Origin: Tannerella sp.
Lineage (GTDB): Bacteria; Bacteroidota; Bacteroidia; Bacteroidales; Tannerellaceae
Assembly: GCA_031257565.1 (NCBI GenBank)
Contig: JAIROL010000226.1
Location: forward strand, 1-45,490
DNA: 45,490 bases
Direction of reading: 5' to 3'
In this document: piece after piece, positions 1 to 45,490 of the stretch
Layout of the letters: every line of letters begins with the position of its first letter
How positions within the stretch are numbered: the stretch's first letter is position 1
The notes under the pieces: model-generated
Told to the model about the DNA's origin: nothing
The model's input: the letters and a program-made list of their open reading frames with translations, nothing else
Database searches by the model: none
Translations under genes and position numbers: made by a program

Positions 1-118
1 CTTATTTTGTATTGCTCTCAACTTGCGCTATCTTTATTCAGGAAATGAAGATAGGCGGCGTTTCGGCAATAAAAATAAGCAAACTTATTTTGTATTGCTC
101 TCAACTTGCGCTATCTTT
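1..118. repeat. 35-bp direct repeat (1-35 and 84-118) upstream of ftsY
   Basis: Positions 1-35 and 84-118 are identical over 35 bases, with an 83-base period. Each copy carries a TTTTG and a TATCTTT element, so the repeat duplicates a promoter. The first copy reads TATCTTTA and the second TATCTTTG, so the second matches the Bacteroidota -7 box better. The 48 bases between the copies show no gene. Confidence 0.9.
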
Positions 119-119
119 G
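67..119 (+). promoter_or_regulatory. ftsY promoter with a hairpin-like -33 region
   Basis: TTTG at 89-92 is followed by 19 bases and then TATCTTTG at 112-119, which matches the Bacteroidota sigma-ABfr consensus TTTG-N19/20-TAnnTTTG. The -33 box lies in an inverted repeat: AAAATAAG at 72-79 pairs with CTTATTTT at 84-91, with outer CAATA/TATTG arms. The phoH promoter has the same arrangement (39344-39392). Start of transcription would be near 126, about 25 bases before the ftsY ATG. Confidence 0.7.
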
Positions 120-150
120 CCGAATAATCAGAGAAAATTGAACATATTAA

Positions 151-1104
151 ATGGGAATATTCGGCTTTTTTAACAAAGAAAAGAAAGAGACATTAGATAA
201 AGGGCTTTCAAAAACAAAAGAAAGCGTTTTCTCCAGGATCGCTCATACGCTTGTAGGGAAAAGTAAAGTTGACGAGGATGTACTTGACGATCTGGAGGAT
301 GCGCTTATATCTTCCGACGTAGGCGTCGAAACGACGCTTAAGATTATAAAGCGCATAGAGAAACGCGCAGCTACCGATAAATATGTTACTACGAGTGAAT
401 TAACGCAATTACTCCGTGAAGAAATCGCCGAATTGTTGATGGAAAACAATTCGCAGGACGCCGAACATTTTGCTATCCCCGAAGCCTCCGGACCTTATGT
501 TATAATGGTAGTAGGGGTCAATGGAGCAGGAAAGACGACGACCATCGGGAAACTTGCATATCAGTTTAAAAAGAACGGATTTAACGTATACCTCGGCGCA
601 GCGGATACGTTCCGTGCCGCTGCAGTAGAACAACTGGTCGTATGGGGCGAGCGGGTAGGGGCGCCTGTTATAAAGCAAAAGATGGGATCTGATCCTGCAT
701 CCGTGGCATTTGATACATTAAGCTCGGCCAAAGCTAATCATGCAGACGTGGTTATCATAGATACCGCCGGTCGCCTTCATAATAAAGTAAATCTGATGAA
801 CGAGCTTACCAAGATAAAAAACGTGATGAAGAAAGTCGTACCCGACGCTCCTCACGAAGTATTGCTTGTGCTTGACGGATCAACAGGACAGAACGCTTTT
901 GAACAGGCAAAGCAGTTTACGGCCGCAACAGAAGTGAATGCGCTGGCTATTACGAAGTTGGATGGTACGGCAAAAGGAGGCGTCGTCATCGGTATATCCG
1001 ATCAATTCCATATACCTGTCAAATATATCGGATTGGGAGAAGGCCTGGAAGATATTCAGGTATTCAGGCGTATGGAGTTTGTTAACTCTTTATTCGGAGA
1101 ATGA
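151..1104 (+). CDS. ftsY: Signal recognition particle receptor FtsY
   Basis: FtsY is the membrane-associated SRP receptor. Its GTPase pairs with Ffh to deliver ribosomes making membrane proteins to the SecYEG translocon. The 317-residue protein is an NG domain with a very short N-terminal extension and no long acidic A domain, as is common in Bacteroidota. Visible motifs are the four-helix N domain (about 20-100), P-loop GVNGAGKTTT (about 121-130), DTFRAAAVEQL (about 151-162), DTAGR (about 204-208) and TKLDGTAKGG (about 268-277). The ATG at 151 follows a recognisable promoter. rimO starts 16 bases after the stop, so the two are probably co-transcribed, an arrangement often seen in Bacteroidales. 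Confidence 0.97.
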   Translation: MGIFGFFNKEKKETLDKGLSKTKESVFSRIAHTLVGKSKVDEDVLDDLEDALISSDVGVETTLKIIKRIEKRAATDKYVTTSELTQLLREEIAELLMENNSQDAEHFAIPEASGPYVIMVVGVNGAGKTTTIGKLAYQFKKNGFNVYLGAADTFRAAAVEQLVVWGERVGAPVIKQKMGSDPASVAFDTLSSAKANHADVVIIDTAGRLHNKVNLMNELTKIKNVMKKVVPDAPHEVLLVLDGSTGQNAFEQAKQFTAATEVNALAITKLDGTAKGGVVIGISDQFHIPVKYIGLGEGLEDIQVFRRMEFVNSLFGE

Positions 1105-1120
1105 GCTTGCGGCAGAGCGG

Positions 1121-2419
1121 ATGAGAAAAAACAAAGTTGATATAATTACTCTCGGCTGTTCTAAAAATCTTGTTGATTCCGAGCAACTTATGCGCCAGTT
1201 CAATGCCAATGGCTATACGGTGACGCATGATCCGGATAAAATAAACGGCGAAATAGTAATAGTGAATACATGCGGTTTTATCGGCGACGCCCAGGAAGAG
1301 TCGGTTAATATGATCCTTGATCTGGAAGAAGCGAAGAGGAAAGGACGAATCGGAAAACTTTTTGTCATGGGTTGTCTGTCGGAACGTTTCATGAACGATC
1401 TTAAACATGAAATAACCGGCGTAGATCGTTTCTACGGAAAATTTAACTGGAAAAATCTACTGAACGATCTGGGTAAATCGTATTATTCCGATTTGGCTAA
1501 CGACCGTATTCTGTCGACGCCGTCTCATTATGCTTACCTGAAGATTGCAGAAGGATGTAACCGCCAATGCTCCTATTGTTCCATACCTGTAATAACAGGC
1601 AAATATCAGTCCGGACCGATGGAGAACCTTGTAATGGAAGCGCGTCTGCTTGCAAGTAAAGGAGTTAAAGAATTGCAGGTGATAGCGCAGGACCTGACAT
1701 ACTACGGACTGGATCTGTACGGGCGCCCGGCGCTGCCGGAGCTGATAGAACGTCTTTCCGATATTCCGGGAGTGGAATGGATACGTCTCCATTATGGTTA
1801 TCCTGCACATTTCCCTTACGACTTACTACGCGTCATGCGTGAACGCGGTAATGTATGCAGATACCTTGATATTGCATTACAACATATAAGCGACAGGATG
1901 TTGAAGAAAATGCGACGCCATATTACGCGCGAGGAAACTTACGAGTTAATAAAGATTATCCGGCAGGAAGTACCCGGTATACATCTCCGTACTACATTGA
2001 TGGTCGGTCATCCCGGCGAAACGGAGGGCGATTTTGACGAACTGACCGCTTTTGCCGAAGACATGCGTTTTGAACGTATGGGGGCGTTTGCATACAGTCA
2101 CGAAACAGGCACATATTCGTACAATCATTATCGGAATGACGTTTCCGATGAAATAAAACAACAACGGTTAGACGCTTTGATGAATATACAGCAATCCGTA
2201 GCCGCGGAAATTAATGAGGGGAAAGTCGGAAAAACAATGAAAACGATGATCGATCGTAAGGATGGCGATTATTATATCGGACGAACGGAGTTCGATTCGC
2301 CCGAAGTAGACCCGGAAGTATTGATAATGAGTAAAGAACAATTATGCGTCGGTAATTTTTATGATGTGTTTATCGAAAAAGCGGATATTTTTGAACTGTA
2401 TGGTAAAACCCTAATTTAG
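1121..2419 (+). CDS. rimO: Ribosomal protein uS12 methylthiotransferase RimO
   Basis: RimO is a radical SAM enzyme that methylthiolates the conserved aspartate of ribosomal protein S12. The N-terminal UPF0004 domain has cluster cysteines in LGCSKNLVDSE (C13), NTCGF (about 49) and MGCLSE (about 84). The radical SAM motif CNRQCSYC is at residues 146-153, and a TRAM-like RNA-binding domain covers about 365-432. The reading frame is open upstream to 938 inside ftsY. I chose the ATG at 1121 because the protein then begins with the family's usual N-terminus (MRKNKVDIITLGCSKN) and is 432 residues long, the normal size. RimO rather than MiaB is supported by the LGCSKN...DSE start. Confidence 0.95.
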   Translation: MRKNKVDIITLGCSKNLVDSEQLMRQFNANGYTVTHDPDKINGEIVIVNTCGFIGDAQEESVNMILDLEEAKRKGRIGKLFVMGCLSERFMNDLKHEITGVDRFYGKFNWKNLLNDLGKSYYSDLANDRILSTPSHYAYLKIAEGCNRQCSYCSIPVITGKYQSGPMENLVMEARLLASKGVKELQVIAQDLTYYGLDLYGRPALPELIERLSDIPGVEWIRLHYGYPAHFPYDLLRVMRERGNVCRYLDIALQHISDRMLKKMRRHITREETYELIKIIRQEVPGIHLRTTLMVGHPGETEGDFDELTAFAEDMRFERMGAFAYSHETGTYSYNHYRNDVSDEIKQQRLDALMNIQQSVAAEINEGKVGKTMKTMIDRKDGDYYIGRTEFDSPEVDPEVLIMSKEQLCVGNFYDVFIEKADIFELYGKTLI

Positions 2420-2460
2420 CAAAATAAAAGATAAATTTTGTAGAAAAAAGCGATTATTCA

Positions 2461-2492
2461 TTTGGTATATTGCAAATCTTAGATTATATTTG
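2461..2492 (+). promoter_or_regulatory. Promoter of the HU gene pair
   Basis: TTTG at 2461-2464, then 20 bases, then TATATTTG at 2485-2492 match the Bacteroidota -33/-7 consensus. The box lies 36 bases before the ATG at 2528. Confidence 0.65.
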
Positions 2493-2527
2493 CGTCGAAA
2501 TAACGAAGCAAATGTTCTATTTTTTTT

Positions 2528-2818
2528 ATGAAAGATGTTGAATTAGTTACCGCATTGTCCAAACAATTGGATATGTCGCCGCATGAAGTACTTAATACGC
2601 TGTCGACCCTTTACCTGTTGATAGGAGATGTTGTTTCTTATGGCGGAAGCGTAAGTATTTCCGGCGTCGGACAATTTGAAGCAAAGAAAAAAGGGGAGCG
2701 TATCTCGGTAAATCCGACAAATGGAAAAAGATACCTGATACCGCCGAAGCTTACGCCTGTATATAAACCGGCTCCGTTATGGAAGGCTTATCTGAAAAAA
2801 TTAGATGAAAATGAATGA
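2528..2818 (+). CDS. HU-family DNA-binding protein
   Basis: This 96-residue protein has the HU/IHF fold pattern: two N-terminal helices (residues 1-40), the GGSVSISGVGQFEAKKK turn and strand (about 40-57), then the DNA-contacting arm ending in proline- and lysine-rich sequence. HU proteins bend and compact DNA as dimers. The N-terminus (MKDVELVTALSKQLDMSPHE) differs from classical HU, so it belongs to a divergent Bacteroidota subgroup. Its 3' end overlaps the next gene, which begins with a second HU domain. The two could form a heterodimer, which is my inference from the overlap. Confidence 0.85.
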   Translation: MKDVELVTALSKQLDMSPHEVLNTLSTLYLLIGDVVSYGGSVSISGVGQFEAKKKGERISVNPTNGKRYLIPPKLTPVYKPAPLWKAYLKKLDENE

Positions 2819-4433
2819 ACGTCTTACTACACGCGATTTAGCAGAATACCTTGCCAATCAAACCGATATAGACAGAAAGCGCGCCGAAGAGTTTATAGAC
2901 GCTCTATCTTCCTATATTACGCAAGGTATTGAAAGAAATAAATTTGTGAAAATATTAGGATTAGGCACGTTCAAAATTGTGCTTGTGCGTGAACGTGAAA
3001 GCGTGCATATACAAACCGGAGAACGTTTTGTTATACCTGCACACCATAAGCTTTCATTTGTACCGGATAAAGATTTTAAAGAACAGATTAATCGTCCGTT
3101 TGCATTTTTTGAGCCTGTTGAGACGATGGAGAGCGACGCTCTTGCAGCTAAACCCCAAAAGGTTACTTTCAAAAAAGAAAATGAAGAGACTGTAGATCAT
3201 GAAGAGATAAGCCTACAAGACGAATTTGTGGATGCTACTGTACGTCCTGACGGAGATAACCGGTATGCGACGGAAGAACTCTATGAAACATCTGTCGATT
3301 TAGACATGGAAGACTCATTTGAATATGAAGATTTTCCGGAAATAACGGATTCCTTTGCGACGGAAATAAATGATGAGGCCCTACCGGAACAGGATTATGA
3401 TTTTTCTGAAATAGAAGAACAATCCGAAATCATAGAAGAGCTTGAACCGGCATCTTTTATCGATCAAACGGAATACGAAGAAACAGAACAGGCTTCGGCA
3501 TATACGGCATATACGGCATATACGGATGCGGAAAAGAAAGAGGAACAGCTGCCGGACGTTGAACTGAAAAGTAAAGCAGTTCCTTTGTGGTTATGGTTCC
3601 TGTTATTGCCATTACTTTTCGTTGTGGGAGTCGGGAGCGGAACATTTGCATTTCTGCAATATAATTCCGATAGAACATTGAAAGTAAAACAACCTGCGAA
3701 CGTTTCGGAAATGGCTTCCGTAACCGTAGAACGTTCTCCCTTGCCTATAGGATTAATTCAGGCTCCCGATGGCGAGCATCCGGATAATGCAAATGAGGTC
3801 GGATTGTTCGGCGATGCTATTCCTGATGGTAATGCGAATGAGAACTCGGCGGCAGAAGAAAATAAAAACGACGAAAGTCAGCCTGCATCCGCGACGCCGG
3901 AAAAGAAGACAGAGAAAAAAGTGATAGACTGGCTTGCCCCGTCGCCCGAAAATCCCCGATCAGAACCTAAACGGGCAGACAAACCGAATAAGGAGATAGA
4001 AGAGAAAAACAAGGCGCTGGCTAATAATATCAGGAACGCGCAAACGCCGTCTGCTAATGCGGCAAAAACGACCGCAGGAAAAGATAAAGGCGCTTCACCT
4101 TCAACTACAAACGCTTCACTTTCAACTACAAACGCTTCACCTTCAACTACAAACGGCGCTAAAACATTACCTGCACGCATCCGTATGAGCGCCGGATCAA
4201 GTTTGACCCAGATCGCCATGGAGTATTATGGAGATAAAATATTCTGGGTTTATATCTATGAACATAACAAGAGCCGCATAAAAAATTTTGATAATATTCC
4301 TGTAGGAACAGAATTGCAATTGCCGTCGCCAAAAACTTACGGTATCGACGCAAAGAGTAATTCATCCGTACAAAAGGCTCGCCAAAAACAGTCGCAGTTG
4401 ATGAAATGGGATAATTGGGATGATTATAAGTAG
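2805..4433 (+). CDS. HU domain - transmembrane - LysM protein
   Basis: The 542-residue protein joins three modules. Residues about 1-100 are an HU/IHF-like DNA-binding domain (NERLTTRDLAEYL, KILGLGTFKI). An acidic, low-complexity linker follows to about 255. One hydrophobic segment (about 259-284, LWLWFLLLPLLFVVGVGSG) precedes a long Lys/Glu/Pro/Asn-rich linker and a C-terminal LysM domain (about 455-505, SLTQIAMEYYGDKIFWVYIY). The domain order suggests a cytoplasmic DNA-binding end and a periplasmic peptidoglycan-binding end, so it could tether DNA to the cell wall. That is inference. Related HU-LysM proteins occur in Bacteroidota, but I know of no defined function. Start is ATG 2805 or ATG 2811, and both overlap the upstream HU gene. 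Two in-frame tandem repeats lie in the linkers. Confidence 0.88.
   Translation: MKMNERLTTRDLAEYLANQTDIDRKRAEEFIDALSSYITQGIERNKFVKILGLGTFKIVLVRERESVHIQTGERFVIPAHHKLSFVPDKDFKEQINRPFAFFEPVETMESDALAAKPQKVTFKKENEETVDHEEISLQDEFVDATVRPDGDNRYATEELYETSVDLDMEDSFEYEDFPEITDSFATEINDEALPEQDYDFSEIEEQSEIIEELEPASFIDQTEYEETEQASAYTAYTAYTDAEKKEEQLPDVELKSKAVPLWLWFLLLPLLFVVGVGSGTFAFLQYNSDRTLKVKQPANVSEMASVTVERSPLPIGLIQAPDGEHPDNANEVGLFGDAIPDGNANENSAAEENKNDESQPASATPEKKTEKKVIDWLAPSPENPRSEPKRADKPNKEIEEKNKALANNIRNAQTPSANAAKTTAGKDKGASPSTTNASLSTTNASPSTTNGAKTLPARIRMSAGSSLTQIAMEYYGDKIFWVYIYEHNKSRIKNFDNIPVGTELQLPSPKTYGIDAKSNSSVQKARQKQSQLMKWDNWDDYK
3498..3524 (+). repeat. 9-nt tandem repeat x3 inside the HU-LysM gene
   Basis: GCATATACG occurs three times in a row (3498-3506, 3507-3515, 3516-3524). 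It is in frame and gives AYTAYTAYT in the cytoplasmic linker. Copy-number change would alter linker length by three residues per unit. Confidence 0.95.
4092..4154 (+). repeat. 21-nt tandem repeat x3 inside the HU-LysM gene
   Basis: Three adjacent 21-base units (4092-4112, 4113-4133, 4134-4154) encode ASPSTTN, ASLSTTN, ASPSTTN. The first and third are identical and the middle differs by one base. The repeat lies between the transmembrane segment and the LysM domain, so unit gain or loss would change the periplasmic linker without a frameshift. Confidence 0.95.
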
Positions 4434-4513
4434 TCGACATGATACAAAACGGCTGTTACTTTTATTAATTTAAAGTATTCTAGTTTCCGGTTAGTATTAT
4501 TTAACAGCAAAAA

Positions 4514-4545
4514 TTGAATTTTGAAATTTAACATTTCTATTTTTG
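4514..4545 (+). promoter_or_regulatory. Probable promoter of the moxR-bat operon
   Basis: A -7 box TATTTTTG at 4538-4545 is preceded by TTG at 4514-4516 with 21 bases between. The leader to the ATG at 4610 would be about 58 bases and very A-rich. The rest of the 176-base gap between 4433 and 4610 shows no gene. Confidence 0.5.
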
Positions 4546-4609
4546 TACTCCAAAAAAAGAGTTGTAAAAAAAAAATTGAATAATTATAAACTATAAATTT
4601 ACTAATCTT

Positions 4610-5605
4610 ATGAATGAGACAGTAGATATCCGTGAATTGAACGAACGGATTGAAAGCAACAGTGCATTTGTGAATATGATTACTTCCGGTATGGGGCAGA
4701 TAATCGTCGGTCAGAAACATTTAGTGGAATCCTTACTTATAGGATTATTGTCCGACGGACATATTCTTCTGGAGGGAGTACCGGGGTTGGCAAAAACGCT
4801 TGCTATCAAAACGCTTGCATCTCTTATTGATGCAAAGTACAGCCGTATACAGTTTACGCCGGACTTATTGCCGGCCGATGTGATCGGAACAATGATTTAT
4901 AGCCAGAAAAATGAAGAATTTGCCGTGAAACAAGGTCCGATCTTTGCAAATTTTGTGTTGGCCGATGAAATAAACCGCGCTCCGGCGAAAGTGCAAAGCG
5001 CTTTGCTGGAAGCGATGCAGGAACGTCAGGTCACCATTAGCGAAACGACATACAAATTGCCGAAGCCGTTTCTTGTGATGGCAACGCAAAACCCAATTGA
5101 GCAGGAGGGGACATATCCGTTGCCGGAAGCGCAGGTAGACCGTTTCATGCTGAAGGTCGTCATCAATTATCCCGGGAAAGAAGAAGAAAAACTGGTTATC
5201 CGGCAGAACATCTCCGGCGATAAGATGGAAGTAAAGCCGGTTCTTATGGCAAAGGAAATTCTGGACGCCCGTAACATCGTTCGCGAAGTTTATCTGGATG
5301 AAAAAATAGAGAAATATATCATTGATATTGTTTTTGCAACGCGTCTTCCTTTGGAATACGGATTAAAAGACCTGTCAAACATGATATCGTATCCGGCTTC
5401 GCCCCGCGCTTCAATAAATATGGCTCTTGCCGCGCGCGCATACGCATTTATCAAACGTCGCGGGTATGTTATTCCGGAAGATGTGCGCGCCGTGTGCCAT
5501 GATGTGATGCGTCACCGTATCGGACTGAGTTATGAAGCGGAAGCGAACAACCTTACATCGGAAGAGATTATAAGCGAGATATTGAATAAAGTAGAAGTAC
5601 CTTGA
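4610..5605 (+). CDS. MoxR-family AAA+ ATPase (BatM-like)
   Basis: MoxR ATPases act as chaperones that mature or activate partner complexes, often with VWA-domain proteins such as those encoded downstream. The 331-residue protein has Walker A GVPGLAKT (about 56-63), Walker B VLADEINRAP (about 115-124), sensor region MATQNPIEQEGTYPLPEAQ and the C-terminal lid. It is the first gene of the bat operon, and its TGA overlaps the ATG of the DUF58 gene (TGATG, 5603-5607), which points to translational coupling. Bacteroidota call this gene moxR or batM. Confidence 0.93.
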   Translation: MNETVDIRELNERIESNSAFVNMITSGMGQIIVGQKHLVESLLIGLLSDGHILLEGVPGLAKTLAIKTLASLIDAKYSRIQFTPDLLPADVIGTMIYSQKNEEFAVKQGPIFANFVLADEINRAPAKVQSALLEAMQERQVTISETTYKLPKPFLVMATQNPIEQEGTYPLPEAQVDRFMLKVVINYPGKEEEKLVIRQNISGDKMEVKPVLMAKEILDARNIVREVYLDEKIEKYIIDIVFATRLPLEYGLKDLSNMISYPASPRASINMALAARAYAFIKRRGYVIPEDVRAVCHDVMRHRIGLSYEAEANNLTSEEIISEILNKVEVP

Positions 5606-6474
5606 TGGAAACGAGCGAACTTTTAAAAAAAGTAAGGAAGATAGAAATCAAGACACGCGGCTTGTCGCGTAATATTTTTGCCGGAGAATACCATTCGGCA
5701 TTCAAAGGCCGCGGTATGGCGTTCAGCGAAGTACGGGAATATCAGTTCGGCGACGATATACGCGACATAGATTGGAACGTCACGGCGCGATATGCGCGTC
5801 CTTATGTGAAAATCTTCGAAGAAGAACGCGAACTGACGGTTATGTTGATGATCGACGTATCGGGAAGTAAAGACTTTGGTACCGTTCATATAATGAAGAA
5901 CGAGATAACAACGGAAATTGCCGCCACTCTGGCATTCTCGGCGATACAAAATAATGACAAGATCGGGGTTATCTTTTTTTCCGACAAGATTGAGAAATTT
6001 ATCCCGCCGCAGAAAGGACGCAAGCATATTCTGTATATTATACGAGAACTACTTGATTTTCAGCCCGAAAATAAGGAGACGGATATTTCGCAGGCGTTGA
6101 AATACCTGACAAGCGTGATAAAAAAACGTTGTACGACATTCCTGATATCAGATTTTATCGATAAGGGCAATTATTCGGACGCGCTGACTATTGCTAACCG
6201 TAAGCATGATATTGTGGCCATACAGGTTTATGACCGTCGTGAAACGGAATTACCTTCCGTAGGACTGATTAAGATGAAAGATAGCGAAACCGGTTCCGAA
6301 CGCTGGATAGACAGTTCATCATCAAGCGTAAGGAAGATGTATAATGAATGGTGGAACCGTCGTCAGGAAAAAATGATGCAGTCGTTCAATAAATGTCGGG
6401 TGGACTCGGTATCCGTACGTACGGAAGACGATTATGTTAAATCGTTGCTGGCATTGTTTCATAAACGAAATTAA
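5605..6474 (+). CDS. DUF58 domain protein of the bat operon
   Basis: DUF58 proteins are standard partners of MoxR ATPases and carry a degenerate VWA-like fold. The signature FGDDIRDIDWNVTARYARP lies at about residues 48-66 and is followed by a MIDAS-like DVSGS near 84. No membrane segment or signal is apparent, so it is probably cytoplasmic. A TTG at 5602 could add one residue, but the ATG at 5605 gives the usual N-terminus (METSELLKKVRKIEI) and overlaps the moxR stop by one base. Its substrate is unknown. Confidence 0.92.
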   Translation: METSELLKKVRKIEIKTRGLSRNIFAGEYHSAFKGRGMAFSEVREYQFGDDIRDIDWNVTARYARPYVKIFEEERELTVMLMIDVSGSKDFGTVHIMKNEITTEIAATLAFSAIQNNDKIGVIFFSDKIEKFIPPQKGRKHILYIIRELLDFQPENKETDISQALKYLTSVIKKRCTTFLISDFIDKGNYSDALTIANRKHDIVAIQVYDRRETELPSVGLIKMKDSETGSERWIDSSSSSVRKMYNEWWNRRQEKMMQSFNKCRVDSVSVRTEDDYVKSLLALFHKRN

Positions 6475-6482
6475 TTAGACCA

Positions 6483-7493
6483 ATGAATTTGAGAAGATAT
6501 CATATTTTATGTATCCTGTTTCTGTTTCTTGCATCGTTGCCGGAAATGAAAATACATGCGCAGCAGACGCTCGTCGATGTAAAAATAGATGTTGCAGACA
6601 TTATGATTGGCGAACAAACGACGCTTCATTTAACCGTCACGACCGATAAGGATAAACGCATCCTGATTCCTTTGCCGGGCGAAGCGCTCATGAAAGGGAT
6701 AGAGGTGTTGAATATCATGCCGCCGGATACTGCGGATATCAACAACAACCGCATGACGATCAATTATGATTTGCTCATAACTTCCTTTGATTCGTCATTG
6801 TATCTGCTTCCGTCCTTTGTCGCTATCGATGGTCGAGACACATTGTATTCCAATCAGGTGGCGCTGAAAGTTTCGTCTCCTGACGTTAATCTTGAGAATC
6901 CGGAGGAATACTATGATATTAAGGACGTCTGGCGCCCTACGTTTGTATTATCCGATTATTATGCGCTTATATACGGGATTCTGTTTACCCTGTTCCTGAT
7001 TTGTGTGATAGGGTATTTTATTCAACGGATGCGCAACAGACCGGAAAAAACGGTAGCTGTGGCAGTGGGACCTAAATTGCCTCCTCATGAGCAGGCGATT
7101 AAAGAACTGAAAGACATTCGCGAACAGAAATTGTGGCAACAGGGACGTAACAAGGAATATTATACGGAAATAACGGATACGTTAAGGCGCTATATTACGG
7201 CGCGTTACGGCAGATCCGTGATGGAGAAAACATCATCGGAGATACTCGACCTAATGCGTGACGAAGAACCGGGTCGCAAAGACGTTTATGATATATTGAA
7301 ACAGATACTTCATTTGTCTGATTTTGTGAAGTTTGCGAAACTTCATCCGCTACCTGACGAAAATGATTTGAGCATGTTTAATGCGAATCTGTTTGTAGAG
7401 CGGACAAAGCGCATGGAAGCGGATTCGCCGCCTGCGCCTGATGGAAATCATGCAGGCGAGATTGTTAAAAATGATGAAACGACTAATAAATAA
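6483..7493 (+). CDS. Membrane protein of the bat operon, between DUF58 and batA
   Basis: The protein begins with a signal peptide (about 1-26, ending KIHAQQ). An extracytoplasmic beta-rich domain (about 30-150) resembles the beta-sandwich repeats of BatD. A single transmembrane segment follows (about 161-182, LIYGILFTLFLICVIGYF), then a cytoplasmic helical tail with a TDTLRRYITARYG motif, also seen in BatD-like proteins. Every bat operon of this type I know has such a gene here, usually annotated as hypothetical. It may work as a smaller BatD paralogue presenting a periplasmic domain to the BatA/BatB VWA proteins. That role is inference. Confidence 0.8.
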   Translation: MNLRRYHILCILFLFLASLPEMKIHAQQTLVDVKIDVADIMIGEQTTLHLTVTTDKDKRILIPLPGEALMKGIEVLNIMPPDTADINNNRMTINYDLLITSFDSSLYLLPSFVAIDGRDTLYSNQVALKVSSPDVNLENPEEYYDIKDVWRPTFVLSDYYALIYGILFTLFLICVIGYFIQRMRNRPEKTVAVAVGPKLPPHEQAIKELKDIREQKLWQQGRNKEYYTEITDTLRRYITARYGRSVMEKTSSEILDLMRDEEPGRKDVYDILKQILHLSDFVKFAKLHPLPDENDLSMFNANLFVERTKRMEADSPPAPDGNHAGEIVKNDETTNK

Positions 7494-7501
7494 ATAATAA
7501 T

Positions 7502-8488
7502 ATGATATTTGCCAATCCACATTATTTGTATTTATTACTATTGTTGATTCCGCTTGTTATATGGTATATTTTCCGTATGCGGAATAAACAGGCAAGTCTG
7601 CAGGTGTCTGCCATGGAGGCTTTTGATACGCCGAAAGCGACTACGCTTAAAGTGTATATGCGCCATTTGCCGTTTGTGCTGCGTATGATTGCCGTTGCTC
7701 TTATGATCGTTATTCTGGCGCGCCCGCAGTCGACAAACAGTTGGGATACCAGAAGTACGGAAGGTATAGATATTATGCTGACGATCGATATCTCCGGAAG
7801 TATGCTTGCCGAAGACCTGAAACCTAACCGGCTTGAGGCGGCGAAAAATGTGGCGGCTTCATTTATAAACGGTCGTCCGAATGATAATATCGGACTTGTC
7901 GTTTTTTCCGGCGAGAGCTTTACCCAATGTCCGCTGACTACCGATCATGCCGTATTGCTTAATCTTTTTAAAGATATACATAGCGGTATGATAGAAGACG
8001 GTACGGCCATCGGTCTGGGACTTGCCAATGCGGTAAGTCGTATAAAAGACAGTAATGCGAAATCGCGCGTTATCATTCTGCTGACCGACGGATCGAACAA
8101 CAGGGGCGAAATTGCGCCGGTTACGGCCGCCGAGATTGCAAAGACATTTGGCATACGCGTTTATACGATCGGCGTCGGTACGCGAGGCGAAGCGCCTTAT
8201 CCGTTCCAAACGGCATTCGGCATAAAGTACCAGAATGTGCCGGTTGATATTGACGAGCCGACGTTGAAACAAATTGCGTCAATTACCGGCGGACAATATT
8301 TTCGCGCTACTGATAATGCAAGCTTGAAATCAATCTATCAAGAGATTGATCAGATGGAGAAAACGAAGATTAGCGTACAGCAATACAGTAAAAAACAGGA
8401 AGAGTATATGCCTCTGGCATTGCTGGTTTTTGCGTTGTTGTTATTGGAATTGTTATTGAGAAATACTTGGTTGAGAAATATACCGTAA
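7502..8488 (+). CDS. batA: BatA, membrane-anchored VWA protein
   Basis: BatA is one of two VWA proteins of the Bacteroides aerotolerance operon. Two transmembrane segments lie at the N-terminus (about 7-25 and 60-78), a VWA domain at about 90-290 and a last membrane segment at about 301-322. The metal-ion-dependent adhesion site is DISGSM (from D96), with a conserved TDGSNN later in the domain. The VWA domain probably faces the cytoplasm or periplasm as a protein-binding module regulated by the MoxR ATPase. The operon was linked to aerotolerance in B. fragilis and to stress or virulence phenotypes elsewhere. The molecular function is unsettled. Confidence 0.93.
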   Translation: MIFANPHYLYLLLLLIPLVIWYIFRMRNKQASLQVSAMEAFDTPKATTLKVYMRHLPFVLRMIAVALMIVILARPQSTNSWDTRSTEGIDIMLTIDISGSMLAEDLKPNRLEAAKNVAASFINGRPNDNIGLVVFSGESFTQCPLTTDHAVLLNLFKDIHSGMIEDGTAIGLGLANAVSRIKDSNAKSRVIILLTDGSNNRGEIAPVTAAEIAKTFGIRVYTIGVGTRGEAPYPFQTAFGIKYQNVPVDIDEPTLKQIASITGGQYFRATDNASLKSIYQEIDQMEKTKISVQQYSKKQEEYMPLALLVFALLLLELLLRNTWLRNIP

Positions 8489-8500
8489 AATTTGAAAGTT

Positions 8501-9520
8501 ATGTTTCGATTTGCACATCCTGAATATTTGTATTTGTTATTTATACTTCCCGCCTTGCTTATTTTTTACATATATATTGTAAGAGCGCGAAAAAGGGCGA
8601 TCCGGAAGTACGGGGCGCCCGAACTGATTGCTTCATTGATGCCGGAAGCATCTCCCAAACGCCAACGCCTGAAATATTTTCTTCTGTTTCTGGCAATAAT
8701 TGCGGTCATCTTTATTATTGCAGGCCCTCAGTTTGGTTCGAAGCTGGAAACGGTTAAACGCCAAGGGATCGAGGCGATGGTTTGTCTGGACGTATCAAAC
8801 TCGATGCTTGCACAGGATATTACGCCCAATCGCCTCGAAAAGGCGAAACAAATGCTTTCGCGTCTGACGGATGATTTGAATAATGATAAAATGGGACTGA
8901 TCGTTTTTGCAGGAGACGCTTTTACGCAATTGCCCATCACTTCCGATTATATATCGGCCAAAATGTTTCTTTCTTCCATCAACCCATCCATGGTATCGAC
9001 ACAGGGAACAGCGATCGAGTCGGCAATCAATCTGGCCATGCGCTCGTTTACGCCTGATGAGAGCGCCGGTAAAACGATTGTGATTATTACCGACGGCGAG
9101 AATCATGAAGGAGATGCGGTACAGGCTGCCGCCGCCGCCGCGGAAAAAGGCGTTAAGGTAAATGTCGTCGGTATCGGTCTGCCGCAGGGCGCTCCGATTA
9201 TGCTTGGCAGTAATAATAATTATATGAAAGACAATACCGGTAATGTCGTGATCACACAACTCAATGAAACGATGTGTCAGGAGATTGCACAAGCGGGAAA
9301 AGGCCTGTATGTGCGGGCAGATAATACAAATTCCGCACTCAGAGCCTTACAGAATGAACTTGGTAAAATGTCAAAATCGGAAATAGAAAGCCAGGTCTAT
9401 TCGGATTATGATGAACAATTTCCGATATTGGCATGGATAGCTCTGGTATTGCTTGTTACGGAATTCCTTACATCGGAACGGAAGAATAGATTGTTTAGAA
9501 AAGTAAAACTGTTTTCTTAA
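8501..9520 (+). CDS. batB: BatB, membrane-anchored VWA protein
   Basis: This is the second VWA protein, a paralogue of BatA with the same plan: N-terminal membrane segments (about 11-27 and 60-78), VWA domain with MIDAS DVSNSM (from about D97) and TDGENH, and a C-terminal membrane segment. I chose ATG 8501, giving MFRFAHPEYLYLL, which matches the way BatA begins (MIFANPHYLYLL). A TTG at 8492 is in frame but would add three residues only. It starts 12 bases after the batA stop. Confidence 0.93.
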   Translation: MFRFAHPEYLYLLFILPALLIFYIYIVRARKRAIRKYGAPELIASLMPEASPKRQRLKYFLLFLAIIAVIFIIAGPQFGSKLETVKRQGIEAMVCLDVSNSMLAQDITPNRLEKAKQMLSRLTDDLNNDKMGLIVFAGDAFTQLPITSDYISAKMFLSSINPSMVSTQGTAIESAINLAMRSFTPDESAGKTIVIITDGENHEGDAVQAAAAAAEKGVKVNVVGIGLPQGAPIMLGSNNNYMKDNTGNVVITQLNETMCQEIAQAGKGLYVRADNTNSALRALQNELGKMSKSEIESQVYSDYDEQFPILAWIALVLLVTEFLTSERKNRLFRKVKLFS

Positions 9521-9534
9521 TCTTCTTTGATAGG

Positions 9535-10329
9535 ATGAATATGTTGAATATAGAAAGAAAAATAGGCGTCGTATTGACTGCATTTTTATTGTGCACAGGC
9601 TCCGTTGCAGCACAAAAAGCGGAGCGTAAAAATGTGCGCGAGGGAAATAAGCAGTATAAAAAAGAGAAATATACGGAAGCGGAAATTGCGTACCGGAAAG
9701 GTATAGAAGTGAATCCACGTTCGACGGAAAGTATCTATGACCTGGGTAACGCTCTTTACAAGCAGGAAAAATACCCCGAAGCATCCGAACAATACCAGCT
9801 TATTGCCGGACAGGGAGAACGACTTCTGCGCGAAGATCCGAATAATGCGGCCCGCCTGGCGCAGGTATTTCATAATCTTGGGAATATCGGTATGAAAAGC
9901 CGGGAATACCAAAAAAGCGTCGAGGCTTACAAACAGTCGTTACGACTGAATCCGACCGACGAGGAAACCCGCTATAATCTGGCGTTAGCTCAGAAATTGT
10001 TACAGGACCAACAAGACCAAAACCAGGAGCAAAACCAGGACCAGGAGCAAGAGCAAAACCAGGATCAGGAGCAACAGGATCAACAGGATCAGAATCAGGA
10101 TCAACAACAGGATCAGAATCAGGAACAACAACAAGACCGGAACCGGCAAGAACAACAGGAGCAGGAACAAAAGACCCGGGAACAACAACAGCAAAATGAG
10201 CAGATGAGTCGTGATAACGCCCAACAGATGCTGGATGCATTCCTCCAGGACGAAAAGGATACGCAGGAAAAAGTGAAAAAGGCGCAAATGCAACAACAGC
10301 AAAGCCGTAAACAGGAAAAACAATGGTAG
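9535..10329 (+). CDS. batC: BatC, TPR protein with Gln/Asp/Asn-rich tail
   Basis: The 264-residue protein has a signal peptide (about 1-26, ending SVAAQ) and TPR repeats at about 30-150 (NKQYKKEKYTEAEIAYRKGI; FHNLGNIGMKSREYQKSVEA). Residues about 156-225 are almost only Q, D, E and N, encoded by a degenerate CAG/GAC/AAC repeat. A charged helical end follows. BatC is thought to act in the periplasm as a TPR scaffold with BatB and BatE. The polar tail is expected to be disordered and could change length by slippage. Confidence 0.88.
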   Translation: MNMLNIERKIGVVLTAFLLCTGSVAAQKAERKNVREGNKQYKKEKYTEAEIAYRKGIEVNPRSTESIYDLGNALYKQEKYPEASEQYQLIAGQGERLLREDPNNAARLAQVFHNLGNIGMKSREYQKSVEAYKQSLRLNPTDEETRYNLALAQKLLQDQQDQNQEQNQDQEQEQNQDQEQQDQQDQNQDQQQDQNQEQQQDRNRQEQQEQEQKTREQQQQNEQMSRDNAQQMLDAFLQDEKDTQEKVKKAQMQQQQSRKQEKQW

Positions 10330-10336
10330 GATAACG

Positions 10337-12220
10337 ATGACAATGAAGAATTATAAATATACGGAGAATATGAGGAAAAAGATGTTTTTTTTATTCATGT
10401 TGTTTTCTGTCGGATTATTACAGAATATAAAAGCGGAAGAAGTCACATTTAAAGGTTCTGCTCCGCCGGCAGTTGTTGTGGGAACACAATTTCAGTTGGC
10501 GTATGTGGCGAATGTATTGAATGGATCCGATCTGCGCTTACCTGCGGAGATACCGGAGAATTTTGACATATTGATGGGACCCGCTGTTTCAACGAATAGA
10601 AGTATGCAGATCATTAACGGGAAACGCGCCGGCTCTTCTACCACAACTTATACCTACGTGTTGTCTGCCAAAAAGGAAGGAACATTTAATATAGATCCTG
10701 CAACGATAAAAATAGGTAATTCCGAGTATAAATCAAACGCTCTCACAATAAAAGTCCTGCCGGCCGATCAGACGACGGCGCAAAATCAGGCGCAGGGTGG
10801 GGGAGCTCGGCAACCGGGAGACGGGGGGGCGGCTTCATCTTCCGGCATTAGTGACGAAAACATCTTTTTGCGCGTGATTGTGTCGAATCGCGACGTCTAT
10901 GAACAGGAGGGTTTCCTGGTGTCGTTCAAACTCTATACGGTATATGACATTGCCGGAGTTAACAATGTGAAATTTCCCGAATTTGAAGGTTTTCTAGCGC
11001 AGGATATAGAATTGAAAGATGTACAATGGCAGATGGAAAATTACAAGGGGCGAAATTATAATACGGCTGTGATGAAGCAAACCGTACTGTATCCGCAACG
11101 TTCCGGACAGCTCAAAATAGGAAGCGGCAGGGTCGACGCCGTGGTTCGCGTACGTAATCAATCGCGAGGCCGCAGCTTCTTTGACGACTTTTTTGATACC
11201 TATCAGAATGTAACAAAACCATTGGTTTCTTCTCCTGTAACAATTGACGTAAAACCTTTGCCTACAGGCAAACCGGTATCATTCTCGGGAGCGGTTGGCA
11301 ATTATACGATGAGTTCGGAAATAAACAAAACAGAGCTAAAAGCAAATGAGGCAATTACAATCAAACTAACGATAAAAGGAAACGGGAATATCAAGTTACT
11401 GAAAAATCCGGAAGTTAAATTCCCGAACGATTTTGAAGTATACGATCCGAAGGCGAATAATAATATCCGGGTGACGGAGGCCGGAGCAAGCGGCTCTAAA
11501 ACCATCGAATATATGGCAATCCCCCGTTATGCCGGCGATTTTGAAATACCGGCCGTGAATTTTTCATATTTTGATACAAAGGCGGGCGTTTATAAAACGC
11601 TTTCTACAGAGCCGTATAAACTGAAAGTGGAAAAAGGCGAAGGCGGTTCGGATGCTCCCGTAGTATCCAATTTCACAAACCGCGAAAGCGTTAAACTCCT
11701 CGGAAAAGATATACGCTATATGAAGACAGGGGAGGTTCATTTTATATCCAACAAAGAAATTTTCTTCGGATCATTCCTTTATGTGATGGCTTATCTGATG
11801 ATAACCATATTGTTTGTCGTGTTCTTTATCATCTACCGAAAACAAATGAAGGAAAATTCGAATATCGCTCTTGTGCGCACGAAAAAGGCAAACAAAACAG
11901 CCGTAAAACGATTGAAACAAGCGGAAAAGTTTCTCAGGGAAGATAAGGAAGAATCCTTTTACGAGGAAGTACTGCGCGCCTTATGGGGCTATTTGAGCGA
12001 TAAGCTGAATATGCCTCAATCTGAACTTACGAAAGATAATGTCGCGGCGGAACTGACGAAATATGGAGTTAATGATGAACTGTCAGGCGAGTTTATGGAG
12101 ATAATCAATACATGCGAATTTGCCCGCTATGCGCCAAGCAAAGCGTTAGGCGCGATGGATAAACTATTCGGTGAAACGATTGATGCAATCGGTAAAATGG
12201 AAAGTACGATAAAAAAATAA
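10337..12220 (+). CDS. batD: BatD, large periplasmic beta-domain protein
   Basis: BatD (BatD/oxygen tolerance family) has a signal peptide followed by several immunoglobulin-like beta domains (about 35-470), one transmembrane segment (about 479-500, VMAYLMITILFVVFFIIY) and a cytoplasmic helical tail. ATGs at 10337, 10343 and 10370 are in frame. The last has GGAG just upstream and gives MRKKMFFLFMLFSVGLLQ, the best signal peptide, so it may be the true start. The 627-residue size counts from 10337. It is the main extracytoplasmic component of the Bat complex and probably faces the BatA/BatB domains. Confidence 0.92.
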   Translation: MTMKNYKYTENMRKKMFFLFMLFSVGLLQNIKAEEVTFKGSAPPAVVVGTQFQLAYVANVLNGSDLRLPAEIPENFDILMGPAVSTNRSMQIINGKRAGSSTTTYTYVLSAKKEGTFNIDPATIKIGNSEYKSNALTIKVLPADQTTAQNQAQGGGARQPGDGGAASSSGISDENIFLRVIVSNRDVYEQEGFLVSFKLYTVYDIAGVNNVKFPEFEGFLAQDIELKDVQWQMENYKGRNYNTAVMKQTVLYPQRSGQLKIGSGRVDAVVRVRNQSRGRSFFDDFFDTYQNVTKPLVSSPVTIDVKPLPTGKPVSFSGAVGNYTMSSEINKTELKANEAITIKLTIKGNGNIKLLKNPEVKFPNDFEVYDPKANNNIRVTEAGASGSKTIEYMAIPRYAGDFEIPAVNFSYFDTKAGVYKTLSTEPYKLKVEKGEGGSDAPVVSNFTNRESVKLLGKDIRYMKTGEVHFISNKEIFFGSFLYVMAYLMITILFVVFFIIYRKQMKENSNIALVRTKKANKTAVKRLKQAEKFLREDKEESFYEEVLRALWGYLSDKLNMPQSELTKDNVAAELTKYGVNDELSGEFMEIINTCEFARYAPSKALGAMDKLFGETIDAIGKMESTIKK

Positions 12221-12231
12221 GATAGTAAGTT

Positions 12232-12993
12232 ATGCAGAATATAAATGAAAAAGTTATCGGATTATTATTGTTTTGCGTATCGTCTGTAGGCGCGTATGCG
12301 CAGGGCGCTGATATAAAAGCTGCAGAAACGGCTTATGGCGCCGAACAATACGACAAAGCGATCGAATTATATGAATCGGTACTGAAGAATTACGGCGACT
12401 CCTATGAATTATACTATAATCTCGGTAATTCATACTTTAAAACCGGAAAAATAGCCCATGCCATTCTGAATTATGAACGCGCATTGCTGATCAAACCGGG
12501 TGATGGGGACGTCCGTTTTAATCTTGAACTGGCAAAACAGCAGACTGTTGATAAAATAGAACCGTTACAGGAATTTTTTCTAAAAAAATGGTTCCGTTCC
12601 GCGCAGAATCTGATCGGAGTAGATTCATGGGCGGCGATTGGTATTGTATCCTTTGTATTGCTTATTGGTTGCCTTATCCTGTTTTTCTTTTCCAAATGGA
12701 TGCGTCTGAAGAAATCAGGATTTTATTTGGGCATCTTGTTATTTGTGGTCGTTATCTTTGCAAACGTATTTGCTTATAATCAGAAGAAAGAACTTTTGAA
12801 CCGTCGCGCGGCGATTGTTTTCACCCCTACGGTAACGGCAAAAAGCTCTCCTGATAACAGCGGTACGGATTTATTTGTGCTGCATGAAGGAACAAAAGTC
12901 TTTATTCGCAATGCCGTAGGCGACTGGAGCGAAATTGTGCTGGAAGACGGAAACATCGGATGGATAAATAAGAAAGATATAATTGTAATTTGA
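12232..12993 (+). CDS. batE: BatE, TPR and SH3-like protein
   Basis: Domains in order: signal peptide (about 1-24, ending AYAQG), TPR repeats (about 25-105, ELYYNLGNSYFKTGKIAHAI), two transmembrane segments (about 133-155 and 161-183) and a C-terminal SH3-like domain (about 193-253, ending DGNIGWINKKDIIVI). This is the standard BatE arrangement, closing the batA-E series. The SH3 fold may bind peptidoglycan or a partner protein. The next gene follows after three bases. Confidence 0.9.
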   Translation: MQNINEKVIGLLLFCVSSVGAYAQGADIKAAETAYGAEQYDKAIELYESVLKNYGDSYELYYNLGNSYFKTGKIAHAILNYERALLIKPGDGDVRFNLELAKQQTVDKIEPLQEFFLKKWFRSAQNLIGVDSWAAIGIVSFVLLIGCLILFFFSKWMRLKKSGFYLGILLFVVVIFANVFAYNQKKELLNRRAAIVFTPTVTAKSSPDNSGTDLFVLHEGTKVFIRNAVGDWSEIVLEDGNIGWINKKDIIVI

Positions 12994-12996
12994 TTT

Positions 12997-13725
12997 ATGC
13001 TTGAAAATGTGCTTGATTATGAACAAGACCTGTTTCTGCAACTGAACGGCGCTCATTCTCTATTCGGAAACCAGTTTATGTGGCTGTATTCGGGTAAAAT
13101 TGCGTGGATCCCGGTGGCCTTCCTGTTTGTTGTAATACTTTCTTGCAAAAACAGAAAACACTGGAAGGAAACGCTTCTTATATTTGCTGCAATCGCTCTG
13201 GTTATTACCTTTTGCGACCAGTTTTCGTCAGGCTTTTGCAAGCCGTTTTTTTCCCGTTTCCGACCGACGCATCATCCTGATTTTATGAACGAAGTAAAGA
13301 CCGTATTTGATTACCGGGGCGGACGTTACGGTTTTATATCAAGCCATGCGGCAAACGCATTTGGATTTGCAACGCTGACGTCCCTGATTTTCAGATATCA
13401 TTTTTATTCCGTCGTGTTGTATATTTGGGCGACAATGAATGCATACAGCCGGATTTACCTGGGCGTGCACTTTATCACCGACATCGTTCCGGGAATTATG
13501 GCAGGACTTTTTTTCGGATGGATTGTCTATAAAATGTACGTATATATACGAAGAAAAGCGATTCCGGATAAAGCCGTAAGCGCCGATATACGATGCGAAG
13601 ATACCCGAAATCTACGTAGCGGACTTAATCTCATTTTATATATCCTGATATTGACAATCGTTATGATGGCGATCATCAGTACGCTATATGCCTTAGATGT
13701 TATCCCTGCGCTGACGGTAAAATAA
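12997..13725 (+). CDS. PAP2-family membrane phosphatase
   Basis: This is a type 2 phosphatidic acid phosphatase superfamily membrane enzyme. All three catalytic motifs are visible: KPFFSRFRP (about 82-90), SSHAANAFG (about 115-123) and SRIYLGVHFITD (about 151-162), plus about six hydrophobic segments. Candidate substrates are undecaprenyl pyrophosphate, phosphatidylglycerophosphate or lipid A phosphates, and the sequence does not decide. It starts three bases after batE, so it probably shares the bat transcript. Confidence 0.88.
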   Translation: MLENVLDYEQDLFLQLNGAHSLFGNQFMWLYSGKIAWIPVAFLFVVILSCKNRKHWKETLLIFAAIALVITFCDQFSSGFCKPFFSRFRPTHHPDFMNEVKTVFDYRGGRYGFISSHAANAFGFATLTSLIFRYHFYSVVLYIWATMNAYSRIYLGVHFITDIVPGIMAGLFFGWIVYKMYVYIRRKAIPDKAVSADIRCEDTRNLRSGLNLILYILILTIVMMAIISTLYALDVIPALTVK

Positions 13726-13860
13726 TCATGTTATAGAATGATGTCGTAGAGCATATTATTGTTTTCTCATGAATATATTTGGATAATCGGAAAAATGTTA
13801 TTATATTTCGGAACATAAATGAATAAATAGACAGAGTATTAACCAAAAAGTATTTTGACC

Positions 13861-14136
13861 ATGGCGAGAACAATCACATTTAATGAACTTCGTGACATCA
13901 AAGACCGTTTGCCGGACGGTTCCATGCATTGTATAGCTGATGAATTAGGCGTCAGTGTAGAAACCGTTCGTAATTATTTCGGAGGCTATAATTATAAAAA
14001 TGGAAAAAGCTGCGGATTCCATCTTGAGCCGGGACCAAATGGAGGAATCGTTGTCCTGGACGATACGACGATTTTGGAAAAGGCGCTCAAGATGCTGGAA
14101 GAGAAAGAAAAGCCGATTTCTGTAGCAGATGCCTGA
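13861..14136 (+). CDS. Small putative DNA-binding protein
   Basis: The 91-residue protein MARTITFNELRDIKDRLPDG... has a helix-turn-helix-like stretch (MHCIADELGVSVETVRNYFG, residues about 20-40) followed by a short beta-like segment. Similar small proteins in Bacteroidota are annotated only as DNA-binding proteins. I chose ATG 13861. A TTG two codons upstream is unlikely. The preceding 135 bases are AT-rich with no gene, and a terminator follows at once, so it forms its own transcription unit. Confidence 0.7.
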   Translation: MARTITFNELRDIKDRLPDGSMHCIADELGVSVETVRNYFGGYNYKNGKSCGFHLEPGPNGGIVVLDDTTILEKALKMLEEKEKPISVADA

Positions 14137-14144
14137 AATAGGAT

Positions 14145-14185
14145 AAAATCCCGGAACAGTTCTTTCTGCAACGGGATTTTTTTTT
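14145..14185 (+). terminator. Rho-independent terminator after the small DNA-binding gene
   Basis: AAAATCCCG (14145-14153) pairs with CGGGATTTT (14172-14180), followed by an uninterrupted T run to 14185. It sits 9 bases after the stop codon. Confidence 0.85.
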
Positions 14186-14217
14186 AAAAATCAAGTCGAA
14201 TTTATTAGAAAATAATT

Positions 14218-15333
14218 ATGGAAGATAAACTTGTCACATTAGCTATTCATACTTATGAAAAGGCGCAAATTCTTAAAACCATCCTGGAGTCGGAAGGAAT
14301 GGAGGTATTCATTCATAATGTGAATCAGATCCAGCCGGTGGTGTCTGCCGGCGTGCGCGTACGCATAAAAGAAAGCGATCTTCCGCATGCTTTGCGCATT
14401 ATAGAAGCTACGCAGTTTTTTAAGGAAGACGAAGAACCGTCTGCAGATGACAATGTGAAAAAGATATTAATACCGGTAGATTTTTCCGATTACTCTATGC
14501 GCGCTTGTGAGATCGGGTTTGAATATGCAAGCCGGATCGGAGCGGAAGTTATGCTGCTTCACGCTTATTATATAGCCCTTATGCCTTCGTCATTGCTATA
14601 TCTTGGCTTGGGACAGGATGCGTTCGACGACGAATCTGTGCGCATTGCTTATGATCGTATGCAGGCTGACCTTAAAAATATGGTATCCGTCATTGATCAT
14701 AAGGTCGCATCCGGCGAACTCCCGGAAGTGAAGTATAATTATATAATCCGGGAAGGTCTTCCTGACGACGAAATAATCGCATATGCGAAAGAATATCGTC
14801 CGACGTTTATAATTATGGGAACACGCGGTAAAAATCGTAAAAATCTCGATTTAATCGGTAGTATTACGGCAGAAATCATTGAACGGACAAAAGTTCCTTT
14901 GCTGGCGGCGCCGGAAGATATAACATTTGAGAACCTGAAGGAAGTGAAAAATATAGCATTTGCCACGTCGTTTAACGAACACGATCTTGTGGCGTTTGAT
15001 CGCTTCACGAAACTCATGAACAGTTATGCGCCCAACGTCCATCTGTTCAATATCTCTACCAGTAAAGACGAATGGGATGAAATCCGTTTGACCGGTACGC
15101 GCGAGTACCTGAAGAAACATTATCCGGATATCAATATTGATTTTACCGTCCTGGATAGCGGAGAACTGTTAGACGCCGTCGATAAATTTGTTCGGGAAAA
15201 ACAGATTGACGTAATCGCATTGACTACATACAGGCGCAGCATGATAACAAAGATATTCAATCCGAGTATTGCACGCAGAATGCTTTTCCATTCGAATACC
15301 GCTCTGTTGGTTATTCCTGAGTACGGCAAATAA
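14218..15333 (+). CDS. DUF2007-like domain fused to two universal stress domains
   Basis: Residues about 1-70 resemble the DUF2007 putative signal-transducing domain (YEKAQILKTILESEGMEVFI, then VRVRIKESDLPHALRII). Two UspA-type domains follow (about 79-237 and 243-371). The first keeps the ATP-binding pattern G-2X-G-9X-G-S (GTRGKNRKNLDLIGS), while the second has lost it. Tandem Usp proteins with one ATP-binding half act in stress and dormancy responses. The fused N-terminal domain is a less common addition and may sense or dimerise. A terminator follows. Confidence 0.85.
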   Translation: MEDKLVTLAIHTYEKAQILKTILESEGMEVFIHNVNQIQPVVSAGVRVRIKESDLPHALRIIEATQFFKEDEEPSADDNVKKILIPVDFSDYSMRACEIGFEYASRIGAEVMLLHAYYIALMPSSLLYLGLGQDAFDDESVRIAYDRMQADLKNMVSVIDHKVASGELPEVKYNYIIREGLPDDEIIAYAKEYRPTFIIMGTRGKNRKNLDLIGSITAEIIERTKVPLLAAPEDITFENLKEVKNIAFATSFNEHDLVAFDRFTKLMNSYAPNVHLFNISTSKDEWDEIRLTGTREYLKKHYPDINIDFTVLDSGELLDAVDKFVREKQIDVIALTTYRRSMITKIFNPSIARRMLFHSNTALLVIPEYGK

Positions 15334-15340
15334 ATCAATG

Positions 15341-15368
15341 TACGCCGGAAAAATCTTCCGGCGTATTT
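15341..15368 (+). terminator. Terminator after the Usp gene
   Basis: TACGCCGGAA (15341-15350) and TTCCGGCGTA (15356-15365) form a perfect 10-bp stem with a 5-base loop, followed by a short TTT. It starts 8 bases after the stop codon. Confidence 0.75.
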
Positions 15369-15408
15369 CCCACCCCCCTTTCTTATTCTATTCTGTATAA
15401 TTAATATT

Positions 15409-15486
15409 ATGTTAAATATCTTTTTGTCGCTTTTTTATGGCGGTGGCAGTCGTGTCCCCGTTATGACTGATGAAGATGCAGATTAA
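15409..15486 (+). CDS. Possible 25-residue small protein
   Basis: An ATG at 15409 opens a 25-codon frame ending with TAA at 15484-15486 (MLNIFLSLFYGGGSRVPVMT, then DEDAD). It has a short hydrophobic start, a GGG turn and an acidic end. It lies between two strong hairpins in an otherwise gene-free 284-base gap, so it would need its own promoter, and I see only weak candidates. A frame this short can arise by chance. Confidence 0.25.
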   Translation: MLNIFLSLFYGGGSRVPVMTDEDAD

Positions 15487-15487
15487 A

Positions 15488-15521
15488 AAAAAGAGGGAGA
15501 CGTTTTTGTTTCCCTCTTTTT
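15488..15521. terminator. Bidirectional terminator between the Usp and TPR genes
   Basis: AAAAAGAGGGA (15488-15498) pairs perfectly with TCCCTCTTTTT (15511-15521) around a 12-base loop. A and T runs on opposite sides make it usable from either strand. It lies about 100 bases past the stop of the minus-strand TPR gene. Confidence 0.8.
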
Positions 15522-15617
15522 ACTTCGGCAAAAAGAATTAGCAGCAAAGTATCCCCTGACTTCAAGGATACTGCTTAAACGGATAATCAAATTTTCGTTT
15601 ATGAATAACAGTATTAT

Positions 15618-16862
15618 TTATTCGTTGTCGCCGTTCATAGATTCCATTTCTTTGAGTTTATCTCCCATATCAAGGTTATAGTATATACTGCGCAAAGCCA
15701 TTTTATTATCGCTGACTTCGGGATTCAGCATATATGCTTTTTCGAAATAAGGTAATGCTTTTCTGAATAATTCTTTCGCTTTTTCTCTTTCTTCATTGTA
15801 TTTTTTTACGTCGGCAATCTCATTAGCTTTATCCAGTTGAGTAACCCCCTGGTTAAAATAAATACGTCCGAGATTAGATTGAGTATCTGCATTTTCGCCG
15901 TCTAATTCGATTGATTTTATGAAGAAATCTTCAGCTTTGACGTAATCTTTCAAACCGGATTCATATACGCGTCCTGCCACATCATACAATTGAGCGTTAT
16001 TAGGATCGTTCTGTATGGCCGTATTTATATATTCGATGGCCTTTTCATTCCTGCCGGAATTAATGTAAATGTTTATCAGGTTAAGAAGGTAATAAGGCTC
16101 TTTCGGGAATAAAGCAAGACCTTCGCCAAGAACTTTTTCAAAATTTTCCGTATCTTCGGATCTCTGATATTCATCGGCAAGATACTGGAATACTTCATTT
16201 TGTTTAAAATCGATTTTGCTGGCGCGGGTCATCGCTTCTACTGCGATCGCATGATCATTAAGCTGGCTTGCAGCGATTGCCGCATAATAATTCGCATAGA
16301 TATAGTTTGAATCGATCGGGGTCGTTTCGCCGACTTTTTCTCCTTCTTTCAGCAAAGGAGCTTCCGATATAGTAATATACTGATTGAAGAAATCGTAAGC
16401 CTTCCTGTAATCTCTTTGTTCGAAAAAGTAGGCTCCGCCGTTAATATAGTAAGGTAAGTTTGCCTTCAGGATCACGCTCATATCTTTGGTATATTTAGGC
16501 TTTACTTTACCTTTTGCGTCAGGCTTTTTATCCAGTTCATACGCTTTCAGGAAGTAAGGATATATGTCATTTAGCGCGCTGTACATAATCGCTTCGTCAT
16601 ATTTCTGACCCAATATCTGTTTTGTGTTCTCCTGATCAAATTGAAGGCTTTCGATCTGGCCTGCGGTAAACCATGTCTTAGCTTCCTCTTTTGTCTCGGC
16701 ATTATCCAAAGCTCCCTTAATTGCTGCTCTCGCTTCTGTGAAGTTCGGCTTTGCATCTTTCGCTAACTTCAACGCTTCGGCTACGGCTTTTTTCTGCCCG
16801 AAAGAAACGGCCGCCACCAAACAAAGTCCAAGTGTAAATACTAATTTTTTCATCTTTTTCAA
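15618..16862 (-). CDS. Exported TPR protein downstream of gyrA
   Basis: The 414-residue protein has a signal peptide (about 1-22, ending AAVSFG) and tetratricopeptide repeats over most of the rest (examples: EKAIEYINTAIQNDPNNAQLYDVAG; KAYMLNPEVSDNKMALRSIYYN). TPR proteins are scaffolds, and no enzymatic motif is seen. It starts about 20 bases after the gyrA stop on the same strand, a pairing often seen in Bacteroidales. ATG 16862 and ATG 16853 are both possible starts. Confidence 0.85.
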   Translation of the reverse strand: MKKMKKLVFTLGLCLVAAVSFGQKKAVAEALKLAKDAKPNFTEARAAIKGALDNAETKEEAKTWFTAGQIESLQFDQENTKQILGQKYDEAIMYSALNDIYPYFLKAYELDKKPDAKGKVKPKYTKDMSVILKANLPYYINGGAYFFEQRDYRKAYDFFNQYITISEAPLLKEGEKVGETTPIDSNYIYANYYAAIAASQLNDHAIAVEAMTRASKIDFKQNEVFQYLADEYQRSEDTENFEKVLGEGLALFPKEPYYLLNLINIYINSGRNEKAIEYINTAIQNDPNNAQLYDVAGRVYESGLKDYVKAEDFFIKSIELDGENADTQSNLGRIYFNQGVTQLDKANEIADVKKYNEEREKAKELFRKALPYFEKAYMLNPEVSDNKMALRSIYYNLDMGDKLKEMESMNGDNE

Positions 16863-16882
16863 TAATTTGAGTTAATAATTCT

Positions 16883-19462
16883 TTATTCTTCATTTATAGC
16901 GCTTTCGCTTTCTTCCACAGGGTCGGTCAGCGAAGTTTTTTCATTAATTGAATTTTTTTCCATTTCCTGCACTGAGTTTTCCGAAATGCCTTTGTTTACG
17001 AGCTTTTCTTCTTCCGTCTCGGAGATAACTTTACAAACAGACGCTATTTCATCATTTCTCTTATCCAGGTTTATTAGTCTTACGCCTTGTGTGGCGCGTC
17101 CAATAATGTTCAAATTTACGACATTTATTCGAATAGCAATACCGGATTTGTTAATTATCATTAAATCATTTTCGTCCGTTACGGATTTAATGTCGACCAA
17201 TTTGCCTGTTTTCTCTGTAACATTTAGGGTTTTGACCCCTTTTCCGCCACGGTTTGTGATACGATAATCATCAATCTTTGAACGTTTACCATAACCTTTT
17301 TCCGAAACGACCAGGATCGATTCTTTTTCCGGTTTTTTAATACAGATCATTCCTACGACACAGTCGTCTTTTTCGTCGAGCGTCATACCGCGCACGCCTG
17401 TAGCCGTACGTCCCATGACGCGCACTTTGCTTTCATGGAAACGGATGGCGCGTCCGTTTTTATTGGCGATCACGACGTCGTTATTTCCGTTTGTCATGCG
17501 GACCTGAATAAGTCCGTCGTCATCGCGTAGCAATATGGCGATAACGCCATTCTGACGTGGACGCGAATAAGCTTCAAGCAACGTTTTCTTGATAATGCCT
17601 TTTTTCGTGCAGAATAATAAATAATGTGAATTAATAAACTCCGTATCGGTAGTCAGATTTTTCACCCGTATGAATGCGCTTACGCTGTCATCCGGATCAA
17701 TGTTCAACAGGTTCTGTATGGCTCGTCCTTTTGACGTGCGCGTACCTTCCGGTATCTCGAAGACCTTTTTCCAGTAACATTTCCCTTTTGCCGTGAAGAA
17801 AAGAAGGGTTGCATGCATGGACGCCGGATATATATATTCCACGAAATCTTCGTCGCGGGTGTCGGAACCTTTCGCGCCGACGCCTCCACGAGCCTGTGCG
17901 CGAAACTCGGATAACGGAGTTCGTTTGATATATCCCATGTGTGAAAGCGTGATGATCATCTCGTCGTCCGCATAGAAATCTTCCGGATTCATTTCTTCCG
18001 ACGCATATACGATATCCGTTTTGCGTTCGTCGCCGTATTTGTCGATGATTTCCTGAAATTCATCTTTTATAACTCCCATCAGGATATCTTCATTTTCAAG
18101 AATTTCTTTCAAACGCGCAATCAGTTTCGCGATTTCTTCAAATTCCGCACGCAGTTTATCCTGCTCCAGTCCCGTCAGTTGACGCAGACGCATTTCAACG
18201 ATCGCACGGGCCTGAATTTCCGATAGATTGAAACGTGCAATCAAATTGGAGATCGCTTCCTGCGGATTGCTTGATTTCTTTATGATGGCAATTACTTCGT
18301 CGATATTGTCGGAAGCGATAATCAATCCTTCGAGGATATGAGCGCGTTCTTCCGCTTTTCTCAACTCATATTTCGTACGGCGGGTAACGACTTCTTTACG
18401 GTGATCGACGAAATAACCGATCATATCTTTCAGATTCATCTGCTTCGGACGCCCCTTTACCAGCGCGATATTATTCACGCTGAACGACGACTGCAACGCC
18501 GTCATCTTGTATAGCTTGTTCAGCGCTACATTCGCATTGGCGTCGCGTTTAATGTCGACAACGATACGCATCCCCTGACGGTCCGATTCATCGTTTACAT
18601 TGGATATGCCTTCAATACGCTTTTCATTGACAAGATCCGCGATGTATTTGATCAATTCGGCTTTATTGACCAGGTATGGTATTTCGCTGATGACGATTTT
18701 GTCGTGGGAGGAAGACGTTTCAATCTCGGCTTTACCTCTTAACACAATACGGCCGCGGCCTGTTTCGAAAGCGTCCTTGACCCCCGCATATCCGTAAATG
18801 GTTGCGCCGGTAGGAAAATCCGGAGCTTTCACATATTCCATCAAACCTTCGACGTCAATATCCCCACGCATGTCGACGTAAGCTTTACAAGCCTCCATAA
18901 CCTCCGTCATATTATGGGGAGGCATGTTTGTCGCCATACCGACGGCAATACCGGAAGCTCCGTTTATCAACAGGTTGGGTATTCGTGTCGGCAAAACGAT
19001 AGGTTCATGTAACGTATCGTCAAAATTCAGCTGAAAATCAACGGTATCTTTATCAATATCGCGCAGTACTTCTTCTGCCAGCTTGCTCAATCGCGCTTCC
19101 GTATAACGCATCGCTGCAGGACTGTCGCCGTCGACCGAACCGAAGTTCCCCTGTCCGTCAACCAACATATAGCGCATCGACCATTTTTGCGCCAGACGAA
19201 CCATTGCAAAATAAACGGAAGAATCTCCGTGAGGATGGTATTTACCTAAAACCTCTCCGACAATTCTCGCGGATTTCTTGTATGGTTTGTCCGACGTGTT
19301 TCCCAACTCGTTCATTCCAAACAAAATACGCCGATGAACAGGCTTAAAGCCGTCTCTGACGTCGGGGAGCGCACGTGATACAATAACGGACATTGAATAA
19401 TCAATGTACGCGGATTTCATCTCATTATTAATATCGATCTTAATAATTCTGTCTTCAACCAT
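16883..19462 (-). CDS. gyrA: DNA gyrase subunit A
   Basis: GyrA is the DNA-cleaving and rejoining subunit of gyrase, which introduces negative supercoils. At 859 residues it is of normal length. Visible features are the N-terminal [20 protein letters not shown] start, the active-site tyrosine in [13 protein letters not shown], the quinolone-resistance region [19 protein letters not shown] with serine at the position equivalent to E. coli Ser83, and six C-terminal beta-pinwheel blades. The first blade's GyrA-box is recognisable ([12 protein letters not shown]). The acidic tail ([13 protein letters not shown]) is typical. The region shows no sign of a common resistance substitution at Ser83. 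Confidence 0.97.
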
Positions 19463-19690
19463 TCTTAATGTTATTTAGTTCCACATTTTTTAATATATAC
19501 ATTATTAAATATACTTCGCATAGTTTGCAAAAAAGCGCACTAAAGTACTGCTTTTTTGTTTCATGGCAAAATCAATCCGGCGAAAAAAATAAAAGAATTG
19601 CCTTATTTTCAAACAAAAGGTTGAAAATAAAGGGATTTTATCGCCAAAGCGTCCGCAGCGTTCTAAGTAAAGGAAATTTTATCCGTAAAT

Positions 19691-19849
19691 TTGGAACTGA
19701 ACAATTTCTTTGACGATCCGAATATATATGAGTTGATGAAAAAAATTGGCACGTTTGATGCTGTGATAGATCCATTTTTTGATGTATATTTGCCAAGAAT
19801 TACCGAATTGATGAATTTTGATGCAAAATATGTAACATGCGGTTTTTAA
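19691..19849 (+). pseudogene. Remnant of a zinc-type (MDR) dehydrogenase, putative
   Basis: A 52-codon frame without an ATG at its open end reads well as the late Rossmann region of medium-chain dehydrogenases: GTFDAVIDPFFDVYLPRITE followed by LMNFDAKYVTCGF, matching the family pattern D-x-V-I-D...L...L...G-x-x-V-x-x-G. A stop precedes it at 19664-19666. The fragment is AT-rich, like the following CPBP gene and unlike gyrA. I read it as the relic of a gene lost from this spot. Family assignment rests on pattern only. Confidence 0.4.
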
Positions 19850-19868
19850 ATATAAAATTAATTGATTC

Positions 19869-20795
19869 ATGTGGACACGATTAACAAAATTACAAAAATT
19901 CTTTTTTATTCTGATTGTATTGTCTCTGGCGGTTGCCGGAATTGGAACTTGGTTATGCGAGCGATTTCTAAATGTGAGCGATCCTGTTATTAACTACGGG
20001 ATTAAACTCCAGATAGTAGGAGGGTTGTATATGTTTGCCCCTACTATTTCTGTCTTGATTGTAGAAAAATGGAATTTCAAGAAAGTTTTTACGGAATACA
20101 ACATTCGACTAAAAGCTATTCATATTTCCAAGTCTGTAAAATACATATTGCTTACGGCATTTTTATTGCCGGTACTGATCCTGTTTTTTTCTTTTTTATT
20201 TGGCAATGTATTTGGACTCAAAGAATTTGGTTTTTTAATTATCTCAAAAGAGGATTTAAATCCTTTAGTTATGACAGAATTACCTCCTTTCTTTTCTGAT
20301 TTTACGTTGCGTATGTTGATTGGCATTCCGTTTTTAGCTGTTTCCAGTTTATTAGCAGGTTGTACTATTAATCTTATTTTTGCTTTAGGTGAAGAAATTG
20401 CCTGGCGAGGCTTTTTAGAAAAAGAAATCGTAATAAGCGAAAAATGTAAACCACTTTTAATTGGTACTGTTTGGGGACTATGGCATGCCCCTTTAATTCT
20501 GCTACTTGGACTTAATTATGTAGAACATCGCATTGTTGGTATTTTTGTTATGGTAATTGTTTGTATTGCATTAGCATATTACTTTTCTCAATCGCTTCAT
20601 CAATCTCGCACGCTATTGGTTCCTGCCGCTTTACATGGAATAATAAATTTCAGTCCACTTTTTACTCTTATTTTTGTAAAAACAGGAAATCCTTTATTAG
20701 GGCCGCCGATGGGGCTTATTTTTGCATTATCAGTAGCTACCGTCATTTTCATATTATGGTTATTTAGAAAACGAACACTAAATGAAGAAACATAA
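19869..20795 (+). CDS. CPBP-family intramembrane glutamic endopeptidase
   Basis: CPBP (CAAX protease and bacteriocin-processing) proteins are membrane metal-independent or metal-using proteases. This 308-residue protein has about eight hydrophobic segments and the conserved motifs EEIAWRGFLEKE (about 175-186), WGLWHAPLIL (about 202-211) and a late HGIINF histidine. It is much more AT-rich than the flanking gyrA and paaK genes and follows a gene remnant, which suggests horizontal acquisition. Bacteriocin self-immunity is one known role in the family, but no bacteriocin gene is visible here. Confidence 0.85.
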   Translation: MWTRLTKLQKFFFILIVLSLAVAGIGTWLCERFLNVSDPVINYGIKLQIVGGLYMFAPTISVLIVEKWNFKKVFTEYNIRLKAIHISKSVKYILLTAFLLPVLILFFSFLFGNVFGLKEFGFLIISKEDLNPLVMTELPPFFSDFTLRMLIGIPFLAVSSLLAGCTINLIFALGEEIAWRGFLEKEIVISEKCKPLLIGTVWGLWHAPLILLLGLNYVEHRIVGIFVMVIVCIALAYYFSQSLHQSRTLLVPAALHGIINFSPLFTLIFVKTGNPLLGPPMGLIFALSVATVIFILWLFRKRTLNEET

Positions 20796-20878
20796 AAAAA
20801 ACTTTTTTCATTACATGCGTTTGGAAATCTTACGATTTTCATCTAATTTTGTCCCTCAATAATAAAAATAAAGAAGAA

Positions 20879-22189
20879 ATGACGTCATCCTACTGGCAGG
20901 AGGAACTGGAAACGATGGATTGTAACGATCTGCGGTTGCTGCAGACCGAGAGATTACGCAAGACAATGACGCAGGCTGCTAATTCTCCCTTTTATAAAAA
21001 AGTGTTCGCAGAAAAAGGCTTGTCCGCCGATCGTATAAAATCGCCGGAGGATTTGAAAAATCTGCCCTTTACTACAAAAGAGGATCTGAGGTCTCATTAT
21101 CCGTTCGGATTTGTAACGATACCGCTTCAGCAATGTGTGCGTTTACATTCGTCGAGCGGCACTACCGGAAATCCGACTGTTGTCCTCCACTCTCGGAAAG
21201 ACATTGACTTATGGGCTAATCAGGTGGCCCGTTGTATGTATATGGTCGGTTTACGCGATACGGACGTATTTCAGAATACATCCGGCTATGGCATGTTTAC
21301 CGGAGGACTTGGTTTTCAGTATGGCGCTGAAAAACTGGGCGCTCTCACCGTTCCGGCTGCAGCCGGAAATTCAAAACGCCAGATCAAATTTATCATGGAT
21401 TTCGGTACTACGGTTCTTCATATTATACCAAGTTACGCTACGCGTCTGGCCGAGGTATTTCAGGAAATGAACATCGATCCGCGTATGGATACGCAGTTAC
21501 GCGTTTTCTGTATGGGCGCGGAACCGCATTCCGAAGAACAAAGGCGTCGTATCGAGCAATTATTGGGCGTGAAAGCCTATAATTGCTTCGGAATGTCCGA
21601 AATGAACGGCCCTGGCGTCGCATTCGAATGTATGGAACAGAAAGGTCTTCATATCTGGGAAGATTATGTGATTGCGGAAATCATCGATCCGCAAACATTA
21701 CAACCTGTTCCCGACGGAGAGATCGGCGAACTGGTCCTTACAACGCTTCAGCGTGAAGCGATGCCGCTGATACGATACCGTACGCACGACCTTACGCGCT
21801 TCTTGCCCGGCGAATGTCCGTGCGGACGGACACACCGGCGTATAGATCGCTTCAGAGGCCGTAGCGACGATATGATCATACTGAAAGGAGTCAATATTTT
21901 CCCGGTACAGATAGAAACGATATTAATGAGCTTCAAAGAACTGGGCGGAAACTATCTGATAACAATAGAAACGGTCGGTAATAACGACGAGATGCTTATT
22001 GAAGTTGAATTAAGCGACCTCTTCACCGACGATTACGGCGTTCTTGAACGTCTGAACCGGAAAATCGTCCGGCAATTGAAAGACGAGCTCCTGATAACTC
22101 CCCGTGTGAAACTGATATCAAAAGGATCCCTTCCGGTTTCCGAAGGAAAAGCCGTTCGCGTGAAGGATCTTCGTAAACTCTGTCTTTAG
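20879..22189 (+). CDS. paaK: Phenylacetate-CoA ligase family protein, copy 1
   Basis: Adenylate-forming enzymes of this family join arylacetates to CoA. With an arylpyruvate oxidoreductase nearby they can run toward arylacetate and ATP. Motifs are the phosphate-binding loop SSSGTTGNPTVV (about 90-101), the GMSEMNGPGVAFEC motif, RYRTHDLTRF and the hinge region GRSDDMIILKGVNIFPVQIE (about 329-348). I chose ATG 20879 (MTSSYWQEELETMDC), giving 436 residues. A TTG 30 bases upstream is also open. A second, clearly diverged copy lies at 32995. An ACT-domain gene follows each copy. Confidence 0.93.
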   Translation: MTSSYWQEELETMDCNDLRLLQTERLRKTMTQAANSPFYKKVFAEKGLSADRIKSPEDLKNLPFTTKEDLRSHYPFGFVTIPLQQCVRLHSSSGTTGNPTVVLHSRKDIDLWANQVARCMYMVGLRDTDVFQNTSGYGMFTGGLGFQYGAEKLGALTVPAAAGNSKRQIKFIMDFGTTVLHIIPSYATRLAEVFQEMNIDPRMDTQLRVFCMGAEPHSEEQRRRIEQLLGVKAYNCFGMSEMNGPGVAFECMEQKGLHIWEDYVIAEIIDPQTLQPVPDGEIGELVLTTLQREAMPLIRYRTHDLTRFLPGECPCGRTHRRIDRFRGRSDDMIILKGVNIFPVQIETILMSFKELGGNYLITIETVGNNDEMLIEVELSDLFTDDYGVLERLNRKIVRQLKDELLITPRVKLISKGSLPVSEGKAVRVKDLRKLCL

Positions 22190-22218
22190 ATTATTAACCA
22201 CAATAAATCCCGAATCCT

Positions 22219-22644
22219 ATGACTGTTAATCAAATCTCTGTTTTCATTGAGAATAAATACGGCAAATTGTGCGAAATTCTGGCATTACTGGGAAATGAGA
22301 ATATACATATTATTGCCGCGACTGTAGCGGATACTTCGGAGTACGGCATATTAAGGCTTATCGTCACCGAACCGGAAATAGCGTATAAAATACTGAAAAG
22401 CAATAATGTCAATGTGAATCTGACCGATGTGCTTGCCATCGCTACGGAATCGTCGGCCGGAAGTTTTGCCAAAACGCTGAAATTCTTTACGCATTCGGGA
22501 CTTAGCATCGAATATATGTACTGCTTTTCGCTGAAAGGAAAGTCGGTGCTTATACTGCGTACCAATAACCGGGAAGCCGCACGCGAGGTCATACGCCGTC
22601 ACGACCTGGACTATATATGCGAGAACGACCTTGTAAACTTATAA
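22219..22644 (+). CDS. Tandem ACT-domain protein, copy 1
   Basis: The 141-residue protein consists of two ACT domains (about 1-70 and 71-141): MTVNQISVFIENKYGKLCEI, then FAKTLKFFTHSGLSIEYMYC. ACT domains bind amino acids and regulate metabolic enzymes. The fixed pairing with a PaaK-family ligase here and at 34356 suggests it senses an aromatic amino acid or aryl acid and controls the ligase or its expression. That is inference. Confidence 0.88.
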   Translation: MTVNQISVFIENKYGKLCEILALLGNENIHIIAATVADTSEYGILRLIVTEPEIAYKILKSNNVNVNLTDVLAIATESSAGSFAKTLKFFTHSGLSIEYMYCFSLKGKSVLILRTNNREAAREVIRRHDLDYICENDLVNL

Positions 22645-22678
22645 TTCACGGAAAGATTAACTTAAAAACAAAATAACA

Positions 22679-22789
22679 ATGTTTGGAATAGATGACCCCG
22701 GAACCTGGATAGCCTATCTTTTGGCGTTTATATGTCTCGCATTTTCTATATGGTATGGCGTTTCACGTTGGAATAAAGATGAAAAATAA
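22679..22789 (+). CDS. Symporter small accessory protein, 36 residues
   Basis: This short gene lies in the 145-base gap between the ACT and symporter genes. It begins MFGIDDPGTWIAYLLAFICL and ends with RWNKDEK, with one hydrophobic segment (about 10-27). Its TAA is directly followed by the ATG of the symporter (22790). Tiny membrane proteins of this kind precede sodium/solute symporter genes in many anaerobes and are now named symporter small accessory proteins. It is easily missed in automatic annotation. Confidence 0.8.
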   Translation: MFGIDDPGTWIAYLLAFICLAFSIWYGVSRWNKDEK

Positions 22790-24352
22790 ATGGATACATT
22801 AGGAATTGGTATAATCGTTATACTTTATATGTTTGTTCTTGCATGGTTGGGATACCTCGGATACAAACGGACAAAAAATGCAAGCGACTATCTGCTTGGA
22901 GGGCGCGAGATCAATCCGGTCATTATGGCTCTCTCCTACGGGGCGACTTTTATTTCCGCATCGGCAATTGTCGGATTTGGCGGCGTGGCGGCAACGTTCG
23001 GTATGGGCATCCAATGGCTTTGCGTACTGAATATGCTGATGGGCGTTATCATTGCATTCATTTTTTTCGGCAGACGTACGCGGCGCCTCGGAGAAGAATA
23101 TAATGCCAATACATTTCCGCAATTTCTGGGACTTCACTACAACTCGCGTGCAGTACAGGTTTTTATCGCGGTTGTGATATTTGTCGGGATGCCTTTATAT
23201 ACGGCGGTTGTGATGAAAGGCGGCGCGGTGTTTCTGGAGCAGATGTTCAATGTGGATTACAATATTGCGTTGCTTGTATTTACGCTGATTGTTGCCGCTT
23301 ATGTGATTACGGGAGGCATAAAAGGAGTCTTGTATACCGACGCATTTCAGGCTGTTATCATGTTTTTATGTATGTTATTCCTGCTGATATGGTTCTATCA
23401 TACGATAGGAATGAATTTTACGGAAGCCAACCGGGCGCTTTCGGATATTGCGCATCTTGTTCCCGAGCGGTTTCAGGCTATCGGCCATCAGGGATGGACG
23501 CGTATGCCGGTATCAGGTTCTCCTCAATGGTATACGCTGGTTACTTCGCTTATACTCGGAGTCGGCATCGGATGTCTGGCACAACCACAATTGGCGGTAC
23601 GCTTCATGATGGTAAAAAGCTCCAAACAGCTGAACCGCGGGGTTCTTATAGGAAGCGTATTCATTGTTATTACAGTGGGGTCTATTTATCATGTCGGAGC
23701 GTTATCTAATCTTTTCTTTCTTAAAACAGAAGGCGTCGTAGCATCCGAGGCGATAAAAGATATGGATAAGATTATCCCCCTGTTTATCAACAAAGCAATG
23801 CCGCAGTGGTTCGGCGCGTTTTTTATGCTGTGCATTATTTCGGCAAGCATGTCGACATTGAGCGCTCTTTTTCATACAATGGGTTCGGCTTTCGGGTCCG
23901 ATATTTTCCCGAAGTCAGGCCGTCGTAAAAACCCCCATTCTACGATTGGGGTGCGGATTGGCGTGCTTTTTTCAATTATAGTCAGTTATATTATATGCTA
24001 TACGCTCAGTGCAGGTATCATCGCACGAGGTACGGCCTTATTTATGGGCGTTTGCGCCGCTACCTTCCTTCCCGCTTATGTCTGCTCCCTGTACTGGAAA
24101 AAGGCAACCCGCCGGGGCGTATTGACTAGTTTATACACAGGCGCCGCAACCAGTATTTTTTCCATGCTTTTTCTGCATAGGGCGGAAGCGGCTCCGATCG
24201 GTTTGTGCCGCTTGTTGACAGGCAGGGATGTGCTGATCGACGTATATCCGTGGTTTGCGATAGATCCGATTGTAATTGCCTTACCGGTTTCGGTATTTAC
24301 AATCATTGGGGTGAGTTTGCTGACACAATCCCGAAAATGCGTATCAAATTAA
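22790..24352 (+). CDS. Sodium/solute symporter (SSS family)
   Basis: The 520-residue protein has about 13 hydrophobic segments and typical SSS features: the early NASDYLLGGREINPVIMALS motif after TM1 and YVITGGIKGVLYTDAFQAVI in the middle. SSS transporters use the sodium gradient to import sugars, amino acids, carboxylates or similar. The substrate cannot be read from sequence. Its place between the paaK-ACT pair and iorAB suggests uptake or release of an aromatic amino acid or aryl acid, by context only. Confidence 0.9.
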   Translation: MDTLGIGIIVILYMFVLAWLGYLGYKRTKNASDYLLGGREINPVIMALSYGATFISASAIVGFGGVAATFGMGIQWLCVLNMLMGVIIAFIFFGRRTRRLGEEYNANTFPQFLGLHYNSRAVQVFIAVVIFVGMPLYTAVVMKGGAVFLEQMFNVDYNIALLVFTLIVAAYVITGGIKGVLYTDAFQAVIMFLCMLFLLIWFYHTIGMNFTEANRALSDIAHLVPERFQAIGHQGWTRMPVSGSPQWYTLVTSLILGVGIGCLAQPQLAVRFMMVKSSKQLNRGVLIGSVFIVITVGSIYHVGALSNLFFLKTEGVVASEAIKDMDKIIPLFINKAMPQWFGAFFMLCIISASMSTLSALFHTMGSAFGSDIFPKSGRRKNPHSTIGVRIGVLFSIIVSYIICYTLSAGIIARGTALFMGVCAATFLPAYVCSLYWKKATRRGVLTSLYTGAATSIFSMLFLHRAEAAPIGLCRLLTGRDVLIDVYPWFAIDPIVIALPVSVFTIIGVSLLTQSRKCVSN

Positions 24353-24380
24353 TGCATACTTTTGCGACGATATTTTAAGC

Positions 24381-25418
24381 ATGAAGAAAATAACTAAAAA
24401 GCTGTTATCGATCGGAATTATTATTATTACGGCCGTTGGCGCGGTATGTGGAGCAATTGCATACGGCCTGTTGTATATGCCTAATTTTAAACTCTCCGAA
24501 ACAAAGTATGTTTATATCTATGAAGATCATAAAGATTTTGACGCTTTGTGCGAGGAATTGCGCGATTCGGCAGGTTGCAGGCACATTGATCTTTTCAGAA
24601 TCCTGGCCGGTTTCCGCGAATATCCCGGAAATATGAAATCCGGACGGTTTGCAGTTGAGCCGGATATGAATAATCATACGTTGCTGAATCGTTTACGCCG
24701 CGGACAACAAACGCCGGTCAGGCTCACATTCAATAATATACGGCTTCTCGGCGACCTGACTGCCCGTCTTTCCGATCAACTGATGATTGAAGAGGACGAT
24801 TTGTTATCAAGACTCGGGGATGATGAATATAGCGAGTCGTTAGGATTTAACGCGGCGACCATCAAAGCCATGTTTATTCCCAATACGTATGAAGTATACT
24901 GGAATATTTCCGCAGATAAGCTGATTGAACGTATGAAGCGCGAATATGACGCTTTCTGGAATGAAAACCGCCTTGCGAAAGCCGGAGAATTGCGTATGTC
25001 GCCCGTTGAAGTATCGATTCTTGCATCCGTTGTGGAAGAGGAAACCACTGTTCCGGACGAATATCCTGTCGTTGCAGGATTGTATATAAACCGTTTACGC
25101 AGAGGCATGCCGTTGCAGGCCGACCCTACCGTGAAATATGCTGTGGGAGACTTTTCTCTCCGGCGTATTCTGAATAAACACCTGGAAGTAGAATCTCCGT
25201 ATAATACATATCTGCACGAAGGACTGCCTCCCGGACCGATACGCGTCCCTTCGGTGAAAGGGATTGACGCCGTTCTTAACTATACAAAACACAACTATCT
25301 TTATATGTGCGCCAAAGAAGATTTTTCCGGACGCCACAATTTTGCCGTTACCCTGAGCGAACATAACCGGAATGCGGATAAATACCGTGCGGAATTGAAC
25401 CGGCGGGGTATAAGATAA
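24381..25418 (+). CDS. mltG: Endolytic murein transglycosylase MltG
   Basis: MltG cuts nascent peptidoglycan within glycan strands and helps set strand length. The protein has one N-terminal membrane anchor (about 6-30), a LysM-like part and the YceG catalytic domain. The catalytic-site motif ASVVEEETTVPDEYPVVAGL (glutamate about 219) and LQADPTVKYAVG are plain, and LPPGPIRVPS follows near the end. At 345 residues it is normal. A possible -7 box TACTTTTG is at 24357-24364. It is probably unrelated in function to its neighbours. Confidence 0.94.
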   Translation: MKKITKKLLSIGIIIITAVGAVCGAIAYGLLYMPNFKLSETKYVYIYEDHKDFDALCEELRDSAGCRHIDLFRILAGFREYPGNMKSGRFAVEPDMNNHTLLNRLRRGQQTPVRLTFNNIRLLGDLTARLSDQLMIEEDDLLSRLGDDEYSESLGFNAATIKAMFIPNTYEVYWNISADKLIERMKREYDAFWNENRLAKAGELRMSPVEVSILASVVEEETTVPDEYPVVAGLYINRLRRGMPLQADPTVKYAVGDFSLRRILNKHLEVESPYNTYLHEGLPPGPIRVPSVKGIDAVLNYTKHNYLYMCAKEDFSGRHNFAVTLSEHNRNADKYRAELNRRGIR

Positions 25419-25445
25419 CACAGAGATGATAAAATAATAACACGT

Positions 25446-27032
25446 ATGAATAAAAAATTATTTTTAGGTGATGAAGCCATAGCGCAGGCTGCGATAGATG
25501 CAGGATTATCCGGCGTATATTCGTATCCGGGGACTCCATCGACTGAAATAACGGAGTATATACGACGGAAAACAGCCGGAAGCGATATACACAGCCGTTG
25601 GTGCGCGAACGAAAAAACAGCGATGGAAGCGGCGCTCGGTATGAGTTATGCCGGGAAACGCGCCCTGTGCTGCATGAAACATGTCGGGCTGAATGTGGCG
25701 GCAGACTGTTTTATGAACGCAGCAATAAGTGGTATAAACGGAGGAATGATCATCGTTTCGGCAGACGACCCTTCAATGCATTCGTCCCAGAATGAGCAGG
25801 ATAACCGGATATACGGGGATTTTGCCATGATCCCGATGCTGGAGCCTTCGAACCAACAGGAAGCTTATGATATGGTATACGAAGGATTTGAACTGTCGGA
25901 GAAACTGGGTTATCCGATTTTATTGCGCATCACCACCCGGATGGCTCATTCACGGGCGGGCGTTACAACCCGCGAACAAAAAAAACAGAACGAAATCTGT
26001 TTTCCGGAAGATGGCCGCAAACGTTTTATCCTGTTACCGGCTCTGGCGCGCCAGCGGTTCAGGGTTATACTGGAAGCGCAGGACCTTTTCGTAAAAACAT
26101 CCGAAGAGTCTATATATAATCAATATTTTGACGGACCGGACAAAAAATTGGGCATTATTACCGCCGGTATTGCATTTAATTATTTTTCCGAAAATTATCC
26201 GGACGGATTTGAGTGTCCGGTACTTAAAATATGCCAATACCCGTTGCCGAAAAAAATGATCGAAAAAATCGCCTCCGAATGTGACGAATTGCTGCTCCTT
26301 GAAGAAGGTTTTCCGTTTGTGGAAGCGCAACTGAAAGGATACCTCGGGAAAGGACCGAAAGTGCGCGGACGCCTTGACGGCACGCTCAAACGCGACGGCG
26401 AGCTGACGCCGCATGCGGTAGGTCAGGCGCTGGGAAAGAATATCGAGCATTACTATGCGGTACCGGAACTGGTGGAACCGCGCCCGCCGATGTTATGCCA
26501 GGGATGCGGACATCGCGATCTGTACGATGCGCTGAATGAGGTGGTCGGAGAATTTGAGAATGCAAAAGTCTTCTCGGATATCGGATGCTATACGCTTGGC
26601 GCCCTGCCTCCTTTCCGCGCGATTGATACGTGTATCGATATGGGAGCGTCCATCACAATGGCAAAAGGAGCGTCCGATGCGGGCGTACATCCGTCTATTG
26701 CCGTAATAGGCGATTCCACTTTTACCCATTCCGGTATGACAGGTTTGCTCGATTGCGTTAATGAAGAATCGAATGTGACGATTATCATATCCGATAACGA
26801 AACGACGGCTATGACCGGAGGTCAGGATTCGGCCGGCACGGGACGTATCGAGTCGATATGTCAGGGAATAGGAGTTGCACCGGAGCATATACGCGTGATA
26901 ACGCCGCTGAAAAAGAATTACGAGGAAATGAAAGCGATGATGAGGGAGGAAATCGGATACAAAGGCGTTTCGGTCATTATTCCGCGTCGTGAATGTATAC
27001 AAACTCTAACCCGCAAGAGAAAGAAAAAATAA
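25446..27032 (+). CDS. iorA: Indolepyruvate:ferredoxin oxidoreductase, alpha subunit
   Basis: IorA is the TPP-binding catalytic subunit that oxidatively decarboxylates arylpyruvates to arylacetyl-CoA, reducing ferredoxin. The 528-residue protein has the N-terminal pyrimidine-binding domain (AGLSGVYSYPGTPSTEITEY), the CQGCGHRDLYDAL motif (about 350) and the TPP pyrophosphate motif GDSTFTHSGMTGLLD...NETTAMTGGQ (about 424-458). It ends at RRECIQTLTRKRKKK. The Cys-rich 4Fe-4S ferredoxin domain found at the C-terminus of archaeal IorA is absent. iorB starts 12 bases after the stop. Confidence 0.92.
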   Translation: MNKKLFLGDEAIAQAAIDAGLSGVYSYPGTPSTEITEYIRRKTAGSDIHSRWCANEKTAMEAALGMSYAGKRALCCMKHVGLNVAADCFMNAAISGINGGMIIVSADDPSMHSSQNEQDNRIYGDFAMIPMLEPSNQQEAYDMVYEGFELSEKLGYPILLRITTRMAHSRAGVTTREQKKQNEICFPEDGRKRFILLPALARQRFRVILEAQDLFVKTSEESIYNQYFDGPDKKLGIITAGIAFNYFSENYPDGFECPVLKICQYPLPKKMIEKIASECDELLLLEEGFPFVEAQLKGYLGKGPKVRGRLDGTLKRDGELTPHAVGQALGKNIEHYYAVPELVEPRPPMLCQGCGHRDLYDALNEVVGEFENAKVFSDIGCYTLGALPPFRAIDTCIDMGASITMAKGASDAGVHPSIAVIGDSTFTHSGMTGLLDCVNEESNVTIIISDNETTAMTGGQDSAGTGRIESICQGIGVAPEHIRVITPLKKNYEEMKAMMREEIGYKGVSVIIPRRECIQTLTRKRKKK

Positions 27033-27043
27033 ATAATGTAAAC

Positions 27044-27622
27044 ATGAAAACAGATATTATATTATCAGGCGTCGGAGGACAGGGCATTTTGTCGATTGCC
27101 GCCGTTATAGGCGAAGCGGCATTGAAAGAAGGCTTGTATATGAAACAGGCGGAAGTACACGGGATGAGCCAGCGTGGCGGCGACGTCCAGTCGAACCTGC
27201 GCATATCCGATAAACCGGTAGCGTCAGACCTTATTCCTATGGGACAGGCCGACCTGATTATTTCTCTGGAACCGATGGAAAGCCTGCGTTACCTGCCTTA
27301 TCTCAAAAAAGACGGATGGCTTGTTACAAATGCGCGTCCCTATGTCAATATCCCCAATTATCCGGATACGGATAAAGTAGTAGAAGAAATTGAAAAACTA
27401 CCGAATAAAGTAATCCTTGACGTCGAACTGATAGCCAAAGAGCTTGGTTCGCCCCGTGTGGCAAACATCGTTATGCTGGGAGCTGCAACTCCTTTCCTCG
27501 GTATAGGCTATGATAAGATTGCCGGCGGCATACGCTCGATCTTCGCCGGTAAGGGAAATGAGATCGTCGAACTGAACTTGAAGGCGCTACAGGCCGGTTT
27601 TGACGTGGCAAACAGGAAATAA
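27044..27622 (+). CDS. iorB: Indolepyruvate:ferredoxin oxidoreductase, beta subunit
   Basis: IorB is the gamma-type domain partner of IorA. The 192-residue protein begins MKTDIILSGVGGQGILSIAA, the hallmark of 2-oxoacid oxidoreductase gamma subunits, and has EVHGMSQRGGDVQSNLRIS next. The open frame extends upstream into iorA. I chose ATG 27044 because the hallmark motif then falls at residue 8, as is usual. Together with IorA and the aryl-CoA ligases it supports arylacetate production from aromatic amino acids. Confidence 0.93.
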   Translation: MKTDIILSGVGGQGILSIAAVIGEAALKEGLYMKQAEVHGMSQRGGDVQSNLRISDKPVASDLIPMGQADLIISLEPMESLRYLPYLKKDGWLVTNARPYVNIPNYPDTDKVVEEIEKLPNKVILDVELIAKELGSPRVANIVMLGAATPFLGIGYDKIAGGIRSIFAGKGNEIVELNLKALQAGFDVANRK

Positions 27623-27644
27623 TACCATATTTTGCCCATATTAT

Positions 27645-27675
27645 TTTGAATTATGATAATTAAAATTTACATTTG
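27645..27675 (+). promoter_or_regulatory. Promoter of the zinc ribbon-CD225 gene
   Basis: TTTG at 27645-27648, 19 bases, then TACATTTG at 27668-27675 is a near-ideal Bacteroidota promoter. It lies 37 bases before the ATG at 27712. Confidence 0.7.
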
Positions 27676-27711
27676 TACGTCAAATAAAAACACAAATTAA
27701 ATTATACCTTT

Positions 27712-28290
27712 ATGAATTGTCCGAAGTGTGGAGCGCAAAATATGGATGGGGTAACATTTTGCGGTAGTTGCGGGGCGCAAATAGAGTCCCATATTCCACA
27801 ATCAACAGAAACGCCTCAACAGAATGTACCTGTAACCGGTACGAGTAGCCGGCAGGCGCAACAGCCTCAGCCGTATCAGCAGCAACCGTCAAACCAGCAA
27901 ACTCAACCTCAGCCATACGGCGGAGAACAGCCGAGAAGCGATCATGCGGCTTCATGGGGAGGTCCTTCCAGCGGAGGAATGGTTCCGCCTAAAAATTACA
28001 TGGTAGAATCGATTATCGTTACGGTGGTTTCTCTTCTTTGCTGCTGCTCGCCTGTATCCGTAATACTCGGTATCATAGCGATCGTGAAAGCAAATAATGT
28101 GAATCCGGAATTTGAAAGAGGAAATTACAATGAAGCCCTCAAAAATGCAGGCTCGGCTAAGACGTTAACCATCTGGGCAGCTATTATTACAGTCGTTTTT
28201 TCTGTGATATTCCTGATTTCTTATTTGTTATTCTTTGCCGGGATAATTGCCGATTCCGGAGGTTGGGATTCATTTCTGGATAATATGTAA
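27712..28290 (+). CDS. Zinc ribbon and CD225/dispanin-like membrane protein
   Basis: The N-terminus carries a zinc ribbon (CPKCGAQ...CGSCGAQ, cysteines within residues 3-21). A Gln/Pro-rich linker (about 30-75) follows, then a CD225-like two-helix membrane region (about 93-192): SIIVTVVSLLCCCSPVSVIL, the conserved loop AIVKANNVNPEFERGNYNEA, and a second long hydrophobic helix. Such proteins are common in Bacteroidales next to GYF_2 and DUF2752 proteins. Function is unknown. CD225 proteins affect membrane curvature or fusion in animals. A terminator follows. Confidence 0.85.
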   Translation: MNCPKCGAQNMDGVTFCGSCGAQIESHIPQSTETPQQNVPVTGTSSRQAQQPQPYQQQPSNQQTQPQPYGGEQPRSDHAASWGGPSSGGMVPPKNYMVESIIVTVVSLLCCCSPVSVILGIIAIVKANNVNPEFERGNYNEALKNAGSAKTLTIWAAIITVVFSVIFLISYLLFFAGIIADSGGWDSFLDNM

Positions 28291-28311
28291 AAACAATGCG
28301 TAAAATAAAAT

Positions 28312-28356
28312 ACCGTCATGTAACGCCGATAATTACGGGTTATGTGGCGGTTTTTT
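28312..28356 (+). terminator. Terminator after the CD225-like gene
   Basis: Positions 28313-28324 pair with 28339-28350 (12 pairs, of which three are G-T), followed by six T. It lies about 22 bases after the stop codon at 28290. Its 3' half overlaps the end of the transposase remnant. Confidence 0.7.
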
Positions 28357-28502
28357 ATATATAGATGTAACCAGTTTTGCCTCCAATACATAATGAAAAT
28401 AAGTTGTTTTGCCTTTTTTCGACGTCTTTTTCAGGCAATGCTCGCAATGAGGACAGTCGAAACTGACAGCGCCTGTGCGCCGTCAACCGCTATCAAATAG
28501 TA
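28333..28502 (-). pseudogene. Transposase remnant, frameshifted
   Basis: Read on the minus strand from 28502, the sequence gives YYLIAVDGAQALS, then after a frame change near 28462 gives VSFDCPHCEHCLKK, followed by GKTTYFHYVLEAKLVTS and a stop at 28333-28335. This matches the middle of a DDE transposase family in which an I-A-x-D-G-T/A catalytic stretch is followed by a C-x-x-C block and YYHQ-LEAKLV. No terminal inverted repeats or other parts of the element are visible. The rest of the gap (28503-28707) shows no gene. Confidence 0.5.
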
Positions 28503-28707
28503 TGGGGGGCGTCAGAAAGATATTGATTGCATCCAAAGAAGAATGGAGATGGCTCAAGAGCCTGATCCGGATGGGATAACAAGTACCTGATTAACCTTAT
28601 CAAAATTTAGATGCGTCGGGCCTGATATATTACGAAAAAATATTTGTTATATAATTATTAATCCTTATCTTTAACGCGATTTTTAGTGTATTAACTTATT
28701 GTAAGAT

Positions 28708-29244
28708 ATGGAAAATAAAGAGTATTTTTATTTGAGTGGAGAAACGAAGATTGGTCCGTTTTCATTGGAAACTCTTAAAAGTTCGCCGATTATGCGAAAC
28801 TCACTGATTTGGCACAGTGGATTGTCGAATTGGGCGGAAGCTTGGACATTGCCGGAACTGGCGGAGTTATTTGCAACACAATCGCCGCCCCCGCCCCCTG
28901 CATCGCCTTCAGGGGCTGCCGGTACGGAAAACATTCCGTCGCCACCACCGTGGCAGGCAAATCCCACTGTGATTGTTAATTCCCCTCCGGCGGCAAAGGA
29001 CACAAACGGAGTAGGTACGGCAGGTTTTGTACTGTCGCTTGTCGGACTGTTTCTGGGCTGGATACCGGTTTTAGGCTGGCTTTCGTGGCTTACAGGCCTC
29101 ATTTTATCGTTTGTAGGGATTTTTAAAGAACCGAAAGGATTGGCCATAGCCGGTTTGATAATCTCGTGCATCGGTCTTATTGTCATTATCCTGTTAGCTG
29201 TCTTTGTGGGAGGACTTATAGGCGCCATAGGTATGGGATTATGA
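28708..29244 (+). CDS. GYF_2 domain and DUF4190-like membrane protein
   Basis: Residues 1-55 form a GYF_2 domain (EYFYLSGETKIGPFSLETLK, then LIWHSGLSNWAEAWTLPEL), which binds proline-rich peptides. A Pro-rich linker (about 58-90, SPPPPPASPSG) could be its own or a partner's ligand. The rest has two hydrophobic segments separated by a GIFKEPKGLAIAGLIIS loop, typical of DUF4190. It is built on the same plan as the CD225-like gene upstream, so the two probably share a role, which is not known. Confidence 0.85.
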   Translation: MENKEYFYLSGETKIGPFSLETLKSSPIMRNSLIWHSGLSNWAEAWTLPELAELFATQSPPPPPASPSGAAGTENIPSPPPWQANPTVIVNSPPAAKDTNGVGTAGFVLSLVGLFLGWIPVLGWLSWLTGLILSFVGIFKEPKGLAIAGLIISCIGLIVIILLAVFVGGLIGAIGMGL

Positions 29245-29331
29245 GCCTGTAACTTCAGCGCTGACAGAATGTGAGCCACAAGGCCATGACTGCTGCATTA
29301 GGCAGAACGGGCGAAACTCGCGGGTGATAGC

Positions 29332-29730
29332 ATGATTGCGGACAGAAAAAAACGAACAGGAATCGGAGTCGTCATGATGGCGATCTTAGCGGCCGGAATA
29401 TATTTGTATTCACAATATAATCCGGAGAATTACCTGTTCTTTCCCAAATGTCCTGTTTACGCGCTGACAGGATATAAATGTCCCGGTTGCGGCTCGCAGA
29501 GGGCTTTTTATAATCTTTTTCATGGGAATTTTGATACGGCATTCATGTATAATCCGCTGATGATACTGCTGATCCCCTATCTTTTATTCGGAATCTACCT
29601 GGAATATATGACAGACAGAAACAGTTTCCGCATCGTATACCTTCGCAATCTGTTCTTCGGCAAATGGGCCGTTCTTATACTTGCTGCGATCATCCTGCTT
29701 TACACAATCTTCCGTAATATATTATTCTGA
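29332..29730 (+). CDS. DUF2752 membrane protein
   Basis: The 132-residue protein has three hydrophobic segments and the DUF2752 signature CPVYALTGYKCPGCGSQRAF followed by NLFHGNFDTAFMYNP (about residues 42-77). Function is unknown. DUF2752 genes are often found beside CD225- and GYF_2-type genes in Bacteroidota, as here. The two-Cys CPGC motif suggests a redox or metal site. Its stop faces the convergent XRE gene 5 bases away. Confidence 0.88.
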   Translation: MIADRKKRTGIGVVMMAILAAGIYLYSQYNPENYLFFPKCPVYALTGYKCPGCGSQRAFYNLFHGNFDTAFMYNPLMILLIPYLLFGIYLEYMTDRNSFRIVYLRNLFFGKWAVLILAAIILLYTIFRNILF

Positions 29731-29735
29731 TTGTA

Positions 29736-30389
29736 TCACTTAGCGTCGCGTTTTTCCGGGATAAATGTTTCGTAAGTATTATCGGAATAGAATATTAATA
29801 GTTTATCGATTGTCCGGGTTGGTCTTTCTTTGTATACAATAACTTCTTTTTCAATTATTTTGACGCTATTATCCGTTTGATTAACGTCCGCTCCTTTGCG
29901 ATCTTCAGCCGGAACGCGTCTCTCTGCCGGAAAATAATCTTCAACCGGAGAAGTCTCCGGTCGAGATTTTGCAACATGACCGGTTACGCCGTTATGATTC
30001 GATTGCGGACCGGAGGAAACCGGTTGTTGGTCAAATAACCCCAGTTCTTTATTTGCCGGTAAAACAGGGTTTGTTTTTCGGGTATTTTCGTTTCCGGATT
30101 GTTCTTTCGTACCGGAAATTTCTTTCATACCGGAATTTATGCCGGACGCCGGATGATGATCCGGTATGATTTTTTTCATCTGCCCTTTACCGGTAAGCAG
30201 CCAGCCGGGATCAATATCGTCAAAACGTTCAATAATTCTTGTTATCACATCGGCGCTGGGATTATTCCGTCCAAGCATAATATGGGACATGGCAGCCCGT
30301 TGAATACCGATCGCTTCGGAAAACTGGGTAGCGTTCATGTTTTTATCCTGCATAATATTAATAATACGCAGTGTACGATCATTCTTCAT
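29736..30389 (-). CDS. XRE-type transcriptional regulator
   Basis: The 217-residue protein has an N-terminal helix-turn-helix (MNATQFSEAIGIQRAAMSHI, then LGRNNPSADVITRIIERF), like the lambda-repressor fold. A Ser/Asn/Gln-rich linker follows, with a short conserved end (KVIIEKEVIVYKERPTRTID-like region, then KLLIFYSDNTYETFIPE). There is no LexA-type peptidase domain. The frame is open to 30440, but ATG 30389 gives the natural start (MKNDRTLRIINIMQDKNMNA). The upstream palindromes suggest it represses itself and perhaps others. Confidence 0.82.
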   Translation of the reverse strand: MKNDRTLRIINIMQDKNMNATQFSEAIGIQRAAMSHIMLGRNNPSADVITRIIERFDDIDPGWLLTGKGQMKKIIPDHHPASGINSGMKEISGTKEQSGNENTRKTNPVLPANKELGLFDQQPVSSGPQSNHNGVTGHVAKSRPETSPVEDYFPAERRVPAEDRKGADVNQTDNSVKIIEKEVIVYKERPTRTIDKLLIFYSDNTYETFIPEKRDAK

Positions 30390-30464
30390 AAATGAATTTT
30401 TTTTGATATGGATGATATTAAATACATGCCAAAATGACAATTAGATACTAATTATTAAATGATA

Positions 30465-30514
30465 CAAATATAAACATAATAATTTACATATGCAAATTTT
30501 ATTTGTATACAAAT
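30465..30514 (-). promoter_or_regulatory. XRE promoter with overlapping palindromic operators
   Basis: On the minus strand TTTG (30496-30493), 20 bases, then TATATTTG (30472-30465) form a consensus promoter. ATTTGTATACAAAT (30501-30514) is a perfect 14-bp palindrome just upstream of the -33 box. An imperfect copy ATTTACATATGCAAAT (30482-30497) overlaps the -33 box. This placement fits negative autoregulation. Confidence 0.6.
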
Positions 30515-30544
30515 GGAAATTACAAGTGTATCCCCCACCCGATT

Positions 30545-30572
30545 CATTTGTATATAGATGTATATACAAATG
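30545..30572. repeat. 12-bp perfect inverted repeat, operator-like
   Basis: CATTTGTATATA (30545-30556) and TATATACAAATG (30561-30572) are perfect reverse complements separated by GATG. The half-site CATTTGTA is the same as in the palindrome at 30501-30514. Confidence 0.85.
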
Positions 30573-31300
30573 TATAAAAAGCATGCGTCCGGTATTAAAT
30601 CAATACTTTATAATTTGAACTTAATTTATTGATTATTTGGATATATAACAATGCTAAATAATCATTTAAAAAGCTTTTCCAGGCCTTTTTTTACAAATTT
30701 ATATCAATCTATCAGTAATACTCATTCCATCACTTTAATTAAATTTTATAACAAACTTATTTACTGTCGAATAAATTCATGATACGCCGTTTATACAAGA
30801 GGGCGTAAAGAGGCGTGTTTACAATTGTTTACAGGAGATATTATTGTAATAAACGGATAATAACGAGTCTTTATTTTGTTGCAAAATTCAAAAAAATACA
30901 GCATCGTATCAAGTATACGATTGTATACAGGTTGATTTGTATACAATTGTTCTCCGTTACAAATGTTAGCGCTATACATTTGTAATAAGGGATGTCATTT
31001 TGTCACAAGAGGGGAAAAAATATAAAAACGTATCGCTTACGCAAAAAATCCGCTTGAAAGCCGGAACGACCTGAATACTTATGATGATGGCGGCGGTTTC
31101 GTTTCAATACTAAAATGAATGCACGATTCTTATTCATTACAAATGTATAACGATATACTGCACGCGGCATGGTTTTGTGATATGTCGGCAGAAAGCAGGA
31201 AAGCAGGAAACTGTCGGAAGATGGCGTTACAAACCGCCCTGTGGTTCTTATTTGCGTTCTGCTTTCTGCTTTTTATCTCGCAAGTTTATCCCGAGCAAAG

Positions 31301-31324
31301 TATAACATGCGCTATAACATGCGC
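31301..31324. repeat. 12-bp tandem repeat at the holA 3' end
   Basis: TATAACATGCGC occurs twice in a row at 31301-31312 and 31313-31324. It touches the stop codon of holA on the minus strand. The repeat extends into GCTAATGCATG, which encodes the last residues of HolA. Confidence 0.85.
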
Positions 31325-32349
31325 TAATGCATGATTTTGTAGAGCATTTCTTTATAGATATCGCCGGCCGTTAGTGATGACGTTGTCTCAAATCCTTTTG
31401 ATTTGGCGTCGGCGATACGAATCTCGCGGATGGCGTCAAAAACTTTCATGGCCGTATAATGGCGAAGGCCCAGTAAATAATCTGTAGCCTGGAACGGCCA
31501 TTGCAAATGAAGCGTTTGCATAATCCCTTTTTCGGATCTGTCTTTAGAATAAAAACAGATCATCAGATTTGCAAAAAAATTGAATACAACCGGCAATATC
31601 GGTTGATTGGAATTTATTTTCGGGTTTTTATCAAAATAATCGGCGATACGATTCGCGCGCAGTATATCTTTTGAAGCGATAGCGTTTACAAATTGATAAC
31701 TGTTAAATTCTTTACTGACGCCGATATTCGTTTCTATAATTTCAGGGGTGATCCGTTTGGACGGGCTGTTCCCGAATATAATCGACAGTTTATCCGCCTC
31801 TTTTTCCAGTCGGCTCAGGTCGTTGCCGATATAATCGGCCAGCATCTGCGCGCCTTTGCCGTCAATATCCATCGCCCTTTGTTTCATGAATGACAGGATA
31901 AAGCCCGGCATTTTGTTATCGTATATTTTTTTCGATTCGAAAACAATGCCGACCTTTTTGGCCTCTGCGAGAAGATTCTTGCGACCGTCGAGCTTTTTGT
32001 ATTTATGGCAGATCACGAATACGGTCGAAGCGAATGGCGTTTTCACATAGTGGCTCAATATTTCGATTTTGTTGAGATGCTGCGCTTCTTTCACAATAAC
32101 AAGCTGACGCTCGGCCATCATCGGAAAGCGCCGTGCGGCGTTGACAATGTTCAGCGCATCAGAGTCGTTGCCGTAGAAGATCATCTGGTTAAAATCCCGC
32201 TCCGCGTCATTCAGTACATTCCTTACCAGCAGCTCTTCTATTTTGTCGATAAAATAGGGCTCCTCGCCCATTAAAACGTATACCGGAGCGAAATTCTTAG
32301 CGGCGATATCGCGGCATATTTCTTCAAATGTATATTCTTTCTTGGCCAT
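31324..32349 (-). CDS. holA: DNA polymerase III delta subunit
   Basis: HolA opens the sliding clamp as part of the clamp loader. The 341-residue protein has the family start (FEEICRDIAAKNFAPVYVLMGEEPYFIDKIEELL), the DNA_pol3_delta N-domain features (DFNQMIFYGNDSDALNIVNAARRFPM) and a helical C-terminal collar (LRHYTAMKVFDAIREIRIADAKSKG). It is transcribed away from the HsdR-N gene at 32486, and the shared 136-base gap holds TATATTTG (32411-32418) and TACTTTTG (32431-32438) boxes. Confidence 0.93.
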   Translation of the reverse strand: MAKKEYTFEEICRDIAAKNFAPVYVLMGEEPYFIDKIEELLVRNVLNDAERDFNQMIFYGNDSDALNIVNAARRFPMMAERQLVIVKEAQHLNKIEILSHYVKTPFASTVFVICHKYKKLDGRKNLLAEAKKVGIVFESKKIYDNKMPGFILSFMKQRAMDIDGKGAQMLADYIGNDLSRLEKEADKLSIIFGNSPSKRITPEIIETNIGVSKEFNSYQFVNAIASKDILRANRIADYFDKNPKINSNQPILPVVFNFFANLMICFYSKDRSEKGIMQTLHLQWPFQATDYLLGLRHYTAMKVFDAIREIRIADAKSKGFETTSSLTAGDIYKEMLYKIMH

Positions 32350-32485
32350 ATTACCAGCTGAATTTGATATGTTGAATCGTTTTCTTTTTTTTAATCATCC
32401 GATTCGTTTTTATATTTGCATTTATTGTTTTACTTTTGCGTTCAGCGTTTCAATAAAATGTAGCGCAAATATACAAAATTAATTT

Positions 32486-32938
32486 ATGCAATTATTAAAT
32501 CTTCCTCCGTATAATGCCCGACTGGCGGAAAAAAGCGGAAAGACATATATCTATGACCCGCTACGACGCAAAGAAGTCGTGCTGACTCCCGAAGAATGGG
32601 TCAGGCAGCGCTTTGTCAATTTCCTGATCACAGCCCGGTCTTATCCGCCGGAACGTATCGCCAATGAAGTATGCATCAACGTAAATTCCACTTCCAAACG
32701 GTGCGATACCGTCGTTTACGACGATTATCTGAAACCTTTGGCGATCATTGAATATAAAGCTCCCGGAATCATGATTACCGGAGAGGTTTTCGACCAGATA
32801 GCGCGCTATAATTCCGCACTGAAAGTCCCCTACCTCATTGTCAGCAATGGACTTAGGCATTATTGTTGCAACATGGATTACCGGACCATGAAGTGCGGTT
32901 TTATGGAAGAAATTCCGGCGTATCCTGATATAAAATAA
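32486..32938 (+). CDS. Solo HsdR N-terminal domain protein
   Basis: This 150-residue protein resembles the N-terminal nuclease domain of type I restriction R subunits. The PD-(D/E)xK-like core RCDTVVYDD...LAIIEYKAP is at about 72-91, and TGEVFDQIARYNSALKVPYLIVSNG follows. No helicase domain follows and no HsdM or HsdS genes are near. Stand-alone copies beside holA are common in Bacteroidota chromosomes, so it is probably a housekeeping gene of unknown role, not a broken restriction system. A TACTTTTG box lies upstream. Confidence 0.85.
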   Translation: MQLLNLPPYNARLAEKSGKTYIYDPLRRKEVVLTPEEWVRQRFVNFLITARSYPPERIANEVCINVNSTSKRCDTVVYDDYLKPLAIIEYKAPGIMITGEVFDQIARYNSALKVPYLIVSNGLRHYCCNMDYRTMKCGFMEEIPAYPDIK

Positions 32939-32949
32939 AATAAATATAC

Positions 32950-32957
32950 TATATTTG
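32950..32957 (+). promoter_or_regulatory. -7 box of the paaK copy 2 transcript
   Basis: TATATTTG at 32950-32957 lies 38 bases before the ATG at 32995. I see no good TTTG at the matching -33 position. Confidence 0.5.
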
Positions 32958-32994
32958 CAAAAGGTTTATACATTAATAATAATAATAGCAAAAG

Positions 32995-34296
32995 ATGATT
33001 TGGAATGAAACAATGGAATGTATGTCGCGTGACGAGATGCGTAAAATACAGTCTATAAGGCTAAAGAGAATTGTTGAGCGTGTATATCATAACACGCCGT
33101 TCTATCGTAAGAAAATGCAGGAAGCGGATATTACTCCCGATGATATACAGTCTATTGACGATATCGCGAAGTTGCCGTTTACCGTAAAGCAGGACCTGAG
33201 GGATAACTATCCTTTCGGATTAATGGCATCGCCGATGTCGGAGATTGTCCGCCTCCACGCTTCTTCGGGCACTACCGGTAAACCGATTGTGGTAGGATAT
33301 ACGCGTGGAGACCTGTCTATGTGGAGTGAAGCGGTGGCGCGTTGTCTGACCGCATACGGATTGTCAAAAAACGATATCGTCCAGGTGTCATACGGATACG
33401 GGTTGTTTACCGGCGGACTGGGCGCACATTCCGGTACGGAGCATATCGGAGGTACGGTTATTCCGATGAGTAGCGGAAATACGCAGAAACAAATACAGCT
33501 TATGCACGATTTCGGGGCGGACGCCCTGGCCTGTACCCCGTCGTATGCTCTTCACCTGGCGGAAACCATACGCGAAAGCGGCATTCCGATCGAAGAATTC
33601 AAACTGCGCGCAGGAGTGTTCGGCGCAGAGCCATGGACCGACAATATGCGCAAGGAGCTGGAAGATAAACTGAGAATAAAAGCATACGACATTTACGGAC
33701 TTACAGAGATTTGCGGTCCGGGAGTCGGCGGAGAATGCGAATGCCAGGACGGAACGCATTTGTGGGAAGATCACTTTTTCCCGGAGATTGTAGATCCGGA
33801 CACGCTGGAACCACTGGAGCCGGGACAGCACGGAGAACTTGTCTTCACGACGCTCACCAAAGAAGGGATGCCGATGATCCGTTATCGTACGCGCGACCTC
33901 ACATCGCTTCATTACGAAAAATGCCCCTGCGGACGTACGGCGGTACGTATGAGCCGTATACTCGGACGGAGCGACGATATGCTGATCATACGCGGCGTGA
34001 ACGTATTCCCGTCTCAGGTCGAGTCGGTTATACTCGAACTTCCGGAATTCGAACCTTATTACATGATTATCGTTGATCGCGTGGATAATATAGATACATT
34101 CCGGATTCAGGTAGAGCTTCGTCAGGAATATTATTCGGACGAGATGAACAAAATGCTTGCCCTGAAAAAGAAGATTGCATCGCGTCTGCATAGCGTTATC
34201 GGCCTGCAACCGGATATTAAAATTGTAGAACCGCGAAGCATCGAACGCAGTCAAGGAAAAGCCAAACACGTCATCGACAACCGTAGACTGGTTTGA
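32995..34296 (+). CDS. paaK: Phenylacetate-CoA ligase family protein, copy 2
   Basis: The 433-residue protein has the same family features as the gene at 20879: SSGTTGKPIVVGYTRGDLSM (about 91-110), YGLTEICGPGVGGECECQ, RYRTRDLTSLHYEKCPCGRT and GRSDDMLIIRGVNVFPSQVE. The sequence differs from copy 1 throughout, so it is an old duplication or separate acquisition, not a recent copy. It may prefer a different aryl acid. An ACT-domain gene follows, with its ATG 60 bases after the stop. Confidence 0.93.
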   Translation: MIWNETMECMSRDEMRKIQSIRLKRIVERVYHNTPFYRKKMQEADITPDDIQSIDDIAKLPFTVKQDLRDNYPFGLMASPMSEIVRLHASSGTTGKPIVVGYTRGDLSMWSEAVARCLTAYGLSKNDIVQVSYGYGLFTGGLGAHSGTEHIGGTVIPMSSGNTQKQIQLMHDFGADALACTPSYALHLAETIRESGIPIEEFKLRAGVFGAEPWTDNMRKELEDKLRIKAYDIYGLTEICGPGVGGECECQDGTHLWEDHFFPEIVDPDTLEPLEPGQHGELVFTTLTKEGMPMIRYRTRDLTSLHYEKCPCGRTAVRMSRILGRSDDMLIIRGVNVFPSQVESVILELPEFEPYYMIIVDRVDNIDTFRIQVELRQEYYSDEMNKMLALKKKIASRLHSVIGLQPDIKIVEPRSIERSQGKAKHVIDNRRLV

Positions 34297-34355
34297 TGCG
34301 CGAGCGCGCCGAAGATTACCGGAAAAAGAACGAAACCTTTAAAATAAATTTAGTT

Positions 34356-34781
34356 ATGTTAACAAAACAATTATCAATTTTCCTCGAAAACAAGAAGGGA
34401 CGTTTCACCGAGGTAGCCAAGTTTCTGGGTGAAAATGGTATCAATATGACGGCATTTACCGTTTCGGAAAATTCCGATTTCGGAATATTGCGACTGATCG
34501 TATCGGATACGGAAAAAGCAATCGACGTATTGCGCAATCATAAATATGCCGTCACCGAAGCCGACGTGATCTGCCTGCATTGTCCGAATAAGCCCGGAGC
34601 GCTCGGACGCGTAATGGATTTTATCACCCATGCTGGTATATTTATAGAGTATATGTATGCTTTTTCGGAAGGAGAATCGGCCCATGTGATCATTCGTCCG
34701 GATAATCCGGAACTGTGCGTGGAGGTCCTAAAAGCCAATCAATTAGAACTTTTGGCGGCAAGCGACCTGTATAAGTTATAA
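34356..34781 (+). CDS. Tandem ACT-domain protein, copy 2
   Basis: Two ACT domains in 141 residues: MLTKQLSIFLENKKGRFTEV, then CPNKPGALGRVMDFITHAGI. The frame stays open upstream through a TTG and ATG region to 34293, but ATG 34356 aligns with the start of copy 1 and gives the identical length. The fixed order ligase-ACT in both loci is the main hint of function. Its ligand is probably an aromatic amino acid, by inference. Confidence 0.88.
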   Translation: MLTKQLSIFLENKKGRFTEVAKFLGENGINMTAFTVSENSDFGILRLIVSDTEKAIDVLRNHKYAVTEADVICLHCPNKPGALGRVMDFITHAGIFIEYMYAFSEGESAHVIIRPDNPELCVEVLKANQLELLAASDLYKL

Positions 34782-34797
34782 TTATTAACGTTTTTAA

Positions 34798-34830
34798 TTG
34801 CAGATAGTTCGGATAGAAATATTATCTTTG
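34798..34830 (+). promoter_or_regulatory. bamD promoter
   Basis: TATCTTTG at 34823-34830 is a consensus -7 box. TTG at 34798-34800 is 22 bases upstream, slightly long. The leader contains CCTTAGCGTTAAAAAAT (34873-34889), which resembles inverted copies at 44208-44243 and 44333-44365. Confidence 0.6.
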
Positions 34831-34902
34831 CACGCAAAAACAGGTTTAACGTGAAATGAGAATTTCATGTTTCCTTAGCGTTAAAAAATAAATACTGTAC
34901 AC

Positions 34903-35712
34903 ATGAAAAAAGTTGTACTATTAACATGCGTGATGATGACGTTGTTTTCTTCGTGCGGAGAATATAACAAATTGCTGAAAACCCAGGATGCGGACCTGAA
35001 GTATTCGTATGCCAAGAAGTATTATAATCAGAAAAAATACGTGAGATCAGCTACATTGCTGGAGGAAGTGGTACAGTATTTCCGGGGACGTACAGAAGCG
35101 GAAGAGTCATTGTACCTGCTGGCCCAGAGTTACTATGGACAAAAAGACTATACGACGGCGTCCGAATATTTCAAAACGTATTACAACACTTATCCGAAAG
35201 GCGAATTTGCCGAACTTGCACGATATTACGGCGCTTACGGATTGTATCTCGACTCGCCCGACCCACGTCTTGACCAGACGCAGAGCTATGAGTCCATCAG
35301 CCAGTTTTTGCTTTACCTGGAATATTATCCGCAGAGCGAACGTGCGAAAGAAGCCCAGGATATCTTGTTCGAACTTCAGGAAAAACTGGCATATAAGGAA
35401 TACCTTGCAGCGAAATTGTATTATAACCTCGGAACATACATGGGGAATAATTACAGGGCATGCGTCGTTACAGCCGAGAATGTGCTGAAGAGTTATCCGG
35501 ATACGAAATACCGCGAGGATCTGGTCTATCTGATGATCAGCTCGAAATATGAACTGGCCATTGTCAGTATAGATGAACGCCTGCAGGGACGTTACCGTGA
35601 TGTGGTCGACGAATATTATAATTACATGAACGAATTTCCGGAAGGAAAATACGTAAAACAAGTAACGAAATTTTTCGATTACGCAAATAATAAAATAGAA
35701 AAGAATTATTAA
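34903..35712 (+). CDS. bamD: Outer membrane assembly lipoprotein BamD
   Basis: BamD is the essential lipoprotein of the BAM complex that inserts outer-membrane proteins. The 269-residue protein has a lipoprotein signal peptide with lipobox LFSSC (cysteine 18), followed by TPR-type repeats (KYSYAKKYYNQKKYVRSATL; SYYGQKDYTTASEYFKTYYN; GEFAELARYYGAYGLYLDSP). Length and repeat pattern are normal for Bacteroidales BamD. It heads a probable operon with rpoZ and the DUF4293 gene. Confidence 0.92.
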   Translation: MKKVVLLTCVMMTLFSSCGEYNKLLKTQDADLKYSYAKKYYNQKKYVRSATLLEEVVQYFRGRTEAEESLYLLAQSYYGQKDYTTASEYFKTYYNTYPKGEFAELARYYGAYGLYLDSPDPRLDQTQSYESISQFLLYLEYYPQSERAKEAQDILFELQEKLAYKEYLAAKLYYNLGTYMGNNYRACVVTAENVLKSYPDTKYREDLVYLMISSKYELAIVSIDERLQGRYRDVVDEYYNYMNEFPEGKYVKQVTKFFDYANNKIEKNY

Positions 35713-35731
35713 AATATATAGTTATAAAAAT

Positions 35732-36064
35732 ATGGATTATCGTAAATCAAAAGCTCCGACAAACACTGTTTCACGCGACATGAGTAGAATGTGGGAAGAC
35801 ACCGGCAATATTTATGAATCGGTAGCTATTATCGCAAAACGCTCGAATCAGATTGCTGCGGATATGAAGCACGACCTCGATAAAAAATTACAGGAATTTG
35901 CTTCATACAACGACAGTCTGGAGGAAGTGTTCGAAAACCGCGAGCAGATAGAAATATCACGTTATTACGAAAAGCTGCCGAAATCAACCCTTATCGCAAC
36001 AAAAGAATACGAAGACGGAGAAATATACTGGAAAAATCCAATAAAGAAGGATCTCCAGGGATAG
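35732..36064 (+). CDS. rpoZ: RNA polymerase omega subunit, Rpb6 type
   Basis: Omega binds the beta' subunit and helps assemble RNA polymerase. The 110-residue protein has the Bacteroidota Rpb6-like pattern: NIYESVAIIAKRSNQIAADM near the N-terminus and a variable tail ending with IYWKNPIKKDLQG. It follows bamD by 19 bases, the standard order in Bacteroidales. Confidence 0.9.
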   Translation: MDYRKSKAPTNTVSRDMSRMWEDTGNIYESVAIIAKRSNQIAADMKHDLDKKLQEFASYNDSLEEVFENREQIEISRYYEKLPKSTLIATKEYEDGEIYWKNPIKKDLQG

Positions 36065-36101
36065 TATCTCGACGTAAAAAATCCGATAAAACTTTATATC
36101 T

Positions 36102-36569
36102 ATGATACAACGCATACAGACGGTTTACCTGTTAATTGTGGCGGGCTTGTTTATTGCCCTGATGTTCCTGCCGTTGGCCATGTTGCAAACAGACAGCGCT
36201 ATCTATATGTTCGGAGTAGCGGGAGTTTCAACGACGACGCAACCGCCGGAGCTGATTTACCCGACATGGGCGCTTATGGCGATAGCCGCTATTATCATAC
36301 TGTTATCATTTGCCATTATATTTATGTACAAAAAACGTGTGATGCAAATACGCATATGCGTGTTTAACGCCCTGTTGACGATTGGGTTCTGCGCTTTGTT
36401 CGGCTTTTATCTATGGCAGATCAAAAGTTCTCCCGAGTTATCCCTCATTCGTATAAGCCTCCGTTTCTGGGCGTCGTTTCCGGTTATCGCTCCGATCTTC
36501 CTTTATCTGGCGATCCGTAACATTGGGGCTGATGAAGCGCTGGTCCGTTCGCTGGAAAGACTCAGGTAA
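36102..36569 (+). CDS. DUF4293 membrane protein
   Basis: This protein of 155 residues has four hydrophobic segments, the first near the N-terminus (TVYLLIVAGLFIALMFLPLA). It matches DUF4293, a Bacteroidota-specific family of unknown function that regularly follows rpoZ. The spacing to rpoZ is 37 bases. Confidence 0.85.
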   Translation: MIQRIQTVYLLIVAGLFIALMFLPLAMLQTDSAIYMFGVAGVSTTTQPPELIYPTWALMAIAAIIILLSFAIIFMYKKRVMQIRICVFNALLTIGFCALFGFYLWQIKSSPELSLIRISLRFWASFPVIAPIFLYLAIRNIGADEALVRSLERLR

Positions 36570-36583
36570 AATTTTAGCCGTTC

Positions 36584-36700
36584 CCATGAGATAAACGCCT
36601 ACAGTAAGACTCCCTACTTTTACTACTTACTACTCACTACTCACTACTTCCTACTCCCTGCTTCCCCATATTTCCCATGAGATAAATGCCTGCAGTAAGA
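36584..36700. repeat. Imperfect direct repeat of the aroE 3' end
   Basis: CCCATGAGATAAACGCCTAC, continuing AGTAAGA (36585-36611), is repeated as CCCATGAGATAAATGCCTGC, continuing AGTAAGA (36674-36700), two mismatches over 27 bases. The second copy is the coding end of aroE (minus strand, reading LLLQAFISWE). Between them is a CTACT/CACTACT-rich simple stretch. Confidence 0.8.
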
Positions 36701-37406
36701 GCATTTCGAGTCCGTTTTTTACGACGGCCCCGCGTTCTTTCCCTTTTTTCATAAACAGGGTCTCATCAGGATTGTAGATCAAATCATAAAGTATATGACC
36801 GGGAGTCAGGTATTGATAAAGTATCTTCGGGCAAGCGTCCGTTTTAGGATACATGCCTAAAGGAGTGGTATTTACAATAACCGTGTAGTTTTCCATCGTG
36901 TTCTGTGTAATCTCGTCATAAGTGATGCAGAACTCTTTCTGTGTACGCGAAACAAAGATGGAGTCAAGCCCCAGTTGTTTAAGTCCGTGGAATATTGCTT
37001 TCGAAGCGCCTCCCGTACCAAGTATAAGCGCTTTCCGGTGCGTGTTGTTCAGTATCGGTTCTATGGATTGTTTGAAACCGGCGATATCCGAGTTATGTCC
37101 CTCCAGATTAAGTTTGCCGAACAAGCCGCTCCTCTTGAACTTGATCACGTTGACGGCCCCGATATTCCGGGCATTATCGGATATGCTGTCCAGCAATGGG
37201 ATCACATCCATTTTATAGGGGAGCGTCACATTAAGCCCGCATAAATCCGGATTTTCACGCAGCACGTATTTCAATTCCTTTACATCCTTGATTTCAAAAT
37301 TAATATACTCTGCGTCAATATTTTCCGATGAAAATTTATTATTAAAAAAATCTTTTGAAAATGAATGTCCCAAAGGGTAGCCGATCAATCCGTATTTCTT
37401 TTTCAT
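36651..37406 (-). CDS. aroE: Shikimate dehydrogenase
   Basis: AroE reduces 3-dehydroshikimate to shikimate with NADPH in aromatic amino acid synthesis. The 251-residue protein has the substrate site motif (YPLGHSFSKDFFN), the catalytic lysine in NVTLPYKMDVIPLLD, the nucleotide-binding GTGGASKAIFHGL (about 132-144) and NTTPLGMYP. Its end lies in a repeated sequence (36584-36700), so its last residues may have been altered by duplication. The gene follows purC by 6 bases. Confidence 0.94.
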   Translation of the reverse strand: MKKKYGLIGYPLGHSFSKDFFNNKFSSENIDAEYINFEIKDVKELKYVLRENPDLCGLNVTLPYKMDVIPLLDSISDNARNIGAVNVIKFKRSGLFGKLNLEGHNSDIAGFKQSIEPILNNTHRKALILGTGGASKAIFHGLKQLGLDSIFVSRTQKEFCITYDEITQNTMENYTVIVNTTPLGMYPKTDACPKILYQYLTPGHILYDLIYNPDETLFMKKGKERGAVVKNGLEMLLLQAFISWEIWGSRE

Positions 37407-37412
37407 ATCGCA

Positions 37413-38345
37413 TTATTTGTCGTCCAGGAATGTTGTCACATTCTTTTTGATACGCGCAGCTATATCTTCCCCTTCGCTTTTAACGAATTTTTCGCCGGTG
37501 ATGCGTTCGAAAAGTTCGACGTACCTGTTTGTTATGCTTTCAACAATAGCCGGCGTCATTTCCGGCGCCCGTTGTCCTGCTTTTCCCTGAAAACCGTTAT
37601 CCATCAGCCATTCACGAACAAACTCTTTGGACAATTGTTTTTGCGGTTCGCTTTTTTCGAAACGTTCTTTGTATCCTTCCGAATAGAAATAACGCGATGA
37701 GTCCGGCGTATGGATTTCATCCATCAGGTAGATCGTTCCGTTATGCTTTCCGAATTCATATTTCGTATCCACGAGGATCAGTCCGCGTTCTGCGGCTATC
37801 TCCGTACCTCGTTTAAAAAGTCTGAGCGTATATTTTTCAAGAACCTCATAATCTTCGGGCGATACAAGTCCCTGCGCGATGATCTCCTCTTTTGAAATAT
37901 CCTCGTCATGAGCGCCCTGTTCCGCTTTGGTCGTAGGCGTCACAATCGGTTCCGGAAACTTTTCATTTTCACGCATGCCGTCGGGAATCTTCACTCCGCA
38001 GATCTCTCGCGCGCCGTTTTTATAGGAACGCCAGGCGCTTCCGCACAGGTAGCCGCGTACAATCATTTCGACGGGAAATCCTTCACAACGAACGCCGACG
38101 GTAACCATCGGATCCGGCGTCGCCAGTTTCCAGTTTGGGCATATATCCCGGGTAGCGTCCAGAAACTTAGCCGCTATCTGGTTCAGCATCTGTCCTTTAT
38201 AAGGAATACCTTCGGGCAGCACGACGTCAAATGCCGATATACGGTCTGTTGCCACCATGACTAATTTTTCGTCGTTGATGTTGTAAACGTCGCGTACTTT
38301 ACCGTGGTAAACGCTTTTTTGTTTCGGAAAATAGAAATCAGTCAT
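37413..38345 (-). CDS. purC: SAICAR synthase
   Basis: PurC joins CAIR and aspartate with ATP in purine synthesis. The 310-residue protein has [40 protein letters not shown] and the [12 protein letters not shown]...[12 protein letters not shown] region. I chose ATG 38345 ([11 protein letters not shown]), since the ATGACTGA overlap with the phoH stop (38340-38338) points to coupling. A start at 38360 would add five residues. Confidence 0.95.
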
Positions 38346-39330
38346 TGTTAACGCTTTCATTGCTATTTTGTTTTAGAGTTTTTAGTTCCGTGTCTTTTTT
38401 CTCCTTCTTTTCGTATGCCTCGACAATCCGTTGTACGAGCTTATGGCGAACGATATCCTTTTTCTCGAACCGGATGCGTCCGATACCGGATACATGTTCG
38501 AGTATTTCCATGGCCTGCACAAGTCCCGACTTTACTGTCGGCGGCAGGTCTATCTGCGTCACATCGCCTGTTACGATCATTTTGGCGTTTGTACCAAGTC
38601 GCGTCAGGAACATTTTTATCTGGTGGGTCGTCGTATTCTGCGCCTCGTCGAGAATGATAATGGCGTCGTTCAGCGTACGTCCGCGCATAAATGCGAGCGG
38701 AGCGATCTGAATTGTATTGTTTTCCATATATTCTTTCAGTTTGGCCGCCGGAATCATTTCCTGAAGGGCGTCGTACAACGGCTGAAGATACGGATCCAGC
38801 TTGTCTTTCATTTCTCCGGGCAGGAAACCCAGTTTTTCTCCCGCTTCCACAGCCGGGCGGCTCAGGATCAGGCGGCGCGCCTGTTTGTTTTTCAACGCCC
38901 TGACAGCCAGCGCTATCGCGACGTAAGTTTTACCCGAACCCGCAGGACCTACGGCAAAAACCAGGTCATTATCGTCAAAGCTCCTGACAAGCTTCTGCTG
39001 GTTTTCGGAACGCGCCGTGATTGCTTTGCCGTTCATTCCGTATATAATAAGGTTGGCCTGCTTTTCAAACTCGATCCTTTCGCCTTTGATGATGCCGAGT
39101 ATGATCTCTTCGGTAAGAGAATTATACGATTCGCAGTATTTCTCTATTTCGCGTATCTTTTTCAGAAATTCTTCCGACTCGTCGGCTTCCCCGATTACTT
39201 TCATGACATTACCACGCGCTACGATCCGTAGCTTCGGAAACAGATTCTTAATAAGCTGCAGGTGGGAATTGTTGACGCCATAGAATGTCAGCGGATCCAC
39301 GCTTTCTAATATATATATTCTTTCTATCAT
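38338..39330 (-). CDS. PhoH-family ATPase
   Basis: The 330-residue protein matches the PhoH family: an N-terminal KH-like part ([20 protein letters not shown]) and a P-loop domain with [19 protein letters not shown] (about 150), the [19 protein letters not shown] Walker B region and GDVTQIDLP. PhoH ATPases are linked to phosphate starvation and RNA metabolism, and this form (PhoL-like) is the housekeeping type. ATG 39330 gives [10 protein letters not shown], and the frame upstream is open into the promoter. It heads the phoH-purC-aroE operon. Confidence 0.92.
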
Positions 39331-39343
39331 AATATGGGACAAA

Positions 39344-39366
39344 TGTAGTGCAAATCGAATACAATA
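39344..39366. repeat. Left copy of a 23-bp direct repeat flanking AbiE
   Basis: Positions 39344-39366 are identical to 41235-41257 over 23 bases (begins TGTAGTGCAAATCG, ends ATACAATA). This copy is part of the phoH promoter. Confidence 0.9.
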
Positions 39367-39392
39367 CAAAATAAGCTTGCTTATTTTTATTG
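39344..39392 (-). promoter_or_regulatory. phoH promoter with palindromic -33 region
   Basis: On the minus strand the -7 box TACATTTG is preceded by TTTTG with a 19-base spacer. The -33 box is part of a perfect 9-bp inverted repeat, AAAATAAGC and GCTTATTTT around TT (39368-39387), with CAATA and TATTG outside. The ftsY promoter has the same element. Confidence 0.65.
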
Positions 39393-39425
39393 TTGAGATG
39401 CAGCCTGCATTCAACGAAGTTAAAT

Positions 39426-40424
39426 CTACATACCTCTGTATTTTTCATCAAACCGCCATAAAGGTTGTTGCAATAACTTGATGTTTTGAATGACTTCATC
39501 TAATGCCGGTAAAGCGCTTGCTTCAAACATTAATTGCCTCAACTCGCTATTGTACGCACGATAAATAGCGGGCAGATTCAATGTTTGCTCTGTCTCGGCA
39601 AATATTTTTGTCTTGGAAATGGGTTGATGGGATTGTGAATTTTTGTACAATCCATCTTCGCCGGTTACACGCTGCATGGCTTCCGTAAATTCATCGGATT
39701 GAATAAAATTCCGGTATTCCGAAACATTCAGTAGCCGGTAAATATCATACACGTCCCGGATATGTTTGGCGATGAGCATCCCATAATCATCATTATACGA
39801 CAGTCTTGTCAATCTCGAAATCTTGTCGCACAACGTTCGCTTCGGGTCTATCGTCTGAACTTCAAAAGCATCAAGTCCGAAATTGGCTAAAATATCGTTG
39901 CGTCCTGCTGTTTGCAGGTATTTGGCAATAACCGGCTGTATCTGTCGCTTTTGCATAGGGTAATACATCGTCAATTTGTCTTCCAATGTACAGCATTTGA
40001 TTTCCACTTCCGGATTTTCTTTCAATCCGGCGCTTTCGTAATGCGTGTCATACGAAAGAGCCAGTTTGCGGAAGTCACCTCCGGTTTTGGACAATCCCTC
40101 CATATACATTTCCTTGTTGTTTTCGATGACAAAATGCGAAATATGACGAGTCAATGTTTTTTCTGCCTGTTTGGAAGAAACCGGGTTTCCGGAGAAGACA
40201 AAAATATCCAAATCTTCTGAAAATCTATTGATTATATTGTATGCCTTGGAAAGCGAAGTCCCACCCTTAAAGTAAATCCTGCCTGAAAAATCGGAAAATA
40301 CCAATTCCTTGAGTATCTTGGATACCCAATAATCTTTCTCGACATGCGACTGTTCATATCCGAAATGGTTGGACGTCAATTCAACCAATTCTTTGAAAGC
40401 ATCACCGTGTAAATGTAAATTCAT
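39426..40424 (-). CDS. AbiEii/AbiGii-type nucleotidyltransferase toxin
   Basis: AbiEii toxins are DNA-polymerase-beta-like nucleotidyltransferases of type IV toxin-antitoxin systems that protect against phage by abortive infection. The 332-residue protein has the core motif G-G-T-S-L-S-K with DLD (FKGGTSLSKAYNIINRFSED, then LDIFV), the later KLTMYYPMQKRQ region and KRTLCDKISRLT. The antitoxin gene lies upstream on the same strand with 9 bases between. The gene is intact. Its GC content is lower than that of phoH. Confidence 0.9.
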   Translation of the reverse strand: MNLHLHGDAFKELVELTSNHFGYEQSHVEKDYWVSKILKELVFSDFSGRIYFKGGTSLSKAYNIINRFSEDLDIFVFSGNPVSSKQAEKTLTRHISHFVIENNKEMYMEGLSKTGGDFRKLALSYDTHYESAGLKENPEVEIKCCTLEDKLTMYYPMQKRQIQPVIAKYLQTAGRNDILANFGLDAFEVQTIDPKRTLCDKISRLTRLSYNDDYGMLIAKHIRDVYDIYRLLNVSEYRNFIQSDEFTEAMQRVTGEDGLYKNSQSHQPISKTKIFAETEQTLNLPAIYRAYNSELRQLMFEASALPALDEVIQNIKLLQQPLWRFDEKYRGM

Positions 40425-40433
40425 ACATGCAGA

Positions 40434-41129
40434 TTATTTATATGGAAAATCAAACCGTGTTGTCGGGCAAAGGGTGGCTGCAAGTTGTTTCTCCAAATCC
40501 CTATTATCGTTTTCGTGTAACATGCAGCCAAGTATTTTCCTGACCCTCGGCGGATAATTTCTCGACAAAGAGACTGCTCTTTCGAGGTTTGCATGTTCCA
40601 GTGACGAGACATGCAACTTGAAAATTCTCTCATAAGCCGCTTGAGGACTTGTACCGGGTATGTGGCGACAATCTTTGATTGCATCCAAAATCCGTATGAG
40701 ATGTAATGTTTTACTGTCGTCGGGAACATCTACATACGCTTTTACACACTCGACGGACAATCTTTCAAACCTGAACGCACGTACCGGATAATGGACGGCG
40801 ATGGTAATTACCGACGGGACTTGCTCCGTCAATGACATTTTATTATAAATGTATGCACCCGTCAAATAACCGTTCAATTTACCGGTCAGGTAATTTAACT
40901 GTTCATCCTGATAAACGGGAAGATTTCCCAAACCCAGACTTGACGGTTTGGGTTTGTAGTATGCCCCTTTTTCAATCCGGATTAATTTATTTGCTTTGGA
41001 TAATTCGGAAAGGACTACCGCTACATTGGCAAACTTGGACAATGGAAAAGCCAAGTCTTTGAACGTGAATATTTTACCTTCTGGAATCCGGTCTATTTGC
41101 CTTTGTATGTCCGATTTAAATGACTGCAT
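40434..41129 (-). CDS. AbiEi-type antitoxin (DUF6088-like)
   Basis: The 231-residue protein has an N-terminal winged-helix part (MQSFKSDIQRQIDRIPEGKI, then FTFKDLAFPLSKFANVAVVL) and a C-terminal AbiEi-like region (GYLTGAYIYNKMSLTEQVPS). AbiEi antitoxins repress their own operon and neutralise AbiEii without direct binding. The frame is open to 41150, but the -7 box overlaps that part, so ATG 41129 is the better start. The operator-like palindrome upstream fits autoregulation. Confidence 0.85.
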   Translation of the reverse strand: MQSFKSDIQRQIDRIPEGKIFTFKDLAFPLSKFANVAVVLSELSKANKLIRIEKGAYYKPKPSSLGLGNLPVYQDEQLNYLTGKLNGYLTGAYIYNKMSLTEQVPSVITIAVHYPVRAFRFERLSVECVKAYVDVPDDSKTLHLIRILDAIKDCRHIPGTSPQAAYERIFKLHVSSLEHANLERAVSLSRNYPPRVRKILGCMLHENDNRDLEKQLAATLCPTTRFDFPYK

Positions 41130-41148
41130 AAACTGAATTTTTTTCTGC

Positions 41149-41190
41149 AAAGATACGAATTAATTATGTATTTACATGTAAATACATAAT
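41149..41190 (-). promoter_or_regulatory. AbiE promoter with a 28-bp perfect palindrome
   Basis: On the minus strand the -7 box TATCTTTG (41156-41149) lies 20 bases before ATG 41129. Positions 41163-41190 form a perfect 28-bp palindrome (arm ATTATGTATTTACA) covering the -33 position. This is the expected place for an AbiEi-type autoregulatory operator. Confidence 0.75.
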
Positions 41191-41234
41191 ATTTTCAGTT
41201 ATATACTCTAACTGCTTGACCTTTGAATAATTGG

Positions 41235-41257
41235 TGTAGTGCAAATCGAATACAATA
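41235..41257. repeat. Right copy of a 23-bp direct repeat flanking AbiE
   Basis: Identical to 39344-39366 over 23 bases. It lies upstream of the AbiE promoter and before a truncated ATPase gene, outside any coding region. Confidence 0.9.
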
Positions 41258-41331
41258 AAATCCGAAAATTTATTATATTTTACGGATTGAATTCCAAATT
41301 TATTGTATTTTTGCAGTATAATAAAGTTGTT

Positions 41332-41496
41332 ATGATACATAGAATATTAGAAAATACGGTTCGAGATAAGTTGAACACAGGTAAAGCAATCATATTGACG
41401 GGAGCCGGACAGGTGGGAAAAACAACTTTGGTCAAAGAACTTTTTAAAGGTTCTTCTGTTGTTTCTCCTGATAATATGGAAGAGTTTTTATTGTGA
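41332..41496 (+). pseudogene. Truncated AAA-type ATPase (DUF4143 family start)
   Basis: Fifty-four codons remain: MIHRILENTVRDKLNTGKAI, then ILTGAGQVGKTTLVKELFKG. Family members are about 370-400 residues with P-loop GxRQVGKTT. Here the arginine is a glycine (GAGQVGKTT). The frame ends at a TGA (41494-41496), and only 92 bases remain before the convergent permease gene. A -7 box TATTTTTG is at 41306-41313. I call it a dead remnant. The gap 41497-41588 shows no other gene. Confidence 0.75.
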
Positions 41497-41588
41497 CGGC
41501 GATTATGAGTTTTACTCGTCTGTCAAGTATTTTTTTAACTAATAAGAGCGTTCCCGGGAGAAATTCAAAGAAATTGAACGTATTGTTT

Positions 41589-42845
41589 TTATTCAAATTT
41601 TATAGACTTTGCCGGTTCTATTTTTGAAATAAAATACGACGGCGCAATCATCATAAGCAGCGATACGGCAAGGGAACCGATATTGATAAGAAGCAGGGAT
41701 ACCCAGTTCAGGTCAATGGGAACGGAATCCAGATAGTACGTTTCCGGATCGAGTTTCAACCAGTGGAAATGAGATTGTAAAAAACATAACGACACGCCGA
41801 TCACATTTCCCCAGAACATTCCTTTCACGATCATGAAAAACGATACGTAGAGGAACACTTTCCGTATGCTGTAATTATTTTCGCCGAGCGCTTTCAGTAT
41901 GCCGATCATGTTGGTTCGCTCGAGGATGATAATCAGAAGTCCGGAGATCATGGTAAAGCCGGAGACAAGGATCATCAATATCAGAATGATTGCCACATTC
42001 GAATCCAGAATACCGAGCCAGTTGAAAATCATCGGATTGAGTTCCTTGATGGAACGTATATAATAGATGTTACCCAGACGGTCTTTCTTGTCGATAAGCG
42101 AGAAATACAATTCCTCCGTCAGTTCGTCGAGACGGTTGTAATTATCAATGAAGATCCCTACTCCGCTGGCCATATTCTCCTCCCATCCGTTGATCCGGCG
42201 TATTTGCTTGACGTCGCAGAAAGCAAAAAGCTTGTCATAATCGGAGAATCCGGTATCATAGATGCCTGCGATGTAAAATTTGCGCATTCGTACATCCTGG
42301 TTATTTACATAAAAACAGGCGACAAACGAGTCGCCGCACCCAAGATGCAGCATTTTGGCCATATGGCGTGATATCAGCGCCTGATTACTGATTTTTATCG
42401 AATCGATACGGATCATTTGTCCCTCTACCAGATGGTTTCCCAGAAACGTCGTATCAAAATCGGCGTCCACTCCTTTCATCACGATTCCCTGAAAATCAGT
42501 TTCCGTTTTAATGATACCCGGCTTGGTAGCAAAAACCTCTATGTGACGTACTCCCTCTGTACGCATGAGCGCATCGCGGAGCGAGTCGCCGATGGCGATA
42601 GGGACCGCTTCGTAGGAGATATTATTATCGAAGTTTGCCAGTTGGATATGCGCTCCGAAGCCGATGACTTTATTACGAACCTCTTTTTTGAAACCGACAA
42701 CGATGGCTACCGACACGATCATCACTGCCAGTCCGATCGCAATTCCGGCTATGGCGATGCGGACGACCGGAGGCGTCGCTCGTTTGTTGTCGCCTTTCTC
42801 TTTGGAAAAATGAATCCTTTTTGCTAAGAAAAATTCAAAGTTCAT
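41589..42845 (-). CDS. FtsX/LolE-like ABC transporter permease
   Basis: The 418-residue protein has a first membrane helix (about 36-57, VRIAIAGIAIGLAVMIVSVA), a large periplasmic MacB-like domain (about 60-270) and three C-terminal helices of the FtsX type (LVSGFTMISGLLIIILERTN). Such permeases release outer-membrane lipoproteins (LolE/LolC) or export other cargo with a separate ATPase. No ATPase gene is next to it. I chose ATG 42845 (MNFEFFLAKRI). Confidence 0.88.
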   Translation of the reverse strand: MNFEFFLAKRIHFSKEKGDNKRATPPVVRIAIAGIAIGLAVMIVSVAIVVGFKKEVRNKVIGFGAHIQLANFDNNISYEAVPIAIGDSLRDALMRTEGVRHIEVFATKPGIIKTETDFQGIVMKGVDADFDTTFLGNHLVEGQMIRIDSIKISNQALISRHMAKMLHLGCGDSFVACFYVNNQDVRMRKFYIAGIYDTGFSDYDKLFAFCDVKQIRRINGWEENMASGVGIFIDNYNRLDELTEELYFSLIDKKDRLGNIYYIRSIKELNPMIFNWLGILDSNVAIILILMILVSGFTMISGLLIIILERTNMIGILKALGENNYSIRKVFLYVSFFMIVKGMFWGNVIGVSLCFLQSHFHWLKLDPETYYLDSVPIDLNWVSLLLINIGSLAVSLLMMIAPSYFISKIEPAKSIKFE

Positions 42846-42913
42846 GTTAAAACAGTCCATCACGCGAGGTCGTTCGTTTTCGGCGCTTCGCTCTCTTTAT
42901 TTTTAATATTTAA

Positions 42914-44116
42914 CTATCCGTTATCGATTTGCGCATAGCGTTCAAGGGCTTTTTCCAGAACGGTTAACGCATTGGCCAGGTCGTCTTTTTTCAGGACGTA
43001 AGCGAGGCGGACTTCATTTTTGCCGTATCCTTCTGTCGTATAGAATCCCGAAGCGGGCGCCATCATGAGGGTTTGTCCCTTGTACGAAAATTCGCTCAGA
43101 CACCATGCGCAGAACTTGTCCGCATCATCCACCGGCAGTCGGGCTACCGTGTAGAACGCCCCCATCGGTATCGGCGAATAGCACCCCGGGATGCGGTTCA
43201 GGCGGTCCACAAGGAAATTGCGGCGTTGCAGGTACTCGTTATAGACGGACAACATATATTCCTCCGACGTGTCGAGCGACGCTTCCGCAATGATTTGCCC
43301 GACAAGCGGCGGACTCAGGCGCGCCTGACACCATTTCATTACATTCTCGCGCACCTGCTTGTTCTTCGTGATGAGCGCTCCTACCCGGATACCACATTCG
43401 CTGTAACGCTTTGATACGGAATCTACCAGGACTACGTTCTGTTCGATTCCTTCAAGGTGGAACGCCGAGATATACGGCGCGCCGGTATAGCAGAATTCAC
43501 GGTATACCTCGTCGGAAAACAGGAACAGGTCATATTTTTTTACAAGATCGCGCAGCTGGTTCATTTCCTCCTGCGTATACAGGTAACCTGTCGGATTATT
43601 CGGATTACAGATCATCACCGCTTTGGTATTGGGCGTGATCAGTTCTTCGAATTGACGCATCGGCGGCAACGCAAACCCGTCTTCTATCGACGAAGGGATT
43701 GTTTTGATCACGGCCCCGCATGAAATGGCGAAAGCCATGTAGTTGGCATAGGCCGGTTCGGGGATGATGATTTCATCGCCCGGATCCAGGCAGGCCATAA
43801 ATGAGAAATTAACAGCCTCCGATCCTCCGGAAGTGATGATGATATCATCTACATCCGCCATGATCTTGAACTTGCGGTAATAGTCTGCCAGTTTCCGCCG
43901 GAAACTGAGCAGGCCTTCGCTCGGGCCGTATTCCAGTACTTTGCGGTCTACCCTGCGCATTGCTTCCAGGGCGATTTCCGGCGTAGGCAAGTCCGGCTGG
44001 CCTATATTCAGGTGATATACTTTAATCCCCTTTGCCTTTGCACTGTTAGCCAAAGGCACTAATTTCCGTATCGGCGATTCAGGCATGCTGACGCCGCGTG
44101 ATGATATGGTTGGCAT
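42914..44116 (-). CDS. PLP-dependent class I aminotransferase
   Basis: The 400-residue protein is a class I/II aminotransferase. The PLP lysine lies in VDSVSKRYSECGIRVGALIT (about 241-260), with the early NIGQPDLPTPEIALEA and MICNPNNPTGYLYTQEEMNQ (about 168-187). The substrate is not set by sequence. Aspartate, aromatic or branched-chain amino acids are possible. If it takes aromatic substrates it could supply arylpyruvates to IorAB, which is inference. LolE follows 69 bases downstream on the same strand. Confidence 0.9.
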   Translation of the reverse strand: MPTISSRGVSMPESPIRKLVPLANSAKAKGIKVYHLNIGQPDLPTPEIALEAMRRVDRKVLEYGPSEGLLSFRRKLADYYRKFKIMADVDDIIITSGGSEAVNFSFMACLDPGDEIIIPEPAYANYMAFAISCGAVIKTIPSSIEDGFALPPMRQFEELITPNTKAVMICNPNNPTGYLYTQEEMNQLRDLVKKYDLFLFSDEVYREFCYTGAPYISAFHLEGIEQNVVLVDSVSKRYSECGIRVGALITKNKQVRENVMKWCQARLSPPLVGQIIAEASLDTSEEYMLSVYNEYLQRRNFLVDRLNRIPGCYSPIPMGAFYTVARLPVDDADKFCAWCLSEFSYKGQTLMMAPASGFYTTEGYGKNEVRLAYVLKKDDLANALTVLEKALERYAQIDNG

Positions 44117-44428
44117 ATTTTTTTAAAAATGTAAAACGACAATCGTTATGGCCGACAAAAGTAGTATTCTGTAACGGATTTCACAACAAATATAGATAAA
44201 GAATTTTATGCGTACATTATTTATCTTTTTTAACGCTAAGGTAACATAGAACTCACAGTATGTTCATAACTCTCTGGCGCAAGCCGTTTTTTTTAACGCT
44301 TCGCTAAAAGACCGTTGGTTCATGTTCGTTTCATGTGTACATTATTTAATTTTTAACACTAAGGTAACATAGAACTCACAGCATGTTCATAACTCTTTGG
44401 CGCAAGCCGTTTTACATGTTCGTTTCAT
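44117..44428. other. Gene-free region with two diverged repeat units
   Basis: Two 60-base units (44231-44290 and 44354-44413, the core ...AAGGTAACATAGAACTCACA) differ by about three substitutions. A 24-base unit (44321-44344 and 44415-44438) is repeated exactly. On the minus strand the sequence at 44208-44243 and 44333-44365 resembles the bamD leader at 34868-34906 (CCTTAGCGTTAAAAAA, then ATAAATAATGTACgCAT-like). No gene or hairpin terminator is clear. Confidence 0.75.
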
Positions 44429-44656
44429 GTGTACATTAATAAGTTAATCGAAACACGAAATCTTTTTGCGGGAAATATTACCAAACAACCGGCATTTGTC
44501 AATAAAAATTTCCGTATCGCAGGTCAATTGACTAATACGGAAAAAATTATGACCGATACGTTTTTCCTTGGTACATACCCCGGACTAACGGATGAAATGT
44601 TTGAATATATTGAGATGGTTTTTGAGGAGTTTTTTAGGGAAAAAAGAATGATTTAA
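44429..44656 (+). pseudogene. rfbH: C-terminal remnant of an RfbH-type dehydrase
   Basis: A 75-codon frame carries the last part of CDP-4-dehydro-6-deoxyglucose 3-dehydrase family proteins: IETRNLFAGNITKQPAFVNK (from about residue 7), then FRIAGQLTNTEKIMTDTFFL and GTYPGLTDEMFEYIE. Full-length RfbH has about 430 residues, so some 85% is missing. The first codons overlap the repeat (44415-44438), so the break sits at the repeat. The ATG at 44429 lies within the repeat and was not the family's start. Confidence 0.8.
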
Positions 44657-44667
44657 GAAATTATTGT

Positions 44668-44675
44668 TACTTTTG
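44668..44675 (+). promoter_or_regulatory. -7 box of the RelB/RelE-like pair
   Basis: TACTTTTG at 44668-44675 lies 15 bases before the ATG at 44690 and 27 before ATG 44702. No matching -33 box is clear. Confidence 0.45.
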
Positions 44676-44689
44676 CGCTGTGATTTAAA

Positions 44690-44935
44690 ATGTTTTTTGA
44701 TATGACGGAATTGATTATAAAAAATGATATAGAAAAAAAGAAGATGGACGGATTGCTTCTTTTTCTGAAATCGTGGGATATCGAAGCGGAAATAAAACCG
44801 GCAAAGAAAACTGCAAAAGATAAACGTATTGCGGAATTTAAACAGGCTCTGAAAGAAACAAGGGAAATGGCGGAAAATATTGCCGCAGGCAAAGATGACT
44901 ACGAAACAATGGACGAGTTTTTGAAAAGGTTATAG
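44690..44935 (+). CDS. Small antitoxin-like protein paired with a RelE toxin
   Basis: This 81-residue, highly charged protein (FFDMTELIIKNDIEKKKMDG; KKTAKDKRIAEFKQALKETR) is followed by a RelE-like toxin gene 10 bases downstream. Size, acidic/basic helix pattern and position suit an antitoxin, though no known DNA-binding motif is plain. ATG 44690 or 44702 could start it. It may be related to the RelB/DUF2683 group, but I am not sure. Confidence 0.65.
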   Translation: MFFDMTELIIKNDIEKKKMDGLLLFLKSWDIEAEIKPAKKTAKDKRIAEFKQALKETREMAENIAAGKDDYETMDEFLKRL

Positions 44936-44944
44936 TTTGATTAT

Positions 44945-45295
44945 ATGCTATTTAAGCCGACAAAACAATTTGAAAAATCTTTCAAAGCTTTGTATAAAAA
45001 ATTTCCGTCTTTATCTTCGGATTATCAGAAATTTGAGACGTCATTTTCGGAAAATCCCCAACTCGGAGTTGATTTAGGTGACGGATTTCGTAAAGTTCGT
45101 ATAGCCATACAATCCAAAAATAAAGGAAAAAGTGGAGGCGGAATTATTACTTATGATATGTTTGTAAAACAACAGGAAAATGTAATCATATTAGTTGATA
45201 TTTACGATAAAAACGAAAAAGAAACTCTATCGGAGAAAAAATATACTGATATTCTTAAACGGTTTTTAGAAAATGAACAGGATACATTTGAATAA
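44945..45295 (+). CDS. RelE/ParE-type toxin
   Basis: The 116-residue protein fits the RelE toxin fold: N-terminal helices (FKPTKQFEKSFKALYKKFPS), a middle (FRKVRIAIQSKNKGKSGGGI) with basic residues typical of the RNA contact strand, and NVIILVDIYDKNEKETLSEK at the end. RelE enzymes cut mRNA at the ribosome. It is the second gene of the pair. The gap after it (45296-45449) holds only repeats and a promoter. Confidence 0.8.
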   Translation: MLFKPTKQFEKSFKALYKKFPSLSSDYQKFETSFSENPQLGVDLGDGFRKVRIAIQSKNKGKSGGGIITYDMFVKQQENVIILVDIYDKNEKETLSEKKYTDILKRFLENEQDTFE

Positions 45296-45336
45296 ATTGT
45301 TGGAGACGAACAAAACTACAAGGTTGATACTGTTTT

Positions 45337-45386
45337 TGAACCACTAATTTTTTGAACCACAAAGTTGCACAAAGTTTCACAAAGTT
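45337..45386. repeat. Low-complexity repeat with GAACCAC and CACAAAGTT units
   Basis: GAACCAC occurs at 45338-45344 and 45354-45360. CACAAAGTT occurs three times at 45358-45366, 45368-45376 and 45378-45386, a 10-base period. Such CACAAAGTT/ACTAAGG strings are common dispersed elements between genes in Bacteroidota. Confidence 0.85.
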
Positions 45387-45428
45387 TTTTGCGGTGAAAT
45401 GAATATTGAGGAAATAGACAAAAATGTT

Positions 45429-45436
45429 TACCTTTG
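45429..45436 (+). promoter_or_regulatory. -7 box of the gene at the right edge
   Basis: TACCTTTG at 45429-45436 is a consensus -7 box, 14 bases before ATG 45450. Confidence 0.5.
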
Positions 45437-45449
45437 CATTTTTAAAATT

Positions 45450-45490
45450 ATGAAATGTACATTAGTTATTAAGACAGGACAAGATGGATT
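45450..45490 (+). CDS. Start of a gene cut by the window edge, possibly HicB-like
   Basis: The first 13 codons read MKCTLVIKTGQDG. The beginning resembles HicB-type antitoxins, which start with a beta strand and then a glycine-containing turn. Thirteen codons are too few to be sure. A neighbouring toxin-antitoxin pair makes it plausible. Confidence 0.35.
   Translation, partial: MKCTLVIKTGQDG

Follow-up and report, generated by a model that had tools for sequence, protein, structure and literature searches.

The window, the whole 45,490-nucleotide stretch of Tannerella sp. DNA that was analyzed, contains an AbiEi/AbiEii gene pair and an ATPase remnant between phoH and a lolE-like gene, and an identical 23-bp sequence lies on either side of the AbiE pair. 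The features that bear on the origin of this arrangement are as follows, the -33 and -7 boxes being assigned by the promoter consensus.

45..121, minus strand: second full hairpin repeat in the window (99.3 bits), in front of ftsY (151-1104, plus strand)
38338..39330, minus strand: phoH (PF02562, E 5.1e-92), with its ATG at 39330
39338..39414, plus strand: complete hairpin repeat, TGTAG variant (covariance model R1, 96.4 bits, E 5.9e-24, model positions 1-78)
39340..39369, minus strand: phoH promoter as read from the sequence, TTG (39369-39367), N19, TACATTTG (39347-39340)
39344..39366, plus strand: left copy of the 23-mer, within the complete hairpin repeat 39338-39414
39426..40424, minus strand: AbiEii nucleotidyltransferase toxin (PF08843, E 7.6e-27; PADLOC AbiEii, 8e-72)
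39426..41195, minus strand: extent of the AbiE cassette in common with the sister-species copies
40434..41129, minus strand: AbiEi antitoxin (PADLOC AbiEi, 3.4e-35; DUF6088 at 22.4 bits, below the 25-bit cut-off)
41148..41190, minus strand: putative AbiE promoter, -7 box TATCTTTG (41155-41148) and a perfect 28-bp palindrome (41163-41190)
41235..41257, plus strand: right copy of the 23-mer, a truncated hairpin repeat without a -7 or -33 box
41258..41497, plus strand: AAA ATPase unit with an internal deletion (54-aa frame, 41332-41496; AAA_14, 6.6e-5, below cut-off)
41589..42863, minus strand: lolE-like FtsX permease (PF02687, 3.9e-17), the neighbor of phoH in seven relatives

The presence of an AbiEi/AbiEii pair between the 23-mers, as given in the preliminary description, is borne out by the Pfam and PADLOC matches, and by these matches the pair is an AbiE type IV toxin-antitoxin system of a known kind, with two adjacent genes on the same strand and an inverted repeat at the promoter. 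The longest open reading frame of AbiEi (40434-41150, minus strand) starts at a TTG at 41150, and because this codon falls within the -7 box, the ATG at 41129 is preferred as the likely start. The AbiE promoter overlaps the 28-bp palindrome, a candidate operator for AbiEi, which is common to one of the two close homologues (L047) and decayed in the other (L046); autoregulation by AbiEi via inverted repeats has been described (PMC7319586).

Matches to AbiEii were found in 16 of the 41 genomes of the genus, only two of them close (86% and 82% identity). At the DNA level, L046 is 86.0% identical over 1773 bp (39426-41195) and L047 83.2% over 1761 bp (39436-41195), and the similarity ends there; their flanks are other than those here, and the 23-mer bounds AbiE in the fetched flanks of neither (0/2). 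An integrase (PF13102, PF17293) lies beside AbiEii in L046 and an HTH_17 gene on the other side in L047, and a more distant DUF6088-AbiEii pair in Parabacteroides distasonis (NZ_OY725747.1) is next to mobABC and tra genes. Homologues beside mobile-element genes are another trait in common with known AbiE systems, one of which is reported to stabilize an integrative element in Streptococcus suis (PMC11062541), whereas here no mobile-element gene adjoins and the pair is placed between phoH and lolE. No solved-structure relative of AbiEii was found by sequence at E 0.001, and viral contigs contained one relative, 50% identical. Elsewhere in the window, 44690-45295 holds two small neighboring genes that are possibly another toxin-antitoxin pair; the second resembles RelE weakly (E 0.0024, under the cut-off).

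The exact direct repeat is real, as its two copies match at 23 of 23 bases (96% identity if extended to 26 bp) and no such repeat arose in 100 dinucleotide shuffles of the window (0/100). The assembly of 4,465,361 bases (4.47 Mb) contains only these two exact copies, a third place having three mismatches, and the exact 23-mer has no match in the genome_contigs collection. With up to three mismatches it is present in 7 of the 41 genus genomes, mostly at other loci, and there it opens a longer conserved stretch. The 23-mer forms the promoter-side half of a hairpin repeat, some 77 bp long, that is dispersed through the genome. The left copy is, as originally stated, part of the phoH promoter, which lies on the minus strand of the complete repeat, yet the 23-mer itself stops short of both boxes; in relatives a CAAAnnTA box is found at the same place before phoH. 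AbiE is indeed flanked by the 23-mers, but the left one does not abut it, since the rest of the hairpin repeat (39367-39414) intervenes. The loss of the -33 and -7 context from the right copy was also read correctly, neither box being present. This copy is undetected by the full covariance model and ends exactly where the ATPase unit begins, and a second half of it was not seen, by eye, beyond that unit.

The repeat belongs to a large family. The covariance model, built from 22 rows that represent 21 distinct copies (the copy in the window was entered twice), gave at least 82 matches in this genome (G000), where only 116 candidates were scored and some matches arise by construction, several model rows having come from the same genome. 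A blastn search of this genome with 39330-39425 returned 63 rows at E 10, of which 58 were at E ≤0.001. Head-to-tail arrays with a unit of about 85 bp are common, and the spacing is 84-86 bp in several. The contig start itself appears to lie within a repeat array in front of ftsY (1-121), where positions 1-30 match weakly and in part (E 1.3), which suggests that the contig end truncates one more copy, and such arrays may break the assembly.

By the covariance model, the repeat is present in 15 of the 41 genus genomes and in 11 of 149 genomes sampled across the order, namely this genome and ten in eight other families, and the lack of a match in the remaining 138 makes the family patchy. A degenerate pattern retrieved 24 stretches in named records, including Muribaculaceae, Prevotella, Bacteroidaceae, and 'Tannerella sp. 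Ct408_bin163' MAGs. Nothing in Rfam came near the gathering score across 39000-41700, and a copy from one genus genome (G022) had no match in the plasmid collection. The family was not recognized in the literature searched, for which sequence strings are poor queries, so absence from print is not implied.

The repeat consensus forms one long hairpin of 24 pairs, in which 96.4% of 528 cells are paired compared with 43-52% when the partners are slid, and 15 of the 24 pairs differ on both sides, a compensatory change with a covariation score that was reached by 0 of 500 shuffles, the structure having been derived from the same alignment as was tested and related rows inflating the covariation counts. 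Terminal inverted repeats, which are a MITE criterion, are present in the outer helix (columns 5-11 with 73-79, 96.8% of cells paired). Upstream of frr (L242-L244), the repeat occupies the same position in this genome and in those of two other species (G034 and G033), its arms differing among the three yet still matching, so that long-term persistence is possible.

The position of the repeat relative to genes is strongly one-sided. Among 37 arrays in fetched loci of this genome (62 copies, 16 arrays being multi-copy), a start codon, counted as the start of a long frame, lies within 45 nt on the left, or promoter, side of 23 arrays compared with 5 on the right, and within 100 nt for 29 and 11, respectively. 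The corresponding counts are 17 and 2 (≤45 nt) and 21 and 4 (≤100 nt) for 23 arrays from other genomes, and 16 and 1 (≤45 nt) and 23 and 2 (≤100 nt) for 28 arrays from named records; in a pass with a looser rule, from which two rows were dropped, a start codon was within 40 nt in 24 of 36 arrays. CAAA is found at the left edge in 32 of the 37 arrays of this genome and in all 23 from other genomes, the named-record set being excluded from this count as its selecting pattern itself contains CAAA. The fuller motif TTG-N17-21-TAnnTTTG is present in 30/37 first copies versus 1/28 inner copies in this genome, and in 16/25 versus 3/11 in other genomes. At phoH, ftsY, and frr, a -7-like box stands about as far from the start codon in relatives without the repeat there (a comparison by eye in which a few relatives are without a clear box), and on the sequences compared the edge of the repeat is placed on the native -7 box at these three genes. 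Wide occurrence of the repeats as a common promoter element, which the preliminary description named as refuting its own reading, was thus seen in part, for the repeat family in this genome but not for the exact 23-mer.

By analogy, the hairpin repeat may work like a promoter-bearing MITE or REP-like element. It is similar to the REP/BIME sequences associated with RAYT in being short, dispersed, palindromic, extragenic, and sometimes tandem, and in having GTAG at the base of the TGTAG variant, and it differs in being longer (77 bp) and promoter-placed. Membership of the RAYT-REP group was rejected, as Y1_Tnp (PF01797) has no match in G000 and occurs in only 3 of 15 repeat-bearing genomes versus 14 of 26 non-bearing ones, all of these being incomplete assemblies. 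In a test for target-site duplication, another MITE criterion, the same 5-mer was present at both edges in 3 of 14 usable arrays (shuffled mean 1.6, p ~0.12), 10 of 24 arrays having been dropped for want of a linker match. The nearest described case from the Bacteroidales in the literature searched is the BrickBuilt MITE of Porphyromonas gingivalis, which has a 23-nt unit repeated without spacers, lies 49-591 nt from genes, and is reported to have promoter activity (PMC4596501). Both are dispersed Bacteroidales elements that contain tandem repeats, whereas the unit here is a hairpin of about 85 bp that is often within 45 nt of a start codon, a distinction drawn from the published description. 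The Correia (NEMIS) elements of Neisseria are dispersed inverted-repeat elements that are able to supply promoters. The hairpin repeat is likewise a dispersed inverted repeat at promoters, but it is from another phylum and of another organization, and its edge coincides with an existing -7 box. NEMIS has been named as a MITE (PMC3733652).

What, then, of AbiE? In 7 of the 29 relatives fetched (L005-L009, L011, and L016), phoH is directly beside lolE without AbiE, ATPase, or 23-mer, and AbiE, together with the ATPase remnant, is an addition between the two genes, as had been supposed; for the remaining 22, the fetched stretch did not show lolE, owing to contig ends or other neighbors. The accompanying proposal of a mobile AbiE cassette with the 23-mer as its footprint or defined site was not supported. 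An empty site with one copy of the 23-mer was expected from it and was seen at 0 of the 7 phoH-lolE junctions (those that could be judged among the 29 relatives), all seven phoH contigs being without the 23-mer even with three mismatches; moreover, the 23-mer is part of a dispersed repeat and AbiE homology ends elsewhere. The 23-mer is therefore probably not an attachment, landing, or exit site of AbiE. Direct repeats around a defense module are easily taken for attachment sites, and here, where they are parts of a genome-wide repeat, they are a trap for automated island calls. The same repeats without AbiE between them, the other finding named at the outset as refuting the proposal, were found in part, in that G034 has near-identical 23-mers 82 bp apart, but at another locus. 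This genome, the nearest relative by frr (98%) and ftsY (94%), has two tandem TGTAG copies, the second truncated, and only the promoter half at ftsY, and it gave no phoH match.

The ATPase unit at the right copy is 88% identical to C21:3645-3842 and 91% to C21:4796-4842, the copy in C21 having a 380-aa open frame that starts at a TTG. The left end of the unit is at 41257-41259 in three of four genomic homologues (C21, G061, and G027), none of which has the 23-mer upstream, and the fourth (G035) matches only further in. The AAA ATPase gene (41258-41497; C21:3645-4842; G061:C120; G027:C312) recurs in unrelated flanks, each time preceded by a common hairpin (AATCCG...CGGATT) with sharp limits, as if gene and leader moved together.

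We consider it fairly likely that a tandem array once stood at phoH, that AbiE inserted between two of its copies, and that the second of these is truncated by the ATPase unit; both the array and the sequence of steps are inferred. One complete repeat copy forms the phoH promoter, the AbiE cassette, which elsewhere is beside integrase or conjugation genes, would have inserted between this copy and its neighbor in the array, and the ATPase unit, which adjoins the second copy, would have truncated it. The 23-mers would then be identical because they were neighbors in one array and not because they are attachment sites. A single former array best accounts for two identical copies of a rare type at a distance of 1.9 kb: identical 23-mers were found in 25 of 42 within-array pairs versus 163 of 2236 pairs drawn from different arrays (39 arrays, among which one pair or more has an identical upstream context and may be duplicates), and the six listed copies of the TGTAG/TATAG type differ mutually by 3-10 bases where the two flanking AbiE do not differ. 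The right copy is preceded by CTTTGAATAATTGG, like the linker before inner array copies; for most inner copies this linker ends in GAATAAA, and TTTGAATAATTGG stands before the right copy. TTGAATAA has 9 occurrences among the 90,980 positions of the window, counting both strands. The copy number in this genome, tandem spacing, the tandem TGTAG copies and the half copy at ftsY in G034, the left ends of the ATPase homologues, and the other flanks and mobile-element neighbors of the AbiE homologues also count for a former array. Against it, no sampled relative has an array at phoH without AbiE, the nearest relative, G034, gave no phoH match, the TTGAATAA resemblance is short and exceeds the usual linker by 3-4 bases, and the right copy is missed by the full model and shows no second half, by eye, past the ATPase unit.

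Other origins of the two copies are conceivable. Integration and excision of AbiE at the 23-mer by a site-specific recombinase acting in trans would account for an exact direct repeat on both sides and for the absence of AbiE from seven relatives with phoH next to lolE. It is nevertheless very improbable given that those seven junctions are without the 23-mer, that AbiE homology stops at 39426/39436 and 41195 in two homologues with other flanks, that half of a hairpin repeat separates the left 23-mer from AbiE, and that there is no integrase or recombinase among the genes scanned at 38338-42863; the attachment-site reading was rejected on the junctions and the homologue flanks. AbiE might instead have been carried on incoming DNA with its own repeat copy and joined by homologous recombination with the copy at phoH, for which so abundant a repeat could serve as homology and which would leave direct repeats on both sides, but an identity of only 23-26 bp and the absence of the 23-mer from the fetched flanks of the two close homologues make this rather unlikely. 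That the two copies were inserted independently, or that the right one arrived with the ATPase unit, would fit the exact start of the unit at the end of that copy; it is improbable because ATPase homologues in C21, G061, and G027 are without an upstream 23-mer and separately placed TGTAG copies differ by 3-10 bases.

The promoter-placed repeat family is the more interesting object here. Tentatively, and with some doubt, it might be a mobile promoter module that inserts on -7 boxes, many of them of housekeeping genes, replaces the upstream half of the promoter, builds up tandem arrays in which a complete -7 box remains only in the gene-proximal copy, and preserves its hairpin through compensatory substitutions, all without RAYT; with the landing of AbiE, such an array would be a site where foreign genes can dock next to core genes. 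The family raises the question of how dispersed DNA is brought precisely onto the -7 box in several families of the Bacteroidales, and whether expression changes as a result. Four arrays of this genome (L079, L083, L088, and L101) have a common right flank, GAATAAAGTTACTA, which is longer (GAATAAAGTTACTATGTTTG) in three of them and is perhaps part of a larger element.
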